Of a DNA stretch of 64,000 bases, positions 1-64,000 are shown piece after piece. Source of the stretch: Nannochloropsis oceanica (lineage: Eukaryota > Sar > Eustigmatophyceae > Eustigmatales > Monodopsidaceae); NCBI GenBank assembly GCA_004519485.1, contig CP038130.1, forward strand, positions 1,054,001-1,118,000, written 5' to 3'. The position numbers and the translations under genes were made by a program. A model generated the notes under the pieces. The model worked only from the letters and a program-made list of their open reading frames with translations. It made no database searches and had not been told where the DNA came from. Position 1 is the stretch's first letter, and the number at the start of each line of letters is the position of its first letter.

Positions 1-1
1 A

Positions 2-2711
2 CTGCAAAGCATCGCTTTTCTCGCTTACCTGAAGGACAACATGCACGTCTCTGGCCCGCACCTCGTCGTCGTCCCCCTATCCGTCATGTCCAACTGGATG
101 GCCGAGATCGAACGCTTCTGCCCCTCGATGCGCTGCATCCGCTTCCATGGTCCCAAGCAAGAACGGGCCCGCATCAAGCAAGAAGAACTCACGGACGTCC
201 GTGAGTTCGACGTCGTCGTCACCACCTACGAGATGCTCACCTCAGAAATCTCCTACTTCCGCCGAAAATTCTTTTGGCGCGTCCTCATTGTCGACGAAGG
301 TCATAGGCTCAAAAACGAAAAATCTCAACTCTCCGAGAACCTCAGGAAACTCCCTGCATTCTACCGGCTCATCCTCACCGGTACTCCGTGCCAAAACAAT
401 CTCCGCGAGCTCTGGGCTCTCTTCCACTACCTCCTCCCCGACGTTTTCACCAGCTCCTCGGCCGAAAAATTCGAAGAAGGCTTTGATGCCCAACGCGGCG
501 TGATGGATGTCGTGCGAATGAAAGAAGCGCGTTCACTCCTCGCCCTCTTGATGCTCCGTCGCCGCAAAGACCAAATCAGCATGACACTACCCTCTAAAAC
601 TGAGGTGGCAGTTGTGTGTGGTTTGTCTGAATACCAACGGACCTGGTACAAGCGAGTCCTTACTGGAGTACGGGGTGAGCTCCTCACCACAGGGGCAGGC
701 GCAGCCTTGGAGATGGCAGACGGAGAGTGGAAGAAGCTTTTGAACATTCTGCTGCAGTTGCGCAAGGTCTGCAATCATCCTTATTTGATGTCCGACTCTG
801 TTTACACCTTGGGTGAAGATTTGGTGGAGGCTTCAGGGAAGCTGAAGGTGCTCGATCGGATGCTGCCTAAGATGAAGGCGGACGGACATAGGGTGTTATT
901 GTTTTCGCAGTTTACCTCTATGTTGGATATTTTGGAGGACTACTGCCAGCTCCGGGGGTATGATTATGTGAGGCTTGATGGGAACACGAATCGCGTGCAG
1001 CGACGGTTGGATATGAGGAGGTTTAATGCCTCTGGTTCGAATCTGTTCATCTTTTTAATTTCGACGAGGGCGGGGGGGGTTGGGATCAATTTGGCATCAG
1101 CGGATACGGTGGTGTTGTATGACTCGGATTGGAACCCGCAGGTAAGAAGAGGAAAGAAAGGGAGGGAGAGAATGAGGGAGGGAGGGAGGGGTCTGTGTTC
1201 ATTATTTTCTCACGTGGGTCAAGCCTCCTTAACGTTTCCCTCCCTCACGCGACTCAATTTATTCTTCTCCCCACCCTTCTCCCTGCTCCCTCTTCTCCCT
1301 TGATAGGTGGATCTGCAAGCCATGGAGCGCGCCCATCGAATCGGACAAACCAAGCCTGTGCGAGTCTATCGGTTGGTGGTCCGTGCATCGGTGGAAGAGC
1401 GTATGGTCAGCCGCGCGCACAAGAAATTGTTCTTGAACGAGATGGTGGCTGAGCGGGAAGAAGAGGCGGAGCAGGGAGGGAAGGAGAACAGTAATGGGGG
1501 TTTGGGGGATTTGGGGGATGATGGGGCGGAGGGTGAGGGAGAGGAGGCGTGTCAGGTAGAAGTAAGTGGGGAGGCGGGTGACGACCCGGTGGAGGAGATG
1601 GAGAAGGTGGGATCGAGCACAGCGTTGGCTAAGGATGAGGTGGCGCGAATGATTAGGACGGGTGTGACGGCACTTTTCGATACGAACAAGGGGGATATGA
1701 CGGATGAGGAGTTGGATGTGTTGTTGGGCTTGAGGGAGGGGGTGGTGGGAGGGGGTGGGAAGGGAGAGGGAGGGGGGGGGGGGGGGTGATGAGGAGCAGG
1801 AGCGGGCGGTGGCGGGTTTTTGGCAGGAGGCAGCGGGACAGGGAGGGTTGGAAGAGGTAGATGTGAGGCATTTGGAGGGAGTTAATTATGAAAAGGCCAA
1901 GCATGATTTTGATCGGGGGGTGAATGGACGAGGGGGGGAAGGGGTGGAGGATTCGGAAATGGTTGAGTTGGGGGTGAGAAAGAGGAAGCAGAGGCTAGTG
2001 ATGGTTGATGGACGGGGATCGGGATATGGAAGGTCAGTGCCGGTGTTGGCGGATGAATACGCGAGGTCTCAGAAGGAGGAGGCGGAGGCGGAAAAGGCCG
2101 CGGAGAAAGCAAATTTGAGAGCGACAGGTGGAGGAGAAGGAGGAGGAGAAGGTGGGCCGACGGGCGAGAAGGAAGATGGGACATCGGCGGGACCAAAGAG
2201 GTTGAGAAGGGAGTGGGAGCATGAGAGTGAGTGCTTTCTGTGCCACGAAGCATTGTTGCTCGCGGGGGAGAAGACGGTTAAGAAGAAGGAGATATTCAAA
2301 TGTGGGTACTGCCCCAAAGTCTACCACACGCCGTGCTTGTCGGGCTTTACGGAGGAGGATGTGGAGGGGTCAGGGCCTGCGAACATCATGGTTTGTCCGC
2401 ATCATAAGTGCTGTGGGTGCAGGAGGACGACGGCGGCGGCGGGTGGGTTGCTGTTTCGGTGCGTGGAATGCCCGAGGAGTTTCTGTGAGGATTGTCTGGA
2501 GGACGAACAGATCGAGAGTTTGGGGAGATGGAAGCCGTTGGAAGCGCTTGGTTACTACACGAAACAAGCGTACTTCATTCGGTGTCCGACGTGTTTGAAT
2601 ACTGAGGATGAGGAAGGGGATGAGGTAGGAGAAGAAGGGGAGGAGGATCAGGGTGATGGCCAGGAGGGAGATGGGCAGCGCGAGGAAGAGGAGGAGAAAG
2701 AGGAGGAGTAA
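2..2711 (+). CDS. ISWI-like SNF2 chromatin-remodelling ATPase with PHD-type zinc fingers (5' partial)
   Basis: The gene enters from the left edge: the frame is already open at base 2 and reads [13 protein letters not shown], which matches SNF2 motif Ia. It then shows DEGH (Walker B), LTGTPCQNN (motif III), LRKVCNHPY, a C-terminal helicase lobe with [11 protein letters not shown], and RAHRIGQT (motif VI). This is an ATP-driven nucleosome remodeller of the ISWI/CHD type and is nuclear. One GT-AG intron (1142-1306) splits DSDWNPQ from [11 protein letters not shown]. Downstream are acidic stretches, an ISWI-like TDEELD segment, and a Cys/His-rich PHD-like module at about 2232-2610 ([33 protein letters not shown]). 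The reading frame slips by one base inside a 15-G run at 1772-1786; a 14-G run would make the downstream frame continuous, so I treat this as a homopolymer length error. The combination of ISWI motor and C-terminal PHD rather than HAND-SANT-SLIDE is notable. Family certain, subfamily less so. Confidence 0.9.
1772..1786. repeat. 15-nt poly-G run causing apparent frameshift in SNF2 gene
   Basis: An uninterrupted G15 lies where the SNF2 reading frame switches. Both frames are otherwise long and protein-like, so an assembly or sequencing length error, or a polymorphic homopolymer, is the simplest explanation. Confidence 0.85.
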
Positions 2712-3212
2712 AAAAGAAATGTAAGAGTTGTGAGAGTGAGGAGAGCAAGAAGAAGCATCTTCTGCCCGTTAAAAGTACGTTTAAGTCTAGCGGAAATAAG
2801 AGAGAAAGAGGTTGAGTGAAGGAGAGGGAGAGAGAAGACGGAAATGAACTAGTCGAATCCCGTACATACCAACACCAACGAAAAGAAAAGAAAGAATATG
2901 CGAATTAAAAGAAAAGTCGATCAGTGAAAGGATGGAATCACGATTATGACGACGATATCCAGAGGATGAAGATAAAGTAGATTAGTGGGAAAGGGGGGCG
3001 ATGTATATGCCCGCCCTCCCATCGCTCGCCCGGGTGTGATGAGTCAACCGTAAACAACAAAGAAAGAACGCATTTTTAGACTTTCAAAATGTGAGACCTT
3101 CGTATCCCACTACACGCTAATCCTAAGTGGTCCTTTCATTTCCTCGCCACCCCCCCGCCCTCGCCCTCGGCTTTGCTCCTTCCCTTCTTCTCCCTCTCTT
3201 CTACCCCTACAC
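2712..3212. other. Intergenic, convergent 3' ends (SNF2 / NUP54)
   Basis: No supported gene. AG-rich sequence follows the SNF2 stop codon and CT-rich sequence precedes the NUP54 stop. Probably two 3' UTRs. Confidence 0.6.
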
Positions 3213-4767
3213 TTACAAAGGCACTCCTCCTGCTCCTCCTCCTCCCGCTCCCCCTCCCCCTCGCCCCTCCTCCAACTTCTCCTTAAGCATCTCTACCCCC
3301 CTACAGTCCCGGCGCAAGGCCGTCGTCAAGAAATCCAAACCCTCCTGCTGCTTCTCCAACGCCTGCTGCAACAATAGCAAGTCCTCTCGTGCCAAATCAC
3401 AAGTCATCTCTTGCCGTGACTCTTCCCGCAAATCCGCCTCCTCCTCCTCCACCACACCCCCCACCTCATTCAAGGTTCTAATGGCGTCTTCTAATCTTCC
3501 CAACATCCCTTCCAGCCTTCCTCGCATCTCTTTCTCCTCCTGGCTGAACGGACGGTTCACCTGATGCAACACTTGCAGCCGCTGCAACACCACCAAAAAC
3601 CGATTCGTCAGGCCCATCTGCACCTCCCTACACCGCGCCAACCTCTCCTTCGCTGCTTGTGCCTGTCCATCAAGCGCCTGGACCCCTACCCCCAGTTTCT
3701 GTAAGTGTTCTTGAATTTGTTTCATCTCTGCTTGTTGGTTTTGAAGTTTGCTTTGGATGGCGCCGTGGTCCGTCAGGAGGACTTGACGTGAGACACCGAG
3801 GCTATTGTCTGTCACGCGAAAGCCAAACTTGTAGTCTACAACTCGAGCGGCCTGCTGCTGTTGCTGTTGGTTTTGTTGCTGTTGCTGGGTTTGGAAAGAA
3901 GCGCCAAAGAGCCCGACGGATTGTTGAGCTGGTTGTTGCTGTTGCTGCTGCTGTTGTTGTTGGGGTGTGTAAGCCTCTCGGAGCATGTTCAATTCCTGCT
4001 CCCAAAACTGCCGTTGCTGCAGTTGACGTTGCTGCTCCTGCTGCTGAGGCGTCGGTGCGGTCACGAGCATACCACTGGCCATTCCTCCCGTCATCCCCAA
4101 ATTACTCCCTCCCATGCTCAGACCAGCCCCAGCAGTATTACCACTTGTGATGCCAAAGGCACTCCCTCCCCCTGCAAAGCCTCCTCCTCCCCCCATCCCA
4201 CCAAACAGACCCCCACCCGGCGCGGTTGTCCCGGCTCCTTGCGTGGTAGTGGATAATCCAAAAGGGCTAGATTGCGTGGCGGTTGCGGGCGTGCCGAAGG
4301 AACCTGTGGTGTTGGTGAGAGAAGCACCGAAAGGAGGACGGGTGGCCGTGCCTGTCGTCGACCCGAAGGAAGCTGAGCCAAAACCTCCAAAAGTAGATGA
4401 TTTTGACTGTTGCTGCTGCTGTTGAGGTTGCTGCTGCTGCTGCTGCTGCTGTTGGGGTTGGCCGAAGCTATTAGTGTGGAGGCCGTAGGCGGGGAAGTGA
4501 GCGCTAAGTCAAGGTGCCAAAAAATATCCATATTTAGCCTTTTTCCAGCGCTTAAATCCATGTCTCTCCCTCTTCATCCTCAAATCCCCTGCAATGCCAT
4601 CCCTCTTTCCTTTTCCGTACGACCTACCCGCCTAATGGGTTCGTGGGCGCAGTAGAACCAAAGACTCCAGGGGACGGGGCAGCAGCAGGTGCACCAAAGG
4701 ACCCAAATGGATTGGCTGTTGGCTGCTGCTGCTGTGCGGATGGCGCACCGAATCCGGCAAAGCTCAT
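3213..4767 (-). CDS. NUP54: Nucleoporin NUP54 (FG nucleoporin of the central channel)
   Basis: Two exons: 4767-4628 (start MSFAGFGAPSAQ) and 4467-3213, separated by a 160-bp GT-AG intron (4627-4468) that joins in frame at PLGGFGQP; the product is 464 aa. The N-terminal half is rich in FG/GLFG dipeptides separated by Gln tracts encoded by (CAG)n (NPFGSFG, GVFGS, GLFGGMG, GLFGAS). The C-terminal half (about residues 250-450) is a helical coiled-coil region (KFGFRV, then HLQKLGVGVQAL and ERLARCREVQMGLTNRFLVVLQRLQVL), typical of Nup54, which heterotrimerises with Nup62 and Nup58 in the pore channel. The C-terminus ends in Gly/Ala repeats. The start was chosen because it is the first ATG and immediately begins FG repeats. 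Other FG Nups are possible, but the C-terminal helices favour NUP54. Confidence 0.82.
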
Positions 4768-5417
4768 GGTCGTAGCTTGGCGTTGTAATTATGAAGAAGG
4801 GAAGGGGAGGCTAGACTCGAGGTGGAGACGTAGTGAAGGACCTCGGAAGAAACGCAACTACGGTATACGTTTGGCCGAGCGGGGATCCAGCAGTCAGAGA
4901 TCGACTCTGTGCGCAAATAGAATGTGTTCGAGTGGGGTGTGAACGTGTCTCACGAAATAATTGATGGGTTGGACTTGGAGGCATCACTCATCTCACGAAA
5001 GTCCGTGACGGAATATACGACTTCCCCCCAAAAGACGCCGTCAAGCAAGAAAAAATTGGGGTCGCATCATGAAAACTATAACGCACACCCGTCAAGGGCT
5101 GGCGAGCATTAGTCCTCATGCCGCATCCCGTATACTCAACGCACGGCCATCGACTTTACTCTTTGTCCAAGCCTCAACGCTCAAACAAGGTTTTGATCTG
5201 TACTCACTTCATACAACCCATTCCTCCTCTTACCTACGTTCATAAAACATAGGACCTTTACGGACAGGACAGGCGCTGCCACGACGGTACCCCAGCTCCA
5301 TCCACGGTGTTGCGATACGAACATATTTAGCTCTCGGCCTCGGCAGGCGGAGAGTGTTTCGCCTCCCTTCAATTCCGTCCCCGCTCTGCCCCTTTCGCTC
5401 CTACCCGACAAACAAAC
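4768..5417. other. Intergenic, divergent promoter region (NUP54 / guanylate kinase)
   Basis: No gene is supported. This 650-bp stretch must hold both promoters; I see no convincing TATA box or long repeat. Confidence 0.5.
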
Positions 5418-6479
5418 ATGGCATCCACCGCTTCCTCTTTAGAGGACGGGATAAGCAGCAGCCCCGGCACGGGTTATCTTCGTGAAAGCAGCTTGGAGTC
5501 TCAGCTGGAAACCCTGAGCTTGTTGCCTCACAAGACGGAGGAGGATGGCGAGGAGCGCATCCATGGTGCTAGCGGCAGCGGGAGCAACACCCCACCGCTC
5601 ACCAGCACTGTCTCCACCGCCAGCAGCTCAAGTACCAGGTGCAGCAGTGGCAGCGGCATCATCTTGGGCAATAGTGGTCAGTCGAAGAAAAGCGTGTTGG
5701 ACATGCTGCACAACAACGTCGTGAGCATGGACAATGGCAAAGCTGCGAATGCCCACTACATCAACACCCACCCAGAAGTTCGCGCTGCCTTGCAAGATTT
5801 CTTGAGTGCCGTCTTGCTTGAAAAGCCTGAAGATGTGTATGCGTTCGCTCGCATTCATTTCAGCCAACGTGGTAAAGTTCCCAAGGACAAGCTTTTGCGG
5901 CCCTTGGTCATCTGTGGGCCGTCTGGGGTGGGGAAGGGGACGTTAATGAACATGCTTTTTGAGGAGTTTGGAGGGTATTTTGGCTTCTCTGTCTCGCACA
6001 CTACTCGGGCCCCGCGTCCTGGGGAGGTGCATGGCGTACATTATAATTTTACTTCGAAAAAGGTGATGGCGGAGGCGATAGACGAAGGACGGTTCCTGGA
6101 GTTTGCTGAGGTCCACACTAATTTGTACGGGACAAGTTTGGAGGCTGTGCGGAAAGTACAACGCGCGGGGAAGGTATGCGTGTTGGATATTGACGTGCAG
6201 GGGGTGATGAAAATCAAGCAGACGGACGTCAACCCCCATCTACTCTTCGTAGCCCCCCCGTCGGTGGAGCAGCTGGAGGCCAGGTTGAGGGGGCGCGCGA
6301 CGGAGTCGGCCGAGGCCATCGAGACGAGGCTCTCGGCGGCACGGGCGGAAATCGAATATGGCACGGCAGAAGGGCACTTTGAGCACGTGGTGGTGAATGA
6401 TGAGTTGGAAAACGCGTACGCGGAGTTGAAGGCGACGTTGATTGGGTATTACCCGCATCTGGCGACCACAACGGTCTGA
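5418..6479 (+). CDS. GUK1: Guanylate kinase with N-terminal RIIa-like docking segment
   Basis: Single-exon 353-aa protein. Residues about 160-350 form a complete guanylate kinase (ATP + GMP to ADP + GDP): P-loop GPSGVGKGT near 166-174, GMP-binding SHTTRAPRPGEV and YNF, FAEVHTNLYGTS, and LDIDVQG. The first 100 residues are Ser/Thr/Gly-rich. Residues about 112-150 (HPEVRAALQDFLSAVL, EKPEDVYAFARIHF) match the helix-turn-helix pattern of RIIa/Dpy-30-type dimerisation-docking domains, i.e. a hydrophobic helix, a Pro-Asp, then FAxxxF. Such segments usually anchor proteins to AKAP-like partners, often in cilia. The start is the first ATG after an upstream stop. Kinase assignment firm; docking segment is pattern-based. 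Confidence 0.93.
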   Translation: MASTASSLEDGISSSPGTGYLRESSLESQLETLSLLPHKTEEDGEERIHGASGSGSNTPPLTSTVSTASSSSTRCSSGSGIILGNSGQSKKSVLDMLHNNVVSMDNGKAANAHYINTHPEVRAALQDFLSAVLLEKPEDVYAFARIHFSQRGKVPKDKLLRPLVICGPSGVGKGTLMNMLFEEFGGYFGFSVSHTTRAPRPGEVHGVHYNFTSKKVMAEAIDEGRFLEFAEVHTNLYGTSLEAVRKVQRAGKVCVLDIDVQGVMKIKQTDVNPHLLFVAPPSVEQLEARLRGRATESAEAIETRLSAARAEIEYGTAEGHFEHVVVNDELENAYAELKATLIGYYPHLATTTV

Positions 6480-7079
6480 GGAGGAAGAGGGAGCGAGGGA
6501 GAGAAGAAAGAGGTAGAGAGGTAGAGAGACAGAGAATAGCGACAGGAAACAGACAGAAGATAAGAAGATAAACTATTTAGATCCTGATTGAACGACGAGT
6601 GGTAAGAGAGGATACACAGACACCCACACGCCCACACACACACACAGTGTTGTTATGGTCCGACGCAATTGACAGGACAGAGAGAGGGCAAAAAAAGAGC
6701 GCGGGACCTTAAAATTAGACACAGAATGAATAAGACCTTCACCGTCGGCAACAGCAACAACAGCAGCAACAACAGCAGCAGCAGAATCATCAAATTTTCA
6801 GGTAAAATTTTCACGGCTCCACCCACCCCCACAAAGTAGCACACCGGGGCGAGGGGGACAATTTCTATCTGGTATTTTCTTTCTCGTTTGCAATAAACAG
6901 ATTGGTAGCGAGTGCACGGAAAGGAATCGGGGGCGAGGGCAAAAAAGGAAAGAAAGAAAGAAAGAGCGATCAGTATTTCATTCACGAAACGCAACGCCGA
7001 TGGCGACCGCACGCGGTACCAGCTTGCTCTTTTTCTTCCCATCATACTTTATTTTATCCCGGGTCGTTCTCTTCTAAAA
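6480..7079. other. Intergenic, convergent 3' ends with CAG/CAA microsatellite
   Basis: AG-rich 3' flank of guanylate kinase, then an interrupted (CAG/CAA)n repeat at about 6745-6783 and a short (GAAA)n run near 6950-6965. No protein-like reading frame. Confidence 0.6.
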
Positions 7080-8834
7080 TTACATGTTTGTCTTCTTTTT
7101 GGGCTGCTGCGGCTGCTGATGTTTTTTCGGTTTCCCCCCTCCTCCCCCCCTACCACCACTATGATTCCCTCCCCCTCCTCTTCCCCCTCCACCACCTCCA
7201 CCTCCTCTTCCTCTTCCACCACCTCCACCTCCTCTTCCTCCTCCCCCTTCTCCTCGCCCAGGCTTTGGCGAAACCGCCTCCACCACCGGTGCCTTATCAC
7301 CGGGAAAAGAGGCAATCGGCCTCGCTCCTTGCACCGCTTTGAACCCACACCTCAACCCCACATCCTCCTCCAACACCTTCCTGTCTCCATTTATTTTCGC
7401 CGCGTGATGCCTGGCTATATGCCGTGCCAGGGCGATTCCTGAGGTGGCGGCTGCGGGAATGGAAGGTGCAAGCAACCAATCGCCGCATACCCCACACCCT
7501 GTTGCCGCCTGAAAAACAAAGGGCGCCTCTTGGGGCATGTCCGCGACAGAAATCGGATTCCCCGCGCCCCATAACTGGAGGACTGATGCTGCAGGTACTA
7601 GAGGTGATGTCTCTGCACCCTCTTCGCCTTTCTCCTGCATGCCCAAGGCTTGCCGAAATGCACGAAGCATCAGCCTAGTCACCTCCGCCGCTTTGTCTTC
7701 AGGGATATTCTCCTGAGGCACCTTATGCTGCTCCGCGAATCCCGGCGATGACACCAAAACCCATGCCGCCCTCCCTCCCTCCGTCCCTCCTCCTAGATCC
7801 TGGCCCATCTTCCCTCCCTGCTCCGCCACCCAAGACAACTCTGACACTCCTTCCACAAAAGCCCCCTCAAACCGCTCTCTGCCAGGCAAGGAGACAGGTT
7901 CGTCCAACACCACCATGAGCACGAACAGACTACATAACTGCATATATCTCGGTGTGCTTCCTCCACGAATGCTCGCCCCAAACTTTGTTTCGAGTAAGCG
8001 AGCAACTGGTGCCAGGGCCTCCCCTGCTGATTTGGCAAGACGGGCAGCGCACTTCCCGTTGTGCGCAATGACTAGGTATTCAAAGGCGTCAAGTTGCTCT
8101 TGGTAATGCCATAGATCCCAGAAGCCACCGGTGCCGTCGGTTTGGGGGATCCATTTCGCTTTTGACACCCATTTGGGGCGGTCAATGTGCAAGCCCTGAG
8201 CTAAGTAAGTCGGGATAGCGCGCATGCCTTGAGGGCTTACAAGCGCACGGGGCTGCGGCGGGGTGGTGGTGGAGGCACGTGGGATGAATTTTCCACCTCT
8301 TTCAAGGATACCTATGCTTTTGCTATCCCATTCACGGAGGATTCCTTGGGCTTCCATTTCTCGCACCCATTTGTCCCAAGTGGCAGAGGGGGAGGAGGGT
8401 GGGGAGGGGGAAATAGGAGCGGACAGGAACTGCGCTGAATGATCAAACAACACGTTGGTCTTCCCGCCATCTATCACCACCGTCTTGCTCGAGCAACGCC
8501 CTCCAGGAGCCAAGCGGCCCGTGTCAAAGAGCAGCACGTCCATCCCTTGGGCCTTGAGCTCGCGGGAACACGCCAGGCCAGAGATGCCCGCGCCGATGAC
8601 GGCCACGCGACCATTCGGACTGGCCGCGGCAGACATGCCGACGGTGGGAGTGCGGGAATGCTTTTGTTTCAGTTGCAGGCAAGCATTCAGGGCTTTACCC
8701 GCCGCACCTCCTGTGCCGGTGCGAGGCATGATGCGGGAAGTGGTGAAGGCGGCTGTGGTGCGGGCAGTGATGGTGACTGTGGTGGCGGCGAAGAGGACTG
8801 CGACCAAGAGAAAGGAAAGATATGGTGTCCGCAT
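7080..8834 (-). CDS. Plastid-targeted FAD-dependent amine oxidase/renalase-like oxidoreductase
   Basis: Single exon, 584 aa. Residues 1-29 are a signal peptide (MRTPYLSFLLVAVLFAATTV) ending in TTAA with Phe at position 30, the ASAF-type junction used for import into secondary plastids. Residues 76-110 hold the Rossmann FAD-binding motif GAGISG followed by an E/D-type ribose contact (LLFDTGRLAPGGRCSS; the GGRCSS loop is typical of renalase-like flavoproteins). Near the C-terminus, AATGCGVCGDWLLAPSIPAAATSGIALA is the second FAD contact. It is probably an NAD(P)/FAD oxidase acting on a small amine, dinucleotide or pigment-like substrate in the plastid; the substrate cannot be read from sequence. 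The last 60 residues are an unusual RGG/GGGRG tail ending in Lys/Gln-rich sequence, encoded by (CCT)n-rich DNA. Confidence 0.8.
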   Translation of the reverse strand: MRTPYLSFLLVAVLFAATTVTITARTTAAFTTSRIMPRTGTGGAAGKALNACLQLKQKHSRTPTVGMSAAASPNGRVAVIGAGISGLACSRELKAQGMDVLLFDTGRLAPGGRCSSKTVVIDGGKTNVLFDHSAQFLSAPISPSPPSSPSATWDKWVREMEAQGILREWDSKSIGILERGGKFIPRASTTTPPQPRALVSPQGMRAIPTYLAQGLHIDRPKWVSKAKWIPQTDGTGGFWDLWHYQEQLDAFEYLVIAHNGKCAARLAKSAGEALAPVARLLETKFGASIRGGSTPRYMQLCSLFVLMVVLDEPVSLPGRERFEGAFVEGVSELSWVAEQGGKMGQDLGGGTEGGRAAWVLVSSPGFAEQHKVPQENIPEDKAAEVTRLMLRAFRQALGMQEKGEEGAETSPLVPAASVLQLWGAGNPISVADMPQEAPFVFQAATGCGVCGDWLLAPSIPAAATSGIALARHIARHHAAKINGDRKVLEEDVGLRCGFKAVQGARPIASFPGDKAPVVEAVSPKPGRGEGGGGRGGGGGGRGRGGGGGGGGRGGGGNHSGGRGGGGGKPKKHQQPQQPKKKTNM

Positions 8835-9596
8835 TTAGAGTAAAGACCTACTCGTTATTTTGTCTGTTTCGTAGGGATGCAAGATTTGTCATGATGTCCA
8901 AGTAGCTTTCTGGGCTGGGGAGCTCGATGAAGATGATGGCGACAGAGGCTTTGCTAGGGCTACTGCGTCCTCCCTCGATCTCTAGCCAAAGGCACCCAGA
9001 GGTTCTTATGCGCTCCCCTGATCCTAATCCCTACAATATCCACACATGATACAGGCCTGTGTCTTGCGTGCTGCGACGAGATTGTGGTATTTTGCTTTAG
9101 GACAAGTAAGGTCCAAACCCAACGTCCAAACCCGCTGACAACGCACGTTCCCAACGCCAACGCCAACGCCATTCAAGCTGGCCTCCAAGTCGCTTCTTCC
9201 ATCCACCCCTGCCCAACACACACATGTATGAGCTCCAAATTATCACTGCTGACATGAATGCTGAGTTTCAATGGTCAATAGTCTCGACGAGGTGGCCAAG
9301 AAGCCACCAAGACCGCGAATAAAGCACAGATGGGCCCTGTGAGATGCATGCATAGGAAGCAAGCGCGCCCCCACCCACCAACGCGCCGCGCCGATGTAGG
9401 AGCCCATTTACCAGATTCTCGCAATAAATTCCCAAAATATGCTTGCGTGCACCATCTTAAGCCCTGAAATGGACGCTTCTGTACACTTCGTGAGATCTCT
9501 ACGTCCTTCTCCACCCCAGTACTCACCTCTCCCATTCCTCACCCCCCCCTCCCCCATTCCTCACCCCCCCCTCCCCACACCATACGCAGCCCTTTC
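8835..9596. other. Intergenic, divergent promoter region
   Basis: 762 bp between two divergent genes. It contains a short C-rich tandem duplication near 9536-9577 (two copies of a CCCCCCCTCCCCCATTCCTCA-like unit, imperfect). No RNA gene or ORF is supported. Confidence 0.5.
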
Positions 9597-12084
9597 ATGG
9601 GCCAGGCCCCAGCCACCTTTGTCAGTCCTTTTGCTACCCCTCCTCTTATGGTTAACACTGACGACCTGGTGCGCAATTGGCTGACGGATGAGAACACTCA
9701 CCAGCTTTGCCACAAACGCCATTGCCATGAAGCAGTGCCGCGACGCCGGCGGAGCAGCCACTTTCGCCGTCATTCCCACGGTGTGGATCAACTGGCATCA
9801 TTGCTGGATGAAAATGTAACTCATTCGGTCAATGCGGATCTGCATAAACCCGATGAGGAGGAATCGCATGATTCGGAGCCTGCGTCGCCGGATGTGACCC
9901 TTGTGACCGTCCGGAGGCAGGATGGAGTGGAGGTGGTGATTTCGCGTGACATTGCCTATGGCACAGCTGTGCGTCTGGTCAATTTACACGACCAAGAGGA
10001 AGTAGTATTTACGTTTAGCGATCGTTCTATGGTACGGCTGCCTGCTGACGCCATTATTGCCAAGGCGGGGATGGGCGAGATGCTATATGCATTGGACGGG
10101 GGTCATTCTCGGGGCCGGTCGCGGAGCCAGGACCGGGGCAACATCGGCGGAAACTCTAGCGGTGCCGAGATTGTGAGCACGAATGAGGTCCTTCAGGCAC
10201 CTGTTTTCTTTCCTCCGCATCGTTTCGATGTGCACCATGAGCTGGTCTGCCGTGTCGAGAGAGCATTGGCGCCTGCCCCTCCTACCACACGAGGAGAGCT
10301 CCAGATCGTGCTGCCGCAGATGGTGAATGATAGGGAAGTTCATTTTGCCCTCATCCTCGTCAATATGGCGTGCTGGCACCGGGATCTAACCGGACTAACC
10401 CTGCTCTTACTCGGGGTCATGCTTGTTGCGGAGGCCTTCAAACGACACGCTGCAGAGGTAGCACAGGGGCAAGGAGGACAACAGCGCCACCGGCAGCTCT
10501 TGAGGGCAGTGGTCTGGGATTTGGAACTGATTGCAGAACGATGCATGTGCCGACAAAAGCGTTTCACTCGTACCTCCACTACGATGATGAGGACGAGGAC
10601 GAGGACAACAACGACGACTACCACCACAGTGCTGCGGCGGAAGAGCGTGGTGCTGGTGGAAGAGGAGCGGGCGAGGACGAGCGGGGCGATAATAATCAAC
10701 GGGCAGGCGGAGAAGGAAATTGTTATGAGCGATGACCAGACGGCGTTGGCAGATGAAGAAGCATCAGCAGGAAAAACAGCACCACCATCGTCACCATCAC
10801 CATCACCTGCAGGAGCAAGGGCAAGCTCTGCCTCTGCAGCTGCTACGCAAGCCGAAGCGAGTGAGAGCGTGCGGCGACCTCAACGAAAAGTTTCGGATGT
10901 CATTATCGCCACTTCACGTCGCTCGTTATCCATGATAGCTACTGCGGCCTTGATGCAGGAAGTTGAAGAAGAGGAGGAGTTGAAGGAAGAGGTGGTGGAT
11001 GAGGAAGAGGGGGTCCTGGCGGCCACGACGACTAAAACCAAGATAATGGCTGCTGCTGATGCGATGGCGGTTCGAAGGAAGGAGAGCATGGATGTCATTG
11101 CTGTTCTGGCTGCATTGGGAAGACCAGCAGTGCCTTTAAGGTATCTGATGGTGACGGGCAATAATGTGCAGAAAGCACAAGAGAAGTGGGAGGCGACCCT
11201 GAAATGGCGGGCGGCTTACCGGGCAGACACGATTTTGGAAGCACCACACACGCAATATCATTTTATTAAGAAATACTTCCCGCAATTCATGGCTGGGAGA
11301 AGTAGGAGTGGAAATCCGGTGGTACGTTGGAGGGAGGCTTGGTTTGTGTGTATATCTGTGTGCGTGTGCCTGTCACATTTCGCAGCGAATATACTTATAT
11401 GTCTTCCTTCACTCTCTCACTCACTTCATCCTTCTTTCTACTCCATAGTACTATGAAATGAATGCGAAGATCGACGCACGGACCCTCGTGTCGCAAGGGG
11501 TGGACGTGGACGAGATGATCTGGCACTATGTTTGGATCAATGAGTTTATCTACTCTCGCTGGGTGCCTGACCCCGATGGACAAATTATCACCGTTGTGGA
11601 TATTTCTGGTCTCTCTATGAGCGGCATGTCGACCCGCTCAATCGAATTCATCTCCAGGTCCTTAACTCTGATTCAAGCCCATTATCCTGCCCGGGCTCAG
11701 GTTATTTTGTTGGTAAACGCCCCGTTTTTCTTTTCTTACATCTGGAAGATTGTCAAGGGGGCGGCGGATGAATATACAAGCAATACATTGAAGGTGTTTA
11801 GCACCGCGCAGACATTTTCGGCTTTGTGTGAATATATCGAGCCAGATCAGATTCCTGTAGAATATGGAGGAAACTTGAGGTATGCCCCACTGGAAGGCAC
11901 GCAGGAGTGGGCGAAGCACCAGGAGATGCCGCATAGCGTGAGGTGGACCAGTCCTTTGGAGCGAGAGATGGAGGAGCATGTACATCGTGTCATAGCGGCA
12001 AGAAAGGGTGGTGCGATGGGGAAGGAGAATGGAGCAGAAGAGGAAGAGGTGAGCGCAGGCAGCGCAGCGGTGGGGGCGGCGTAA
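9597..12084 (+). CDS. Sec14-like CRAL-TRIO lipid-transfer domain protein
   Basis: Two exons, 9597-11321 and 11449-12084, with a 127-bp GT-AG intron; the junction reads NPV|YYEMNAKID, the canonical start of a CRAL-TRIO fold. The upstream CRAL-TRIO-N-like helix bundle is visible as NVQKAQEKWEATLKWRAAYRAD. The lipid pocket follows: ITVVDISGLSMSGMS, ITLIQAHYPARAQVILLVNAPFFFSYIWKIVKG, then TFSALCEYIEPDQIPVEYGG, the conserved gate helix and terminal EYGG. Such proteins bind and exchange phosphatidylinositol, phosphatidylcholine or other lipids on endomembranes. The roughly 500-residue N-terminal region is long, partly low-complexity (poly-Thr, Ser/Ala-rich), with an ordered-looking section at about residues 100-320 that I do not recognise. 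Confidence 0.85.
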
Positions 12085-12921
12085 AATAGTTGGGTAGTAA
12101 AATGGTAGGGAATGCAGAGTATAAAAATGATGTGTTGAATGCAGACAACCAAACCAATTTGAATACATGTGCTGTTTTCGCCACGTAATTTTTGCTTTAA
12201 GAAAACATAAGACTTCCAATCGGGGGAACCATGTTTCACGCTCAGAGTGCGGGACGACAATCACCTTTTTCAGCGACAAATGTTGCATGTCAGAGATTCC
12301 AAGTCAAACACTGCCACTACGAACAGGCACACCGACACTTGCACGCCCCTCATACGACTATGTACGATCACAGGACCACAAGTAACAATTTTTGCATCTT
12401 CCGGTGCGGTTGCAGTGACTGTGCGCCTCAAGCTCTCCGCTTTATTCTGGTATCAAGCTCTCCTTGTATGCACTCCCACTTCTGCGTCGCCCTGAACTAG
12501 TACAACCCCCGCTCTTTGTAAATCCACACATGAAACACGTGAGCATGGCGCGCGTGTAGGAAAAGAAGAGCCTTCGATCAACGGACGGAGGAAGCCCGAT
12601 CGTTTTTGGTTCCCCTACATTCGTGTCTTCACAATTTGCACTTTTACGTGTCCAGCGCATCAGGGTAAGTGCGAGGCACAGCAGATCAACGGGAAAAAGA
12701 GAAGGGAGGGCTTGTGCTCATGGGCTTCGACTGCCGTAACACTTACTGGAGCCGTGGTTATTGACCATGGCTTGTCACAGCGAGACAAGCAAAGCAACGA
12801 AAAGTGTTGGTTGAAGGATGAGGTACCCTTTTCACTCTCCCGCCCCCCCCACACACAAACTACGTGCAGGTCTGGCGGGTAAATTCGACACTTCAAAATA
12901 AAGATCGACCGAGCAGCAGGC
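12085..12921. other. Intergenic between two + strand genes
   Basis: 3' flank of the Sec14 gene and 5' flank of the ankyrin-RCC1 gene. No ORF with family features and no RNA gene recognised. Confidence 0.5.
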
Positions 12922-15900
12922 ATGCCAGCAGCAGTACATGCACCTAAGGACTTATGGGGCGCGGCCGCGGCGGACGACGTCGATGCTTTGCGGTGCCTCT
13001 TGGGACAAGGGGAAGAGCTCGAGAACGACACCTTCAAGCTATATGTGGACGAACGCGATGACCATGGACGTACAGCTTTGCACGCCGCGGCCTCTATTGG
13101 AGCGGAAACAGCCGTGCGGTTCCTTTTGGCCTGTGGGGCGAATCCGAACAAAGCGGACTGGGAGAGTCATTGGACAGCCTTGCATCGGGCGTTATATCAC
13201 GGCCACTTACGGACTGCTTTGCTTTTACTTCGCGCAGGGGCAGTACTGGGCGATGAATTGACGCCCTGGCATAGTAAAGAACATGCACGAAGCTCTAGCA
13301 GCGACAGGAAGGGAGGCAGCGGCAGAAGCAAAGAAGGCTTGGACAAGGATGGGTTCACTCCGCTCTCCCTCCTCTCCTGGCGACTCCGCGCGCATCTCCA
13401 ACAAGCGGTGCGGGAAGGTCGAGGAGGAGACGTGGTCACATTTGGAAAGTCGGATTTCCCACTTGGCTATGCCTTACCCAACACGCGGGACGTACAAAAG
13501 CCGAGACGAGTCGACGCACTAGCAGACATTGAGGTTGTCACCGTGGCTGCGGCCAAGCACCATTCAGTAGTCCTGGATGTGCAAGGGCGGGTGTTCACCT
13601 GGGGTCATGGTCGTGGCGGGCGGCTAGGGCACGGTGACGAGCATCCACAGATGTTCCCGAAGTTGGTTTCAGCGTTGGTCGGCTTGCGAGTAGTTAAGGT
13701 AGCAGCGGCGGAGAATCACACCGTTTGCGTCACCGACCAGGGATTGGTTTTCTCTTGGGGATCCGACCGTTTTGGTCAGTTGGGGTTGGGTGGTGGTGGG
13801 TCTGTGATGGCGGCGGCGGCAGCGGGGGCTCAGGGGCAAGGGCAAGGGAGCACGCGGCTTGTTCCTAGGCGGATCGAGGCGTTGCGTCGGTGCGTGGTGG
13901 CTGATGTTTCAGCAGGGGCGACGCACACAGTGGCTGTGACGAGGGAGGGGGAGGTTTACACGTGGGGAGGGAATAAGAGCGGGCAGCTTGGGTATGAGGG
14001 GGTTGGGGCGGCGGGAGATGGGATGCCACGGATGGTGAGTTTGCTCTATCACCGAACTAATGGCAAGGACCCGCGGAGGGCGATTCAGGTGTCGGCCGGA
14101 TGTCGGTGCACGTTGGTGGTGGTGGAGGGAGGGGCGGGGCCGCATGTTCCTAACAAAGTTTATCAGTTTGGATATGGCTCGCATGTGCCGTTGCGTGTGG
14201 ATTTTCGACCGGCGGAGAAGGCGCAGCGCGAGGTGGGGAAGCGCCGGAGCAATAGTTTCAGCGGCACCAACAGCAGATGCAGTGGTAAGAGCAGCAACTG
14301 GGCAGCACAGGATGGAAGCCGGGGAGGCGCACGTATCAATATTGTCCAAGTCTCGGCTGGCAGACATCACAACGTGGCATTGGCCAGCAGTGGGTTGGTG
14401 TACACGTGGGGCTTGGGTGCTGATCAATTAGGCTTGGGGACGGGCGGAGGAGGAGAGGAGGGAGGTGGAGGGGGGGTGACGCATACGACGTGTCCGCGTG
14501 TCGTGCACGGGATGGGACAAGACCGTGGGGTGTTCGTGAGTGCCTCGGCGGGACATACGTGCGTGGTGAGCGAGACGGGTGACTTGTACAGTTGGGGGTC
14601 GACGGATGGGCAACAGGGCATTTTGGGTCATGGGCATGGGAGCTGGCAACCGGTACCCAGGCGCGTTGTAGGTCTGAAACGTGGCATTAAGGTAGCAGCG
14701 GGGCCTGAGCACACAATGGTGCTGCTGTCGGCATCTTCTCCAGCGTTGCCACATCCGCACGCAGACCTCAAGACGGTACAAACGCAATTGGGAGCGGCTG
14801 GTTGTGGGCGCACGAGCGACGAGGATGAGGATGAGGATGAGGATGAGGATGAGGATGAGGATGAGAGTCGATCTCCCTCCCCCTTCTCTGTCGGAAGTAG
14901 TAGTGAGGGGACTGGGGATCTATTCGCCATTGATGACGTGGAGGCCCTGATGCCCCTCTTCCATGGTGGTGGCCATGACAAGAGGAAAAGCAGGAAAGTT
15001 GCCTCGGCCTCCCTCCCTGCCCTGATCATACTCCCCACCCTTAAAGAACTCTGTGAGCGGGCCATCGCCGCACAGGTGGACATGCGTAACGCCATATCCG
15101 TTTTAGCGCACTCAGAGGCGCTGAACTCGCAGGAGTTGGCGAGTTATTGCGTAGAGTTTGTGCAGCGGAATCTGGACGGGATTTTGGTTGGTGGTCGACC
15201 GGCTGATTTAGATTTCTTGTTGGAGGACGCCGCAGATGAAATCAATGCGCTCTTTGAAGAAGCTTCTTCTTCGTCTTCCACAACAGCAGCAGCAGCGGCG
15301 GCGGCAGAGGAAGAGGGAGCTTCAGCAGCAGCCGCGGCAGCAGCAGCAGCAGCAGCCGCAAGGCCCAGCCCGGTGACTACTATGCTTGTCCGGGTGCAAC
15401 GAGGACAGGATCCGACGTTGGACGAGGCTTTGCGGTTAGAGAGAGGTTTGAAGAAGCGTTTGACGCAGGTGGAGGAGCTTGCACGATTAGAGGCTAGTGG
15501 GATGGAATTATCAGTTGATCAGGTGCGGAAGCTGTCGCGGCGCTCGATTTTAGAATCGGAGGCTGAGAGTTTGGTGCCTTTGCTTGCGCGGTTGCGCGTC
15601 AAGCACAATGCAAGGAAAGTTTGCGATAAGGAAAAGGTGATGACAACAGCGCTAGCAGCAGGCTTGGGGGAGGATTGTGAGAAAGACGGGGATCAGAAGC
15701 ATGACCAGCCCAAGGTGACGGAGGACAAGGCATTCTATTTGTCGTCTACTATATGCTCCTCTCCATCGCTGTTACCCACCACCTACATCTGCGATGCCTG
15801 TAATGTAACTTGCACCAACGAAGGTATCTGGCAAGATCATCTTAAGGGTAAGCGGCACAGCAAGCGCCTATCCAAGGTCCAAGCCGAGGCAGCCATCATT

Positions 15901-17406
15901 CAAGCGGCTGCCGAACAGGCCTCGAAGGAGATTCTGGAGAAGGAGATGTGGCAGCGTGGCTTGCCTTTACCTCCCGCCCCCACAACACCATCCTCGCCAT
16001 GGAGCACAGGCATCACTGCGCCTAGCACGCCCATTTCCTCTGTGGGGCCATCATCGGTGTCAGAGCACCATCGCCCTCTGCCATCCGTGCCGTCCTCCTC
16101 GTCCTCCTCCCCTCCCAACAGCAACAAAAAGAGCTTTCGCGAGATTTTGGACGAGGAGGAGCGTACAGCAGCAGCAGCAGCAGCAGTAGCAGCAGCAGCA
16201 GCCACCGCGGCGAAAGGAGGGCGCTCACGGGGGATGTCGATGTCGACGTTCGGAAGCAGCAGCACCAGCAGTCCATATGGCAAGAGTCAGGGCGTGGCAG
16301 TGGGCAGCCCACATGGCCAGGCTCGACGCAGAAATAGCACCAGCAGCAGCAGTAGCAGCAGCAGCGCCAGTAGTGGTACGCCGCTGCATTCGCTAAGTAG
16401 CAGTATCAATGCTGTCAGCGGAGTAGGAGGAGAAGGAAAGGAGTGCACGGTGCTGCTATCGGATTTCATGAAGACAACCACTACCACGCCTCGCCCCGTT
16501 GTGCCGGCGCTTTCTTCCTCCAGCAGCTGGGCGGCTACTGGTAGCAGTAATGCTGGTGGTGGCAACAGCACTAAGAGTGACGTCAGCAGCAGCAGAGCTT
16601 GCGGCAAGCAAGCGGGGTTAAGTAGAGCTGTGGTCAGCACCAATGCAGTGGCTAATGTGCTCTTACATTCGAGCCCTCCTGCAGCTGCTGCACGAGGAAC
16701 GACACCAAGCTTTGAGTTGATCATGGCAGAAGAAGAACGGAAGGCGGCTTTGGTTCGGTTCGACGGCAATAATTGCCCATGGCTAAGTGGGCGGCGGGAG
16801 CGTTCTGACTCGTTCGAAGTCATTCAAAAGCAACAGCGGGAACTGGAAACTCTGAGGGAAGAAGAGGAATCTCGTGCTATGGCCGAGGCGTTGGCTGTGG
16901 CGGCCACGGAGGAGAAAAAGGAACGGCAAGAGGAGGAGGACAGGTGGTTTCGGAAGCAAATTGAGCAGCAGCAACAGCAGCAGCGTCGCTGCCCGGCCTC
17001 TATGACACCGCCTTCGTCTTCGTCTAAGTCCTCCACCTCGTTGTCGTCTATATCCAAGAGAAAGAAGAAGTCACAGCAGGGCAGGCCGACGACAACTCAG
17101 GCAGCGACTGGCACCATGTCAGTGGTTGATGGAGAGGGTCTGCAAATGCCGAAAAAGAATAGCTGTAAGGGCGTTGGTGGCGGTAGTGGTAGCAGGGGCG
17201 GCAAGTCGCGACAGCCAGTGTTGTCCCCGGCCTCGTCCTCCAGAAGAGCTTTGGGTGGTGAGGGAAACAGCAGGCGCAGGAGCAGCAATGCAAGCGGTGA
17301 AAAGGAGCGGCAGGGAGTAGCCTTTAAGCCTACTACTGCCAACCCTGCAGCAGCAACTACCGTCCCTACATCACCACCGCTGTCTGTGTCATTGATCCCC
17401 TGTTAG
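12922..17406 (+). CDS. Ankyrin-RCC1 repeat protein with C2H2 zinc finger (IBTK-like)
   Basis: Single-exon 1494-aa protein. Residues about 10-115 contain ankyrin repeats (DHGRTALHAAASIGAETAVRFLL; WTALHRALYHGHLRTALLLL). Residues about 200-615 form a five-to-six-bladed RCC1 propeller with repeated HxVxxxxxGxVxxWG cores (VFTWGHGRGGRLGHG, VYTWGGNKSGQLG). An Asp/Glu stretch encoded by a (GAGGAT)n repeat follows. Residues about 710-760 (ELCERAIAAQVDMRNAISVL, ASYCVEFVQRNLDGIL) resemble the helical tail after a BTB domain. This ANK-RCC1-BTB order is that of IBTK, a Cullin-3 adaptor. A U1-type C2H2 finger lies at about 957-984 (CDACNVTCTNEGIWQDHLKGKRHSKR). The last 500 residues are Ser/Ala/Gln-rich with coiled-coil EE/KR segments. 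No full BTB fold is obvious to me, so a ubiquitin-ligase role is an inference. Confidence 0.82.
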   Translation: MPAAVHAPKDLWGAAAADDVDALRCLLGQGEELENDTFKLYVDERDDHGRTALHAAASIGAETAVRFLLACGANPNKADWESHWTALHRALYHGHLRTALLLLRAGAVLGDELTPWHSKEHARSSSSDRKGGSGRSKEGLDKDGFTPLSLLSWRLRAHLQQAVREGRGGDVVTFGKSDFPLGYALPNTRDVQKPRRVDALADIEVVTVAAAKHHSVVLDVQGRVFTWGHGRGGRLGHGDEHPQMFPKLVSALVGLRVVKVAAAENHTVCVTDQGLVFSWGSDRFGQLGLGGGGSVMAAAAAGAQGQGQGSTRLVPRRIEALRRCVVADVSAGATHTVAVTREGEVYTWGGNKSGQLGYEGVGAAGDGMPRMVSLLYHRTNGKDPRRAIQVSAGCRCTLVVVEGGAGPHVPNKVYQFGYGSHVPLRVDFRPAEKAQREVGKRRSNSFSGTNSRCSGKSSNWAAQDGSRGGARINIVQVSAGRHHNVALASSGLVYTWGLGADQLGLGTGGGGEEGGGGGVTHTTCPRVVHGMGQDRGVFVSASAGHTCVVSETGDLYSWGSTDGQQGILGHGHGSWQPVPRRVVGLKRGIKVAAGPEHTMVLLSASSPALPHPHADLKTVQTQLGAAGCGRTSDEDEDEDEDEDEDEDESRSPSPFSVGSSSEGTGDLFAIDDVEALMPLFHGGGHDKRKSRKVASASLPALIILPTLKELCERAIAAQVDMRNAISVLAHSEALNSQELASYCVEFVQRNLDGILVGGRPADLDFLLEDAADEINALFEEASSSSSTTAAAAAAAEEEGASAAAAAAAAAAAARPSPVTTMLVRVQRGQDPTLDEALRLERGLKKRLTQVEELARLEASGMELSVDQVRKLSRRSILESEAESLVPLLARLRVKHNARKVCDKEKVMTTALAAGLGEDCEKDGDQKHDQPKVTEDKAFYLSSTICSSPSLLPTTYICDACNVTCTNEGIWQDHLKGKRHSKRLSKVQAEAAIIQAAAEQASKEILEKEMWQRGLPLPPAPTTPSSPWSTGITAPSTPISSVGPSSVSEHHRPLPSVPSSSSSSPPNSNKKSFREILDEEERTAAAAAAVAAAAATAAKGGRSRGMSMSTFGSSSTSSPYGKSQGVAVGSPHGQARRRNSTSSSSSSSSASSGTPLHSLSSSINAVSGVGGEGKECTVLLSDFMKTTTTTPRPVVPALSSSSSWAATGSSNAGGGNSTKSDVSSSRACGKQAGLSRAVVSTNAVANVLLHSSPPAAAARGTTPSFELIMAEEERKAALVRFDGNNCPWLSGRRERSDSFEVIQKQQRELETLREEEESRAMAEALAVAATEEKKERQEEEDRWFRKQIEQQQQQQRRCPASMTPPSSSSKSSTSLSSISKRKKKSQQGRPTTTQAATGTMSVVDGEGLQMPKKNSCKGVGGGSGSRGGKSRQPVLSPASSSRRALGGEGNSRRRSSNASGEKERQGVAFKPTTANPAAATTVPTSPPLSVSLIPC

Positions 17407-18136
17407 TGTATTTAGGCTTTTCAAAAGCCTCTCTCACCGGAAATGTAAAGTATAATGTGAATATCTGTAAGCACAGCATGATCGCCGACATGAAAAACAT
17501 AACTGCAGAAAGAGGAAGTTGGAGGGATTGAGATACGAAGTGAAAAGGAGAGGGGATGAGAAAGAAGAGAAAGTAGAGATGCTGGGTGTACGGATTTGTG
17601 AAATGCTGGCGTGGAGATCACAAATAACACGTTATTTATGGAGAAGAGATAAAAAGACAAACAACGACAGAAAATTTATGAAGAAGTATACAAGTAGCGG
17701 AAAAAAGTAGATGATGGGAGGATCGAGAGGGTTTTACGCTCATTCGCGCTCCCTCTGTCAAGCAGGAGTCCAAGAAAGGGGTGAGATGACTTAATCGAAG
17801 AAGACACAACTGCGCGGTGCGATTTTCTTATTGCATTTCCCCCTTGGATGGGGTCTTTTCGCGTCTCTCTTCTACAGCCCTATTCGCCTCTTTTGCTTTT
17901 CCCTCTCTTCATTTTCTTCACTCTTCATTGATCGGTTCTTCACTTCTACTTCTGCCTTGGTGTCATGTTCAAATGACATCGAGTTTTCCCATAAATCATC
18001 CGCACCTCACCACTCTACTTCCCCTTAAATCCTTGCTGTCACCCTCGTTTCATCGTTCCCCCTCGCTCGACCCTACGCGCACGTTTGCCCAAACATGCTC
18101 TCTCCTTCCCTCCCTCCACAACTCTCTTCCTGTCGT
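17407..18136. other. Intergenic, convergent 3' ends
   Basis: AG-rich then CT-rich 3' flanks of the ankyrin-RCC1 gene and 6PGD. No gene supported. Confidence 0.55.
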
Positions 18137-20182
18137 CTACAACTCCCCTGTCCTCCTTTGATTCGCATCCCCGATATCCTTATGACTCTCGGTCCAGGCA
18201 CAGTGGAACCAACCTTCCTTGTCCACCCGCTCATAGGTATGTCCTCCAAAGAAATCCCGCTGTGCCTGGGTTAAATTAGCGGGCAAGCGCGCCCGACGGT
18301 AGCTGTCAAAATAACCGAGGGAAGCAGAAAAGGCGGGGCAGGCGATCCCGGAAGCGACGCAGAGGGAGACAATGCGGCGCCAGGAGGCTTGGCGGCTGGG
18401 AGGGAGATGGAGGGGGAAAGGGGGGGAGGGGGAAAGGGGTTGAATCGGTCAATATATGCCTGTCTGCTTGGCCCTTCGGCGCTGACTTCCCTCCTTAACT
18501 CCCATCCCCGCTCCATCCCACTCCTTCCTTCACTTCCTCCCTCCCTTCCTCTTTACCTATTCAATACCCCCGCAAAATCAGGGTCCACCAACAAATTTGC
18601 CAGGTGCACATTTTTGGCATAGGCCGCGCGAATCCGATCCAAGAACCCGGCCCGGATAATACATCCCCCCTTCCAGATCCGGGCGCATTCCGCCAAATCA
18701 ATTTTCCAATTAAATTGATCACTGGCCCCCCGAATCAGATTCATCCCCTGGGCGTATGACACAATCTTGGAGCAGTATAAGGCCTCTTTCACATCGGCAA
18801 TAATCTGGGCTTTGTCGATGCTCGGGATCTCCTTCGGCCCCTCCAGCACGCCACTCGCCGCCACCCTCTCCTCCTTCCTCGCAGACAAGTACCGGGCATC
18901 CAACGCAGCTGCCATCGTCGTCGCTGGCACACTCCTCTCTGCCGCCTCCTGAATCGTCCATCGCCCTGTACCCTTCATCCCTGTCTTGTCCAACACCTTG
19001 TCCACCACATATCCCTCCGCGGTCATATCATCCTTCTTACCAAAGATGGTTGCCGTAATCTCGATCAAATAGCTCTCCAACTCCGTCGAATTCCACTCCG
19101 TGAACACCGCCGCAAGCTCTTCGTTGTTTAGCCCCGCGCAGGTCTTCAACACGTCGTATGCCTCGGCAATCAACTGCATGTCCCCGTATTCGATCCCGTT
19201 GTGCACCATCTTCACGTAGTTGCCCGCGCCGATAGGACCTACATAGGTAGTGCAAGGCCCGTCGTCCACCTGCGCAGCAGCCTTCACCATAATCGGTGCG
19301 ATAAGATCATAGGCCTCTTTCGGTCCACCAGGCATGAGCGAAGGGCCATTGCGTGCTCCCTCTTCTCCGCCACTGATGCCCATGCCCATGAAGAGAATGC
19401 CTTTTGGGGCGAGGGACTCGGCGCGACGAAGGGAATTGGGGAACCACTCGTTGCCGCCGTCGATGATAACGTCCCCCGAGTCCATGTATTGGGAGAGGAG
19501 TTCGATGGTGGCGTCGACGGGCTTGCCGGCCATGACGAGGAGGATGACCTTACGCGGCTTGGAAAGGGAGAGGACGAATTCTTTGGGCTGTTTTGTTTTG
19601 CATGTTTGTGGAAGATGGACGGAAGGGGAGGCAAGACGGTAAGAGAGTGGCATTGTCAATAATTTGCTTTTGTTAGGCTTATGAAGCGCTTATAAACGGT
19701 CGATGAAATGCATGAGAGCGAAGGGTATGCTTGGAAGGGGCTGCTAGACAGCACGCAAGCAGACTCACGCCGACAGCTAAGCCCACGAATCCACATCCAA
19801 AATGGAAAAAGAAGCATGGGCTGCTCCACTTTTTCTATTTCCACAAGAAACAAGACAAAAACGTACATCCTTGTAGCCCTTCAAGGGCAAATTCCCCTCC
19901 GCCACCGCGCGCTGCTCGGCCGTATCCACCTTGTCGTGGGATCGGTTGCAGACCGAGACGGAGAAGCCCTTGGAGGCAATGTTCAGGGCAAAATTCTGAC
20001 CCTGTGTTTCGTACGGACATGTGAAAGAGATGTGGCGTTGTGGGCATGGGTATGTGCTTGCGTGCCGGGGGCGTCGCTGCTGGAGATGTGCAGGGTAAAC
20101 GGAGAGAGGGTCATGCAAATATGTCCCGCCATCATTCAAGACTTACCATGACGGCCAGGCCATACAAACCCACATCAGCCAT
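18137..20182 (-). CDS. PGD: 6-phosphogluconate dehydrogenase (decarboxylating)
   Basis: Four exons: 20182-20147, 20001-19867, 19587-18557 and 18395-18137. Introns are 145, 279 and 161 bp, all GT-AG, and the total is 1461 nt, 486 aa, as expected for the family. Exon 1 encodes only MADVGLYGLAVM, the start of the NADP Rossmann motif (GLAVMGQNFALN). Exon 2 holds NIASKGFSVSVCNRSHDKV; exon 3 has LVMAGKPVDATI, DGGNEWFPN, the substrate loop MGMGISGGEEGARNGPSLMPGG, KMVHNGIEYGDMQ, and the catalytic Lys in this last motif. Exon 4 has SYRRARLPANLTQAQRDFFGGHTYE. The enzyme oxidises 6-phosphogluconate to ribulose-5-phosphate + CO2 + NADPH. There is no N-terminal extension, so the cytosolic form is likely. 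The C-terminus extends about 15 residues beyond the usual WTES-like end. Confidence 0.96.
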
Positions 20183-20959
20183 GGCTGCGGATCTAAGGTG
20201 GTGCTAGTGGTGGAGGTCGCAATGCCTGTGGTGTAGGTGTTAGTGGGTGAGGGAGGATGAATGTACGCGGCATGATGGCTGGGTTCTTCTAGAGGGCGCG
20301 GTAGGTCGAGAGGTAAGGCAAGCGCACAGTTTTGTGGTCTTGAGCGTCCGGCCCCCGGGAGACTATGGTTGCATCTTGGTCGTGTACGTGCTGTTGCACC
20401 TGACTGTTTGGGTGTGTTTGTGGTGCTGTGGACGTCGTCATAAACAAGAACGACGAATCATCGTAGGAAGCGTTGCAAGCCTTGAGGCGTTGCTTTTTTA
20501 AAGAAGTCGGCGAGTGATAGCCTTGATGCCTCAATAACAATATGCCTATTTCACGCACCACAGATACAGGAACGGAGCGCAGCAAAGACAAGGACAAGGA
20601 CTTAGGGAGATGGTGTGTCAAATATGTCGACGGAAAGCTCGTTTCCGCTTTCCACCCGTCTCGTCACACAGTGCAATAGAACAAGTCTGCCTCCTCCTTC
20701 AGAAGGAAGTCCCTCGTCTGTTAGTGCTTGCTTCTCAACAGGACGAGACCGCCGTCCTGAAGCCCGCCAAATACAACGGACAATCGTGCCTCTCCGTTCT
20801 ATTCTTCCCTTTACTGCTGCCTATTGCCACTGGTGCTCAGCCAAGACACCCGAAACCAACTAAACGATTTTGCCTCACGGCCCTTACCTGTCCCTTCACC
20901 ATCTCCCTCCCCAACAGGATCTTTTCAGCCCCTCGCCGGCGAACAGTCACACGGGCATT
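20183..20959. other. Intergenic, divergent promoter region (6PGD / aminopeptidase)
   Basis: 777 bp with no supported gene. It must contain both promoters; I found no clear motif. Confidence 0.5.
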
Positions 20960-23232
20960 ATGGCGAAAAATAAATCATACGCAGCCGCCGTCTCAGCCTC
21001 CGACCCCTCCTCGTCCTCCTCCCTCTCGGCCACTACTATCGACAGCAGTCGGGCTGCGAATCAGAAGGACAAAAACACTTTGAGCAACTACCAAGCCGTC
21101 AAGACCCAGCACCTTAAATTGCAATTAAATGTGGACTTCGGGAGGTACGTCCTGGACGGCTGGGCGGAGCACACGATGGTCGTTCTGCAGTCAGGTGCCC
21201 CCTCCAGCAGGGCCATCTTCGACACGAGCTCCGGTCTCCGCGTGCATAAAGCCGAAGTTAATGGCGTGGAAGCTGCCTTTACATTCGGTGCCCCCCATGC
21301 CGTGTTTGGGACTCCGCTCGAGGTATCTCTCGCCGCTGCAGGTGTACTCCACAAAGGCAACACCTTGATAGTCCGCATCTACTATACCACCACACCCACC
21401 GCCTCAGCCTGCCAATGGCTGCCCCCCGCCCAGACTGCCGGCAAGAAACACCCTTACCTCTTCACTCAATCCCAAGCCATCCACGCCCGCTCCATCTTCC
21501 CCTGTCAAGACGCCCCAGCAGTCAAAATGACGTACTCGGCGCGGGTCCGCGTCCCTCAATGGGCGACTGCCTTGATGAGTGCCTTGCGCTCGGAAGAGAA
21601 GGAATTCGTTGATGGGGCTGGATGCCGTACCTATGTGTGGGAGCAGCCCGTGTCGATGCCTTCTTACCTGGTGGCACTAGCGGTGGGCGATCTGCAAAGT
21701 AGGGATATCAGTCCTCGGTGCAGGGTATGGGCGGAGCCGAGCGTGGTGGAGGCGGCCAGGTATGAATTTGATCAAACGGAGGAGTTTTTACAGCATGCCG
21801 AGGCGTTGACGTGTGATTATGTCTGGACGAGATATGACATACTTTGCCTTCCACCTAGCTTCCCTTATGGGGGCATGGAGAATCCGTGTTTGACTTTTGC
21901 GACTCCCACGCTGCTGGCGGGGGATAGGAGTCTGGCTGATGTGATTGCGCATGAGATCGCGCATTCGTGGACCGGGAATCTCGTGACCAACACGACGTGG
22001 GAGCATTTTTATTTGAATGAGGGGTGGACGATGTGGTTGCAGCGGAAGATTATGGCCCGGATCCACGGCGACCCGATGATTTTTGAGTTGGATGCGGAGT
22101 GGTTGGGCTGGCCGCATTTGGAGGAGTCGGTGGCGGCGTTCAAGGATCAGATGGAACTAACAGCTTTGGTGCCAGATCTGACGGGTGTGGATCCCGATGA
22201 CGCCTTTTCAAGCATCCCCTATGAGAAAGGGTTCAGCCTGCTGGTACGGTTGGAACGGATCGTGGGAACCGTCGAGTTTGAAAGGTTCGCCAAGCATTAC
22301 ATCCACACCTTTCAGTACAAAACGGTAACGTCCGCGGAGTTCAAGCAGACGTTGCTTGATTTTTTCAAACAGGATCCGCGCTTGGTCTCTTTGCCGTGGG
22401 ATGAAATTTTTTATGAGCCAGGGCTGCCTCCCAAGCCGGTGTATGAGACAGAAAGGCTGGCTGGGCCGTCTCTGGCGCTGGCAGATGCGTGGTTTGAGGG
22501 AGGGAGGGAGGGAGGGAAGGAGGGAGGGGGGGTGTTTGCAAGATGGACAACTTTGCAGAAGCAGATATTTTTGGAGCGGCTGTTAGGGAGGATGGAAAAA
22601 GAAGGGAGGATGATGGGGGTGCCGGTGCTGGAAGCGATGGATCGAGAGTATCAGTTGAGCAGTAGTAAGAATGCGGAGATTCGATTCCGATGGACCGTGT
22701 TGTGTCTGCGGGCGGGCGCGAAATTTGTGGTTGGGAATGCTTTGGATTTTGTTACATCACAGGGGAGAATGAAATTTACGAGGCCGCTGTACAAGGAGTT
22801 ATATAAGGTGAGGATTAAGAGGGAGAAAGAGAGAGAGAGGGAGGGAAGGAGGGAAGGCGGTTGTTCTTGATTTGTTTTTTCTGTACATCATCCTGTCCAC
22901 TCATTTGTCTTCCTCCCATCCCTTTACGTACGTACACACAGAGCAAGATGGCCAGTTCCTTGGCTCTTGAGATATTTAAAAAAAACGCCATGTTCTACCA
23001 TCCCATCTGCCGTAAAATGGTGGCAGCTGACCTCGGCCTCCGCCTTGCCTCCGACGGGACTCTGGAGGAGGGACCGATGGAGGGTGGGAAGAAGAGAGGA
23101 GTGAAAGATGTGAAATGGGGGTGGGGGGAAGGATGCCCGTTGTCGCAGGAGGCAATGTTGCTGGTGGGTGTGGGATTGGGGGCTGCGATGCTTGCGGGCT
23201 TGTTTGTTTTGTTGCGGCAGAAGCGAAAATGA
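20960..23232 (+). CDS. Leukotriene-A4-hydrolase-type M1 aminopeptidase with predicted membrane tail
   Basis: Two exons: 20960-22807 and 22942-23232 (intron 134 bp, GT-AG), 712 aa. The M1 zinc site is complete: YGGMENPCL (the GXMEN exopeptidase motif, about residues 303-310), HEIAH at 331-335 with the third ligand Glu354 in LNEGW, and the catalytic Tyr region PYEKGFSLLVRLE. The C-terminal helical repeat domain typical of LTA4H/Rnpep follows, interrupted by a [10 protein letters not shown] insert from (GGGA)n DNA. Members cleave N-terminal residues and some hydrolyse LTA4. Exon 2 ends in a hydrophobic segment (about 686-707, MLLVGVGLGAAMLAGLFVLL) followed by RQKRK, the layout of a tail anchor, which ordinary soluble LTA4H lacks. 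Its place directly after exon 2 in frame is seen; membrane insertion is inferred. Confidence 0.93.
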
Positions 23233-23473
23233 GCGTGAGTGTGAATGTGTGAAGGATCAGAGATAATGTTTAAGAGGGAGAGCGAATTTCCAAAAAAGCA
23301 GAGTGCCAAGAACTGAGAGAAATGAGGGGATGAGAAACTTTTGCTTTTTGGGGGGGGGGGGGAAGGGGCATATGACTCGTGTCCGTACTTGTCCTTGCTT
23401 GGTGCGATGTCTTTGCATCATTGCACTTCCTTGAGCATGCAGGCGAGCTGTCACGAGATAAAAGAAAGTGGAT

Positions 23474-23573
23474 NNNNNNNNNNNNNNNNNNNNNNNNNNN
23501 NNNNNNNNNNNNNNNNNNNNNNNNNNNNNNNNNNNNNNNNNNNNNNNNNNNNNNNNNNNNNNNNNNNNNNNNN
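23474..23573. other. Assembly gap (100 N)
   Basis: Exactly 100 Ns, the usual placeholder for a gap of unknown size. It removes the 5' part of the COG8 gene. A G13-like run at about 23350-23362 lies shortly upstream and may have contributed to the break. Confidence 0.99.
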
Positions 23574-25069
23574 GTGCCTCAATTGATGGACGCTTGTCTA
23601 CGGAATGGTCTGTTTGACGAGGCTGTGGAAATCGTCGCCTTTGCCAATACTTTGGAGCGACGGCATTTGTTGATTACGTCCTCCTCAGCAACAGCATCGG
23701 CAGCAGCAACAGCAGCATCAGCAGCAGCAGGACAGGATAGAGACAATCAGGTCTCGCGTTCCTCTTTTTCCTTTGGAAAAGAGCACCAACAGTATCAGGC
23801 AAAGCACACACTGGTGATTGCCGGTCTCGTCCAAGACCTCCGTGCGCTCCAAAAGCAATTAAGGGAGAGGCTTCTGCACCAACTTCGACTTCCTATCCAG
23901 CTTCCTCGCTGCCTTCAAGTCATCTCCTGCTTACGAAAATTAGACGGGCTCGCCCTCGAAGCCCGTCTGCTGAAAAATAAAAAGAAGATGCGTTCCATGT
24001 CTACCTCTACAGCACCAGCAGTAGAGAGGAGTAAAAGGGGTACGGGAGGGGGAGGAAACGGCGAGGTAGAGTACGAAGAGCTCGAACTACGACTGCAGGC
24101 TGAATTTCTGGAGGCAAGGGATGCATGGCTGCAGTCGCTGCTGGAACGGATCAGCAGCAATAGCAGTTGCAGCAGTGGTAGTGGTGGGGTGGATGGGGGT
24201 GATGGAGGGGCGGGACAGCTGATGGCTGTCATTGAGACGAACCGGACGCATTGGTTTGAAATTGCGACTCAATTTCGTGCTATTTTTTTGGACGATGAAT
24301 TGGCATCTTCCTCATCATCATCATCATCATCATCATCATCTCTTCCTGCCAATTCCTCTTTCCTGCGTAACGGGGGAGGAAGCGGTGGTGGGGGAGGGGG
24401 AAGTAAGGCTTTGTCTGCTTGGCTGCTTGGCCGGATTACAGCCTTTTTGGGTCGGTTGGAGGAGGGATTGGTACGATTGAATGATGGGGCTGCCTTGGTG
24501 GATGTCATGGAGCAATGTTTGTTTTTTGCGGTGAGCATGGGGAGGATTGGGGGTGACTTTAGGGGCTTGCTGGTGCCCGTGTTCGAGCGTGCGATTCGAG
24601 TGATGGCCGAGGGGCGGTGGAGCAGGGCGACGCTGGAGTTGGAGGCATTGTTGGAACGGTGTATGAAGGAGGGGGGGATAGCGATGAAGCAGCACCAGCA
24701 CCAGCACCAGCACCAGCGCCAGCACCAGCGGTTGGGGAGTGGGATGCACTCGTCTTACCAGATGTGTTATGTCCTGCCTGGCACCGTCAGCAGCAGCAAG
24801 AGCAGCAGCAGCTGTCAAGATCAGGCCACTACCACACCCGAGGGCGGCAGTACTCTGACTACGACCACCACTGCTCCTCCAGAGCCATTCGCTCCCCCTT
24901 CTTCCATCCTCTCCTTCCCCCCCCTCGCGCAATTCACGAATCTTGTCCTCTCTTCCTTCAACCAGTTGAGGCAGTGCTTGCCCTGGACCATGGCGGATGA
25001 ACTCCAATCCCTTTTCCTCCTTCACCTACGTGGGGCGGCAACGGTACTAATCGCTCACCAGGAGCAATT

Positions 25070-25137
<68 letters not shown>

Positions 25138-25376
25138 TGAAGCAGGGGGGCTTGTTGGTGCTGTACAAGCAGATGAGAAAAGAGGCAGAGAAGGTCGTCT
25201 TCCCGTACTTGTTGCGGTGTTTTGCGGCCATGGTGGTAGGAGGGGAGGAAAAGGAGGAAGGAGGGAATGAAGGAGGGAAGGCCGGGAGGAAGGAGATTAT
25301 GATAAAGGAGCAGGAGGCGGAGATAGAAAGGTTATGGACGGCATCGTTGAATGAGCAGCTGTCGACGGCAGAGTAA
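23574..25376 (+). CDS. COG8: Conserved oligomeric Golgi complex subunit 8 (5' partial, cut by gap)
   Basis: The open frame starts at the right edge of the gap with VPQLMDACLRNGLFDEAVEIVAFANTLERRH, matching the Dor1/COG8 helical region. Further family-like blocks are LQKQLRERLLHQLRLPIQLPRCLQVISCLRKL, FLEARDAWLQSLLERI, RTHWFEIATQFRAIFLDDE (the conserved segment in which COG8 responds to tethering defects) and LAQFTNLVLSSFNQLRQCLP. COG8 belongs to lobe B of the COG tether that retrieves Golgi enzymes. Low-complexity inserts (Ala, Ser from (CAT)n, His/Gln from (CAGCAC)n, Gln from (CAG)n) enlarge it. The N-terminal coiled coil should lie in or before the gap; the 31 residues that can be read left of the Ns are not family-like and were left out. 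Confidence 0.8.
25071..25137 (+). repeat. (CAG)n/(CAA)n microsatellite in COG8
   Basis: About 22 CAG/CAA units encoding a pure Gln tract inside the COG8 frame. Confidence 0.95.
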
Positions 25377-25952
25377 GGGCGAGAAAGAAAGTAGGAGGAA
25401 TGGAAGGGATGGTGGGCCGTCAGCGCTTCTTTTGAATCAATTGTGCAGCACGCGAGGTTTTGTATGTAATCTTATGTTCTGGTGTAAGGGATCCAAACAA
25501 GAAAAATCAAGTAATTGCACCTTGCCAGCACCCGCGAGCGTTGTCCATTCCTTCTTCGTGAAATGTATGTCTGCATTTGTGCTTCATTCACCCCCTCTGC
25601 TTTCCCTTCCCGGCTTTGAGCGCGGGGCCTCCGTCATCAGTGCAACTAAATGTCTTCCTTTTATACATAAAATATCATCTATCTTGTTCAGATCCTGTGT
25701 GTCTTTACTCTTGGTCATCATCCTTCTCTTATTCATTCATAATCTTCGGTTCTCATACATCTTAATTCCTCCCTCCCCCCTCCTCCTCCATTTTCCTCTT
25801 TTACTTATTCTCCCTCCTGTTTCTGCCTTTTTCTTGATTTCTCTCTTTTTCTTTTTTGTCTTCCTTCTCTATACACAGTTGTTATCATTATACCTATAAA
25901 CTTGCCAGCTCTTGTGTCGGACCACCCTCCCTCCCTCCCTCCCTCTTCTCGA
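25377..25952. other. Intergenic, convergent 3' ends
   Basis: CT-rich, especially 25740-25870. No gene supported. Confidence 0.55.
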
Positions 25953-26871
25953 TCACCGTGCATTCCGACTCCTCAAATCCGTCTTCCCTGGAGGACTAAT
26001 CGTGCGATAGGCCGATTTGTGTGCCAACTCCTTGATCACGCAGAAATCAGTCAAGACAGTCGAGGCCGCTGACACTAAGAAGAACCACCACGAAAAGCCA
26101 AAGTGGATCTTACTCCTTCCTGAAGTTAGGTCTTGTGCCCTCAACTCATCTTGCACGCTCGACCAAACCACTAACATCAAAATTGCACATACCAGGTGAA
26201 AGGTCGATAATGTCACACAAGCATATTCAGCTGAGAAGCCCCCCCGGCGGGCCGTTCGGCATTCGACGACTAACGCGCTTATGACAGCAGCGGCTTCTAA
26301 GACGATAGTGGCGATTGCCAGGCCACGGGCGGCGAGAAGTAGATGGCATTGCTCAACGGTATCACTACGCTGGCACCAGTCGTAATCGAAGGAGAGACGG
26401 ACGGTTGAGGAGGCCGAGGTCATTACGGAGCTCCATTGCCAGAGGCCCCAAAAGTCGTCGATTAGGACTTCGCTCCTGTGTCGTTGAGAGGGAGTTGAGC
26501 TTGCTTGTTGTGACGGAGAAGGAAACAATAGTCCAGAAGTAAATTTCAAGGGGGAAAGGAGGAGGGCAAGTCCAGCCTTTGGTGGGGGAGGCGGCACGAC
26601 ATCACACATGACGACTTAGGTCTACGTACCAGAGCGTCGTGTGAGTAGTCAAGCGGCTCCAGTCGCGTGAGAAGACAGCCACAACGAGAAGGGCCGTGCT
26701 GAGCATGGGAATCAGGAGCGCTGCGCGTCGTGTGGTATGTAAGCATGATTAGCATAAGGAGGCGGCCTTTTGGGTCATGGTTGACACAATCTCCTGTCAG
26801 TGACTTTGCTTACCGCATTCTCTCCAAATGTGCCACGTCTGGTTCTCCACGTAGTACGTAGTCGGTGGCAT
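25953..26871 (-). CDS. Claudin/PMP22-like four-transmembrane protein
   Basis: Three exons: 26871-26814, 26720-26630 and 26475-25953, with introns of 93 and 154 bp (GT-AG), total 672 nt, 223 aa. The spliced product starts MPPTTYYVENQTWHIW (N-glycosylation sequon NQT). TM1 is ALLIPMLSTALLVVAVF, and the first outer loop contains DDFWGLWQW, recalling the W-GLW motif of claudin/PMP22 proteins, plus two later Cys (DWCQRS, EQCHLL). TM2 is GLAIATIVLEAAAVISALV, TM3 ACVTLSTFHLVCAILMLVVW, TM4 FSWWFFLVSAASTVLTDF, followed by a basic cytosolic tail. The topology is that of the claudin superfamily, which also includes calcium-channel gamma subunits and SUR7/pali proteins of protists and fungi. The function is unknown; the W-GLW match is the main family evidence. 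Confidence 0.72.
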
Positions 26872-27151
26872 TATTCGGCCCCGTTCTGTTGGTGGTGGTG
26901 GGTTGTGGGATGGGTGTCGTGTGTAAGTGCTGGATTGTTGTTCGAGGGTATATGGGGAGGGAGCGAGGAAGGAACTTGAGAATCATCACGATGATCCGAC
27001 CGGAGTCCGATCGCGAAGTCGCCCTCTGAGTGACTCCTTCAAGTGAGGAAACAAAACCACACCCAAGCAAACCCACACCCACACCCATTTACCAATACGC
27101 AATCATTTCTTCTCTACATCTCCCCATGGAGTACACAGATAGAGTGCAATC

Positions 27152-28030
27152 ATGCCGCTTCCTCGAGTGAGCACTGCCACCTGTACGAGAAGAAGAAGAA
27201 TTGCGGACGACTCCTTCTCTCCTCTCCTCTTCCTCCTACTCCTCGTTGGGCCGACTCCTGCGGTCGCTTTCAGTACCCTGGGCAGCAGCAGCAGCAGCAA
27301 TTTTAGCCCTCCAATCACTTCTACGACACCTTTGATTGACCGTGTCCCGACCTTTCGCTTGTACCAGGGAGGCGTGTGTCAGACACAGGTGCCGGGGCGT
27401 GGAGATGCCGCCGAGTGCCGCGCTCGCCTGCATGAAGCCATCACGAGTTTGACAAAACCTATCGCTACAAGCAGTATTGATCGCAACGACAAGGGAAGTG
27501 GAAAGGGGGGGGTAAGCAGCAGTGTCTCGACAAGCTCAAGAAGACGCACCGTGGCGGCTATCCTCGAGATAGACTCACTTTCGGCTTTGGAAGATCTGCT
27601 GGCAGAGCAGCAACAGCACCAAGAGAAATCCACGCAAGGCACTGATGAGGTGCTGCTTGTCGAATTTTACGGACAAGCTTGCAAGCAATGTATTGCCCTC
27701 GCGCCTTTGTTTGAGTCCTTGCCCTACGTCTACCCCAACCGGCGGCTGCGATTCGGGCGGGCAGACGTGACAAACTTCCCTACCTTGGTTGTACCACCAC
27801 CACCGCCCCAAACCTTCCAGGGCTTGGATCGTAGCCAAAATATTGAAGAACGGCTGGACGGGTGCCCTACCTGTGGTGGTGGTGGGTTTGTAGTTTGCGT
27901 GGAGTGTGGGGGAAAAGGGCATTTGGTTCGGAGCGTGAGTGGCCATACTCTGGCAGACGTATGCATGACCTGTATGGGCCAAAAGAAGATACCATGTCCG
28001 CAGTGTGGGGGGAAATGTTACTTATGTTGA
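27152..28030 (+). CDS. Plastid-targeted thioredoxin-like protein with DnaJ-type zinc finger
   Basis: Single exon, 292 aa. Signal peptide residues 20-39 (LLFLLLLVGPTPAVA) followed by Phe40, an ASAF-type plastid import junction. Residues about 145-215 form a thioredoxin-like half (VEFYGQACKQCIALAPLFESL, redox motif CKQC at about 176-179; RADVTNFPTLVV with the cis-Pro loop). Residues about 238-292 carry four CxxCxGxG-like modules (CPTCGGGG, CVECGGKG, CMTCMGQK, CPQCGGK) as in DnaJ and in plant LQY1/BSD2 proteins, which assist photosystem II repair and Rubisco assembly. Both halves together suggest a plastid disulfide/chaperone factor. The thioredoxin half lacks a clear WCGPC, so it is a divergent reductase or isomerase. 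No transmembrane span apart from the signal. Confidence 0.83.
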   Translation: MPLPRVSTATCTRRRRIADDSFSPLLFLLLLVGPTPAVAFSTLGSSSSSNFSPPITSTTPLIDRVPTFRLYQGGVCQTQVPGRGDAAECRARLHEAITSLTKPIATSSIDRNDKGSGKGGVSSSVSTSSRRRTVAAILEIDSLSALEDLLAEQQQHQEKSTQGTDEVLLVEFYGQACKQCIALAPLFESLPYVYPNRRLRFGRADVTNFPTLVVPPPPPQTFQGLDRSQNIEERLDGCPTCGGGGFVVCVECGGKGHLVRSVSGHTLADVCMTCMGQKKIPCPQCGGKCYLC

Positions 28031-28672
28031 GGCGGTTAAGGAAGAGTGGGAAATGAATTGAAATCAAAGTAAAGATTGATTATAAACTAAATGAAATGGT
28101 TGAACGTGGGTGGGGAGGTCGAAGGGACGTGCTCGTTTTCTTGGCTTTTTAGGTTTGGTATGAGATGAGGTATTACTTCATGAGTGTTTTTGTTTTAAAT
28201 CAGCAGGCTTCTTAACAGAAACGGGGAAGCGATGGTCTTTGCCTTACGACACTCAACAATCTTCACCTTTTTTCTTGCTTTTCTGTACACTTGCGGTCTT
28301 CAAATACCCGGAGAATATAAAAAGGTAACGGCATGCGTCGTTGCAGTCAACTTTCCTTGCCTATTAGACGATATACCGTCTACACACCCCAACTTAGCCA
28401 GACTTCTCACTCCAAAAGAGCCTATCATATCCTGATGTGCTATCAAGGCTATAGAAACCCTTGCTGGCCCCTGTCTCGGCCTTGGACGCCTGGTAGCACT
28501 TGGCCCATTAGCTATTCAAGTCGCTACGCTTCTCCTCCGTTTGTCTCTCTCCACAAACTACACTTGAACTCATCCCACACGCACGAACACATCTCCATCT
28601 ATGACCACACAATACAGGCAGAAGTAATGCGCCGGCCTTGACTTCAATCCTTCCTTCAATCAATTTAAAGCC
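28031..28672. other. Intergenic between two + strand genes
   Basis: No supported gene. A TATAAAAAG-like string at 28316-28324 lies 350 bp before the kinase ATG, too uncertain to call a promoter. Confidence 0.5.
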
Positions 28673-31156
28673 ATGGCGTCCAAAACATCGCCGTCCAAAC
28701 TTCCATCTTTTGCCCATCCACGCTACACCCTCGTGGACAATGACAGAATAGTGCGCCGCACACAGAAGGGCGACGGACCTTCTTCATCCTCCACCTCTAT
28801 CTGTGTCGATGACGACTACCAGAGCGTGATTGAGTCGCTGTCTATGTACATCAAAGAGTACTTGCAGGCACGTTTCGACCTCGTCCAGCACTGGATCCCT
28901 GCCGGCGAGGAGGACACGCCGGCTAAGTGCGACGTTTTACTCTCTCGCGATTGGGAAATAGCGCCAAAGCTTCTAGTCATTCTGCAGAACCATGTGGGCT
29001 CGCAGTTGGGCATGTGGAGTCGGTCGACCTGCGTGACCAAGGGCCTGCGGGCCGGGTCCATGCTTTCCTTCCTAGAACAGGCGCATGAAAGCGGTTATGC
29101 CGTCATAGTCTGCAATCCTAACCTCAATTCAGTGGTAGTAGACGGACAGAAGCTGGCAGTGCCTGCCTCAGCATTTCCCGAGGAGCATGCTCTGTATGTG
29201 TACGAGACATTCGTTGCCAATTCTCAGGCGCAGAATGTGTTTTTGTTTGGGTACGGCAATGGAGCCATGCTCTGCAAGGAGATGCTGCAACGGCAGCTCG
29301 TCCGCTGCCAGCAGCAGACAGACGAGATCAATCGCATCGCAGCAATCGCAATAGTGGAAGCGAGTAGGGTGGTGGAAGACGATGATTCGGCGGATGTCAA
29401 GGCGTTTTTAGGGGCCTACACAGTGGATTGGGAGGCTTCCCTTCGGTTTCCACTGGGGCACGCCATCCCCACGGCCCGCGCACAAATGGGCATAGCGCAG
29501 GTTTTATCGGTGGGTACCGTGACAGAGGAAGACGAGAGCGACATGGCGCCAAGCACGGCCTGGACTGTGGTAGCGGCCAGCGACTCGGTTTTTCGTTTCT
29601 TTGACTTTTGCATCCAGGACTCCTTGCAGCACCCTCTTCCTGCCACTGTACCTTCCATTCCATCCTCCCCCTCCACCCCCAAGGCCTCTTCAAGAGATAA
29701 CATAATGATGACCCTCTCCTTTAGCAGCAGCAACGGCCAAACCCCGTGCGCTCCCAATCGACCGGGCTTGTCGTCCTTGCTTCGAAACGGCTACAGCATG
29801 AACTGTAGCAACACCCGCATAGGAGGTAGCAGTCCCAGTGCCTCTGACCCCGTCAGAAATTGTGGTTATCTCTTTTCAGTGGTAGAAGCCTCACGATGTG
29901 GCGTGCCTGCTCCTCCGTTTCCTAAAAGCCAGCTGTTGCCAGTCTGCACGTCAGGTCAACAGGACAGCAGCAGCAGCAGCAGCAGCAGCAGCGGTGGCTT
30001 CCTTCGGAGACTAGGGCGGGTATTTGCAAACGGATTGAGTTTGAGTCCATCGTCGCACAGGGAATGTCCTGCTTCACCGGCGGGGAGTGAGGATTTGGGC
30101 CGCGCTTTTAGCTCAGATAGAGGGAGCTGTCGAAGCTTGGCTTTGACTGAACGCCTGGACATTTCTGACTTTGATTTATTGAAGGTTGTGGGAAAGGGTG
30201 CCTTTGGGAAGGTAATGCTAGTGAAGAAAAAGAAAAGGACGGGGCATGGCGCGGGGAAAGTGTATGCGATGAAGGTATTGAACAAGGACTCGGTGGTCAA
30301 GAAAGGGCAGATTGAACACACCATGTCCGAGCGTGCTATTCTCTGCCAGATCCGGAACCCTTTCATAGTTCGTTTGCGCTTCGCGTTCCAGAATGAGACG
30401 AGTTTGTATTTGGTAACAGATTACTATACAGGTGGTTCCCTCTTTTACCATTTGAGAAAAAATAGATCTTTCCCTGAGTCCCGAGCGAAGTTCTACGCGG
30501 CAGAGTTGCTGTTGGCTTTGGAACATCTGCACGAACAATTTATCATCTATAGGGATTTGAAATTGGAAAATATCTTGATGGACTCTGAGGGGCACATTGC
30601 TTTGACTGACTTTGGGCTGTCGAAGCAGAATGTACGGACGAAATCGTGTGCGACAACCTTTTGTGGGACTGCCGAGTACCTCGCACCGGAGCTGCTGCAG
30701 GGGAAGGCCTACGGGGCACCGGTGGATTGGTGGAGTTTTGGAATTCTCCTGTATGAGATGATGGATGGCCGGACGCCTTTTTATAACAAGAATCGGAAGT
30801 ACATGTATCATTGTATAGTTCATGTCCGACCAACGTTTCCGCTGCATTTTTCCAAGGCAGCGCAGGCACTGATGAATCGCTTGTTGGAGCCTGACCCTGC
30901 TCGGCGACCCGCTGCGGCTGAGATCAAGGCGCATACTTTCTTTGCAGACTTGGATTTTAATAAGCTATACTGTAAGAAGCTCGCCCCGCCGTTCAACCCG
31001 CGGGTCAAGAACGAGATGGACATAAAGTTCGTGCCGAGCAACTACCACAAGCTCCCTCCCAAGGAGTCGGTGGCCGAGCCTACAGGGGCTGGGGCCTGTG
31101 CAGCAGCGGAATTCAAGGCCTTCACATACCATGGGGACTGCAGCCTTTTGGGTTGA
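28673..31156 (+). CDS. ARB2 domain - AGC protein kinase fusion
   Basis: Single exon, 827 aa. Residues about 40-325 resemble the ARB2 domain (FAM172/Hda1-C type alpha/beta-hydrolase-like): KLLVILQNHVGSQLGMWSRS, AHESGYAVIVCNPNLNSVVVDG, EEHALYVYETFV, then VFLFGYGNGAMLCKEML at the nucleophile-elbow position, GYGNG. A Ser/Pro-rich linker follows. Residues about 500-757 are a complete Ser/Thr kinase: GKGAFGKV, AMKVL (Lys), YRDLKLEN, TDFG, and FCGTAEYLAPE with the activation-loop Thr region. The AGC C-tail is present, with FNPRVK and the hydrophobic motif FKAFTY close to the C-terminus, so PDK1- and TORC2-type control is plausible. The kinase half is certain. The ARB2 assignment rests on motif order. 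Confidence 0.88.
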   Translation: MASKTSPSKLPSFAHPRYTLVDNDRIVRRTQKGDGPSSSSTSICVDDDYQSVIESLSMYIKEYLQARFDLVQHWIPAGEEDTPAKCDVLLSRDWEIAPKLLVILQNHVGSQLGMWSRSTCVTKGLRAGSMLSFLEQAHESGYAVIVCNPNLNSVVVDGQKLAVPASAFPEEHALYVYETFVANSQAQNVFLFGYGNGAMLCKEMLQRQLVRCQQQTDEINRIAAIAIVEASRVVEDDDSADVKAFLGAYTVDWEASLRFPLGHAIPTARAQMGIAQVLSVGTVTEEDESDMAPSTAWTVVAASDSVFRFFDFCIQDSLQHPLPATVPSIPSSPSTPKASSRDNIMMTLSFSSSNGQTPCAPNRPGLSSLLRNGYSMNCSNTRIGGSSPSASDPVRNCGYLFSVVEASRCGVPAPPFPKSQLLPVCTSGQQDSSSSSSSSSGGFLRRLGRVFANGLSLSPSSHRECPASPAGSEDLGRAFSSDRGSCRSLALTERLDISDFDLLKVVGKGAFGKVMLVKKKKRTGHGAGKVYAMKVLNKDSVVKKGQIEHTMSERAILCQIRNPFIVRLRFAFQNETSLYLVTDYYTGGSLFYHLRKNRSFPESRAKFYAAELLLALEHLHEQFIIYRDLKLENILMDSEGHIALTDFGLSKQNVRTKSCATTFCGTAEYLAPELLQGKAYGAPVDWWSFGILLYEMMDGRTPFYNKNRKYMYHCIVHVRPTFPLHFSKAAQALMNRLLEPDPARRPAAAEIKAHTFFADLDFNKLYCKKLAPPFNPRVKNEMDIKFVPSNYHKLPPKESVAEPTGAGACAAAEFKAFTYHGDCSLLG

Positions 31157-31714
31157 GGTTGAGTCATTGTAAATAGTGTTTGCATATTTCGGAGTCTAGG
31201 TGTATGATGCATGTTTTGTGTGTCTTGTTTGTATTTTGCATGGTATTTGGTATAGGGGCTAGGACGAAGAAAAAATGACCTTCCAGATAGTATAAGGTAG
31301 AGGAGCAAATAACGTGTATGACGTGTATTGCTTTGTGTAATTAGCGTCTTCGAAAATAAGAATACTGGTGGGCGTGCACAGGTGGGAGGTTTGAGACAAT
31401 TATGGGCCTGCTTCACCCATAGGACACTCCTCGTCTCCCGCCCAAACCTACCAAATCAAATCTCAGGGGACTTTCGTCACGAAAGTGTGGTCGGACCGGG
31501 TAACCACGTGATCAAGACACTACTAAGTGCCGACATGACGATGAGTTATATTGCGATTATATGTAAAATTGATCACCTACACTCTGTCCAATCTATGTTC
31601 GTAATGGGCCACCATCATTTCATCATACTTATTACCCTGCTAATCTTATGCATCCAAGCGAAAACGCCAAACAGAAACCAACATACAGGGACAGGCACCG
31701 AGTTCCACTCTGCA
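31157..31714. other. Intergenic / probable 5' leader of the channel gene
   Basis: The channel frame is open from about 31328, with an earlier in-frame ATG at 31535 that would add a hydrophobic segment (HHHFIILITLLILCIQA). This part is AT-richer than neighbouring coding DNA, so I treat it as leader, but an N-terminal extension cannot be excluded. Confidence 0.45.
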
Positions 31715-34700
31715 ATGCGGCCGGCCCACGGACCAGGGTACCCGCAGCCGCCCTTGCGCGGAGCCTCCTCACTGCACACCATGACAACAGCAGCACCAGC
31801 ACCCCCGGGCTTGGGGGGAGACAGCGAGGCGGAAGATTATATCTCATCGCTGCCCGTCTCGAGCGACGAGCACAGCGACACGTCTCACAGCGATAGGAGT
31901 AACGGAAGCGCATCCGTGCCAGGTGCGGCTCTTGGGCGGCCGTGGTCGTTGCCGTACGTTGATGGGCGTGTTGCTGCTCGCCGCCGCGTAATGCCACCCT
32001 CGCCTCCGCCCCGCGTCGTTGTACACCAACCTTTCAGTCAGCCCTTCCCGCCCGAGGAGTCTTCCGATGTCTGGAACATCCGTCCTCGGGCTGGGAGTGG
32101 ACGGACATCCTTGGGTCGGCGGCGTCGGTATGACTCGTATGTGAGCATGTTAAACTTGGATGAATTGCGGGAGCTGGATGATGAGTTGTTGCGTCGAGCG
32201 ATCGGGGGGGACGAGATGTATATCGAGGAAGAGGAAGAGAGAGAGGGAAGGAGAGGCAATGATGTCGAAGTGGAGGAAGACAGTGTGATGACCTCCCCCG
32301 GGCGGCAACACCGACGAAGGGGGCAAGAAGAGGAGGACGCGAGAGGCCGACCAAGCAGCAAGCGTGGCGTGAGCACCGGGTCGAGCAGGCGGCAAGAACA
32401 GCCGTGTGATGAAAGTGAGCCCAGAGAGCAGCAGCGACAGCAACAGCAGCAGCGTCTCCAACATCACGACCATTCTCATCGTGGACGGCAGGAGGATGAA
32501 GCGGAAGACCGACGGGAGGAAGTCCTAAATCCCGGGGAGCTCCAGCGCGTTCAGCAACAACAGCAACAGCTACAACAGCAATATCAACAGCAAAGTAGAA
32601 ATCCCCATCGTCTCAGCGTCATCCAGCAGCAGCAATGCTCTCCCCTGCGCACCCACCGGGAGAGCATCAGCCGCGGCGCCCCTCCTCCCAACCCCATTTT
32701 TCACGACCCCAAAATGGGCCCTCTGTCGGTCCCGGCCTCCGCGCCAAGCGACAGCGAGGACAGCAGCGGGCAAGGGCCACCACTCAGACTACCCTCGCGT
32801 TACTCGGCCCGTCGTGGGCTGGAAGGGGGGATTCCTCAATTGCCTTGTGTCCGAGATAGCAACAGCAGCAGCAGCAAGTTTCGTCGGCAGTCCCACCGGT
32901 CGGAGCCGCACGATGAAGGGGGAGGGGACGTGGATGAGGATCAGTGTATAAGAAGTAGCAGTCGTCGAAATAGTCTCTGGAGTTTTGGCAGTGTGTGGTT
33001 GCATGGAAACGGAGGCGGAGGAGGAGGCGGCGGAGGAGGAGGAAGAAGAGGAGGAGGGATGGGAGAGGGAGTGAATGGTGAGGAGAGCGTGCCCCCCACG
33101 TTCAACAGCAGCAGTGGCCCCGGGAAGCGTACCCTCTTATACTGGTTGGATCAACGATTGCCTCGCATGTCGGATGAGGAAAGAATCGCCCGTGCGTCTC
33201 TCTATGTGAGTGATGCTATCGACACGCGGCCGGTGCGGATGCGGGGTGGGGGAAAGGGTAATCTCTTTGCTTACCGCCTCCTAAAGCGCAGGGGCTGGCT
33301 ATGGATGATGCAAGCCCTAGCCATCTTTCATCTCCTGCTCGCTCTCTGGGAGCCTCCGCGAGCCTTGCCAGACTCTGCAGAATATCATGATTCCATCTCC
33401 CGGCATGTTCTGACCGGTGCTGCTTCTACTGCACAACACCTCTTGGGACTGGAGCTGTTTCTCGTGCTCCTCTTCATGCTGGACATTTTCCTGGAGGTGT
33501 ACGCCTTGGGTTTCAATGCTTTTTTTGGTACCAACGCCCCGCCTCGTGTCTTGGAGAACAAGGGGAGGGGCAATGCCGTGCAAGCCAAGCTTTGGGGCCA
33601 AGCACGCCTCATCCTCGTCATCGTCTTCTTCGCTGACATATGCGCCGCCTTAGACAAGCCCAACGATAGCCCCCGTTTCTCCCGCCCTTTGCGTCCACTT
33701 TATTTTATTTGCCTATCCGAGACCCTGAAGCGATGGAGCATCCTTCTCGTCCGGCTCCTGGGCCAGCTCCGTGACGTCGCCCTCGGCACCGGCATCTTCC
33801 TAGGTCTTTTCTCCCTTCTCGGGCTTATCCTCTTCTCCGAAACCGAGTATTACTCTTCCTCCATCCCCTATCTGAACTTCAACAATTTCCTCAACTCCTT
33901 TCTGGCTCTCTACGTCCTCACGACCACCCAAAATTTCGGCGCTCTCCTCAATCCTGCCTATTCAGCCAACCCTCAAGGTTCCTCTCCTCTCTACTTCTTC
34001 TTCTTTATGGCCTTCGTATTGATCGTCGTCCTCTTCCTCGCGCACTTGGCCCTCCCACGTGTCTTCTGGGTGTACCAAAAATTCCAACGCCAACAAGCAT
34101 ACGATAGCCGGCTGCTGGAGCGTTTGGCCCTGGTGATGACTTTCCGTTGCCTCGATCCCGATAAGCGTGGTTGGGTTGACTTAAGCTCTTTCCGATCAAT
34201 GCTGCGATACGCCCGCCCCGACTTTTTTGACCTCCACACAGGGTACGAGAAAGACTCGTATTGCGGGGCCACTGAGCACATGTTCGGCGAGCTAGCCCAC
34301 ACACACCCGGGCCGTGTCTATCCCCACGAGTTCCTCTCTGTATGCGAGGTGATCCTAACGGATTATTATCCATGTCTCCCACCTTTGGATCAGCCGGGCA
34401 TGGCGGCTTCTGAGTGGCACCAGCGGGAACGAGCACGGTTCCGCGCTATTCTCAGTTCACGATGGGCGGAAGTAGGGTCAATGACCTTGTTATTGCTGAC
34501 TTGTTTTTTCCTCACCTTTTACGGAAGCCCCGCTGTCAGCAAGACGTCACTCCGAGGGTTCTCCCACTCAGTCGTCGTCTTCTTCGCCGTCGAAATGGCT
34601 TTGAGGCTCTGGGCATTCGGTCCCAAGCTCTTCCTCTCCTCCCCTTCCAATGTCGTGGATCTTCTCATCATCAGCGCCTCCTTCATCTCCCTCCTAGTCT

Positions 34701-35548
34701 ACGCCTTCGCCCCTCCACACTCCCCCCTTCACGAGTCCGAGCAAATGGCCAACCTCTGCCTCCTCTTCCTCACTCTTCGAGTCGTTCGACTCTTTCCCAA
34801 ATGTGCGATCTTCAGAAAATTTTCCAGCGCCTTCCGAGTCCTGCCCTTCTTCCTCTCCTCCTTTTTTCTCTGTGTTCTCATCTCCTATTCTTGGGCTGTG
34901 TTCGGTATGGCCCTTTTCGCGCGCTACGGAGAGCAGATCCAAGCCACCACAGCTACCACACATCAAGATCTAGCTGGATGGGCGTCCATCGATAATTTCA
35001 ACTCCTTTTGGAGTGCATCTGTGACACTGTTTCAAGTAGCGACGACGTATGATTGGTATAGAATCATGTATTTGTGGATGGATTTAGCTGAGTCTCCTTG
35101 GGTGTCGATGTACTTTTTGGCCTTTCACTTGGTGGCCAATGTCGTAGTTTATCAGCTGACGGCTGCTCTATTCATCGACGCCTTTTTGTCGTTTTCGGAT
35201 AAGCGGTGGGTAGAGCAGGAGGATGGGGAGGGATGGGATAGAGGTAGAAGGACCTCCGGGAGGGGAGTGGGTTTGGAAGGGTTGGACGAGGAAGACGTGG
35301 ATGAGAGCGAGGATGGCAAGGATAGGGTGGCACAGACGAGGTGTAATGCTGATGCGAGTATAATACAACGCTGGAGCCAAAAGTCGGGAACGGCGTCCTC
35401 TGTTGCATCAAAATCAGGGCTTGCCGGCACCAATTCTTCGTCCACCCCGAGCGACGACCTGGAGAATCAGCCACACCGCCGCAGTGAGGGTGGTGGGATG
35501 GAAAGCGGGGGAAGACGGTCTCCGTCCTATCAAGCCTCCGTGATTTAA
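31715..35548 (+). CDS. Two-pore-domain voltage-gated cation channel (TPC-like)
   Basis: Single exon, about 1277 aa from the ATG at 31715 (MRPAHGPGYPQPP). The first 500 residues are low-complexity: Gln, Ser, acidic and a poly-Gly run. Two six-TM repeats follow. Repeat I runs from about residue 525 (WLWMMQALAIFHLLLALWE, LELFLVLLFMLDIFLEV) to a pore FLNSFLALYVLTTTQNFG and S6 FFFFMAFVLIVVLFLAHL. The linker has an EF-hand-like loop (LDPDKRGWVDLSSF), as in plant TPC1. Repeat II has an S4 with spaced Arg/Lys (TLRVVRLFPKCAIFRKF) and a pore TLFQVATTYDWY ending in S6. TPCs conduct Ca2+/Na+ across endolysosomal or vacuolar membranes. The filters differ from the usual TxNN/xxNW sequences. The start codon is uncertain. 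Confidence 0.85.
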   Translation: MRPAHGPGYPQPPLRGASSLHTMTTAAPAPPGLGGDSEAEDYISSLPVSSDEHSDTSHSDRSNGSASVPGAALGRPWSLPYVDGRVAARRRVMPPSPPPRVVVHQPFSQPFPPEESSDVWNIRPRAGSGRTSLGRRRRYDSYVSMLNLDELRELDDELLRRAIGGDEMYIEEEEEREGRRGNDVEVEEDSVMTSPGRQHRRRGQEEEDARGRPSSKRGVSTGSSRRQEQPCDESEPREQQRQQQQQRLQHHDHSHRGRQEDEAEDRREEVLNPGELQRVQQQQQQLQQQYQQQSRNPHRLSVIQQQQCSPLRTHRESISRGAPPPNPIFHDPKMGPLSVPASAPSDSEDSSGQGPPLRLPSRYSARRGLEGGIPQLPCVRDSNSSSSKFRRQSHRSEPHDEGGGDVDEDQCIRSSSRRNSLWSFGSVWLHGNGGGGGGGGGGGRRGGGMGEGVNGEESVPPTFNSSSGPGKRTLLYWLDQRLPRMSDEERIARASLYVSDAIDTRPVRMRGGGKGNLFAYRLLKRRGWLWMMQALAIFHLLLALWEPPRALPDSAEYHDSISRHVLTGAASTAQHLLGLELFLVLLFMLDIFLEVYALGFNAFFGTNAPPRVLENKGRGNAVQAKLWGQARLILVIVFFADICAALDKPNDSPRFSRPLRPLYFICLSETLKRWSILLVRLLGQLRDVALGTGIFLGLFSLLGLILFSETEYYSSSIPYLNFNNFLNSFLALYVLTTTQNFGALLNPAYSANPQGSSPLYFFFFMAFVLIVVLFLAHLALPRVFWVYQKFQRQQAYDSRLLERLALVMTFRCLDPDKRGWVDLSSFRSMLRYARPDFFDLHTGYEKDSYCGATEHMFGELAHTHPGRVYPHEFLSVCEVILTDYYPCLPPLDQPGMAASEWHQRERARFRAILSSRWAEVGSMTLLLLTCFFLTFYGSPAVSKTSLRGFSHSVVVFFAVEMALRLWAFGPKLFLSSPSNVVDLLIISASFISLLVYAFAPPHSPLHESEQMANLCLLFLTLRVVRLFPKCAIFRKFSSAFRVLPFFLSSFFLCVLISYSWAVFGMALFARYGEQIQATTATTHQDLAGWASIDNFNSFWSASVTLFQVATTYDWYRIMYLWMDLAESPWVSMYFLAFHLVANVVVYQLTAALFIDAFLSFSDKRWVEQEDGEGWDRGRRTSGRGVGLEGLDEEDVDESEDGKDRVAQTRCNADASIIQRWSQKSGTASSVASKSGLAGTNSSSTPSDDLENQPHRRSEGGGMESGGRRSPSYQASVI

Positions 35549-35704
35549 TATAGTTGAGTGTCTCTGGAGGAATAGCAACGGCAAGCGTGATGTTCGTCAG
35601 GTCTTGCGGGGGGATACGGAACAGTAGATCGTTAGCGCTATCTTCCAGGGCAGGCTGGTGCCTGGTTACAGTTTGCTCTAAGTAACCAGAATGAGATAAA
35701 TAAT

Positions 35705-35773
35705 GAGATAATTTTATTGCGTTATTATTTATTATATTTATTATTAATTATATTAATAATTAATTATTATCTC
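35705..35773. repeat. AT-rich 69-bp island with 8-bp terminal inverted repeat
   Basis: Bounded by GAGATAAT (35705-35712) and ATTATCTC (35766-35773). The interior is almost entirely A/T and imperfectly self-complementary, in strong contrast to the GC-rich surroundings. It may form the element end or an insertion target. Confidence 0.85.
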
Positions 35774-35917
35774 TTGAATGAATAGTTCTTTTGAGTTCCT
35801 ACATCTCTCTAGAACTATCGCATGCAACCTGACGTCTTCGAGGACTTGCATACGAGGGGGAGCCTTCCAACAAGAAAGTGTTGTCATCCCTTATTTCCTT
35901 GTCCGAGTTTTTCTAGC

Positions 35918-35949
35918 GACTTTGACAGGTTTTTTGACCTGGCAAAGTC
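35918..35949. repeat. Stem-loop after Fanzor stop codon
   Basis: Arms GACTTTG-A-CAGG (35918-35929) and CCTG-G-CAAAGTC (35938-35949) pair over 11 of 12 positions with an 8-nt loop. A second perfect hairpin GGCCC/GGGCC (35957-35971) is 7 bp away. Confidence 0.9.
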
Positions 35950-36017
35950 CCCGGACGGCCCACACAGGGCCAGGAGGAGAAGGGGGAGGAGCATAAAAGA
36001 GGAGGTCAGCGGGAAGG

Positions 36018-37370
36018 CTACACATAGAGTGTCCGCATGTCCTGCCGCGGTTGACCAAACCGAAGATCATGGGGACGAGCTTCCCCACGGACCATTCTCC
36101 TGTACACCCGTAGGATATTACGTGCCCCATTGCCGTCCCGGGACACGAACTGTTCACAGGTGTTACACCAATACAGTCCTCGGATGGCCCGCCCATGACC
36201 TCCTCCTCTGCCTGGTCCTCGTCCTCCTCCGCCTTCTCCGCCTCCTCCGCCTCCTCCGCCTCCTCCGCCTCCTCCCCCTCCTCCTTCTCCTCCTCCTCCT
36301 CCTTCCCCTCCTCCTCCTCCTCCACCTCCTTCTCCACCACCTCCTCCTTCTCCTCCTTCTCCTTCTGTCCTTCTCGCAATAGGGTTCAGGCGCTGCCCAC
36401 AATCGAGGTGAACCTTTGTCGTCAGGTGCTCGGGTACATACACTGTTCTGTAGTACCTTTCGCACACCCGGAGCACCCTCTTCACCGGAACGCTCACCTC
36501 TCCCTTGCCTGTGTGCGGGAAAATCCCCGCCCCATACGCGATAATGGGCTTCGCCTGCCCTGGCCCCGTCAAGCCCGCAAAAAAAACATCCAAGACCTTC
36601 TGCTTCCCCGCATACACCGCCATATGCGCACGCGCCCGTTTCTTTTCACACCTGGCATCCCACAATCGGTGGTAATGCCGTACGATCAGCTCCCTGTAAG
36701 CGCTACGCAAGTCGGGACAGCAGGACTTCATCGTGGTCCTCGAAAAGGCGGCATTGATGTCACCGAGTGCGTCCTCCCAAGAGTTAAACTTTCTCTTGCA
36801 CTCGTTGATCCGCCCCTTTTCGTAGTACGCACGACACGTCAAGGTCTTGATCTTGCCCGTCTGCGAGTCCAACGCCGTGACCAGGTTGACGCGACCGGGA
36901 TCGATCGCGACAATGCGTCGCTCTCTGACTGGCTGCAGGTTTTCTTGTCCCTGCTGACGTTCCAGCATCTCCTTCTCCTCGTCCTCCTTTTCCACTCTGA
37001 CCCTCTCCGCTTTCTCCCTCTTCAGTCTCTCCTTCGCCACGTGAAAGAAGACCGACACCGAGACACCATCCGTGGAAACCCGATTATGAAACACCCGCTG
37101 GTTTCGTAGGTTCCCCACCTGAAAAGTCTCGTCCCACATCTCCTTCACCGAAACCGCATCCTGGCAAAACTTTAAAGAATGAATAGGAAAATTACATCTC
37201 TTCTGGCTTGCTTTGGGTACTTTGTGGGCTTCAGTACGCTTTTGTGGAACGCATGCTATGACTTTAAACCAATCAAATTTACGTGCGTGCGACGGGTGCA
37301 CTATTTCATAATATGGCAGCATTGACACCACGTGACTCGGTTGTGTTCGAAGGCGATCGCTTTCGCCCAA
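36018..37370 (-). CDS. Fanzor: eukaryotic TnpB-like putative RNA-guided endonuclease
   Basis: Single ORF, 450 aa. The N-terminal half includes the family block MWDETFQVGNLRNQRVFHNR followed by STDGVSVSVFF. RuvC-I is RIVAIDPGRVNLVTAL (Asp about 157). At the RuvC-II place, PIIAYGAGIF lacks the usual Glu; a Glu appears instead in VPEHLTTKVHLDCG (about 314), the rearranged position reported for Fanzors. RuvC-III is SRDGNGARNIL (Asp about 412). The zinc ribbon is HLDC...WCNTC, one ligand being His rather than Cys. Between its two halves sits a 50-60-residue Gly/Glu run encoded by (CCT)n-like DNA. A nuclease cutting DNA under guide-RNA direction is predicted. All three acidic residues are present and there are no internal stops, so it looks intact. 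The N-terminus is short for the family, so an upstream exon is possible. Confidence 0.85.
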   Translation of the reverse strand: MGESDRLRTQPSHVVSMLPYYEIVHPSHARKFDWFKVIACVPQKRTEAHKVPKASQKRCNFPIHSLKFCQDAVSVKEMWDETFQVGNLRNQRVFHNRVSTDGVSVSVFFHVAKERLKREKAERVRVEKEDEEKEMLERQQGQENLQPVRERRIVAIDPGRVNLVTALDSQTGKIKTLTCRAYYEKGRINECKRKFNSWEDALGDINAAFSRTTMKSCCPDLRSAYRELIVRHYHRLWDARCEKKRARAHMAVYAGKQKVLDVFFAGLTGPGQAKPIIAYGAGIFPHTGKGEVSVPVKRVLRVCERYYRTVYVPEHLTTKVHLDCGQRLNPIARRTEGEGGEGGGGGEGGGGGGGGEGGGGGEGGGGGGGGGGGGGGGGEGGGGRGPGRGGGHGRAIRGLYWCNTCEQFVSRDGNGARNILRVYRRMVRGEARPHDLRFGQPRQDMRTLYV

Positions 37371-37438
37371 AGAAAGAAACGGCTTTCTTCAAGTCGCTTC
37401 ATTGAGATCCCCAACACGACATCAGGAATCTGCCTAGG

Positions 37439-37482
37439 GTCAATAATTCAACCTAATGTTTTGATTAGGTTGAATTATTGAC
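37439..37482. repeat. Perfect 19-bp inverted repeat (hairpin, 6-nt loop)
   Basis: Left arm GTCAATAATTCAACCTAAT (37439-37457), loop GTTTTG, right arm its exact reverse complement (37464-37482). A GGGTCAA string occurs at both outer edges (37437 and 37484). It lies 69 bp upstream of the Fanzor ATG and 128 bp upstream of the divergent glycosyltransferase ATG. Confidence 0.97.
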
Positions 37483-37610
37483 GGGTCAAAATTTCTTGTA
37501 CCATTTATCCGCACAGAGCCTTTCTTTTGTGCTTAACTTATGCCTGCTCTCAAGTCGATCCACCCACGTACCCCCCTTCACCAGAGACTGAGAGAGCGTC
37601 AGGAGGAAAT

Positions 37611-39696
37611 ATGACGGGTGTCATAGACAGCAGAAATGCTGTGGTACGTAGGCATAGTTTTACAGACAACGAGGAGCGGAAGGAAGGCGGGGGGGGCGCC
37701 TCAACCATACTGCAAATTGGGATTGAAGCAGAAGACGAGGCACCTTTCCTGGCCGGACCTGCTGCGCGTCGCGGCCGCCGCAGCAGCGCTTCCATGGCTT
37801 GGCTGGGCCTCCGCTACCTGCTCACATGGCGGAACATGCTGATTGTGAAAGTGGGAAGCGTAATCCTTTTCATGCTAACTCGAGCGTACGTCTCTCGTCG
37901 AGATCCGCCGCAAAATTACTCTCACGTGCACGCGTCGCCACGGCATGCAGCAGCGCAGCAGCAGAATCAGCAGAGTCAGCAGAACCGGCAGCAGCAGCAG
38001 CAGCAGCGACGACAACAACCACAAGACCAACAGCACCAAAGGCGTCCGGAGGTGTACAAGCTTCAGCCAGGAATGTGGAGCCGCAGCTACAAGCTTTTTC
38101 AAGACAGCATTCACCACATGCGCCATAGCTGGGTGAAGCATGGCGCGGCGCCTGGACAAGTTTCGGTGGTTGGGCCGATGCCTGCACGTTGTGCTTGGCC
38201 GGGAAATTTATCTGCCTCGTCTTCACATTTCTTCCTTGGTGGACAGCACTTTGACTACTTCCCACCTCCTATGATGAGGACACTGCAACGTCGAGGGGTG
38301 GTCATCAGCGCGTCAGGCACCGTTCCCCGTCTCGCCGCAGGAGCTTACATTACTGCCTACTTAATCCGCAAAGTTTTTAATTCTGACTTGCCCATTGAAA
38401 TTTACCACGTCGGTGAGCGCGAAGCTTTTGATCCTGAGCTTAAAACCCACCTTATTGCCCTCGGTAATTTGCAAGTCCTCGACCTGGTGGTGGTTCTACG
38501 GGACAAATTCGGCACCGCCGTAAGTCAAGCTGGAGCCAAGGCAGCTAGGGCTGATGCCGCAAAACAAATGGCCGGGGAAGGTAGAAGAACTGACGACGAG
38601 GAGGAATACGAGACCCCGCAGCGAGGTGGGGAGCAGACTGTCGACGCCGATAGCCACCTCTATTATCTCATGCCTTCGATCAGGCAGCTTGCTTCTTATG
38701 CGGCCAAACCTTACACCGTTCTTGCGTCATCCTTCCAAGAAAATGTGCTCTTTGACGCAGGAGCTGTCCCGTTCCTAGACCCGGAGATGCTTTTAAGCTT
38801 GGCTGACTACACGGAGTTGGGCTTTGCAGATTTTCGAGATTATGTCCCTTCGTCTTCGCACAAGTGGGACTGGATTCCTGAAGAGTTTTGTGTTGATACG
38901 GATGCAGTGGTTGAGTACTATCGGGGCACGGAAGGTGACAGCAGCTGTGTCCTCTTTGATAAGGCCCGAAATTGGGACGCGTTGCTTGTGACTGCAATTT
39001 TGAACGGGCCCTTGCAACATATTACGTACAACAAAATGAATGGGGATAAAGACACCTGGGTTATGGCGTTGTCCTATACGCGACAGGGGAAACTTCCACC
39101 ACTACGCACGCTGCCGGGCTTTCTCTTCATCGATTACGAGGGAAATGGTGAAGCAAGGAAGATTCACGGGCAGTTGCAACTTCTCAAGGTGGGCATGGAC
39201 GGGGGCGATGAATACATGATGGGCGCCAAGGCCCTCTGGCAGGCGCCGCCAATTGATGCCAAGGGTTTTTTAATTCCGCTTTATTTTAATAACCAGCTGT
39301 GTAAGTAAGTCAGTGGAGTGCGACACACGAGACATACTCCAAAAGGCGGAATATGTTCATAAATTGTATCTTGAATGTGACTCGAGGTTCTGCGGCGCTT
39401 TATTTGGCAAGGTCTAATCTTCTTTCATTCACACATAAACAGTCAATTTTACGCAATGGGAGTATAACAAGGGCTGGACCTATATCGGCAGCTATGATGA
39501 CTACGGCTCGCTCTACAATCCGCCCACATCCCTGTCGCCCGACTGCCGCCCCGTGCCTGTGGACGGCCTGGACCCACTAGTAGCGCCCATGGAAATCGCC
39601 TTTGACGGGGTGGTGGAGGCCTTGAGGGCCATAAACTCGACACATTGCGGATGTCGGGATGATTGGCCTACGGCGTGTGTGACATTTGTATACTAA
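37611..39696 (+). CDS. MNN1-like alpha-mannosyltransferase (GT71-like), type II membrane protein
   Basis: Two exons: 37611-39300 and 39443-39696 (intron 142 bp, GTAAGT...CAG), 647 aa, junction NNQL-FNFTQWEYNKGW. A short N-terminal tail is followed by a signal anchor at about 79-96 (MLIVKVGSVILFMLT), then a Gln-rich stem with (CAG)n coding. The lumenal domain matches the MNN1 family: GVVISASGTVPRLAAGAYITAYLIRKVFNSDLPIEIYHVGE, a central YAAKPYTVLASSFQENVLFDAGAVPFLDPEMLL, and LLVTAILNGPLQHITYNKMNGDKDTWVMALSY. Mnn1 enzymes add alpha-1,3-mannose in the Golgi. The metal-binding DxD position reads DAG instead of the usual DAD/DSD, which could weaken catalysis or reflect a variant site. The chosen ATG is the first in frame. 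Confidence 0.83.
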
Positions 39697-40499
39697 TTAG
39701 AAGCAAAGACAGAGGAAGGGATTTATATGTTCACTGCACAAACGCAACCGCAAAGAAAAGAGAGATATAGGAAATCAGAGAGGAAGTTCAGGCAAAGACA
39801 AACACAATCAGATACACGCGCAATCACTGGTACGATTTCTAATAAAAAGGTATACGTGTGCTTTCGTTCTTTTTTGTTTATGTTGCGGTTTGATGATGTG
39901 ATTTGTGTTAGGGTGCTGAATGGGGTGTCGGATCTTAATTACAAATATCCATTGAAAAGCGGGGTGCTTGGGGGCTTATATGCTTTGCTCATATCTCCCA
40001 TTTCCCTCCTGTGCGTCTATTTGTATCATTGTCCATCTCTGCCGTTTTTGACCACACAAAATTTAGGATAGACAGGCGCATACTCGTGTGGTAGACCGAA
40101 ACGAAAAAAGTCAAGGGCGTTTGAGCCCTAGCTTGTGATATATTGCATAACATGTCACTAAACTCCAAATATCTCTTTGTCTCTCTCTCGCCTACCGCCT
40201 TTCTCCCTTTTCTGCCTCGCCCCATCTCTCTCTCTCTTTAAGTTTTGTCATATATGAGGTCGTTTTTTAGGCCGTGTTGTGTTTGTTGTTGATGGTGCTG
40301 CTTTTTATGATGATACTGGGGACTCTGCGTCTCCATACACATATACATGAAAAATGCGGAAAGATAACGAATAATTTCGACGGGAAAATGTTCGCTCTCC
40401 CTTTCTCGCACGTCTCTCTCTCTTTCGTCTGCTTGGTCCTGCTGGGGTGATTGTTGGAGTTGTGATGGTGGAGGAAAAGATTGGAGAGGGAGGAGAAGC
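39697..40499. other. Intergenic, convergent 3' ends
   Basis: 3' flanks of the glycosyltransferase and beta-tubulin genes. No coding potential that I trust. Confidence 0.55.
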
Positions 40500-44876
<4,377 letters not shown>

Positions 44877-46097
44877 CTATAACACAACATCGAAATTCTT
44901 CGCCCATGACGAAGACGCTTTCCTCTCCCGCCGTCCACCCGCTTTTCCTCCTCCTTTCCCTTCTCCTTCACTTCCCCGTATTCTCTCCACCTTTCCGTCT
45001 TCTGCCCGCAACACAAAATAAGCCACCTTGGGAGTCCACCGCTCTTCCATGATTCTAAACCCTATGTTTTCTGTCAACATTAAACGAAACTTGGCCGTCG
45101 TGATGTTTTTAGAGTGCGTCAGGCACGATGAAGGAAGCATGAGGAACAGGTGGCCGGTGTGTGGCTGGAGATAGGAGTGGCAGCGTCGGAGAAAGAGGCC
45201 ACGGGAAACAGGAGTGGGGAGAGAATTGATCACCATAGAGGAGACGATAACGTGGAAGGTAAGTGAGGGAGGAAGGGGGAGGGTGAAAAAATCTTGTTGT
45301 CGAATCCGGGCGTGGCGGGAGAGGAGGTCGATGGCGGTGGTCTCGAGAGCGGGGCAATCGAGGAGGGTGGTGGTGATGGCGCCAACCTCCAAGAGGCGGA
45401 GCTTTCTTTGACGGACGGGAGGGACGGAGGAAGAGGACGACGACGAGGAGGTGGAAGAAGGCTTGGGCGCGAGAACACCCATGGCTTGCAAGCGGGCGAG
45501 GACCCACTTGCTGGTGTTGTGGAAGGAGACGGAGAGTTGAGAGGCGGACTGGTAGGCGGCGCGGCCACCGAGAGCTTCTAGGTTACCTTCCAGCCTTTGA
45601 TATTTTTTAAAAAAGGGTTGTGATGTGTGACATGAAGTGAAGGGGAATGGTGAGCGGTTCAGGTCTTCTATATCAGGAAGATAAGCTAATAATGATTTGG
45701 GGAGAGCATGCAAGGCAGAGGCAAAGAGGCCAACTTTCCCGACTTCGTGGAATGGGAACTTACTTACTCCTTGCGGGTCGCCTCTTTTTCGGCTGGGGCC
45801 AAGCTGGCGTTCTCCTCGAGCACCGCAATAGCATCGTTCACTTTGTGGAATTGAGTCACGATTTTGCGGGCGCGTTTCCGGCCTGTTTTTGTGGATCGAG
45901 GTTCGTTGAGATGAGCCAGAGGCTGGTTGAGAGGATGGGGTTGGAGGGAGGGGTAGGTGGGAGTTTTTTGGGTGGACACACACAATACACAAATCATACA
46001 CAATGCGCCACGCCGCGGGATCTGGACTAGACAGGCCGCCCATAAACTGACTTTTAACGACCTCCACTACGGGTTGGGATTTGCGTTTCTTCCCCAT
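44877..46097 (-). CDS. BMT2/SAMTOR-like rRNA adenine N1-methyltransferase
   Basis: Three exons: 46097-46002, 45922-45768 and 45594-44877, 322 aa. The 2/3 junction (GA|GTAAGT, CAAAG|G) is clear; the end of exon 1 at a GTGTAT donor is less certain. It starts MGKKRKSQP. Exon 2 encodes the basic helix KTGRKRARKIVTQFHKVNDAI. Exon 3 has LEGNLEALGGRAAYQSAS, the SAM-binding LRLLEVGAI (motif I), TTAIDLLSRHARIRQQDFFTLPLP, the post-I/motif IV region with HVIVSSMVINSLP, and LFLMLPSSCLTHSKNIT. These match yeast Bmt2, which methylates A2142 of 25S rRNA, and the animal SAM sensor SAMTOR. A nucleolar rRNA methyltransferase is the likely role in an alga. The Lys/Gly-rich tail ends WAKNFDVVL. Confidence 0.78.
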   Translation of the reverse strand: MGKKRKSQPVVEVVKSQFMGGLSSPDPAAWRIVYDLCIVCVHPKNSHLPLPPTPSSQPASGSSQRTSIHKNRPETRPQNRDSIPQSERCYCGARGERQLGPSRKRGDPQGVSKFPFHEVGKVGLFASALHALPKSLLAYLPDIEDLNRSPFPFTSCHTSQPFFKKYQRLEGNLEALGGRAAYQSASQLSVSFHNTSKWVLARLQAMGVLAPKPSSTSSSSSSSSVPPVRQRKLRLLEVGAITTTLLDCPALETTAIDLLSRHARIRQQDFFTLPLPPSLTFHVIVSSMVINSLPTPVSRGLFLRRCHSYLQPHTGHLFLMLPSSCLTHSKNITTAKFRLMLTENIGFRIMEERWTPKVAYFVLRAEDGKVERIRGSEGEGKGGGKAGGRRERKASSSWAKNFDVVL

Positions 46098-46652
46098 GGC
46101 TACGGCTGGTAGTTGGATGCGTGATATCCTTTGCGACTGACCGTTGATGCAGGCTGCACCCCGCGGGCCACACTCGAACACGACCGCGGTGCCAGCCCTG
46201 TTAAGTCTGGCAGCGACTGTAGCTTGAACTGCTCCTGCGGCTGCTGACCATGTCCATGCTTGCTTTCTCTTGTGTGTGTGGTGGGTGTGGATGGGCAGAG
46301 TGAGAACAGAGCGGGCTCGTCGCAGCCCATCATCACGAAGCAGCACAAAAAGGAAGGGAAGTCTCTCAGTCCCCTTCGTCCAGGAGGACGAGTAAGGATG
46401 TATATTTCTGTAATCACGTGAGGTATTGCCCCATGCAGAATTAGCATGATAAGGTGCATCATGGAGACTTTCCTTCAGCCTTTTAGTTGAAGCTATATAA
46501 GCGTTGTCGGCCTACGATCGCCGCATCGCCGGGTCCGTCTCTCCCCCTTTCTGATGCGTCCACAGCACTTAATTTTACCAAGCTATAACACGACCTACAC
46601 GCAAACATGGAAAAAATAGACAAAGTGTGGGCCTGCACGTACGGACGCGGCC
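46098..46652. other. Intergenic, divergent promoter region
   Basis: 555 bp between divergent genes. A TATATAAG string at 46494-46501 is about 150 bp before the ATG of the right-hand gene. Confidence 0.5.
46494..46501 (+). promoter_or_regulatory. Possible TATA box of the AT-hook protein gene
   Basis: TATATAAG followed by GC-rich leader and CT-rich initiator-like sequence, 152 bp upstream of ATG 46653. Only position and sequence support it. Confidence 0.35.
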
Positions 46653-49074
46653 ATGGCGGTGAGCAGCGATGATGAGGAGAGCGATTACACCGACAGCTCT
46701 AGCGAGGACGACGGCGCAGTCCCTCCCCCAATACCACACCGATCACACCATCCAGGCAGAGCGGGTGGATTTCAACAAACCATGGTGATTGATTCGGACG
46801 ATGCAGGAGTAGGAGAGGGGGAAGGCGAAGAGGAGGAGGAGGAGGACGAGGAAGAAGAGGAAGAAGAGGAACGGGAAGAAGGGGGGGGAGGGGGGGAGGT
46901 GGACGATCAACGGATACGCCTGACGCGGCAATTGGGCAAACTCTTGCAGAAATTTATTGAGAGTGGGTCGCACGTCATGTTCTCCGTCCAATTGGAGGAA
47001 GCGTTCTCGCTGCACGTCGAGCGGGAGGTAGCAGCAGCAGCGACAGCAGCTGCAGCACAGACGAAGATGGGAAAGAAAGCAGCAGCAACAGCTAAGAGTT
47101 TCGTGGCCCTATATCGAGAAAAGGCCGCCGTATTAGTGTCACGCTTGAGGTTTAGCAGGAAGAAAAAGCTGGCGAAGCTGGTGAGGGGGAAGGAATGGGG
47201 GAAGATTGCAAGTAAGTACTCCAAGGTGGGGGGGAAGGAGGGAGGGAAGGAGGGAGGGAAGGAGGATGGTGCTGCTGAGGATGTAAAGAAAAAGACGAAA
47301 AAGGGGAATGCAGCAGTAGCAGGTGGAGGAGGAAGAGATACACCGTTGAAAAGAGGGAGGGGAAGGCCAAAGAGTGCCCCAGCAGGTGTAGCAGCAGCAG
47401 CAGAAGGAGGATCGTCATCAGCAGCAGCAGCAGCAGCAGCAGCAGGAGCAGGAGGAGAGGGGGGACGAGGAAGACGAGGTGGAAAGATGGAGCCGGGGAA
47501 AGGTGGAAAGACAAAGGTGGCTCATGGGGGGGAGGGGAAGAAGAGGAGGAAGGCTGGTAATGGCGTGGAAGGTAACAGCGAGGACGAGGAGCACAGGGAA
47601 GCGGGGGAGGGGGCAGTCGGACCACGGGCGAAGAAGACAAAGTGGGGTGCTGGCAGTGGAGGCAGAAAGGGTGCCAAGGCAGGAGCAGGAGCAGGAATAG
47701 TCGTCAGGCCTGAGAGCAGCAGCTCTACCGGAGGAGGAGGAGCGGGGGAAGGAGGAGGGGTGAAGGAGCCGCTCATTCCTTTAGCTCGTTCTGCCAAAAT
47801 GCTCCCACTTCCCACTAAGCCGGCCGCTCCTGCTGCTGCTCCTGCTACTGCTACTGCCGCTATTGGAGCGGTGGATAGGAAGGGGATGGGCAGCAGGGGA
47901 GGCGGCAACAGCAGCACCAGTTTGTCGTCCATGGCAGGAGAAGGAGGAGGAGGAGGAGGAGGAGGAGGAGGAGGAGGAGGAGGAGGAGGAGGAGGAGGAG
48001 GAGGAGGAGGAGGAGGAGGAGGAGGAGGAGGAGGAGGAGGAGGAGGAGGAGGAGGAGGAGGAGGAGGAGGAGGAGGAGGAGGAGGAGGAGGAGGAGGAGG
48101 AGGAGGAGGAGGAGGAGGAGGAGGAGGAGGAGGAGGAGGAGGAGGAGGAGGAGGAGGAGGAGGAGGAGGAGGAGGAGGAGGAGGAGGAGGAGGAGGAGGA
48201 GGAGGAGGAGGAGGAGGAGGAGGAGGAGGAGGAGGAGGAGGAGGAGGCCGGAGGAGGAGGAGGAGGAGGAGGAGGAGGAGGAGGAGGAGGAGCTCACAGT
48301 AACGGTGGCGCCGGTGGTACTCCCCGCCACCCTCCGTTCTACTCCTCCACCTCCACCACCACCACACATCACCTTAAGAGTAGCACGTCTTCCTCCTCCC
48401 CTATTCCTCCCCCTCCTCGGCGTCAACACGAAACGGCTCGCGAACGCCAAGACAGGCACAAGGCTCGTCTAGCGGCCAAGGAGGAGGAGAGGAGAAAACA
48501 ACTCCAGATTAGACGAGAGGCAGAACGGCGAATGCATTCAAATTTAAAACCCACGGTTATTTTTGACGGTACTTTGGAAGCGTTGCTCAGGCTGAGGGAT
48601 GGGGAGGGAGGGGTTGGCGGGCTGAAAGGGTTGGACGAGTGGGGGACCTTTAGGATAATGAGCCAAGAGGAGAGGAGAGGCGAGGGAAAGAGGAGAGATG
48701 GAAGGAGGACGGAAGCGAGGAGGGAGGCAGCGGGGCGGCTGAGTGGTGGAGGGGGTATTACTCCAGCTAGAAGAGGTCGAGAACGAGGAGCTACCAGCGA
48801 TGGGAGTAACACGACGCATTGTGCAGCGACTCCGCCTGTTTCTCGTGCTGCAGCAGTGGCACCACCACCTTCTCGCCCTCCTCCTCCTCCTTCTCCTCCG
48901 CCTCCTCCTCCTCCTCCTCCTCCTCCTCCTCCTCCTCCTCCTCCTCCTTCTTCTTCTTCTTCTTCTTCTCCTCCTCCTCCTCCTCCTCCTCCTGCCCCTT
49001 TTGTTTCTTCATATTTTTCTTCTACTTCGCGGCCATCCTCGTCTTTGCCTTCATATTCGGGGGCTCGCCATTGA
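46653..49074 (+). CDS. Acidic, AT-hook low-complexity nuclear protein of unknown function
   Basis: Starts MAVSSDDEESDYTDSSSEDDG, then a long Glu run. An ordered basic segment follows (about residues 85-190, RQLGKLLQKFIESGSHVMF, LEEAFSLHVE, LVSRLRFSRKKKLAKLVRGKEWGKI), then an AT-hook KRGRGRPKS. A poly-Gly tract is encoded by about 115 GGA units. The frame before the tract reads Gly and continues to an early stop at 48302, whereas the frame encoding GAHSNGGAGG, a coiled Lys/Arg/Glu helix (ARERQDRHKARLAAKEEERRKQ) and VIFDGTLEALLRLRDG is offset by one base. Deleting one C of the CC at 48248-48249 would join them exactly, giving about 806 aa. I therefore read this as one gene with a repeat-associated sequence error. 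It is probably a chromatin protein; no family recognised. The C-terminus is Pro/Ser-rich. Confidence 0.6.
47944..48292 (+). repeat. (GGA)n microsatellite, about 115 units
   Basis: Nearly perfect over some 349 bp, with one interruption GGCCGG at 48246-48251. Purine-only on the + strand; length may be misassembled. Confidence 0.95.
48877..48993 (+). repeat. (CCT)n/(CTT)n microsatellite, opposite strand sense
   Basis: Pyrimidine-only trinucleotide tract encoding Pro and Ser, about 585 bp after the GGA tract and complementary to it, so the two form an inverted pair. Confidence 0.9.
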
Positions 49075-49432
49075 GGGAGGGAGGGAGGGAGGGAGGGAAG
49101 TAAGTGGTGTGTGTATGATTGCGTGTAATATTGAGAGACTTGATTGACAAGGGTGCGAAATAAGGCCCGTAAAAAGAATATTGTAGTGCTTGTGGTACGC
49201 ACGCCCGGAGTAGGGGAGCCATGAGAAGATTGTGCAAGGCAGATTAAGAAGATGAAAAGTTGGCGTTTATGGGTAGATCTGGATGACAAATAACGTACAG
49301 TGACCGAGAAGCAACAGGTAAGGTACAACATGCAATAGAACATTATGAGAGCATGAACGATCCCTGGTATTAGAGACGCATTCTCTGCTTTCTCGAGCGC
49401 TTTGCAAGTTTTAAAAGCCTTGATCTTTCGCT
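49075..49432. other. Intergenic, convergent 3' ends
   Basis: Starts with a short (GGGA)n repeat (49073-49098). No gene supported. Confidence 0.55.
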
Positions 49433-50509
49433 TCATTTCTCTACCCTTATCTGCTCCCCTCCTTCCCTTCCCCCCCCCCCCCTCCGTCCTCTATCCCCCC
49501 CCCCCCGTTCTTCTCCTCCTCCTCCTCTTCCTCCTCCTCCACCACCCTCCACCTTCAAGTCCTTCATCAATCGTTCCATCTCCCTGTTTTTCATCTCCTC
49601 CTGTTCCCCTTCCCTCTTCTCCTTCCTCTCAACCAAGTCAGGCAAATATTCCCTCTCAAACTCCCTCGCCGCCTCATCCACGGCCTCGAAAAAATCACTC
49701 ACACCCTCTCCACTCGCTGCCGACACGCCCACATTCCTGAGTGTCTTATAGAATTCATCTAACACTAATGACATGGACCGAATCAACGTGCTCGAGTACC
49801 CCATGTCATCCCCTTGCCTATCCAAGCCCTCCTGAAATTTCTCAAAATCTCCCATCCATTCCTGTGCGAAGGCATGTGACAGAATATCGATCTTATTGAA
49901 AGTCAACACAATCGGCAACCGCGTCTTATACAAGATAGAACAGGCATAGAGCATGTTACTCATAAAGGTGGTCGGGGAGGCTGTGCGAGGCGTATCAACA
50001 ATGTAAATTAAGATGGTTGGGAAGGATGTAGCGAGTGCCTCAGTAATGATTGCACCGGAGGCTGACCAAGTGAAAACCTCGATTTGCCCGGGGGTGTCCA
50101 CGAGGACATATTCCAATTCAGGAGCTCGTTTTTCCAGGATAGTAAGCACTTGATCAAAGCGGGTGGCGAAGAGGTTGAGGGATGTCATGATGGCTCCATT
50201 AGGCCCGAGTTCGTACTGGTTCATCACTTCCTTGTAGTTGACCGTGTCACGGATGTCGATATTGGCTGCGAACGGGACGGACTTGACGGCCGGATCGAGG
50301 TTCACATAGTAGCTTTTGGTACCATTGGCGTTGAGATGCAGATTGAGGCGCTGGACCAGGGTTGTCTTGCCGCTGCCCGCCATGCCCATGAAGAGGAGGA
50401 CGATGGGTTTCTTGCGGAAGGCGGGCAGGGTGGATGCTGTGTCGTTCCCTGGCACTGACACTGATATCGGTACGTGCAGTGGTGGTGATACCTGATCGGT
50501 GCTGCTCAT
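49433..50509 (-). CDS. GPN1: GPN-loop GTPase 1 (RNA polymerase II assembly/import factor)
   Basis: Single exon, 358 aa. P-loop GMAGSGKTT (42-50), VNLDPAV switch region, the family-defining Gly-Pro-Asn loop in [16 protein letters not shown] (about 105-120), [10 protein letters not shown] (G3), TFNKIDIL (G4) and SAASGEGV (G5). GPN1 (Npa3/XAB1) pairs with GPN3 and helps assemble and import RNA polymerase II. The last about 90 residues are Glu/Lys coiled coil followed by Gly/Arg repeats from (CCT)n-like DNA and end IRVEK. It starts 505 bp from SBDS in divergent orientation. Confidence 0.96.
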
Positions 50510-51013
50510 GCTTGACTGTGTAGTGGGTGGTGCGCAGGATGAGGGGGTTGGGGAAGAGATGATGAGGAGGTCGAAGCAGTATCATGCGAGATTGTGTATC
50601 GTCCAGACGACCGCCTGTGCGGAATCCAAGACCACGACCGGTACCAGCATAAGGATGATAAGAAGAAGATGGTCGATATGGTAGCTGTTTTTGCTTTCAA
50701 TGAAGGTGTTGGTTGGAATAATCGTGATACTGTAGGTGGGGGTGGGAGGTTTTGGTATTTTGTTTGTCTGGTCTCCTCTGGTTGTAGCTGAGTCCACATC
50801 AATGTCGACACCTGGAGGACATGAAGTAGAGGAAGGTGAAGGAGAATGTGGCTTGTGTCTGTGCCTCTGAGGGGGTCCAAAAGAAGACAGAAAAAGCATT
50901 CCCACTCAATCAGTCATCGTGACCTCTCCTCACGCATTCACCACCCACCCCATCACCCATCACACTCTACACATAGCCCCACAAAACACACACACACGTC
51001 CACTCCTCCAGAC
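50510..51013. other. Intergenic, divergent promoter region (GPN1 / SBDS)
   Basis: 504 bp; a CAC-rich leader precedes the SBDS ATG. No other feature seen. Confidence 0.5.
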
Positions 51014-52393
51014 ATGTCACGGCGCATCGGTCAGCCAGTTAACCAGGTACGGCTGACAAACGTGGCCATGGTCCGGATGCACAAGGGGGGAAAACGCTTC
51101 GAAATTGCCTGCTACCGCAATAAGGTCTTGAGCTGGCGGCAGGGTGTAGAGACGGACATTGACGAGGTGCTCCAAACGCACGCCATCTTTCTGAATGTGT
51201 CCAAGGGCGTGCTTGCTAGCAGCAAGGACTTGATGGATTGCTTTGGCCAGGATAATGTGGAGGCGTTGCTGCGGCAAATCTTGGAAAAGGGGGAGTACCA
51301 TCCCTCGGACAAGGAGCGGGAAGCCATGCTTGAAAGCACGTACAGGGACATTGCCACCATTGTGGCCGAGAAAAGCGTAAATCCCGCGTCAAACCGGCCA
51401 TATACCGTCAAAATGATTTTGAGTGGGATGAAGGAGATCCATTTTGCGGTCAACCCCACGCGAAATGCGAAGCAGCAAGCCTTGGAGGTCATCAAGAAGC
51501 TGCGAGACGTAATGCCCCTCGACCGGGCCAAGATGCATTTACGAGCAGTCTGCCCCACTGCTGAGGACCTTGCAGAGGTGGTAGCTGGGCTGCGGAAGAT
51601 GGGAATCGATACAGCTGCGGCTGAAGCGGCAGGGACGAGGCAGGAGATGGATTTATTGGTTGACCCGGGGGTGTTTCGAAGTGTGGATGAGCTGGTGCGA
51701 GGGGCGGCGAGAGGATCGTTGCAAGTGTTGGAGCTGAATGTGCAACAGGAAGGAGAGGCGGATGTGGATTTTGAGATTGCGAGGAAGGAGATGATGAAGA
51801 GGCATCAGCAGGAGGAGATAGCGGCCAAGGCGGTCAAAGCAGTGGAAGCGCGGGATGACGTGCAGGAGGAGAGTGGAATGGAGAAGGAGGAGGATAAGGA
51901 CGTACTGGAAGAGGGCGAAAAAGATGAGTGGAATGCATCGGGAGGTGGTGGGCGCGGGGATGCACGGGAGGAGGAGGGGGAGGGGAAGAATGCGAAGAAC
52001 AAGGGCAATAAAACATCCAAGGCGGGCAAGCGGCGGGAGAAAGAGCGTCTGAAAGAGCGGGAGGTGCGGAAGCAGCAAGATGCCGAGCGCCGACAGCAGC
52101 GAGAGAATGGAGACTCGACAGCTTCCCTTGTTTCCACAACAATATCTAACACCTCTGGAGGTAGAGAAAAGATGGTGTTGACATGGCAGAAAAAAAGCGC
52201 TGGGGGAACGCGCCTAGCGTGCAACACATGCCGGGTTGACTTCGATGATGCCAAGGGCTATCGGGAACATTACCGCACAGACTGGCACCGGTACAATCTG
52301 AAGCTTAAGGAAAAGGGAGGCGGACCCGTAGGGGAAAAGGAGTTTGAGATTGTGGATGCGGATGAAATGTTCTTCCAGGACCGGGGCGTATAA
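51014..52393 (+). CDS. SBDS: SBDS ribosome maturation factor with C-terminal C2H2 finger
   Basis: Single exon, 459 aa. Residues 1-100 are the FYSH domain (NQVRLTNVAMVRMHKGGKRFEIACYRNKVLSWR, VFLNVSKGVLAS-like IFLNVSKGVLAS). Domain II (LEKGEYHPSDKEREAML, IVAEKSVNPASNRPYTVKMI) and domain III (IHFAVNPTRNAKQQALEVIKKL) follow to about residue 250. SBDS works with EFL1 to release eIF6 from the 60S subunit. A charged Glu/Lys/Arg linker with KRREKERLKEREVRKQQDAERRQQ leads to a U1-type finger at about 400-428 (LACNTCRVDFDDAKGYREHYRTDWHRYN). The extra finger is absent from the 250-aa animal protein, but C-terminal extensions occur in plants and protists. The ATG is the first in frame. Confidence 0.95.
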   Translation: MSRRIGQPVNQVRLTNVAMVRMHKGGKRFEIACYRNKVLSWRQGVETDIDEVLQTHAIFLNVSKGVLASSKDLMDCFGQDNVEALLRQILEKGEYHPSDKEREAMLESTYRDIATIVAEKSVNPASNRPYTVKMILSGMKEIHFAVNPTRNAKQQALEVIKKLRDVMPLDRAKMHLRAVCPTAEDLAEVVAGLRKMGIDTAAAEAAGTRQEMDLLVDPGVFRSVDELVRGAARGSLQVLELNVQQEGEADVDFEIARKEMMKRHQQEEIAAKAVKAVEARDDVQEESGMEKEEDKDVLEEGEKDEWNASGGGGRGDAREEEGEGKNAKNKGNKTSKAGKRREKERLKEREVRKQQDAERRQQRENGDSTASLVSTTISNTSGGREKMVLTWQKKSAGGTRLACNTCRVDFDDAKGYREHYRTDWHRYNLKLKEKGGGPVGEKEFEIVDADEMFFQDRGV

Positions 52394-52544
52394 GTAAGCA
52401 AAACAAAGGTAGTATAGCCTATTTTTTTGGGGGAAATGTAGAAATAGAACAAAGTAAATAGCTCAAGCTACATACCTGCTCATTTACGAATGTATTATTT
52501 GGTGTAGCCCTTTCCTTACCCGCGCCTTCTGTAAATTCTTCTTT

Positions 52545-54113
52545 TCAAGCAAGTAAAGTCGCGATCCCCGTTGTCGGGTCACATTCAAATACATCGATTC
52601 GTGGATAAATATCACCCATGACGCCCCGTATGAAACTCCCGTCCCCACACGCCGTCTTTTCAACGGCGTGACATGCTTTGTCAACATCTTTCAAAGACCT
52701 CCCACCTGCCGCCGGCGTTGGCAAAAGCTCGCGATACACAATCGAGGGCATGCGTGTGGGTCCTAGGCCATAGTCGTAAGCGTCGTCCCAAGCCAGGAAC
52801 AATTGTGTGTCGGCATCATATAAATTACAAGCCAATGCCACCTTTTGATCTATGGAAAATATAATAGAGTACGTTCGATCATGTTCTGCCCAGCCCGGTA
52901 CTTCTGAATAGAAACGCTCGATATCGTGGTCTTCAACTTCTTGGTAGGTCGGGGACGGGAAAAGCATGTCAATGGTGCTAATAGAGATATAGCGAGCATC
53001 ATAAAGTTCGGATTGAGCCACGCGCGGTAATCTTTCACCGCTATATAGGCCCTGGGGAACACGCGGGAGCTTCCCTTGCATGCGGATCACCATATTCGGC
53101 CCCATCTTGGCTTCTTGTGCGCACCAATACAGATATCTCGTATCGTAGTTCGTATAGCTAGTAATGCTGGCCGCATAGCCCTGCTCCAGGCCAGCGCCGA
53201 ATAGAATCATGGATGGAAACACATCGTCCGATAGTTGCGCCATTGGACACGAGGCGGCTGTGGCAGGAAAATGCTTTAATACGGGGTACAAATCCGTAAA
53301 AGTGGCCTGAAACAAAGCTGAGCCGAAGTCAGTGCAAGCCGGGACCTCTGTCCATCGGCCGTCATGTGTTCGATGCTCCACCACCGCTGGGTCGGTAAAG
53401 CCCCAAAACTGTTGCTTGGGAGTCCATGCCCCTTCGTCTCCCCGAGCTGCGTATACGTCTGCGTCGTACATCCGATAGATGATTGTCACGGGCTCTTTCT
53501 CTTCTAAGTGATTCCCGGGCCGCTTGACCTGCAATTCATTGGGCAGCCCTTGATTGCCGTGCGCCGTTAAGTAGATGTCAAACGTTCCGCGGTGAGCAGG
53601 AGAGGCGCTCAGATCGTTGTAAGGGTTTTTGCCCGTCGCAGGTCGAATGTCGCGGTCCAGCATGGACGCAATGGCCTTTCCGTTGCTAAACTCATAGCTC
53701 TGAATGGAAAAGTACCGCGCGGCAGGAAAACGCCCCTTGATCCGATAAACATCGGAGTCGTGGAAGTCCCAAATGACTAGAGTGTGGTAAAATGCATTCA
53801 AGTCCAGTAGGCCAAAGCTCGAAGCACTCGGCTCCGTCGCCACCTGCCAGGCACATCTGGGCCACTTGGAGCCACCTTTGCCGCGGTCCGGGGGCAGTGG
53901 AGCGAGGAAAGGGTACATCTTATCCAAGAACTGGTAAAGTTTGCTGGGATGTGGCACCAAGGCCGTCGCACCCGCAAAGTGGGGCTCGTTGGATGGCGGC
54001 GTGGCAAAATTGGTGGCCTCGAAAAGGACGTCGCTGGCGCTTGTGGAAGTGGGTATGAGGGCGAGGAGCAAGGGAGCGAGGTGCAGAATACGAGACAAAG
54101 CCTGCGGCTGCAT
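52545..54113 (-). CDS. Secreted protein of unknown function (weak DUF1214-like features)
   Basis: Single exon, 522 aa. Signal peptide MQPQALSRILHLAPLLLALI ending near STSASD, with no further membrane span. The mature protein has several Trp/Tyr-rich beta-type stretches: HTLVIWDFHDSDVYRIKGRFPAARYFSIQSYEF, GTFDIYLTAHGNQG, TIIYRMYDADVYAARG. The phrase ARYFSIQSYEFSNG resembles the substrate-facing strand of DUF1214/DUF1254 proteins, but I am not confident. Cys residues in the second half (PACTDFG, AASCPM, YWCAQE, KACHAVEKTACGDG, DVFECD) could form disulfides. A role at the cell surface, in a vacuole or in the cell wall is possible. The 3' end is 152 bp from the convergent SBDS stop. Confidence 0.7.
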   Translation of the reverse strand: MQPQALSRILHLAPLLLALIPTSTSASDVLFEATNFATPPSNEPHFAGATALVPHPSKLYQFLDKMYPFLAPLPPDRGKGGSKWPRCAWQVATEPSASSFGLLDLNAFYHTLVIWDFHDSDVYRIKGRFPAARYFSIQSYEFSNGKAIASMLDRDIRPATGKNPYNDLSASPAHRGTFDIYLTAHGNQGLPNELQVKRPGNHLEEKEPVTIIYRMYDADVYAARGDEGAWTPKQQFWGFTDPAVVEHRTHDGRWTEVPACTDFGSALFQATFTDLYPVLKHFPATAASCPMAQLSDDVFPSMILFGAGLEQGYAASITSYTNYDTRYLYWCAQEAKMGPNMVIRMQGKLPRVPQGLYSGERLPRVAQSELYDARYISISTIDMLFPSPTYQEVEDHDIERFYSEVPGWAEHDRTYSIIFSIDQKVALACNLYDADTQLFLAWDDAYDYGLGPTRMPSIVYRELLPTPAAGGRSLKDVDKACHAVEKTACGDGSFIRGVMGDIYPRIDVFECDPTTGIATLLA

Positions 54114-54909
54114 TTTGGACCTTTTCTTGGGTATGATATGGGCGATATGTGTGAGAATAGTACAATATTAACGCGACAACTTGCACTCCACAGTGTGAGC
54201 TGGGCTCTTTTTGAGGTAAATGGGCCATTTGGCCGACCTCCCCATATATCAGGTTTGACCAAAGGAGCCTATTGTCAGTATATGAGCAAGGCACTCACAA
54301 ATTATGACTAAATGCAACTGGCTTCGAATTGATGCTTTCTTTGTCATTAGCGTTGCTGTCGTCGTGTGCTGGACTCCACACAAAGCACCAGGACTAGAGC
54401 ACGTCGTGCGGCGTTCGCGATATGGGACGGCGATTGATGGGCGAAAGACCAACTCTCTGACTGGGCTGGCTTTGAAAATTTGCCCACACCCACCACAGAC
54501 TGTCCGCTCGAGTGAATAAAGGTTGTCCGGCCACATACAAAGCGTTCCTTTGCATCCTATGTCTCTCACAACGTGCCCGATCTACCGTGTGCCTGGGCCC
54601 CGCTTTTTTATCGCTCAAGAAGTCAGTATGTGCTGCAACGTAGAAGGGGGTGACCCCTTCTCTAGGAAGCAGTAGGGCGGAGCTCTTGCACGTGCCTCAC
54701 TTCACCAACCGTAAGAGCACACCAGAGCGATTACTGAGGATGAGAAAAAGAAGGCCTGATATGACTCGTGCCCTCACATCGCATTATCAGCACGCCAGTA
54801 AGCACTGGGTCATATGGCAAAAACAACTGTGATGCAGCTCCCTCAAAGTTCTTCTTTGTTTCGTCTGACCCTCCCCACAGGGATACACACCGAAAGCAAA
54901 CCGTGGAAG
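54114..54909. other. Intergenic, divergent promoter region
   Basis: 796 bp between the secreted protein and lipocalin genes. No supported gene or repeat. Confidence 0.5.
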
Positions 54910-55872
54910 ATGCGCCGTTGCTGCACTTCCTTCCTGGCCGCGTCCGCCGCTATGCTCCTCGCTGTAAGTGCCGTGGAGACTTTGCCCGAGATGAGGCACG
55001 ACGATCTCGAGAGAGACACACCCAGCTGGCCCGGCCCGATTGCGCCCGTGACGGAGTTGGATGTTGAAGCCTACACGGGGCGATGGTTTCAGGTAAATGG
55101 CAGAATAAAATCTCTAGTGTTGGGAAAGGGGACGTGGTGGAATTCGAAACGATCAAGTATTTATTTTCCTCTCCTTGCCCTTTCAACTTGACTCATGCTC
55201 GCTCCACTCGGAACCACCTCCTCCATCTTTCTTTTGTCTCAACCCTTTAAGTTGTACGCCAATCTTCTCGTCAAGTATACCTTTGAACTGGGCGGCGTCT
55301 GCGTCACGGCCGATTATGGCCTCCTCGCCAACGGCACAGGTGTGTCAGTCCACAACGCCCAAAACTTCCTGCAGCCCAACGGCACCACGACCATCATCAA
55401 CGGGCAAGCCACCGCAATGAATGCCTCTGAGCCCGGCAAGTTGACCGTGACCTTTGATCCCATCCCTTTCCCTGGTAGCTACTGGATCGTGAAGTTAGGT
55501 CCGGTGGAAGACGGAGAGTATCAATACAGTGTGGTGACAGACGCGTATGCAATCACCCTCTTCATCCTGGCGCGGGACCCCGCGACTTTCAAGGAGAGGT
55601 ATGAGAAGGAAGTCTTGGAATTTGTCAACCCGTTGTTCGCGGGTTTTTTGCGCAAGCCTCGCCCGACCGTGCAGGGGCCGGACTGTCTGTACTCGCCTGT
55701 GCCTTCCGTTTTTGCGAGTGGAAGCGAGAGTGAGAACGTGAGTGTGTATGTGGAACGAAAAGGGGGAGTGGAGAGTATGGTGGACGAGAGTATGAGCCTC
55801 AGAGGCCATGACGCCATGGCGGAGGATGTGGCGCGCTTGCATGGGGCGTTGCGCGCAGGGGGACCGAAGTAA
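54910..55872 (+). CDS. Secreted lipocalin (ApoD/Blc-like)
   Basis: Two exons, 54910-55092 and 55252-55872 (intron 159 bp), 267 aa. Signal peptide MRRCCTSFLAASAAMLLAVSA. The first lipocalin motif spans the junction: YTGRWFQ|LYANLLVKYTFELGGVCVTADYGL, with the GxW signature. PGSYWIVKLGPVEDGEYQYSVVTD is the second conserved region (YWIV...Y.YSVV). Such lipocalins carry small hydrophobic ligands; plant and bacterial members protect membranes and plastids from lipid peroxidation. The tail of about 60 residues after the barrel is unconserved. An upstream in-frame ATG at 54814 would bury the signal peptide, so 54910 is preferred. Confidence 0.88.
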
Positions 55873-55953
55873 AGAGAAGGAGGAGTAGGAGGAGAGGGAT
55901 GATAGTAAGACAGAATGGAATTGAAGCAGGAACGGGCAGCATTGGGGTACAAA

Positions 55954-56329
55954 AGGAACCATCCAAGAAGCTTGCAGTGCATACACAAGAGACCGACGCA
56001 TTGCATCTGGAATATTCAGTGCGGGAGATTTTGAAGGGGAAAGAAGGCAAACGGATGTCTCGGCACGGGCATGGGCCAGGGGGTACGGATATGGGCCAGG
56101 GGGTACGGATATGGCTCATGAAAAAAAAAAGAATTGAGGGAAAAAGGACTTAGGAACCATCCAAGAAGCTTGCAGTGCATACACAAGAGACCGACGCATT
56201 GCATCTGGAATATTCAGTGCGGGAGATTTTGAAGGGGAAAGAAGGCAAACGGATGTCTCGGCACGGGCATGGGCCAGGGGGTACGGATATGGCTCATGAA
56301 AAAAAAAAGAATTGAGGGAAAAAGGACTT
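55954..56329. repeat. Two-copy direct tandem duplication, about 198 and 178 bp
   Basis: Copy 1 55954-56151 and copy 2 56152-56329 appear identical except that copy 1 has an extra 20-bp repeat of GGGCCAGGGGGTACGGATAT. Near identity points to a recent event. Confidence 0.93.
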
Positions 56330-56642
56330 GATGTGAATGTCTAAGCGGGCTGCCGATTTGCTTTTGTGGTTGTGAGGTCATTCAGGATCAACTTGCTTTT
56401 GGGACATAATTGTGGTGGTCCCCCCCGGGGTTTCCGTTCTTTCTTTCATCTACTCGTATGCTTCGTTTCTTACTGTATCACCCGTGACTCTTCCCCCTCC
56501 CACTCCCTTTGGTCTTGTTTTGTTTTATGTCGGATGCGACAGGCGAAAGGCAAGGTGACAAGCAGGGATGGACTCTGGGCCTAGTCACGTTAGATATCTC
56601 CTCCACTTAGAAGCCCCAAACGCATTTTTTCCTGGGGGGCAA

Positions 56643-56644
<2 letters not shown>

Positions 56645-56684
<40 letters not shown>
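56645..56684. repeat. (GATT)n tetranucleotide microsatellite
   Basis: About ten perfect units followed by GATCC. Confidence 0.95.
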
Positions 56685-57618
56685 CCGGGGGGGAGGCTCG
56701 GTGAGACCATAGCCCACCCTTCGACCCCCTGTGAAGCGATTTACGACCACACAGATTCAATCGTTGGGTGATATTTTGGCTCAAATGCCCATGCCTAGTT
56801 AAAAAGTGGCGAAAAGTGAGGGCTTTTGCTTTTCGCGCCCCAGGGAGATGAGAGGACGGGCATTCATGTGTCCGAGCCACACAACCCCCGAGGGAGCTCA
56901 AGACGATAAGACAAAGAAATTTAGCCCCTGTCCATTTGAACACTCTTGCCTCCCTTCAAAAAACGCAACGCTTTACTTTTCCTCTTCTGAGGGTGCATTC
57001 TAAACCTAAGAAAAGGAGAGAGAAGGAAAGGAGAGAAGCTCGCGGAAGCTCGTTGACAGCCAATGAATCAATAGAGCAGAAATGCGTTATAACTCCCCTG
57101 CCACCCGCCCCTCATTGATCACTCGGCAAGGATTTTGTCACGAATACACATCCAGTCACTTGCATAGATTTGTATACCTACAATGCACAAACGCTGTGTC
57201 GGGGTCAAACTTTTGTGGTTCCAGTCCTTTTTTCGCTCTCGCACGCCTGTCTTCTTAAATCTGTCGGGATTTTGGCTTATACTCGTCGCTCGCTCCACAG
57301 TCAAGGTTGGTTCGTCCACTGTCTTCCATGCTTCTAGTCTGACAGTCGCCGTGAGCGCGGAGTGGATTAGCGGGACGGGACTTTTTGAATGCAACGACGG
57401 ATTTTCATCTTTTTGTGAAGGAGGCGGTGGTCAACAGGAAATTAGGTGTGTATGTGACACACGCTTACTCTCGCAACGAGGAGCCCGTCCACCCGACGGT
57501 CTTCTCCGCAGGTTATCCCGCGTCCCCTCAGAAAAGGAGTGAGTGATATAAATTCTTTCCTACATGGACATAATCTCTTCCTCGCAACCCCGCACACTTG
57601 ACAGGCGGACCAGCGTGC

Positions 57619-59864
57619 ATGGAGAGCTTGCTGGTGTCCGCCACTGCCGGCCGAAGCGAAATGTCGTCAGGCTTGCCATCTCCATCGGTCTCGACTGCTG
57701 GGGCGGGAGGCGCGCCCACGGGTGGGGGGGCGGTTGGAGGAGTCAACGAAGATGCGACCGCGCTGCAAATGCGAGAGCTCAAGAAGGAAGATGACACCCA
57801 TGCCGGCCACTTGAGCAACAGCCACTTGCATGGTGGTACGGGCCGCGTATCCTCGCTTCCCCCCCAACTGCCGCATTCGCAACAACCACATGACCCGGAC
57901 CAGGGAGGAGGGAAAATGCTGCATCGTCTGCCGCCTCAGCCCCCTGTTGTGGACATGTCTCACCACCACCATCACCACCAGCAACAACAGCACCACCACC
58001 ATCAGCAGCACCCTCACCATCAGCAGCACCCACATATGCAGCACCCGCCCCAGCCACCGCCCCACTTCCAGCAGCAACCACATCATGTCACGCAAAAGCA
58101 CCTCCAGCCGCAGCATAATGACGGGATGATGCGGATACAAGGGCTTGTGCATGGACATGGAGCCAGCTCGGTCGCATCTACGAGCTCTTCTTCATCCAAC
58201 CCGTCGGCCAACGCCATGATGGCGGCGCACCACCGACGTCACGGTCGGGAACAGCAGATGCTGATTCGCGAAGACTTGATGGATGGGGACGACGACGATG
58301 ACTTACTGGACGCATCAGACTTAATGGAGGAGGCATTAAGTGACAAGGTGAAGGGTATCGGTACCTTTTACATCCTCATCGATAAGCACGTACGGAAACA
58401 CAAGCGGGGCTTCACGGGCTTGCGGCGGTCGCAAAAAGCTGCCATTGTCAGGTAAGGCATAAGTTTTGACTCATGACTGTCGAACTCTCCCATCATCTTA
58501 CGCTTTTTTTTGTCTCTCCCTTCCTTTCTTCTTCCTTCTCTTCTCCCCCTCCTAGATCTGCCTACAACATCATCGAATCGATCTGCGACGTTTTTTGCCC
58601 CGGGGAGAGAATGGAGCTTTTGGATGCGATCGCCAATATTCACCCGACCTACCGCCGGCGCTTCAAGCGCAAGCTAGCCGCGACTGGGGTTGGTTCCACC
58701 ATGCTGAGCGGAAGTTATTCATCGATGGATGGCATTGAAAGCGGAGGCATGAAGGGAGAAGAGGAAGGAAGAGTTGGACGAGGGGGAGGCGGGGAGGGGG
58801 GGTCCTTTTCAGACGTAGAAACCTACTATGGCTCTCCTGACAAGGCGTACCGAAAGCCGCTTTCCCCTGTGTTAACCATGCTGGAGCAAAGTAAGCCTGA
58901 GCTTTTTAATATTCAGGTTCTGGGTCAGAATCTGACGAAGGAGCAGCTGCTTTCTCAGTATAAACGGCCGGCGGGTTCTACCATCGCTGTGTCTACCTCA
59001 GGCGGCCTCGCCAAGCCTCATTCCCCCAACCTCCAGCAGCAACTTCAGCACCCGCCGCATCAAATACATCAGCCATCGTCACAGCAGCAGCAGCAGCAGT
59101 TACAGCAGGCTCCATATCGCAATGCTCAACAGCAGCACGGCCCCGGTGTCATGCCGCCCGCTGGTTCTTCTGGCTACCCTTCCCACCCTCATCACTCCCA
59201 CCAGCATCACCAGCAGCAATCACAGCAACCGCTCAACCAGCAGCGACAGCAGCATCAGCAGCATACCGGCAGTATTCATTCATCGCAAGGTGACGCTTCA
59301 CAGTACGCGCAGCAGGAGCAGCAGCCGCCGCCAGTGCATCACATGTATGGAGGGGTAGGAGCGCCTGCCCCGCTTCCTCATCCCAACAATGCAGGTTGGC
59401 CTTCTCACATACCTCAGCAACAGTATTCCCAGCAATCGCACCCTCAGCAGCAGCCACATCACCAACAGCAGCAGCATCAACATCATCATCATCACCATCA
59501 TCAGCAGCACCCTCAGCAGCAACATCAACATCAGCAGCAGCACGGTGGAGCCCAAGCATGCGGATCCCCTTACTTTTCTCCCCCACAGCAGCACATCACC
59601 CCGCCCTTCGCTGCTGCCGGTCCCCCCTCCGGACGCCAGCCCTGCCTCCCTCCCTCCCATCATGGCTCCATGCCTCCCCACCCCTCCCTCGGCCACCGCC
59701 TCCAGCATTCAAGCTACCCTGACGCCCCTATCCACCCCTCGGGCCCCTCTACCCACCTTATGCAACCTCAGCAGCTCTCGTATACAAAGGGCTTAGGCCC
59801 TTCTTCGCAATATTTACAAGGTTCAATGACGTCAAAAGCCCCGTACCACTATCCTTCTTCCCCA

Positions 59865-59896
<32 letters not shown>

Positions 59897-60478
59897 GCAG
59901 CAGCAGGAACAACAATATCACTCAGTACCGGTGCATCGCCAAAAGCAGCCACAGCAGCAGCAGCATCAACAGCATCAACAGCATCAACAGCACCAGTTAC
60001 ATCAGCAGCAGGATCAACAGCAGCACCAACACCAGTCACAGCACCAGCAGCATCACCAGCAGCAACAACACCAGGGTGTTCCACCATCAAAAGTTGGATC
60101 GGGCAGCGGGCGTAGCAACACCGCTATCACTGCCGCCTTTGCAGGAGTAGCAGCCAGAGGTGAAGGTGGAGGACAAGCTTCCCGACCGGTCATAGATCAA
60201 CTCTCTCGCCTTGCAGCCGGCACACTGGCAAAGCTGAGGAAGAGCTCAGAGGGGGAAGGGGGAGAGGGGGGCAACGATAACAGCAGTGTCGGGAGCAACC
60301 GAACCACGGGCAACTTCTCCGCATCTGCTCTCCATCATGTCTCTTCTTCTATCACCAGTGTCACTACTCCTTATTCAGCTCCTTCTCCTGCCCCTGCCCG
60401 CTCTCCTCCCTTGGATACCGCGCCACTTGCTGGTGCTCCTGCCGCCGCCATTGCTTGCACGAGTGTCAGGAGGGCAGA

Positions 60479-60510
<32 letters not shown>

Positions 60511-60578
60511 GTAGCGGCAGCAGTACCAGTAGCGATAGCAGTAGAAGTGGTGGTAGTAGCAGCAGCTCTGCAGCCTAA
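57619..60578 (+). CDS. Gln/His-rich protein of unknown function with a short conserved-looking core
   Basis: Two exons, 57619-58451 and 58556-60578 (intron 104 bp, AG|GTAAGG...CTAG), 951 aa. The only ordered part spans the junction: LMEEALSDKVKGIGTFYILIDKHVRKHKRGFTGLRRSQKAAIVR|SAYNIIESICDVFCPGERMELLDAIANIHPTYRRRFKRKLA, about 90 residues, helical and basic. Everything else is Gln, His, Pro and Ser repeats from CAG/CAC/CAT tracts, ending in poly-Ser. Such architecture is typical of transcriptional coregulators and condensate-forming RNA-binding proteins. The core is not one I recognise. The ATG is the first in frame after an upstream stop. Confidence 0.65.
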
Positions 60579-62194
60579 ACAACCAAGGGTTGAGGCCAAA
60601 TTACCATCACAGCCGATCGTTCATCTGTGGGGGGGGGGGGGGGGGGGAAGGAGGAGGGTGGCATCAGCTGCGGCCTGGAGCTAGACATAAAAACGGAAGG
60701 TTAAGAAAAGGAGAAGAAACAGAAGGGGGAGCTACCATTGTTGTGTTCGTATTGTCGACCGTTGAGGTCATTGAGCTATGACAGATGGAAGGAAGAGGGA
60801 GGAAAGCGGGAAAAAAAGATAGGGGGAGAAGATTACGAAAATGATATGGACATTGACTCTGATGACGACGACTACATGTGTATATTTAGGAGACAAAAAA
60901 TACAGCCGATGCAGGGACGTTCTTGGGTAGAGGGAAAGACAGGGAAGTAGGAAGGAATGCGTCAACGGGGATGCGAAAGCGAAGGGGACCGAGAGAAAAA
61001 ATAATACCATCAAAGAGAGGTACATTTTTTCACATAAAGACAAATAAATGCAATCACACAGATACTAATAGGAGGAGAGAGTGGGAGATAGTGATAGGTC
61101 GAAATTAAAAGCACATAATGAGACAACAAGACAGAGATGAAAGATAAAAACAAGGTAAATTCAACTAATTGAGCAAGAAATGCAGTTTCCCTATGCATAT
61201 TACCACAAAATACACCCTAGAAAACAGGTAAACAAACTCACTTGCACGTTGCGATTTGTTGCGGTATTGCTAATGCTGTGATTTGTTTGGGGGGTTTGAC
61301 AGCCATATCGCTTGTCACATGGGCATGGGACAAAACTAAATATCTCGTGAAGTAAGATGATTTGCGATGCAAGACAGTAAACCCCGTGCTGGGCAAGACG
61401 AGAGGAAGCAAAAAGCAATATTTTTACATCAATCCATGGAACTTGGGGACCACGGGGTGGTCCTCTGTGTGGCCGCTTCTCACAAGGCCGATCCTCCCCC
61501 TCAAAGCTCCAGCATCGTAAATCCCCCGAACAACATGCCACAAACATCGATTTGTATTGAGTTAAAAGGTGCTATAACTTTGATTTTTTAATTTTTACTC
61601 CATCGTTTGCTTTGTCCAACTTAAGTTTTGCTAACGCCGCTTGGTGGCCGGACACGCCCTCCCCGCATCCGACAGCCTCTTCCCCCGCGGAGCACCTGCC
61701 CCTCTCTCCCCCTCGTCCTCTCCCTCATCTTTCTCCCCTTCTTTTTCCTCTCTATCATCTTCCACCTCCACCACTGCCACCGCTGACGCTGCGCCGACCC
61801 CTTCCTCAGGCCACTGTACAGGACATTCCCATCTCCTGCACCGCAAATGCCAGTACCCTCCTCGCCCTTTTCACCAGCCTCCGAGCCAGGGAACGCGATA
61901 CCCATCTCCTCTCCTCTGCTCAGCTCGCTTGGCACGCCCACCCTCCATTCAACCGCCCTCCTCCGCGGCCAACTTGCCACTGCCCACCAAGCAGAATTCC
62001 CGTCGGAAGAGATCCATCTTGAAACCAAGTCAGTCTTGGAAGACGCAGCGACAGCAGTGAATGTCCACCCTCTTTTCAATGTCTATATAGATGTGTCTCC
62101 AAGGAATCCTATACCTTCCGCCCTCCTCAATAAATCTCAAAGCAGATCGATCCTCGTTGGCGTGCCAAGCGGGGGGGGAGGAGGGGAGGACAAA
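60579..62194. other. Intergenic, no supported gene
   Basis: Begins with the 3' flank of the Gln/His-rich gene including a G-run near 60630-60648, then AT-richer sequence. Overlapping Pro/Ser-rich frames at 61612-62200 are present on both strands but show no family motif. Confidence 0.5.
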
Positions 62195-63622
62195 TCATAG
62201 GGTTTCCCATCCCGCTTTTCCAAAGAAATGAAATTGTGCAACACCAGCAGCACAGGCCGCCCGCGCCGCCGCCATTCCTGGCCCCACAGGGAGGGTATGA
62301 TCGTTCTGGAGCAGGTGGGGGATGACGTTGTACTTCAAGATCGACTCTCCGAGGCAGGGATGTTCGGCACAGTGGCCTTGGGCTTGCTCCGCCGTAGAGC
62401 CGCAGAGGTAGCAGCTTCCACGTCCGTATGCAACTTCAGTCGATCCCCCAGCGTTTGCTTTCTTGTCCCTTCGTGCTGGCCGTATTCGAAATTGGCGGGC
62501 TTGAGTGAGCAGGTGGATTCCACCTAGTTCAGTTTCACCACCAGACTGCAGCCCATTTCCGCTATACCCACACCGCAGAAGCCGCAGATGCTCATTGGCA
62601 CGTCCGAAAGGAAAGCATGCCCAGCGATGTGGTGGCGCATGTTCTTCTGCGTCATCTCCGACAGGTCGAGCGACCCGCGGCATGGTTTGCAGGACACGAT
62701 CTCGGTCCCCACCTCGCCCCCCCGGGCCTCCTTCCCTGACGCTTAGGGAACAAGCGGGATTTCCAAGTGCTTTCTAAACCCCTCACCAGCAACTAGCCGT
62801 ACCTCGTCCCCTAAGAGGCCGAGCCGCTCCTACAGGTGGTCAAGGGGGATCTGCATGATTGCTTACGTGCTGTTTTCGCCCTCAATAACCACCATCTCGG
62901 GCTTGAGCAGGCTCATGAAGTGACCACCCTTGAAGAGAAAGGCCTGCTTGGAAGTGTAATGCCCGCGCTCTAACTCCACCACACCCTCCTCTCCACCCGC
63001 CACCTACGCGATCGCCCGCATATGCACCGTCGTCTCCTCCGCTCGGAACAACTCCTCCCTCACGAACGGCAGCTGTCCCATCCTCTGCCCACGCGTCGCG
63101 GTACTGTCGGGGTCAGCGCCTGAGCAATGGAGCGCCTACCGTCTTGGGAAACAGAGGCGAAGCTCTTGATGTACGCGGCCGCGATATCGTCATTGTCCTC
63201 GTCCACTGATTCAATCACCGATCCGCCTGCCCTTGCTGATGCTCTCCCGCCACTTGCCGCCGCTGGCGCTGCCGGGGTCTCCAGCTGCGAGATGAATGAT
63301 GACTGGGGCTGATGATAGCACCGAAGAAGGAGGTGATGATGTGGACCTCCTCGGGCTTCTCCGCCTTGTGCTGCTTGCTCTGAGAGTGGCCAGTCAGCAC
63401 GCCGCATGCCGTTGTGTTGACGCCCTTCTTGTTCGCCCAATCCAACTCATACCGCAAAAACACGCGGCCGCAGCCCTGGCACTCGAGGCCGCCGCGATTG
63501 GTCGCCACAAGGTTGTCCTGCAGCCTCCTTGAGTCGCCCTTCCCGATTGTGGTAAGGTTCCATGGACTTGACTCGGGAGGGCTGGAATTCGCCGATGATG
63601 ATGTGGATGAAGAAGAGGCCAT
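62195..63622 (-). pseudogene. Decayed zinc-finger ORF fragments, possibly a mobile-element relic
   Basis: On the - strand, protein-like segments follow each other in different frames. First comes a Ser-rich start with LECQGCGRVFLRYEL and CGVLTGHSQSKQHK (C2 and CHH zinc-binding patterns). Then VREELFRAEETTVHM...GHYTSKQAFLFKGGHFMSLLKPEMVVIEGEN, then SCKPCRGSLDLSEMTQ...HHIAGH, CGFCGVG, and SCYLCGSTAEQAQGHC. Paired CxxC...HxxH groups with CGFCG resemble fingers in proteins hitch-hiking on transposons. No catalytic core is visible, so the family is not named. Several disruptions make it unlikely to be functional, although a multi-exon gene cannot be ruled out. Confidence 0.45.
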
Positions 63623-63715
63623 TCGCTTGTCCGCCACACGCTCAACAAAATGCCCTGTATATGAGGATGTTATGGTGTTACGAGTACATCGATCATATCG
63701 CCCTGTATCGTGAGA

Positions 63716-63757
63716 TATAGGGCAGAGTTTGTATAGTATAGGGCAGAGTTTGTATAG
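63716..63757. repeat. 21-bp unit, two tandem copies
   Basis: TATAGGGCAGAGTTTGTATAG at 63716-63736 and again at 63737-63757. From 63623 to the window end I see no other feature. Confidence 0.95.
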
Positions 63758-64000
63758 TATAGTATATATCCAGTATCCGAGTATCCGCGATTCATTCCGG
63801 CCCTTGATGTTGGTTCGTGCCTTTCGATGATCCAGCAATGGCATTTCCTCTCTCTTATCACCCGACTTATGGATACAACACCCACACTCACACCTAGGCG
63901 GGAGAAGTCCTGGTCCAACACCAAGCAGTGGACGACGGGGCCTCATTTCAGCTTCTCTTAATCCCTCTACGAAGCGGTGAAGCAAACGATCGCAGACGCC

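Follow-up and report, generated by a model that had tools for sequence, protein, structure and literature searches.

A probable young 5′-truncated Fanzor-type insertion between two host genes of Nannochloropsis oceanica

Results

The open reading frame and its sequence blocks

The window, i.e. the whole 64,000-nucleotide stretch of a Nannochloropsis oceanica contig analysed here, has a G+C content of about 54%. The feature under study sits between two host genes and had been described in a first-pass annotation as an apparently intact Fanzor nuclease encoded by a 450-aa ORF. The open frame stands, with the provisos that its 450 codons include the stop and that it runs on the minus strand; the corresponding frame of the plus strand at 36018-37370 contains several stops. 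The two neighbouring ORFs and the coding segments are:

31328-35548, plus strand: neighbouring ORF, ion channel
36018-37370, minus strand: ORF of 450 codons (stop included), codons 1-65 being flank and codons from about 66 to 450 element
36018-36197, minus strand: second zinc-ribbon half (Cys402, Cys405), Asp412 in RDGNGARN (36135-36137) and C-terminus
36198-37173, minus strand: end of the WED domain (TDG) and RuvC part, holding Asp157, Glu314, His321/Cys324 and the Gly-rich tract
36198-36362, minus strand: Gly-rich tract
36429-36431, minus strand: Glu314 codon
36900-36902, minus strand: Asp157 codon
37527-39308, plus strand: neighbouring ORF, Mannosyl_trans3 protein

All of the Fanzor blocks listed in the annotation are present and in the order given there. 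TDG (residues 100-102), the RuvC-I Asp in D157-P158-G159, Glu314 within PEHLTTK and, after the ribbon, the RuvC-III Asp of R411-D412 in RDGNGARN are invariant in a 16-sequence alignment, as are H321, C324, C402 and C405; the YGAGIF block occupies residues 279-284. Thus all three acidic residues (D157, E314 and D412) are kept, and six residues separate the relocated Glu (Ealt), E314, from the first zinc ligand, H321. As relatives match with E-values down to 1.9e-71, the blocks do not reflect chance. TDG in WED and the other Fanzor1 hallmarks applied here follow Yoon and colleagues (PMC10711439, available portion).

Relationship to Fanzors

A protein search with residues 14-335 retrieved 16 relatives (E from 1.9e-71), twelve of 630-767 aa and four of 347-421 aa, and a profile search returned 46 relatives at E ≤ 0.001 with the best 8000 candidates scored. 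Compared with the PDB, the profile had the mimivirus Fanzor2 L79 (9b0l) as its sole match (E 4.4e-5); L79 and the window ORF have in common an EYLTTK stretch with the shifted Glu. Fanzors also head the fold matches of the window ORF. SpuFz1, the Fanzor1 of Spizellomyces punctatus (PDB 8gkh, 9ceu-9cez), is the top fold match both of the window ORF, with which it shares the order D, shifted E, D at about 15-17% identity, and of the full-length metagenomic relative P0003 (658 aa), which matches the Fanzor1 fold from end to end. Pfam on the window ORF alone gave a ribbon model at E 0.12, below the cut-off; a PDB phmmer search with the raw ORF retrieved mainly Gly-rich stretches, with no Fanzor or TnpB among its 31 rows; and none of the 39 pattern-matching stretches from a scan of viral contigs was confirmed. 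Sequence relatives, the L79 match and the Fanzor-headed fold matches bear out the proposed Fanzor relationship and its shifted Glu, and the window feature is a real Fanzor-type sequence.

The zinc ribbon that had been claimed is present in both halves but is not of the C4 type: it reads H321-x2-C324 ... C402-x2-C405, with a Gly-rich tract (about residues 337-391) between the halves. The E-LTTK motif occurs in 30 of 48 proteins examined, and in 28 of these 30 the ribbon starts with HxxC; of the remaining two, one carries CxxC and the other, P0010, lacks both. The window family therefore lacks the C4 zinc finger of Fanzor1 as defined by the motif in the available portion of Bao and Jurka 2013 (PMC3627910). 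The regular expression given there for relocated-Glu proteins, its garbled spacing taken as 120-160, matches none of the 48 proteins, partly through spacing; P0024, though CxxC, also falls outside it, and the Gly tract of the window is longer than the allowed gap. Owing to the HxxC...CxxC ribbon and the missing C4 match we use the name Fanzor1-like. Pattern searches based on CxxC would miss such families. Other long copies in the same genome have a still longer low-complexity insert within the ribbon. In L009, L010, L011 and L012 a long low-complexity insert with a common segment (RTRAAEAAAA... to LSLPGE) lies between the ribbon halves, and this insert is absent from the window copy and from P0003.

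Extent of the element and loss of the N-terminal half

Comparison with other copies of the genome delimits the element and its flanks as follows:

35776-35782, minus strand: right copy of the 7-bp target duplication TTCATTC, directly after ...GAACTA
35783-37173, minus strand: 5′-truncated Fanzor-type copy, homologous part with fixed right end at 35783 (blastn against loci of the same genome)
35783-36017, minus strand: conserved 3′ region of 235 nt after the stop, candidate guide-RNA scaffold (30-copy alignment and consensus fold)
35783-35817, minus strand: terminal TAGTTCT...AGAACTA stem in the predicted fold of the last 110 nt of the window copy
35818-35855, minus strand: 10-bp hairpin TCGTATGCAA/TTGCATGCGA near the right end (consensus pairs 204-241)
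37174-37370, minus strand: single-copy flank, ORF codons 1-65
37174-37176, minus strand: TTT filler adjoining the element
37177-37183, minus strand: left copy of the target duplication TTCATTC, preceded by CCTA (37184-37187)

At the DNA level, homology to other copies opens in the middle of the gene, at 37173, and runs to 35783, which is 235 nt beyond the stop codon. When 37100-37540 served as query, matches to other copies were confined to the element side, up to 37173/37174, and the flank had none, so the first 65 codons are flanking sequence open by chance. Within the element, Met occurs for the first time at residue 78. In the alignment the window ORF from residue 76 corresponds to P0003 from residue 355, and the ORF lacks about 340 residues that the long relatives have at their N-terminus. 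This N-terminal half is absent relative to P0003 and P0004 as well as to residues 1-370 of SpuFz1, and two Fanzor1 features, the REC domain with its kinked helix pair and the full WED, are not in the window copy. In SpuFz1 the WED and REC side contacts the TAM and the guide RNA (PMC10432273, available portion); this side is mostly missing from the window protein. Intactness, the headline of the annotation, is thus not supported, in view of homology that begins only at 37173, the lost N-terminal residues and a target duplication flanking the insertion.

A missing N-terminal exon further upstream in the window was also considered and rejected: P0003 has nearby matches in its search against the genome only at C4:1090015-1091148 (P0003 residues ≥ 354), and its only other C4 match, an N-terminal one, lies about 190 kb away at C4:1281777, in a search that small or diverged exons could escape.

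Target duplication after CTA

At the window the order is CCTA-TTCATTC-TTT-element-GAACTA-TTCATTC. Seven matching letters upstream are not rare for a single locus, as 10 of 30 mispaired flanks reach at least 7; what gives the window duplication its weight is not repeat length but the preceding CTA and the position right at the junction. For the family, 42 right-end matches (excised loci and window) were considered, of which 11 without the required terminal motif (including L022 and L050, despite near-standard ends) and one with too little upstream sequence were dropped, leaving 30. The prefix of the right flank recurs upstream after CTA over at least 5, 6, 7 and 8 nt in 10, 8, 6 and 5 of these 30 copies, compared to means of 0.52, 0.31, 0.17 and 0 with mispaired flanks, and CTA is the best of the 64 trinucleotides at every prefix length. 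The base before CTA is C in seven of the ten copies with a repeat. The duplication adjoins the start of homology in the window, in L010 (C8, repeat GGGATCGAAG) and in L054, where it directly precedes the Gly tract; in the other seven of the ten, some 115-785 nt separate it from the point downstream where homology to other copies is first detected, so that the left ends there are tentative. No CTA-preceded repeat of at least 5 nt was found in 20 of the 30 copies. Longer repeats without CTA in L037 and L025 are taken as chance, and few duplications came to light when left boundaries were assumed in advance.

An AT-rich tandem tract (35722-35769) follows immediately on the element's right flank. 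On the other side, a perfect palindrome with 19-bp arms and a 6-nt loop (37439-37482) is located just upstream of the Mannosyl_trans3 ORF; it was rejected as an element end, since it occurs once in the genome and lies outside the duplication.

Copies of the family in the genome

In the genome (29.26 Mb, 32 contigs) we found at least 94 matches at the protein level (best 94 of 191 candidates scored), 72 of which reach the C-terminus as judged by reading, and 40 places were excised for comparison. Of the 42 right-end matches, 31 finish with the standard end ...AAAAGAACTA or differ from it by one base, and the flank beyond is unrelated. Left ends are not the same from copy to copy, and internal deletions occur in some copies. 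A cut-and-paste element with terminal inverted repeats was discarded, as the compared copies have a common right end and no single left end; L038 and L046 stop at the same left point, possibly a true 5′ end.

No uninterrupted full-length copy was found among the long copies examined, in an intron-free reading whose counts are lower bounds. The C9 copy has a frame change near the counterpart of P0003 residue 130, the C8 and C27 copies start in mid-gene, the C15 copy has an internal stop, the C11 copy has five stops and the C19 copy is split into two frames that overlap, of which the second contains a stop. At L037:758-1459 two element right ends stand tail to tail in opposite orientation, 12 bp apart, and in the right ends of L045, L023 and L047 the last 12 bases are immediately preceded by short insertions that vary (GCAAC-like units).

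The conserved 3′ region

For the 235-nt 3′ region 41 matches are listed, and the consensus fold of 30 copies has an energy of -51.95 kcal/mol; with a both-sided change in 1 of 59 pairs, covariation says little. When up to 3 mismatches are allowed, the hairpin motif occurs 164 times in the genome, 78 times on one strand and 86 on the other, and not at all in the control. Hairpins and coding sequence were compared through the 91 exact motifs among 100 listed hairpin rows and the 72 C-terminal rows: 40 of the 91 have a same-strand C-terminal coding row within 1 kb and 51 have none, the latter being an upper estimate given that the coding search comprises the best 94 of 191 scored. Nearly full-length 3′ regions also occur away from the coding lists, e.g. 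at C3:1066804 and C14:106657.

Neither L013 and L018 nor the 30-copy consensus is predicted to form the terminal TAG...CTA stem of the window copy. Minimum-energy folding of the older copies L016, L017 and L019 does not yield the 10-bp hairpin; inspected by eye, this hairpin has a single A-U pair turned into G-C in L016 and L019, and two disrupted pairs in L017. An Rfam search gave no match at the gathering score. At L019:4588-4725 the repeat GCGGATAG stands on either side of an older right end, about 46 nt long, which may be an extremely short insertion.

Sequence changes in the window copy

The window copy is 98.3-98.8% identical to the C9, C8 and C27 copies over 271 codons, and this youth accounts for its open frame. 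Pairwise dN/dS against the three is 0.39-0.69 on 10-14 changes, which reflects the history of the family and not selection on the window copy. Without the junction codon 66, its private changes amount to three (two nonsynonymous, one synonymous), too few to show selection on the ORF. A nearly invariant Arg is changed to Cys at position 179. The suggestion that the protein is active or domesticated finds no support, with the TAM and guide side mostly missing, a large dispersed family and the Arg to Cys change; the window copy is most likely without nuclease function.

Discussion

The feature is in our judgement a young 5′-truncated insertion of a Fanzor-type (Fanzor1-like) element with the RuvC and zinc-ribbon half and a complete right end, a reading that we hold with good though not full confidence. 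What was claimed as an intact eukaryotic RNA-guided nuclease becomes a readable copying event; the ORF is most likely a remnant left by an element of a known kind and not an intact nuclease gene.

We infer one-ended movement from the right end, where element end and target both have CTA. The making of a new copy would begin there: the structured ...GAACTA terminus would be joined to a target directly behind a CTA, in most cases a CCTA, and copying would often stop short of the 5′ end, giving truncated copies and duplications of about 5-10 bp. One enzyme cutting after the same short word in element end and target would explain the common CTA. The full-length members may be RNA-guided nucleases, with the 3′ region as putative guide-RNA scaffold, the flank after CTA as candidate guide and the CCTA of the empty site as presumptive TAM. 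In the search for a transposase or for an autonomous RepHel element with shared ends, the Helitron_like_N profile had no match in the genome, as was the case for the control genomes.

Fixed 3′ ends, variable 5′ ends, short duplications and filler are the classic signs of target-primed reverse transcription. With fixed 3′ and variable 5′ ends, duplications of 7-10 bp, TTT filler and a structured 3′ region, the family could also have spread through a transcript that ends at the right end and serves as template for reverse transcription from a nick behind CTA, which would produce truncation, short duplications and filler. We consider this unlikely, as RVT_1 matches in the genome are limited to two partial ones below the cut-off (the model matched 3 of 14 control genomes) and no constant A-tail follows the right end.

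Truncation might even be productive. The at least 164 right ends, many without detected coding sequence, could each be a guide-RNA gene that takes its guide from the site of its insertion, with CCTA as TAM, maintained by selection as stand-alone genes and serving a few full-length proteins in trans. The excess of 164 hairpins over 72 C-terminal coding rows and the conserved, foldable 235-nt region would fit this, as would Fanzor1 guide RNAs that are reported to include the transposon end and the duplication (PMC10711439, available portion). Recent copying explains the conservation, both-sided change is confined to a single one of the 59 pairs and no intact full-length protein gene is present among the copies examined, so that we regard the idea as improbable. 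If true, the structured RNA/DNA end may also direct insertion after CTA, tying the formation of guide RNAs to the spread of the element. That the window ORF is a working or domesticated nuclease is very improbable: the 450 codons without a stop and the three acidic residues with both ribbon halves in one frame are outweighed by the missing ~340 N-terminal residues, a start codon region encoded by flank, the duplication on both sides, the altered Arg179 and private changes too few for selection.

One-ended, truncating insertion brings the window family close to the Fanzor1 elements CRe-1, 2 and 3 of Chlamydomonas reinhardtii, for which the available portion of Bao and Jurka 2013 (PMC3627910) describes 3′ overabundance, 5′ truncation, internal deletions and duplications of about 7-19 bp after TTTT with extra 5′ bases. 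Both are multicopy elements with a Fanzor gene, and they share 5′ truncation with intact 3′ ends, internal deletions, and short duplications that start after a fixed short word with extra bases at the 5′ junction. They differ in the target word, TTTT in CRe-1, 2 and 3 versus CTA/CCTA here, and in the HxxC...CxxC ribbon with its Gly tract, which as far as that text goes is particular to the window family. SpuFz1 recognizes CATA as TAM (PMC10432273, available portion), compared to the presumed CCTA of the window family. The same 2013 paper names one Fanzor1, 'NOc', for Nannochloropsis oceanica, which may be the same family as the window copy.

A title- and abstract-level literature search combining Fanzor with Nannochloropsis, algae, truncation, and one-ended or non-LTR movement returned no work that treats the window family, and the one-ended 5′-truncating pattern described in 2013 has no follow-up in the literature searched. 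N. oceanica is a second algal-type genome in which such Fanzor insertion can be studied, helped by copies that can be counted and by a clear target word (CTA). It is the family that has value, as its target word is clean, its insertions are young and its 3′ ends are many; the flanks predict a TAM and guides that are directly testable.

Two further observations concern the rest of the window. The ORF at 28673-31156 joins an Arb2 domain to a protein kinase domain, a pairing that is to our knowledge unusual. At 47936-48292 about 119 copies of AGG (98% match) overlap long ORFs on both strands.
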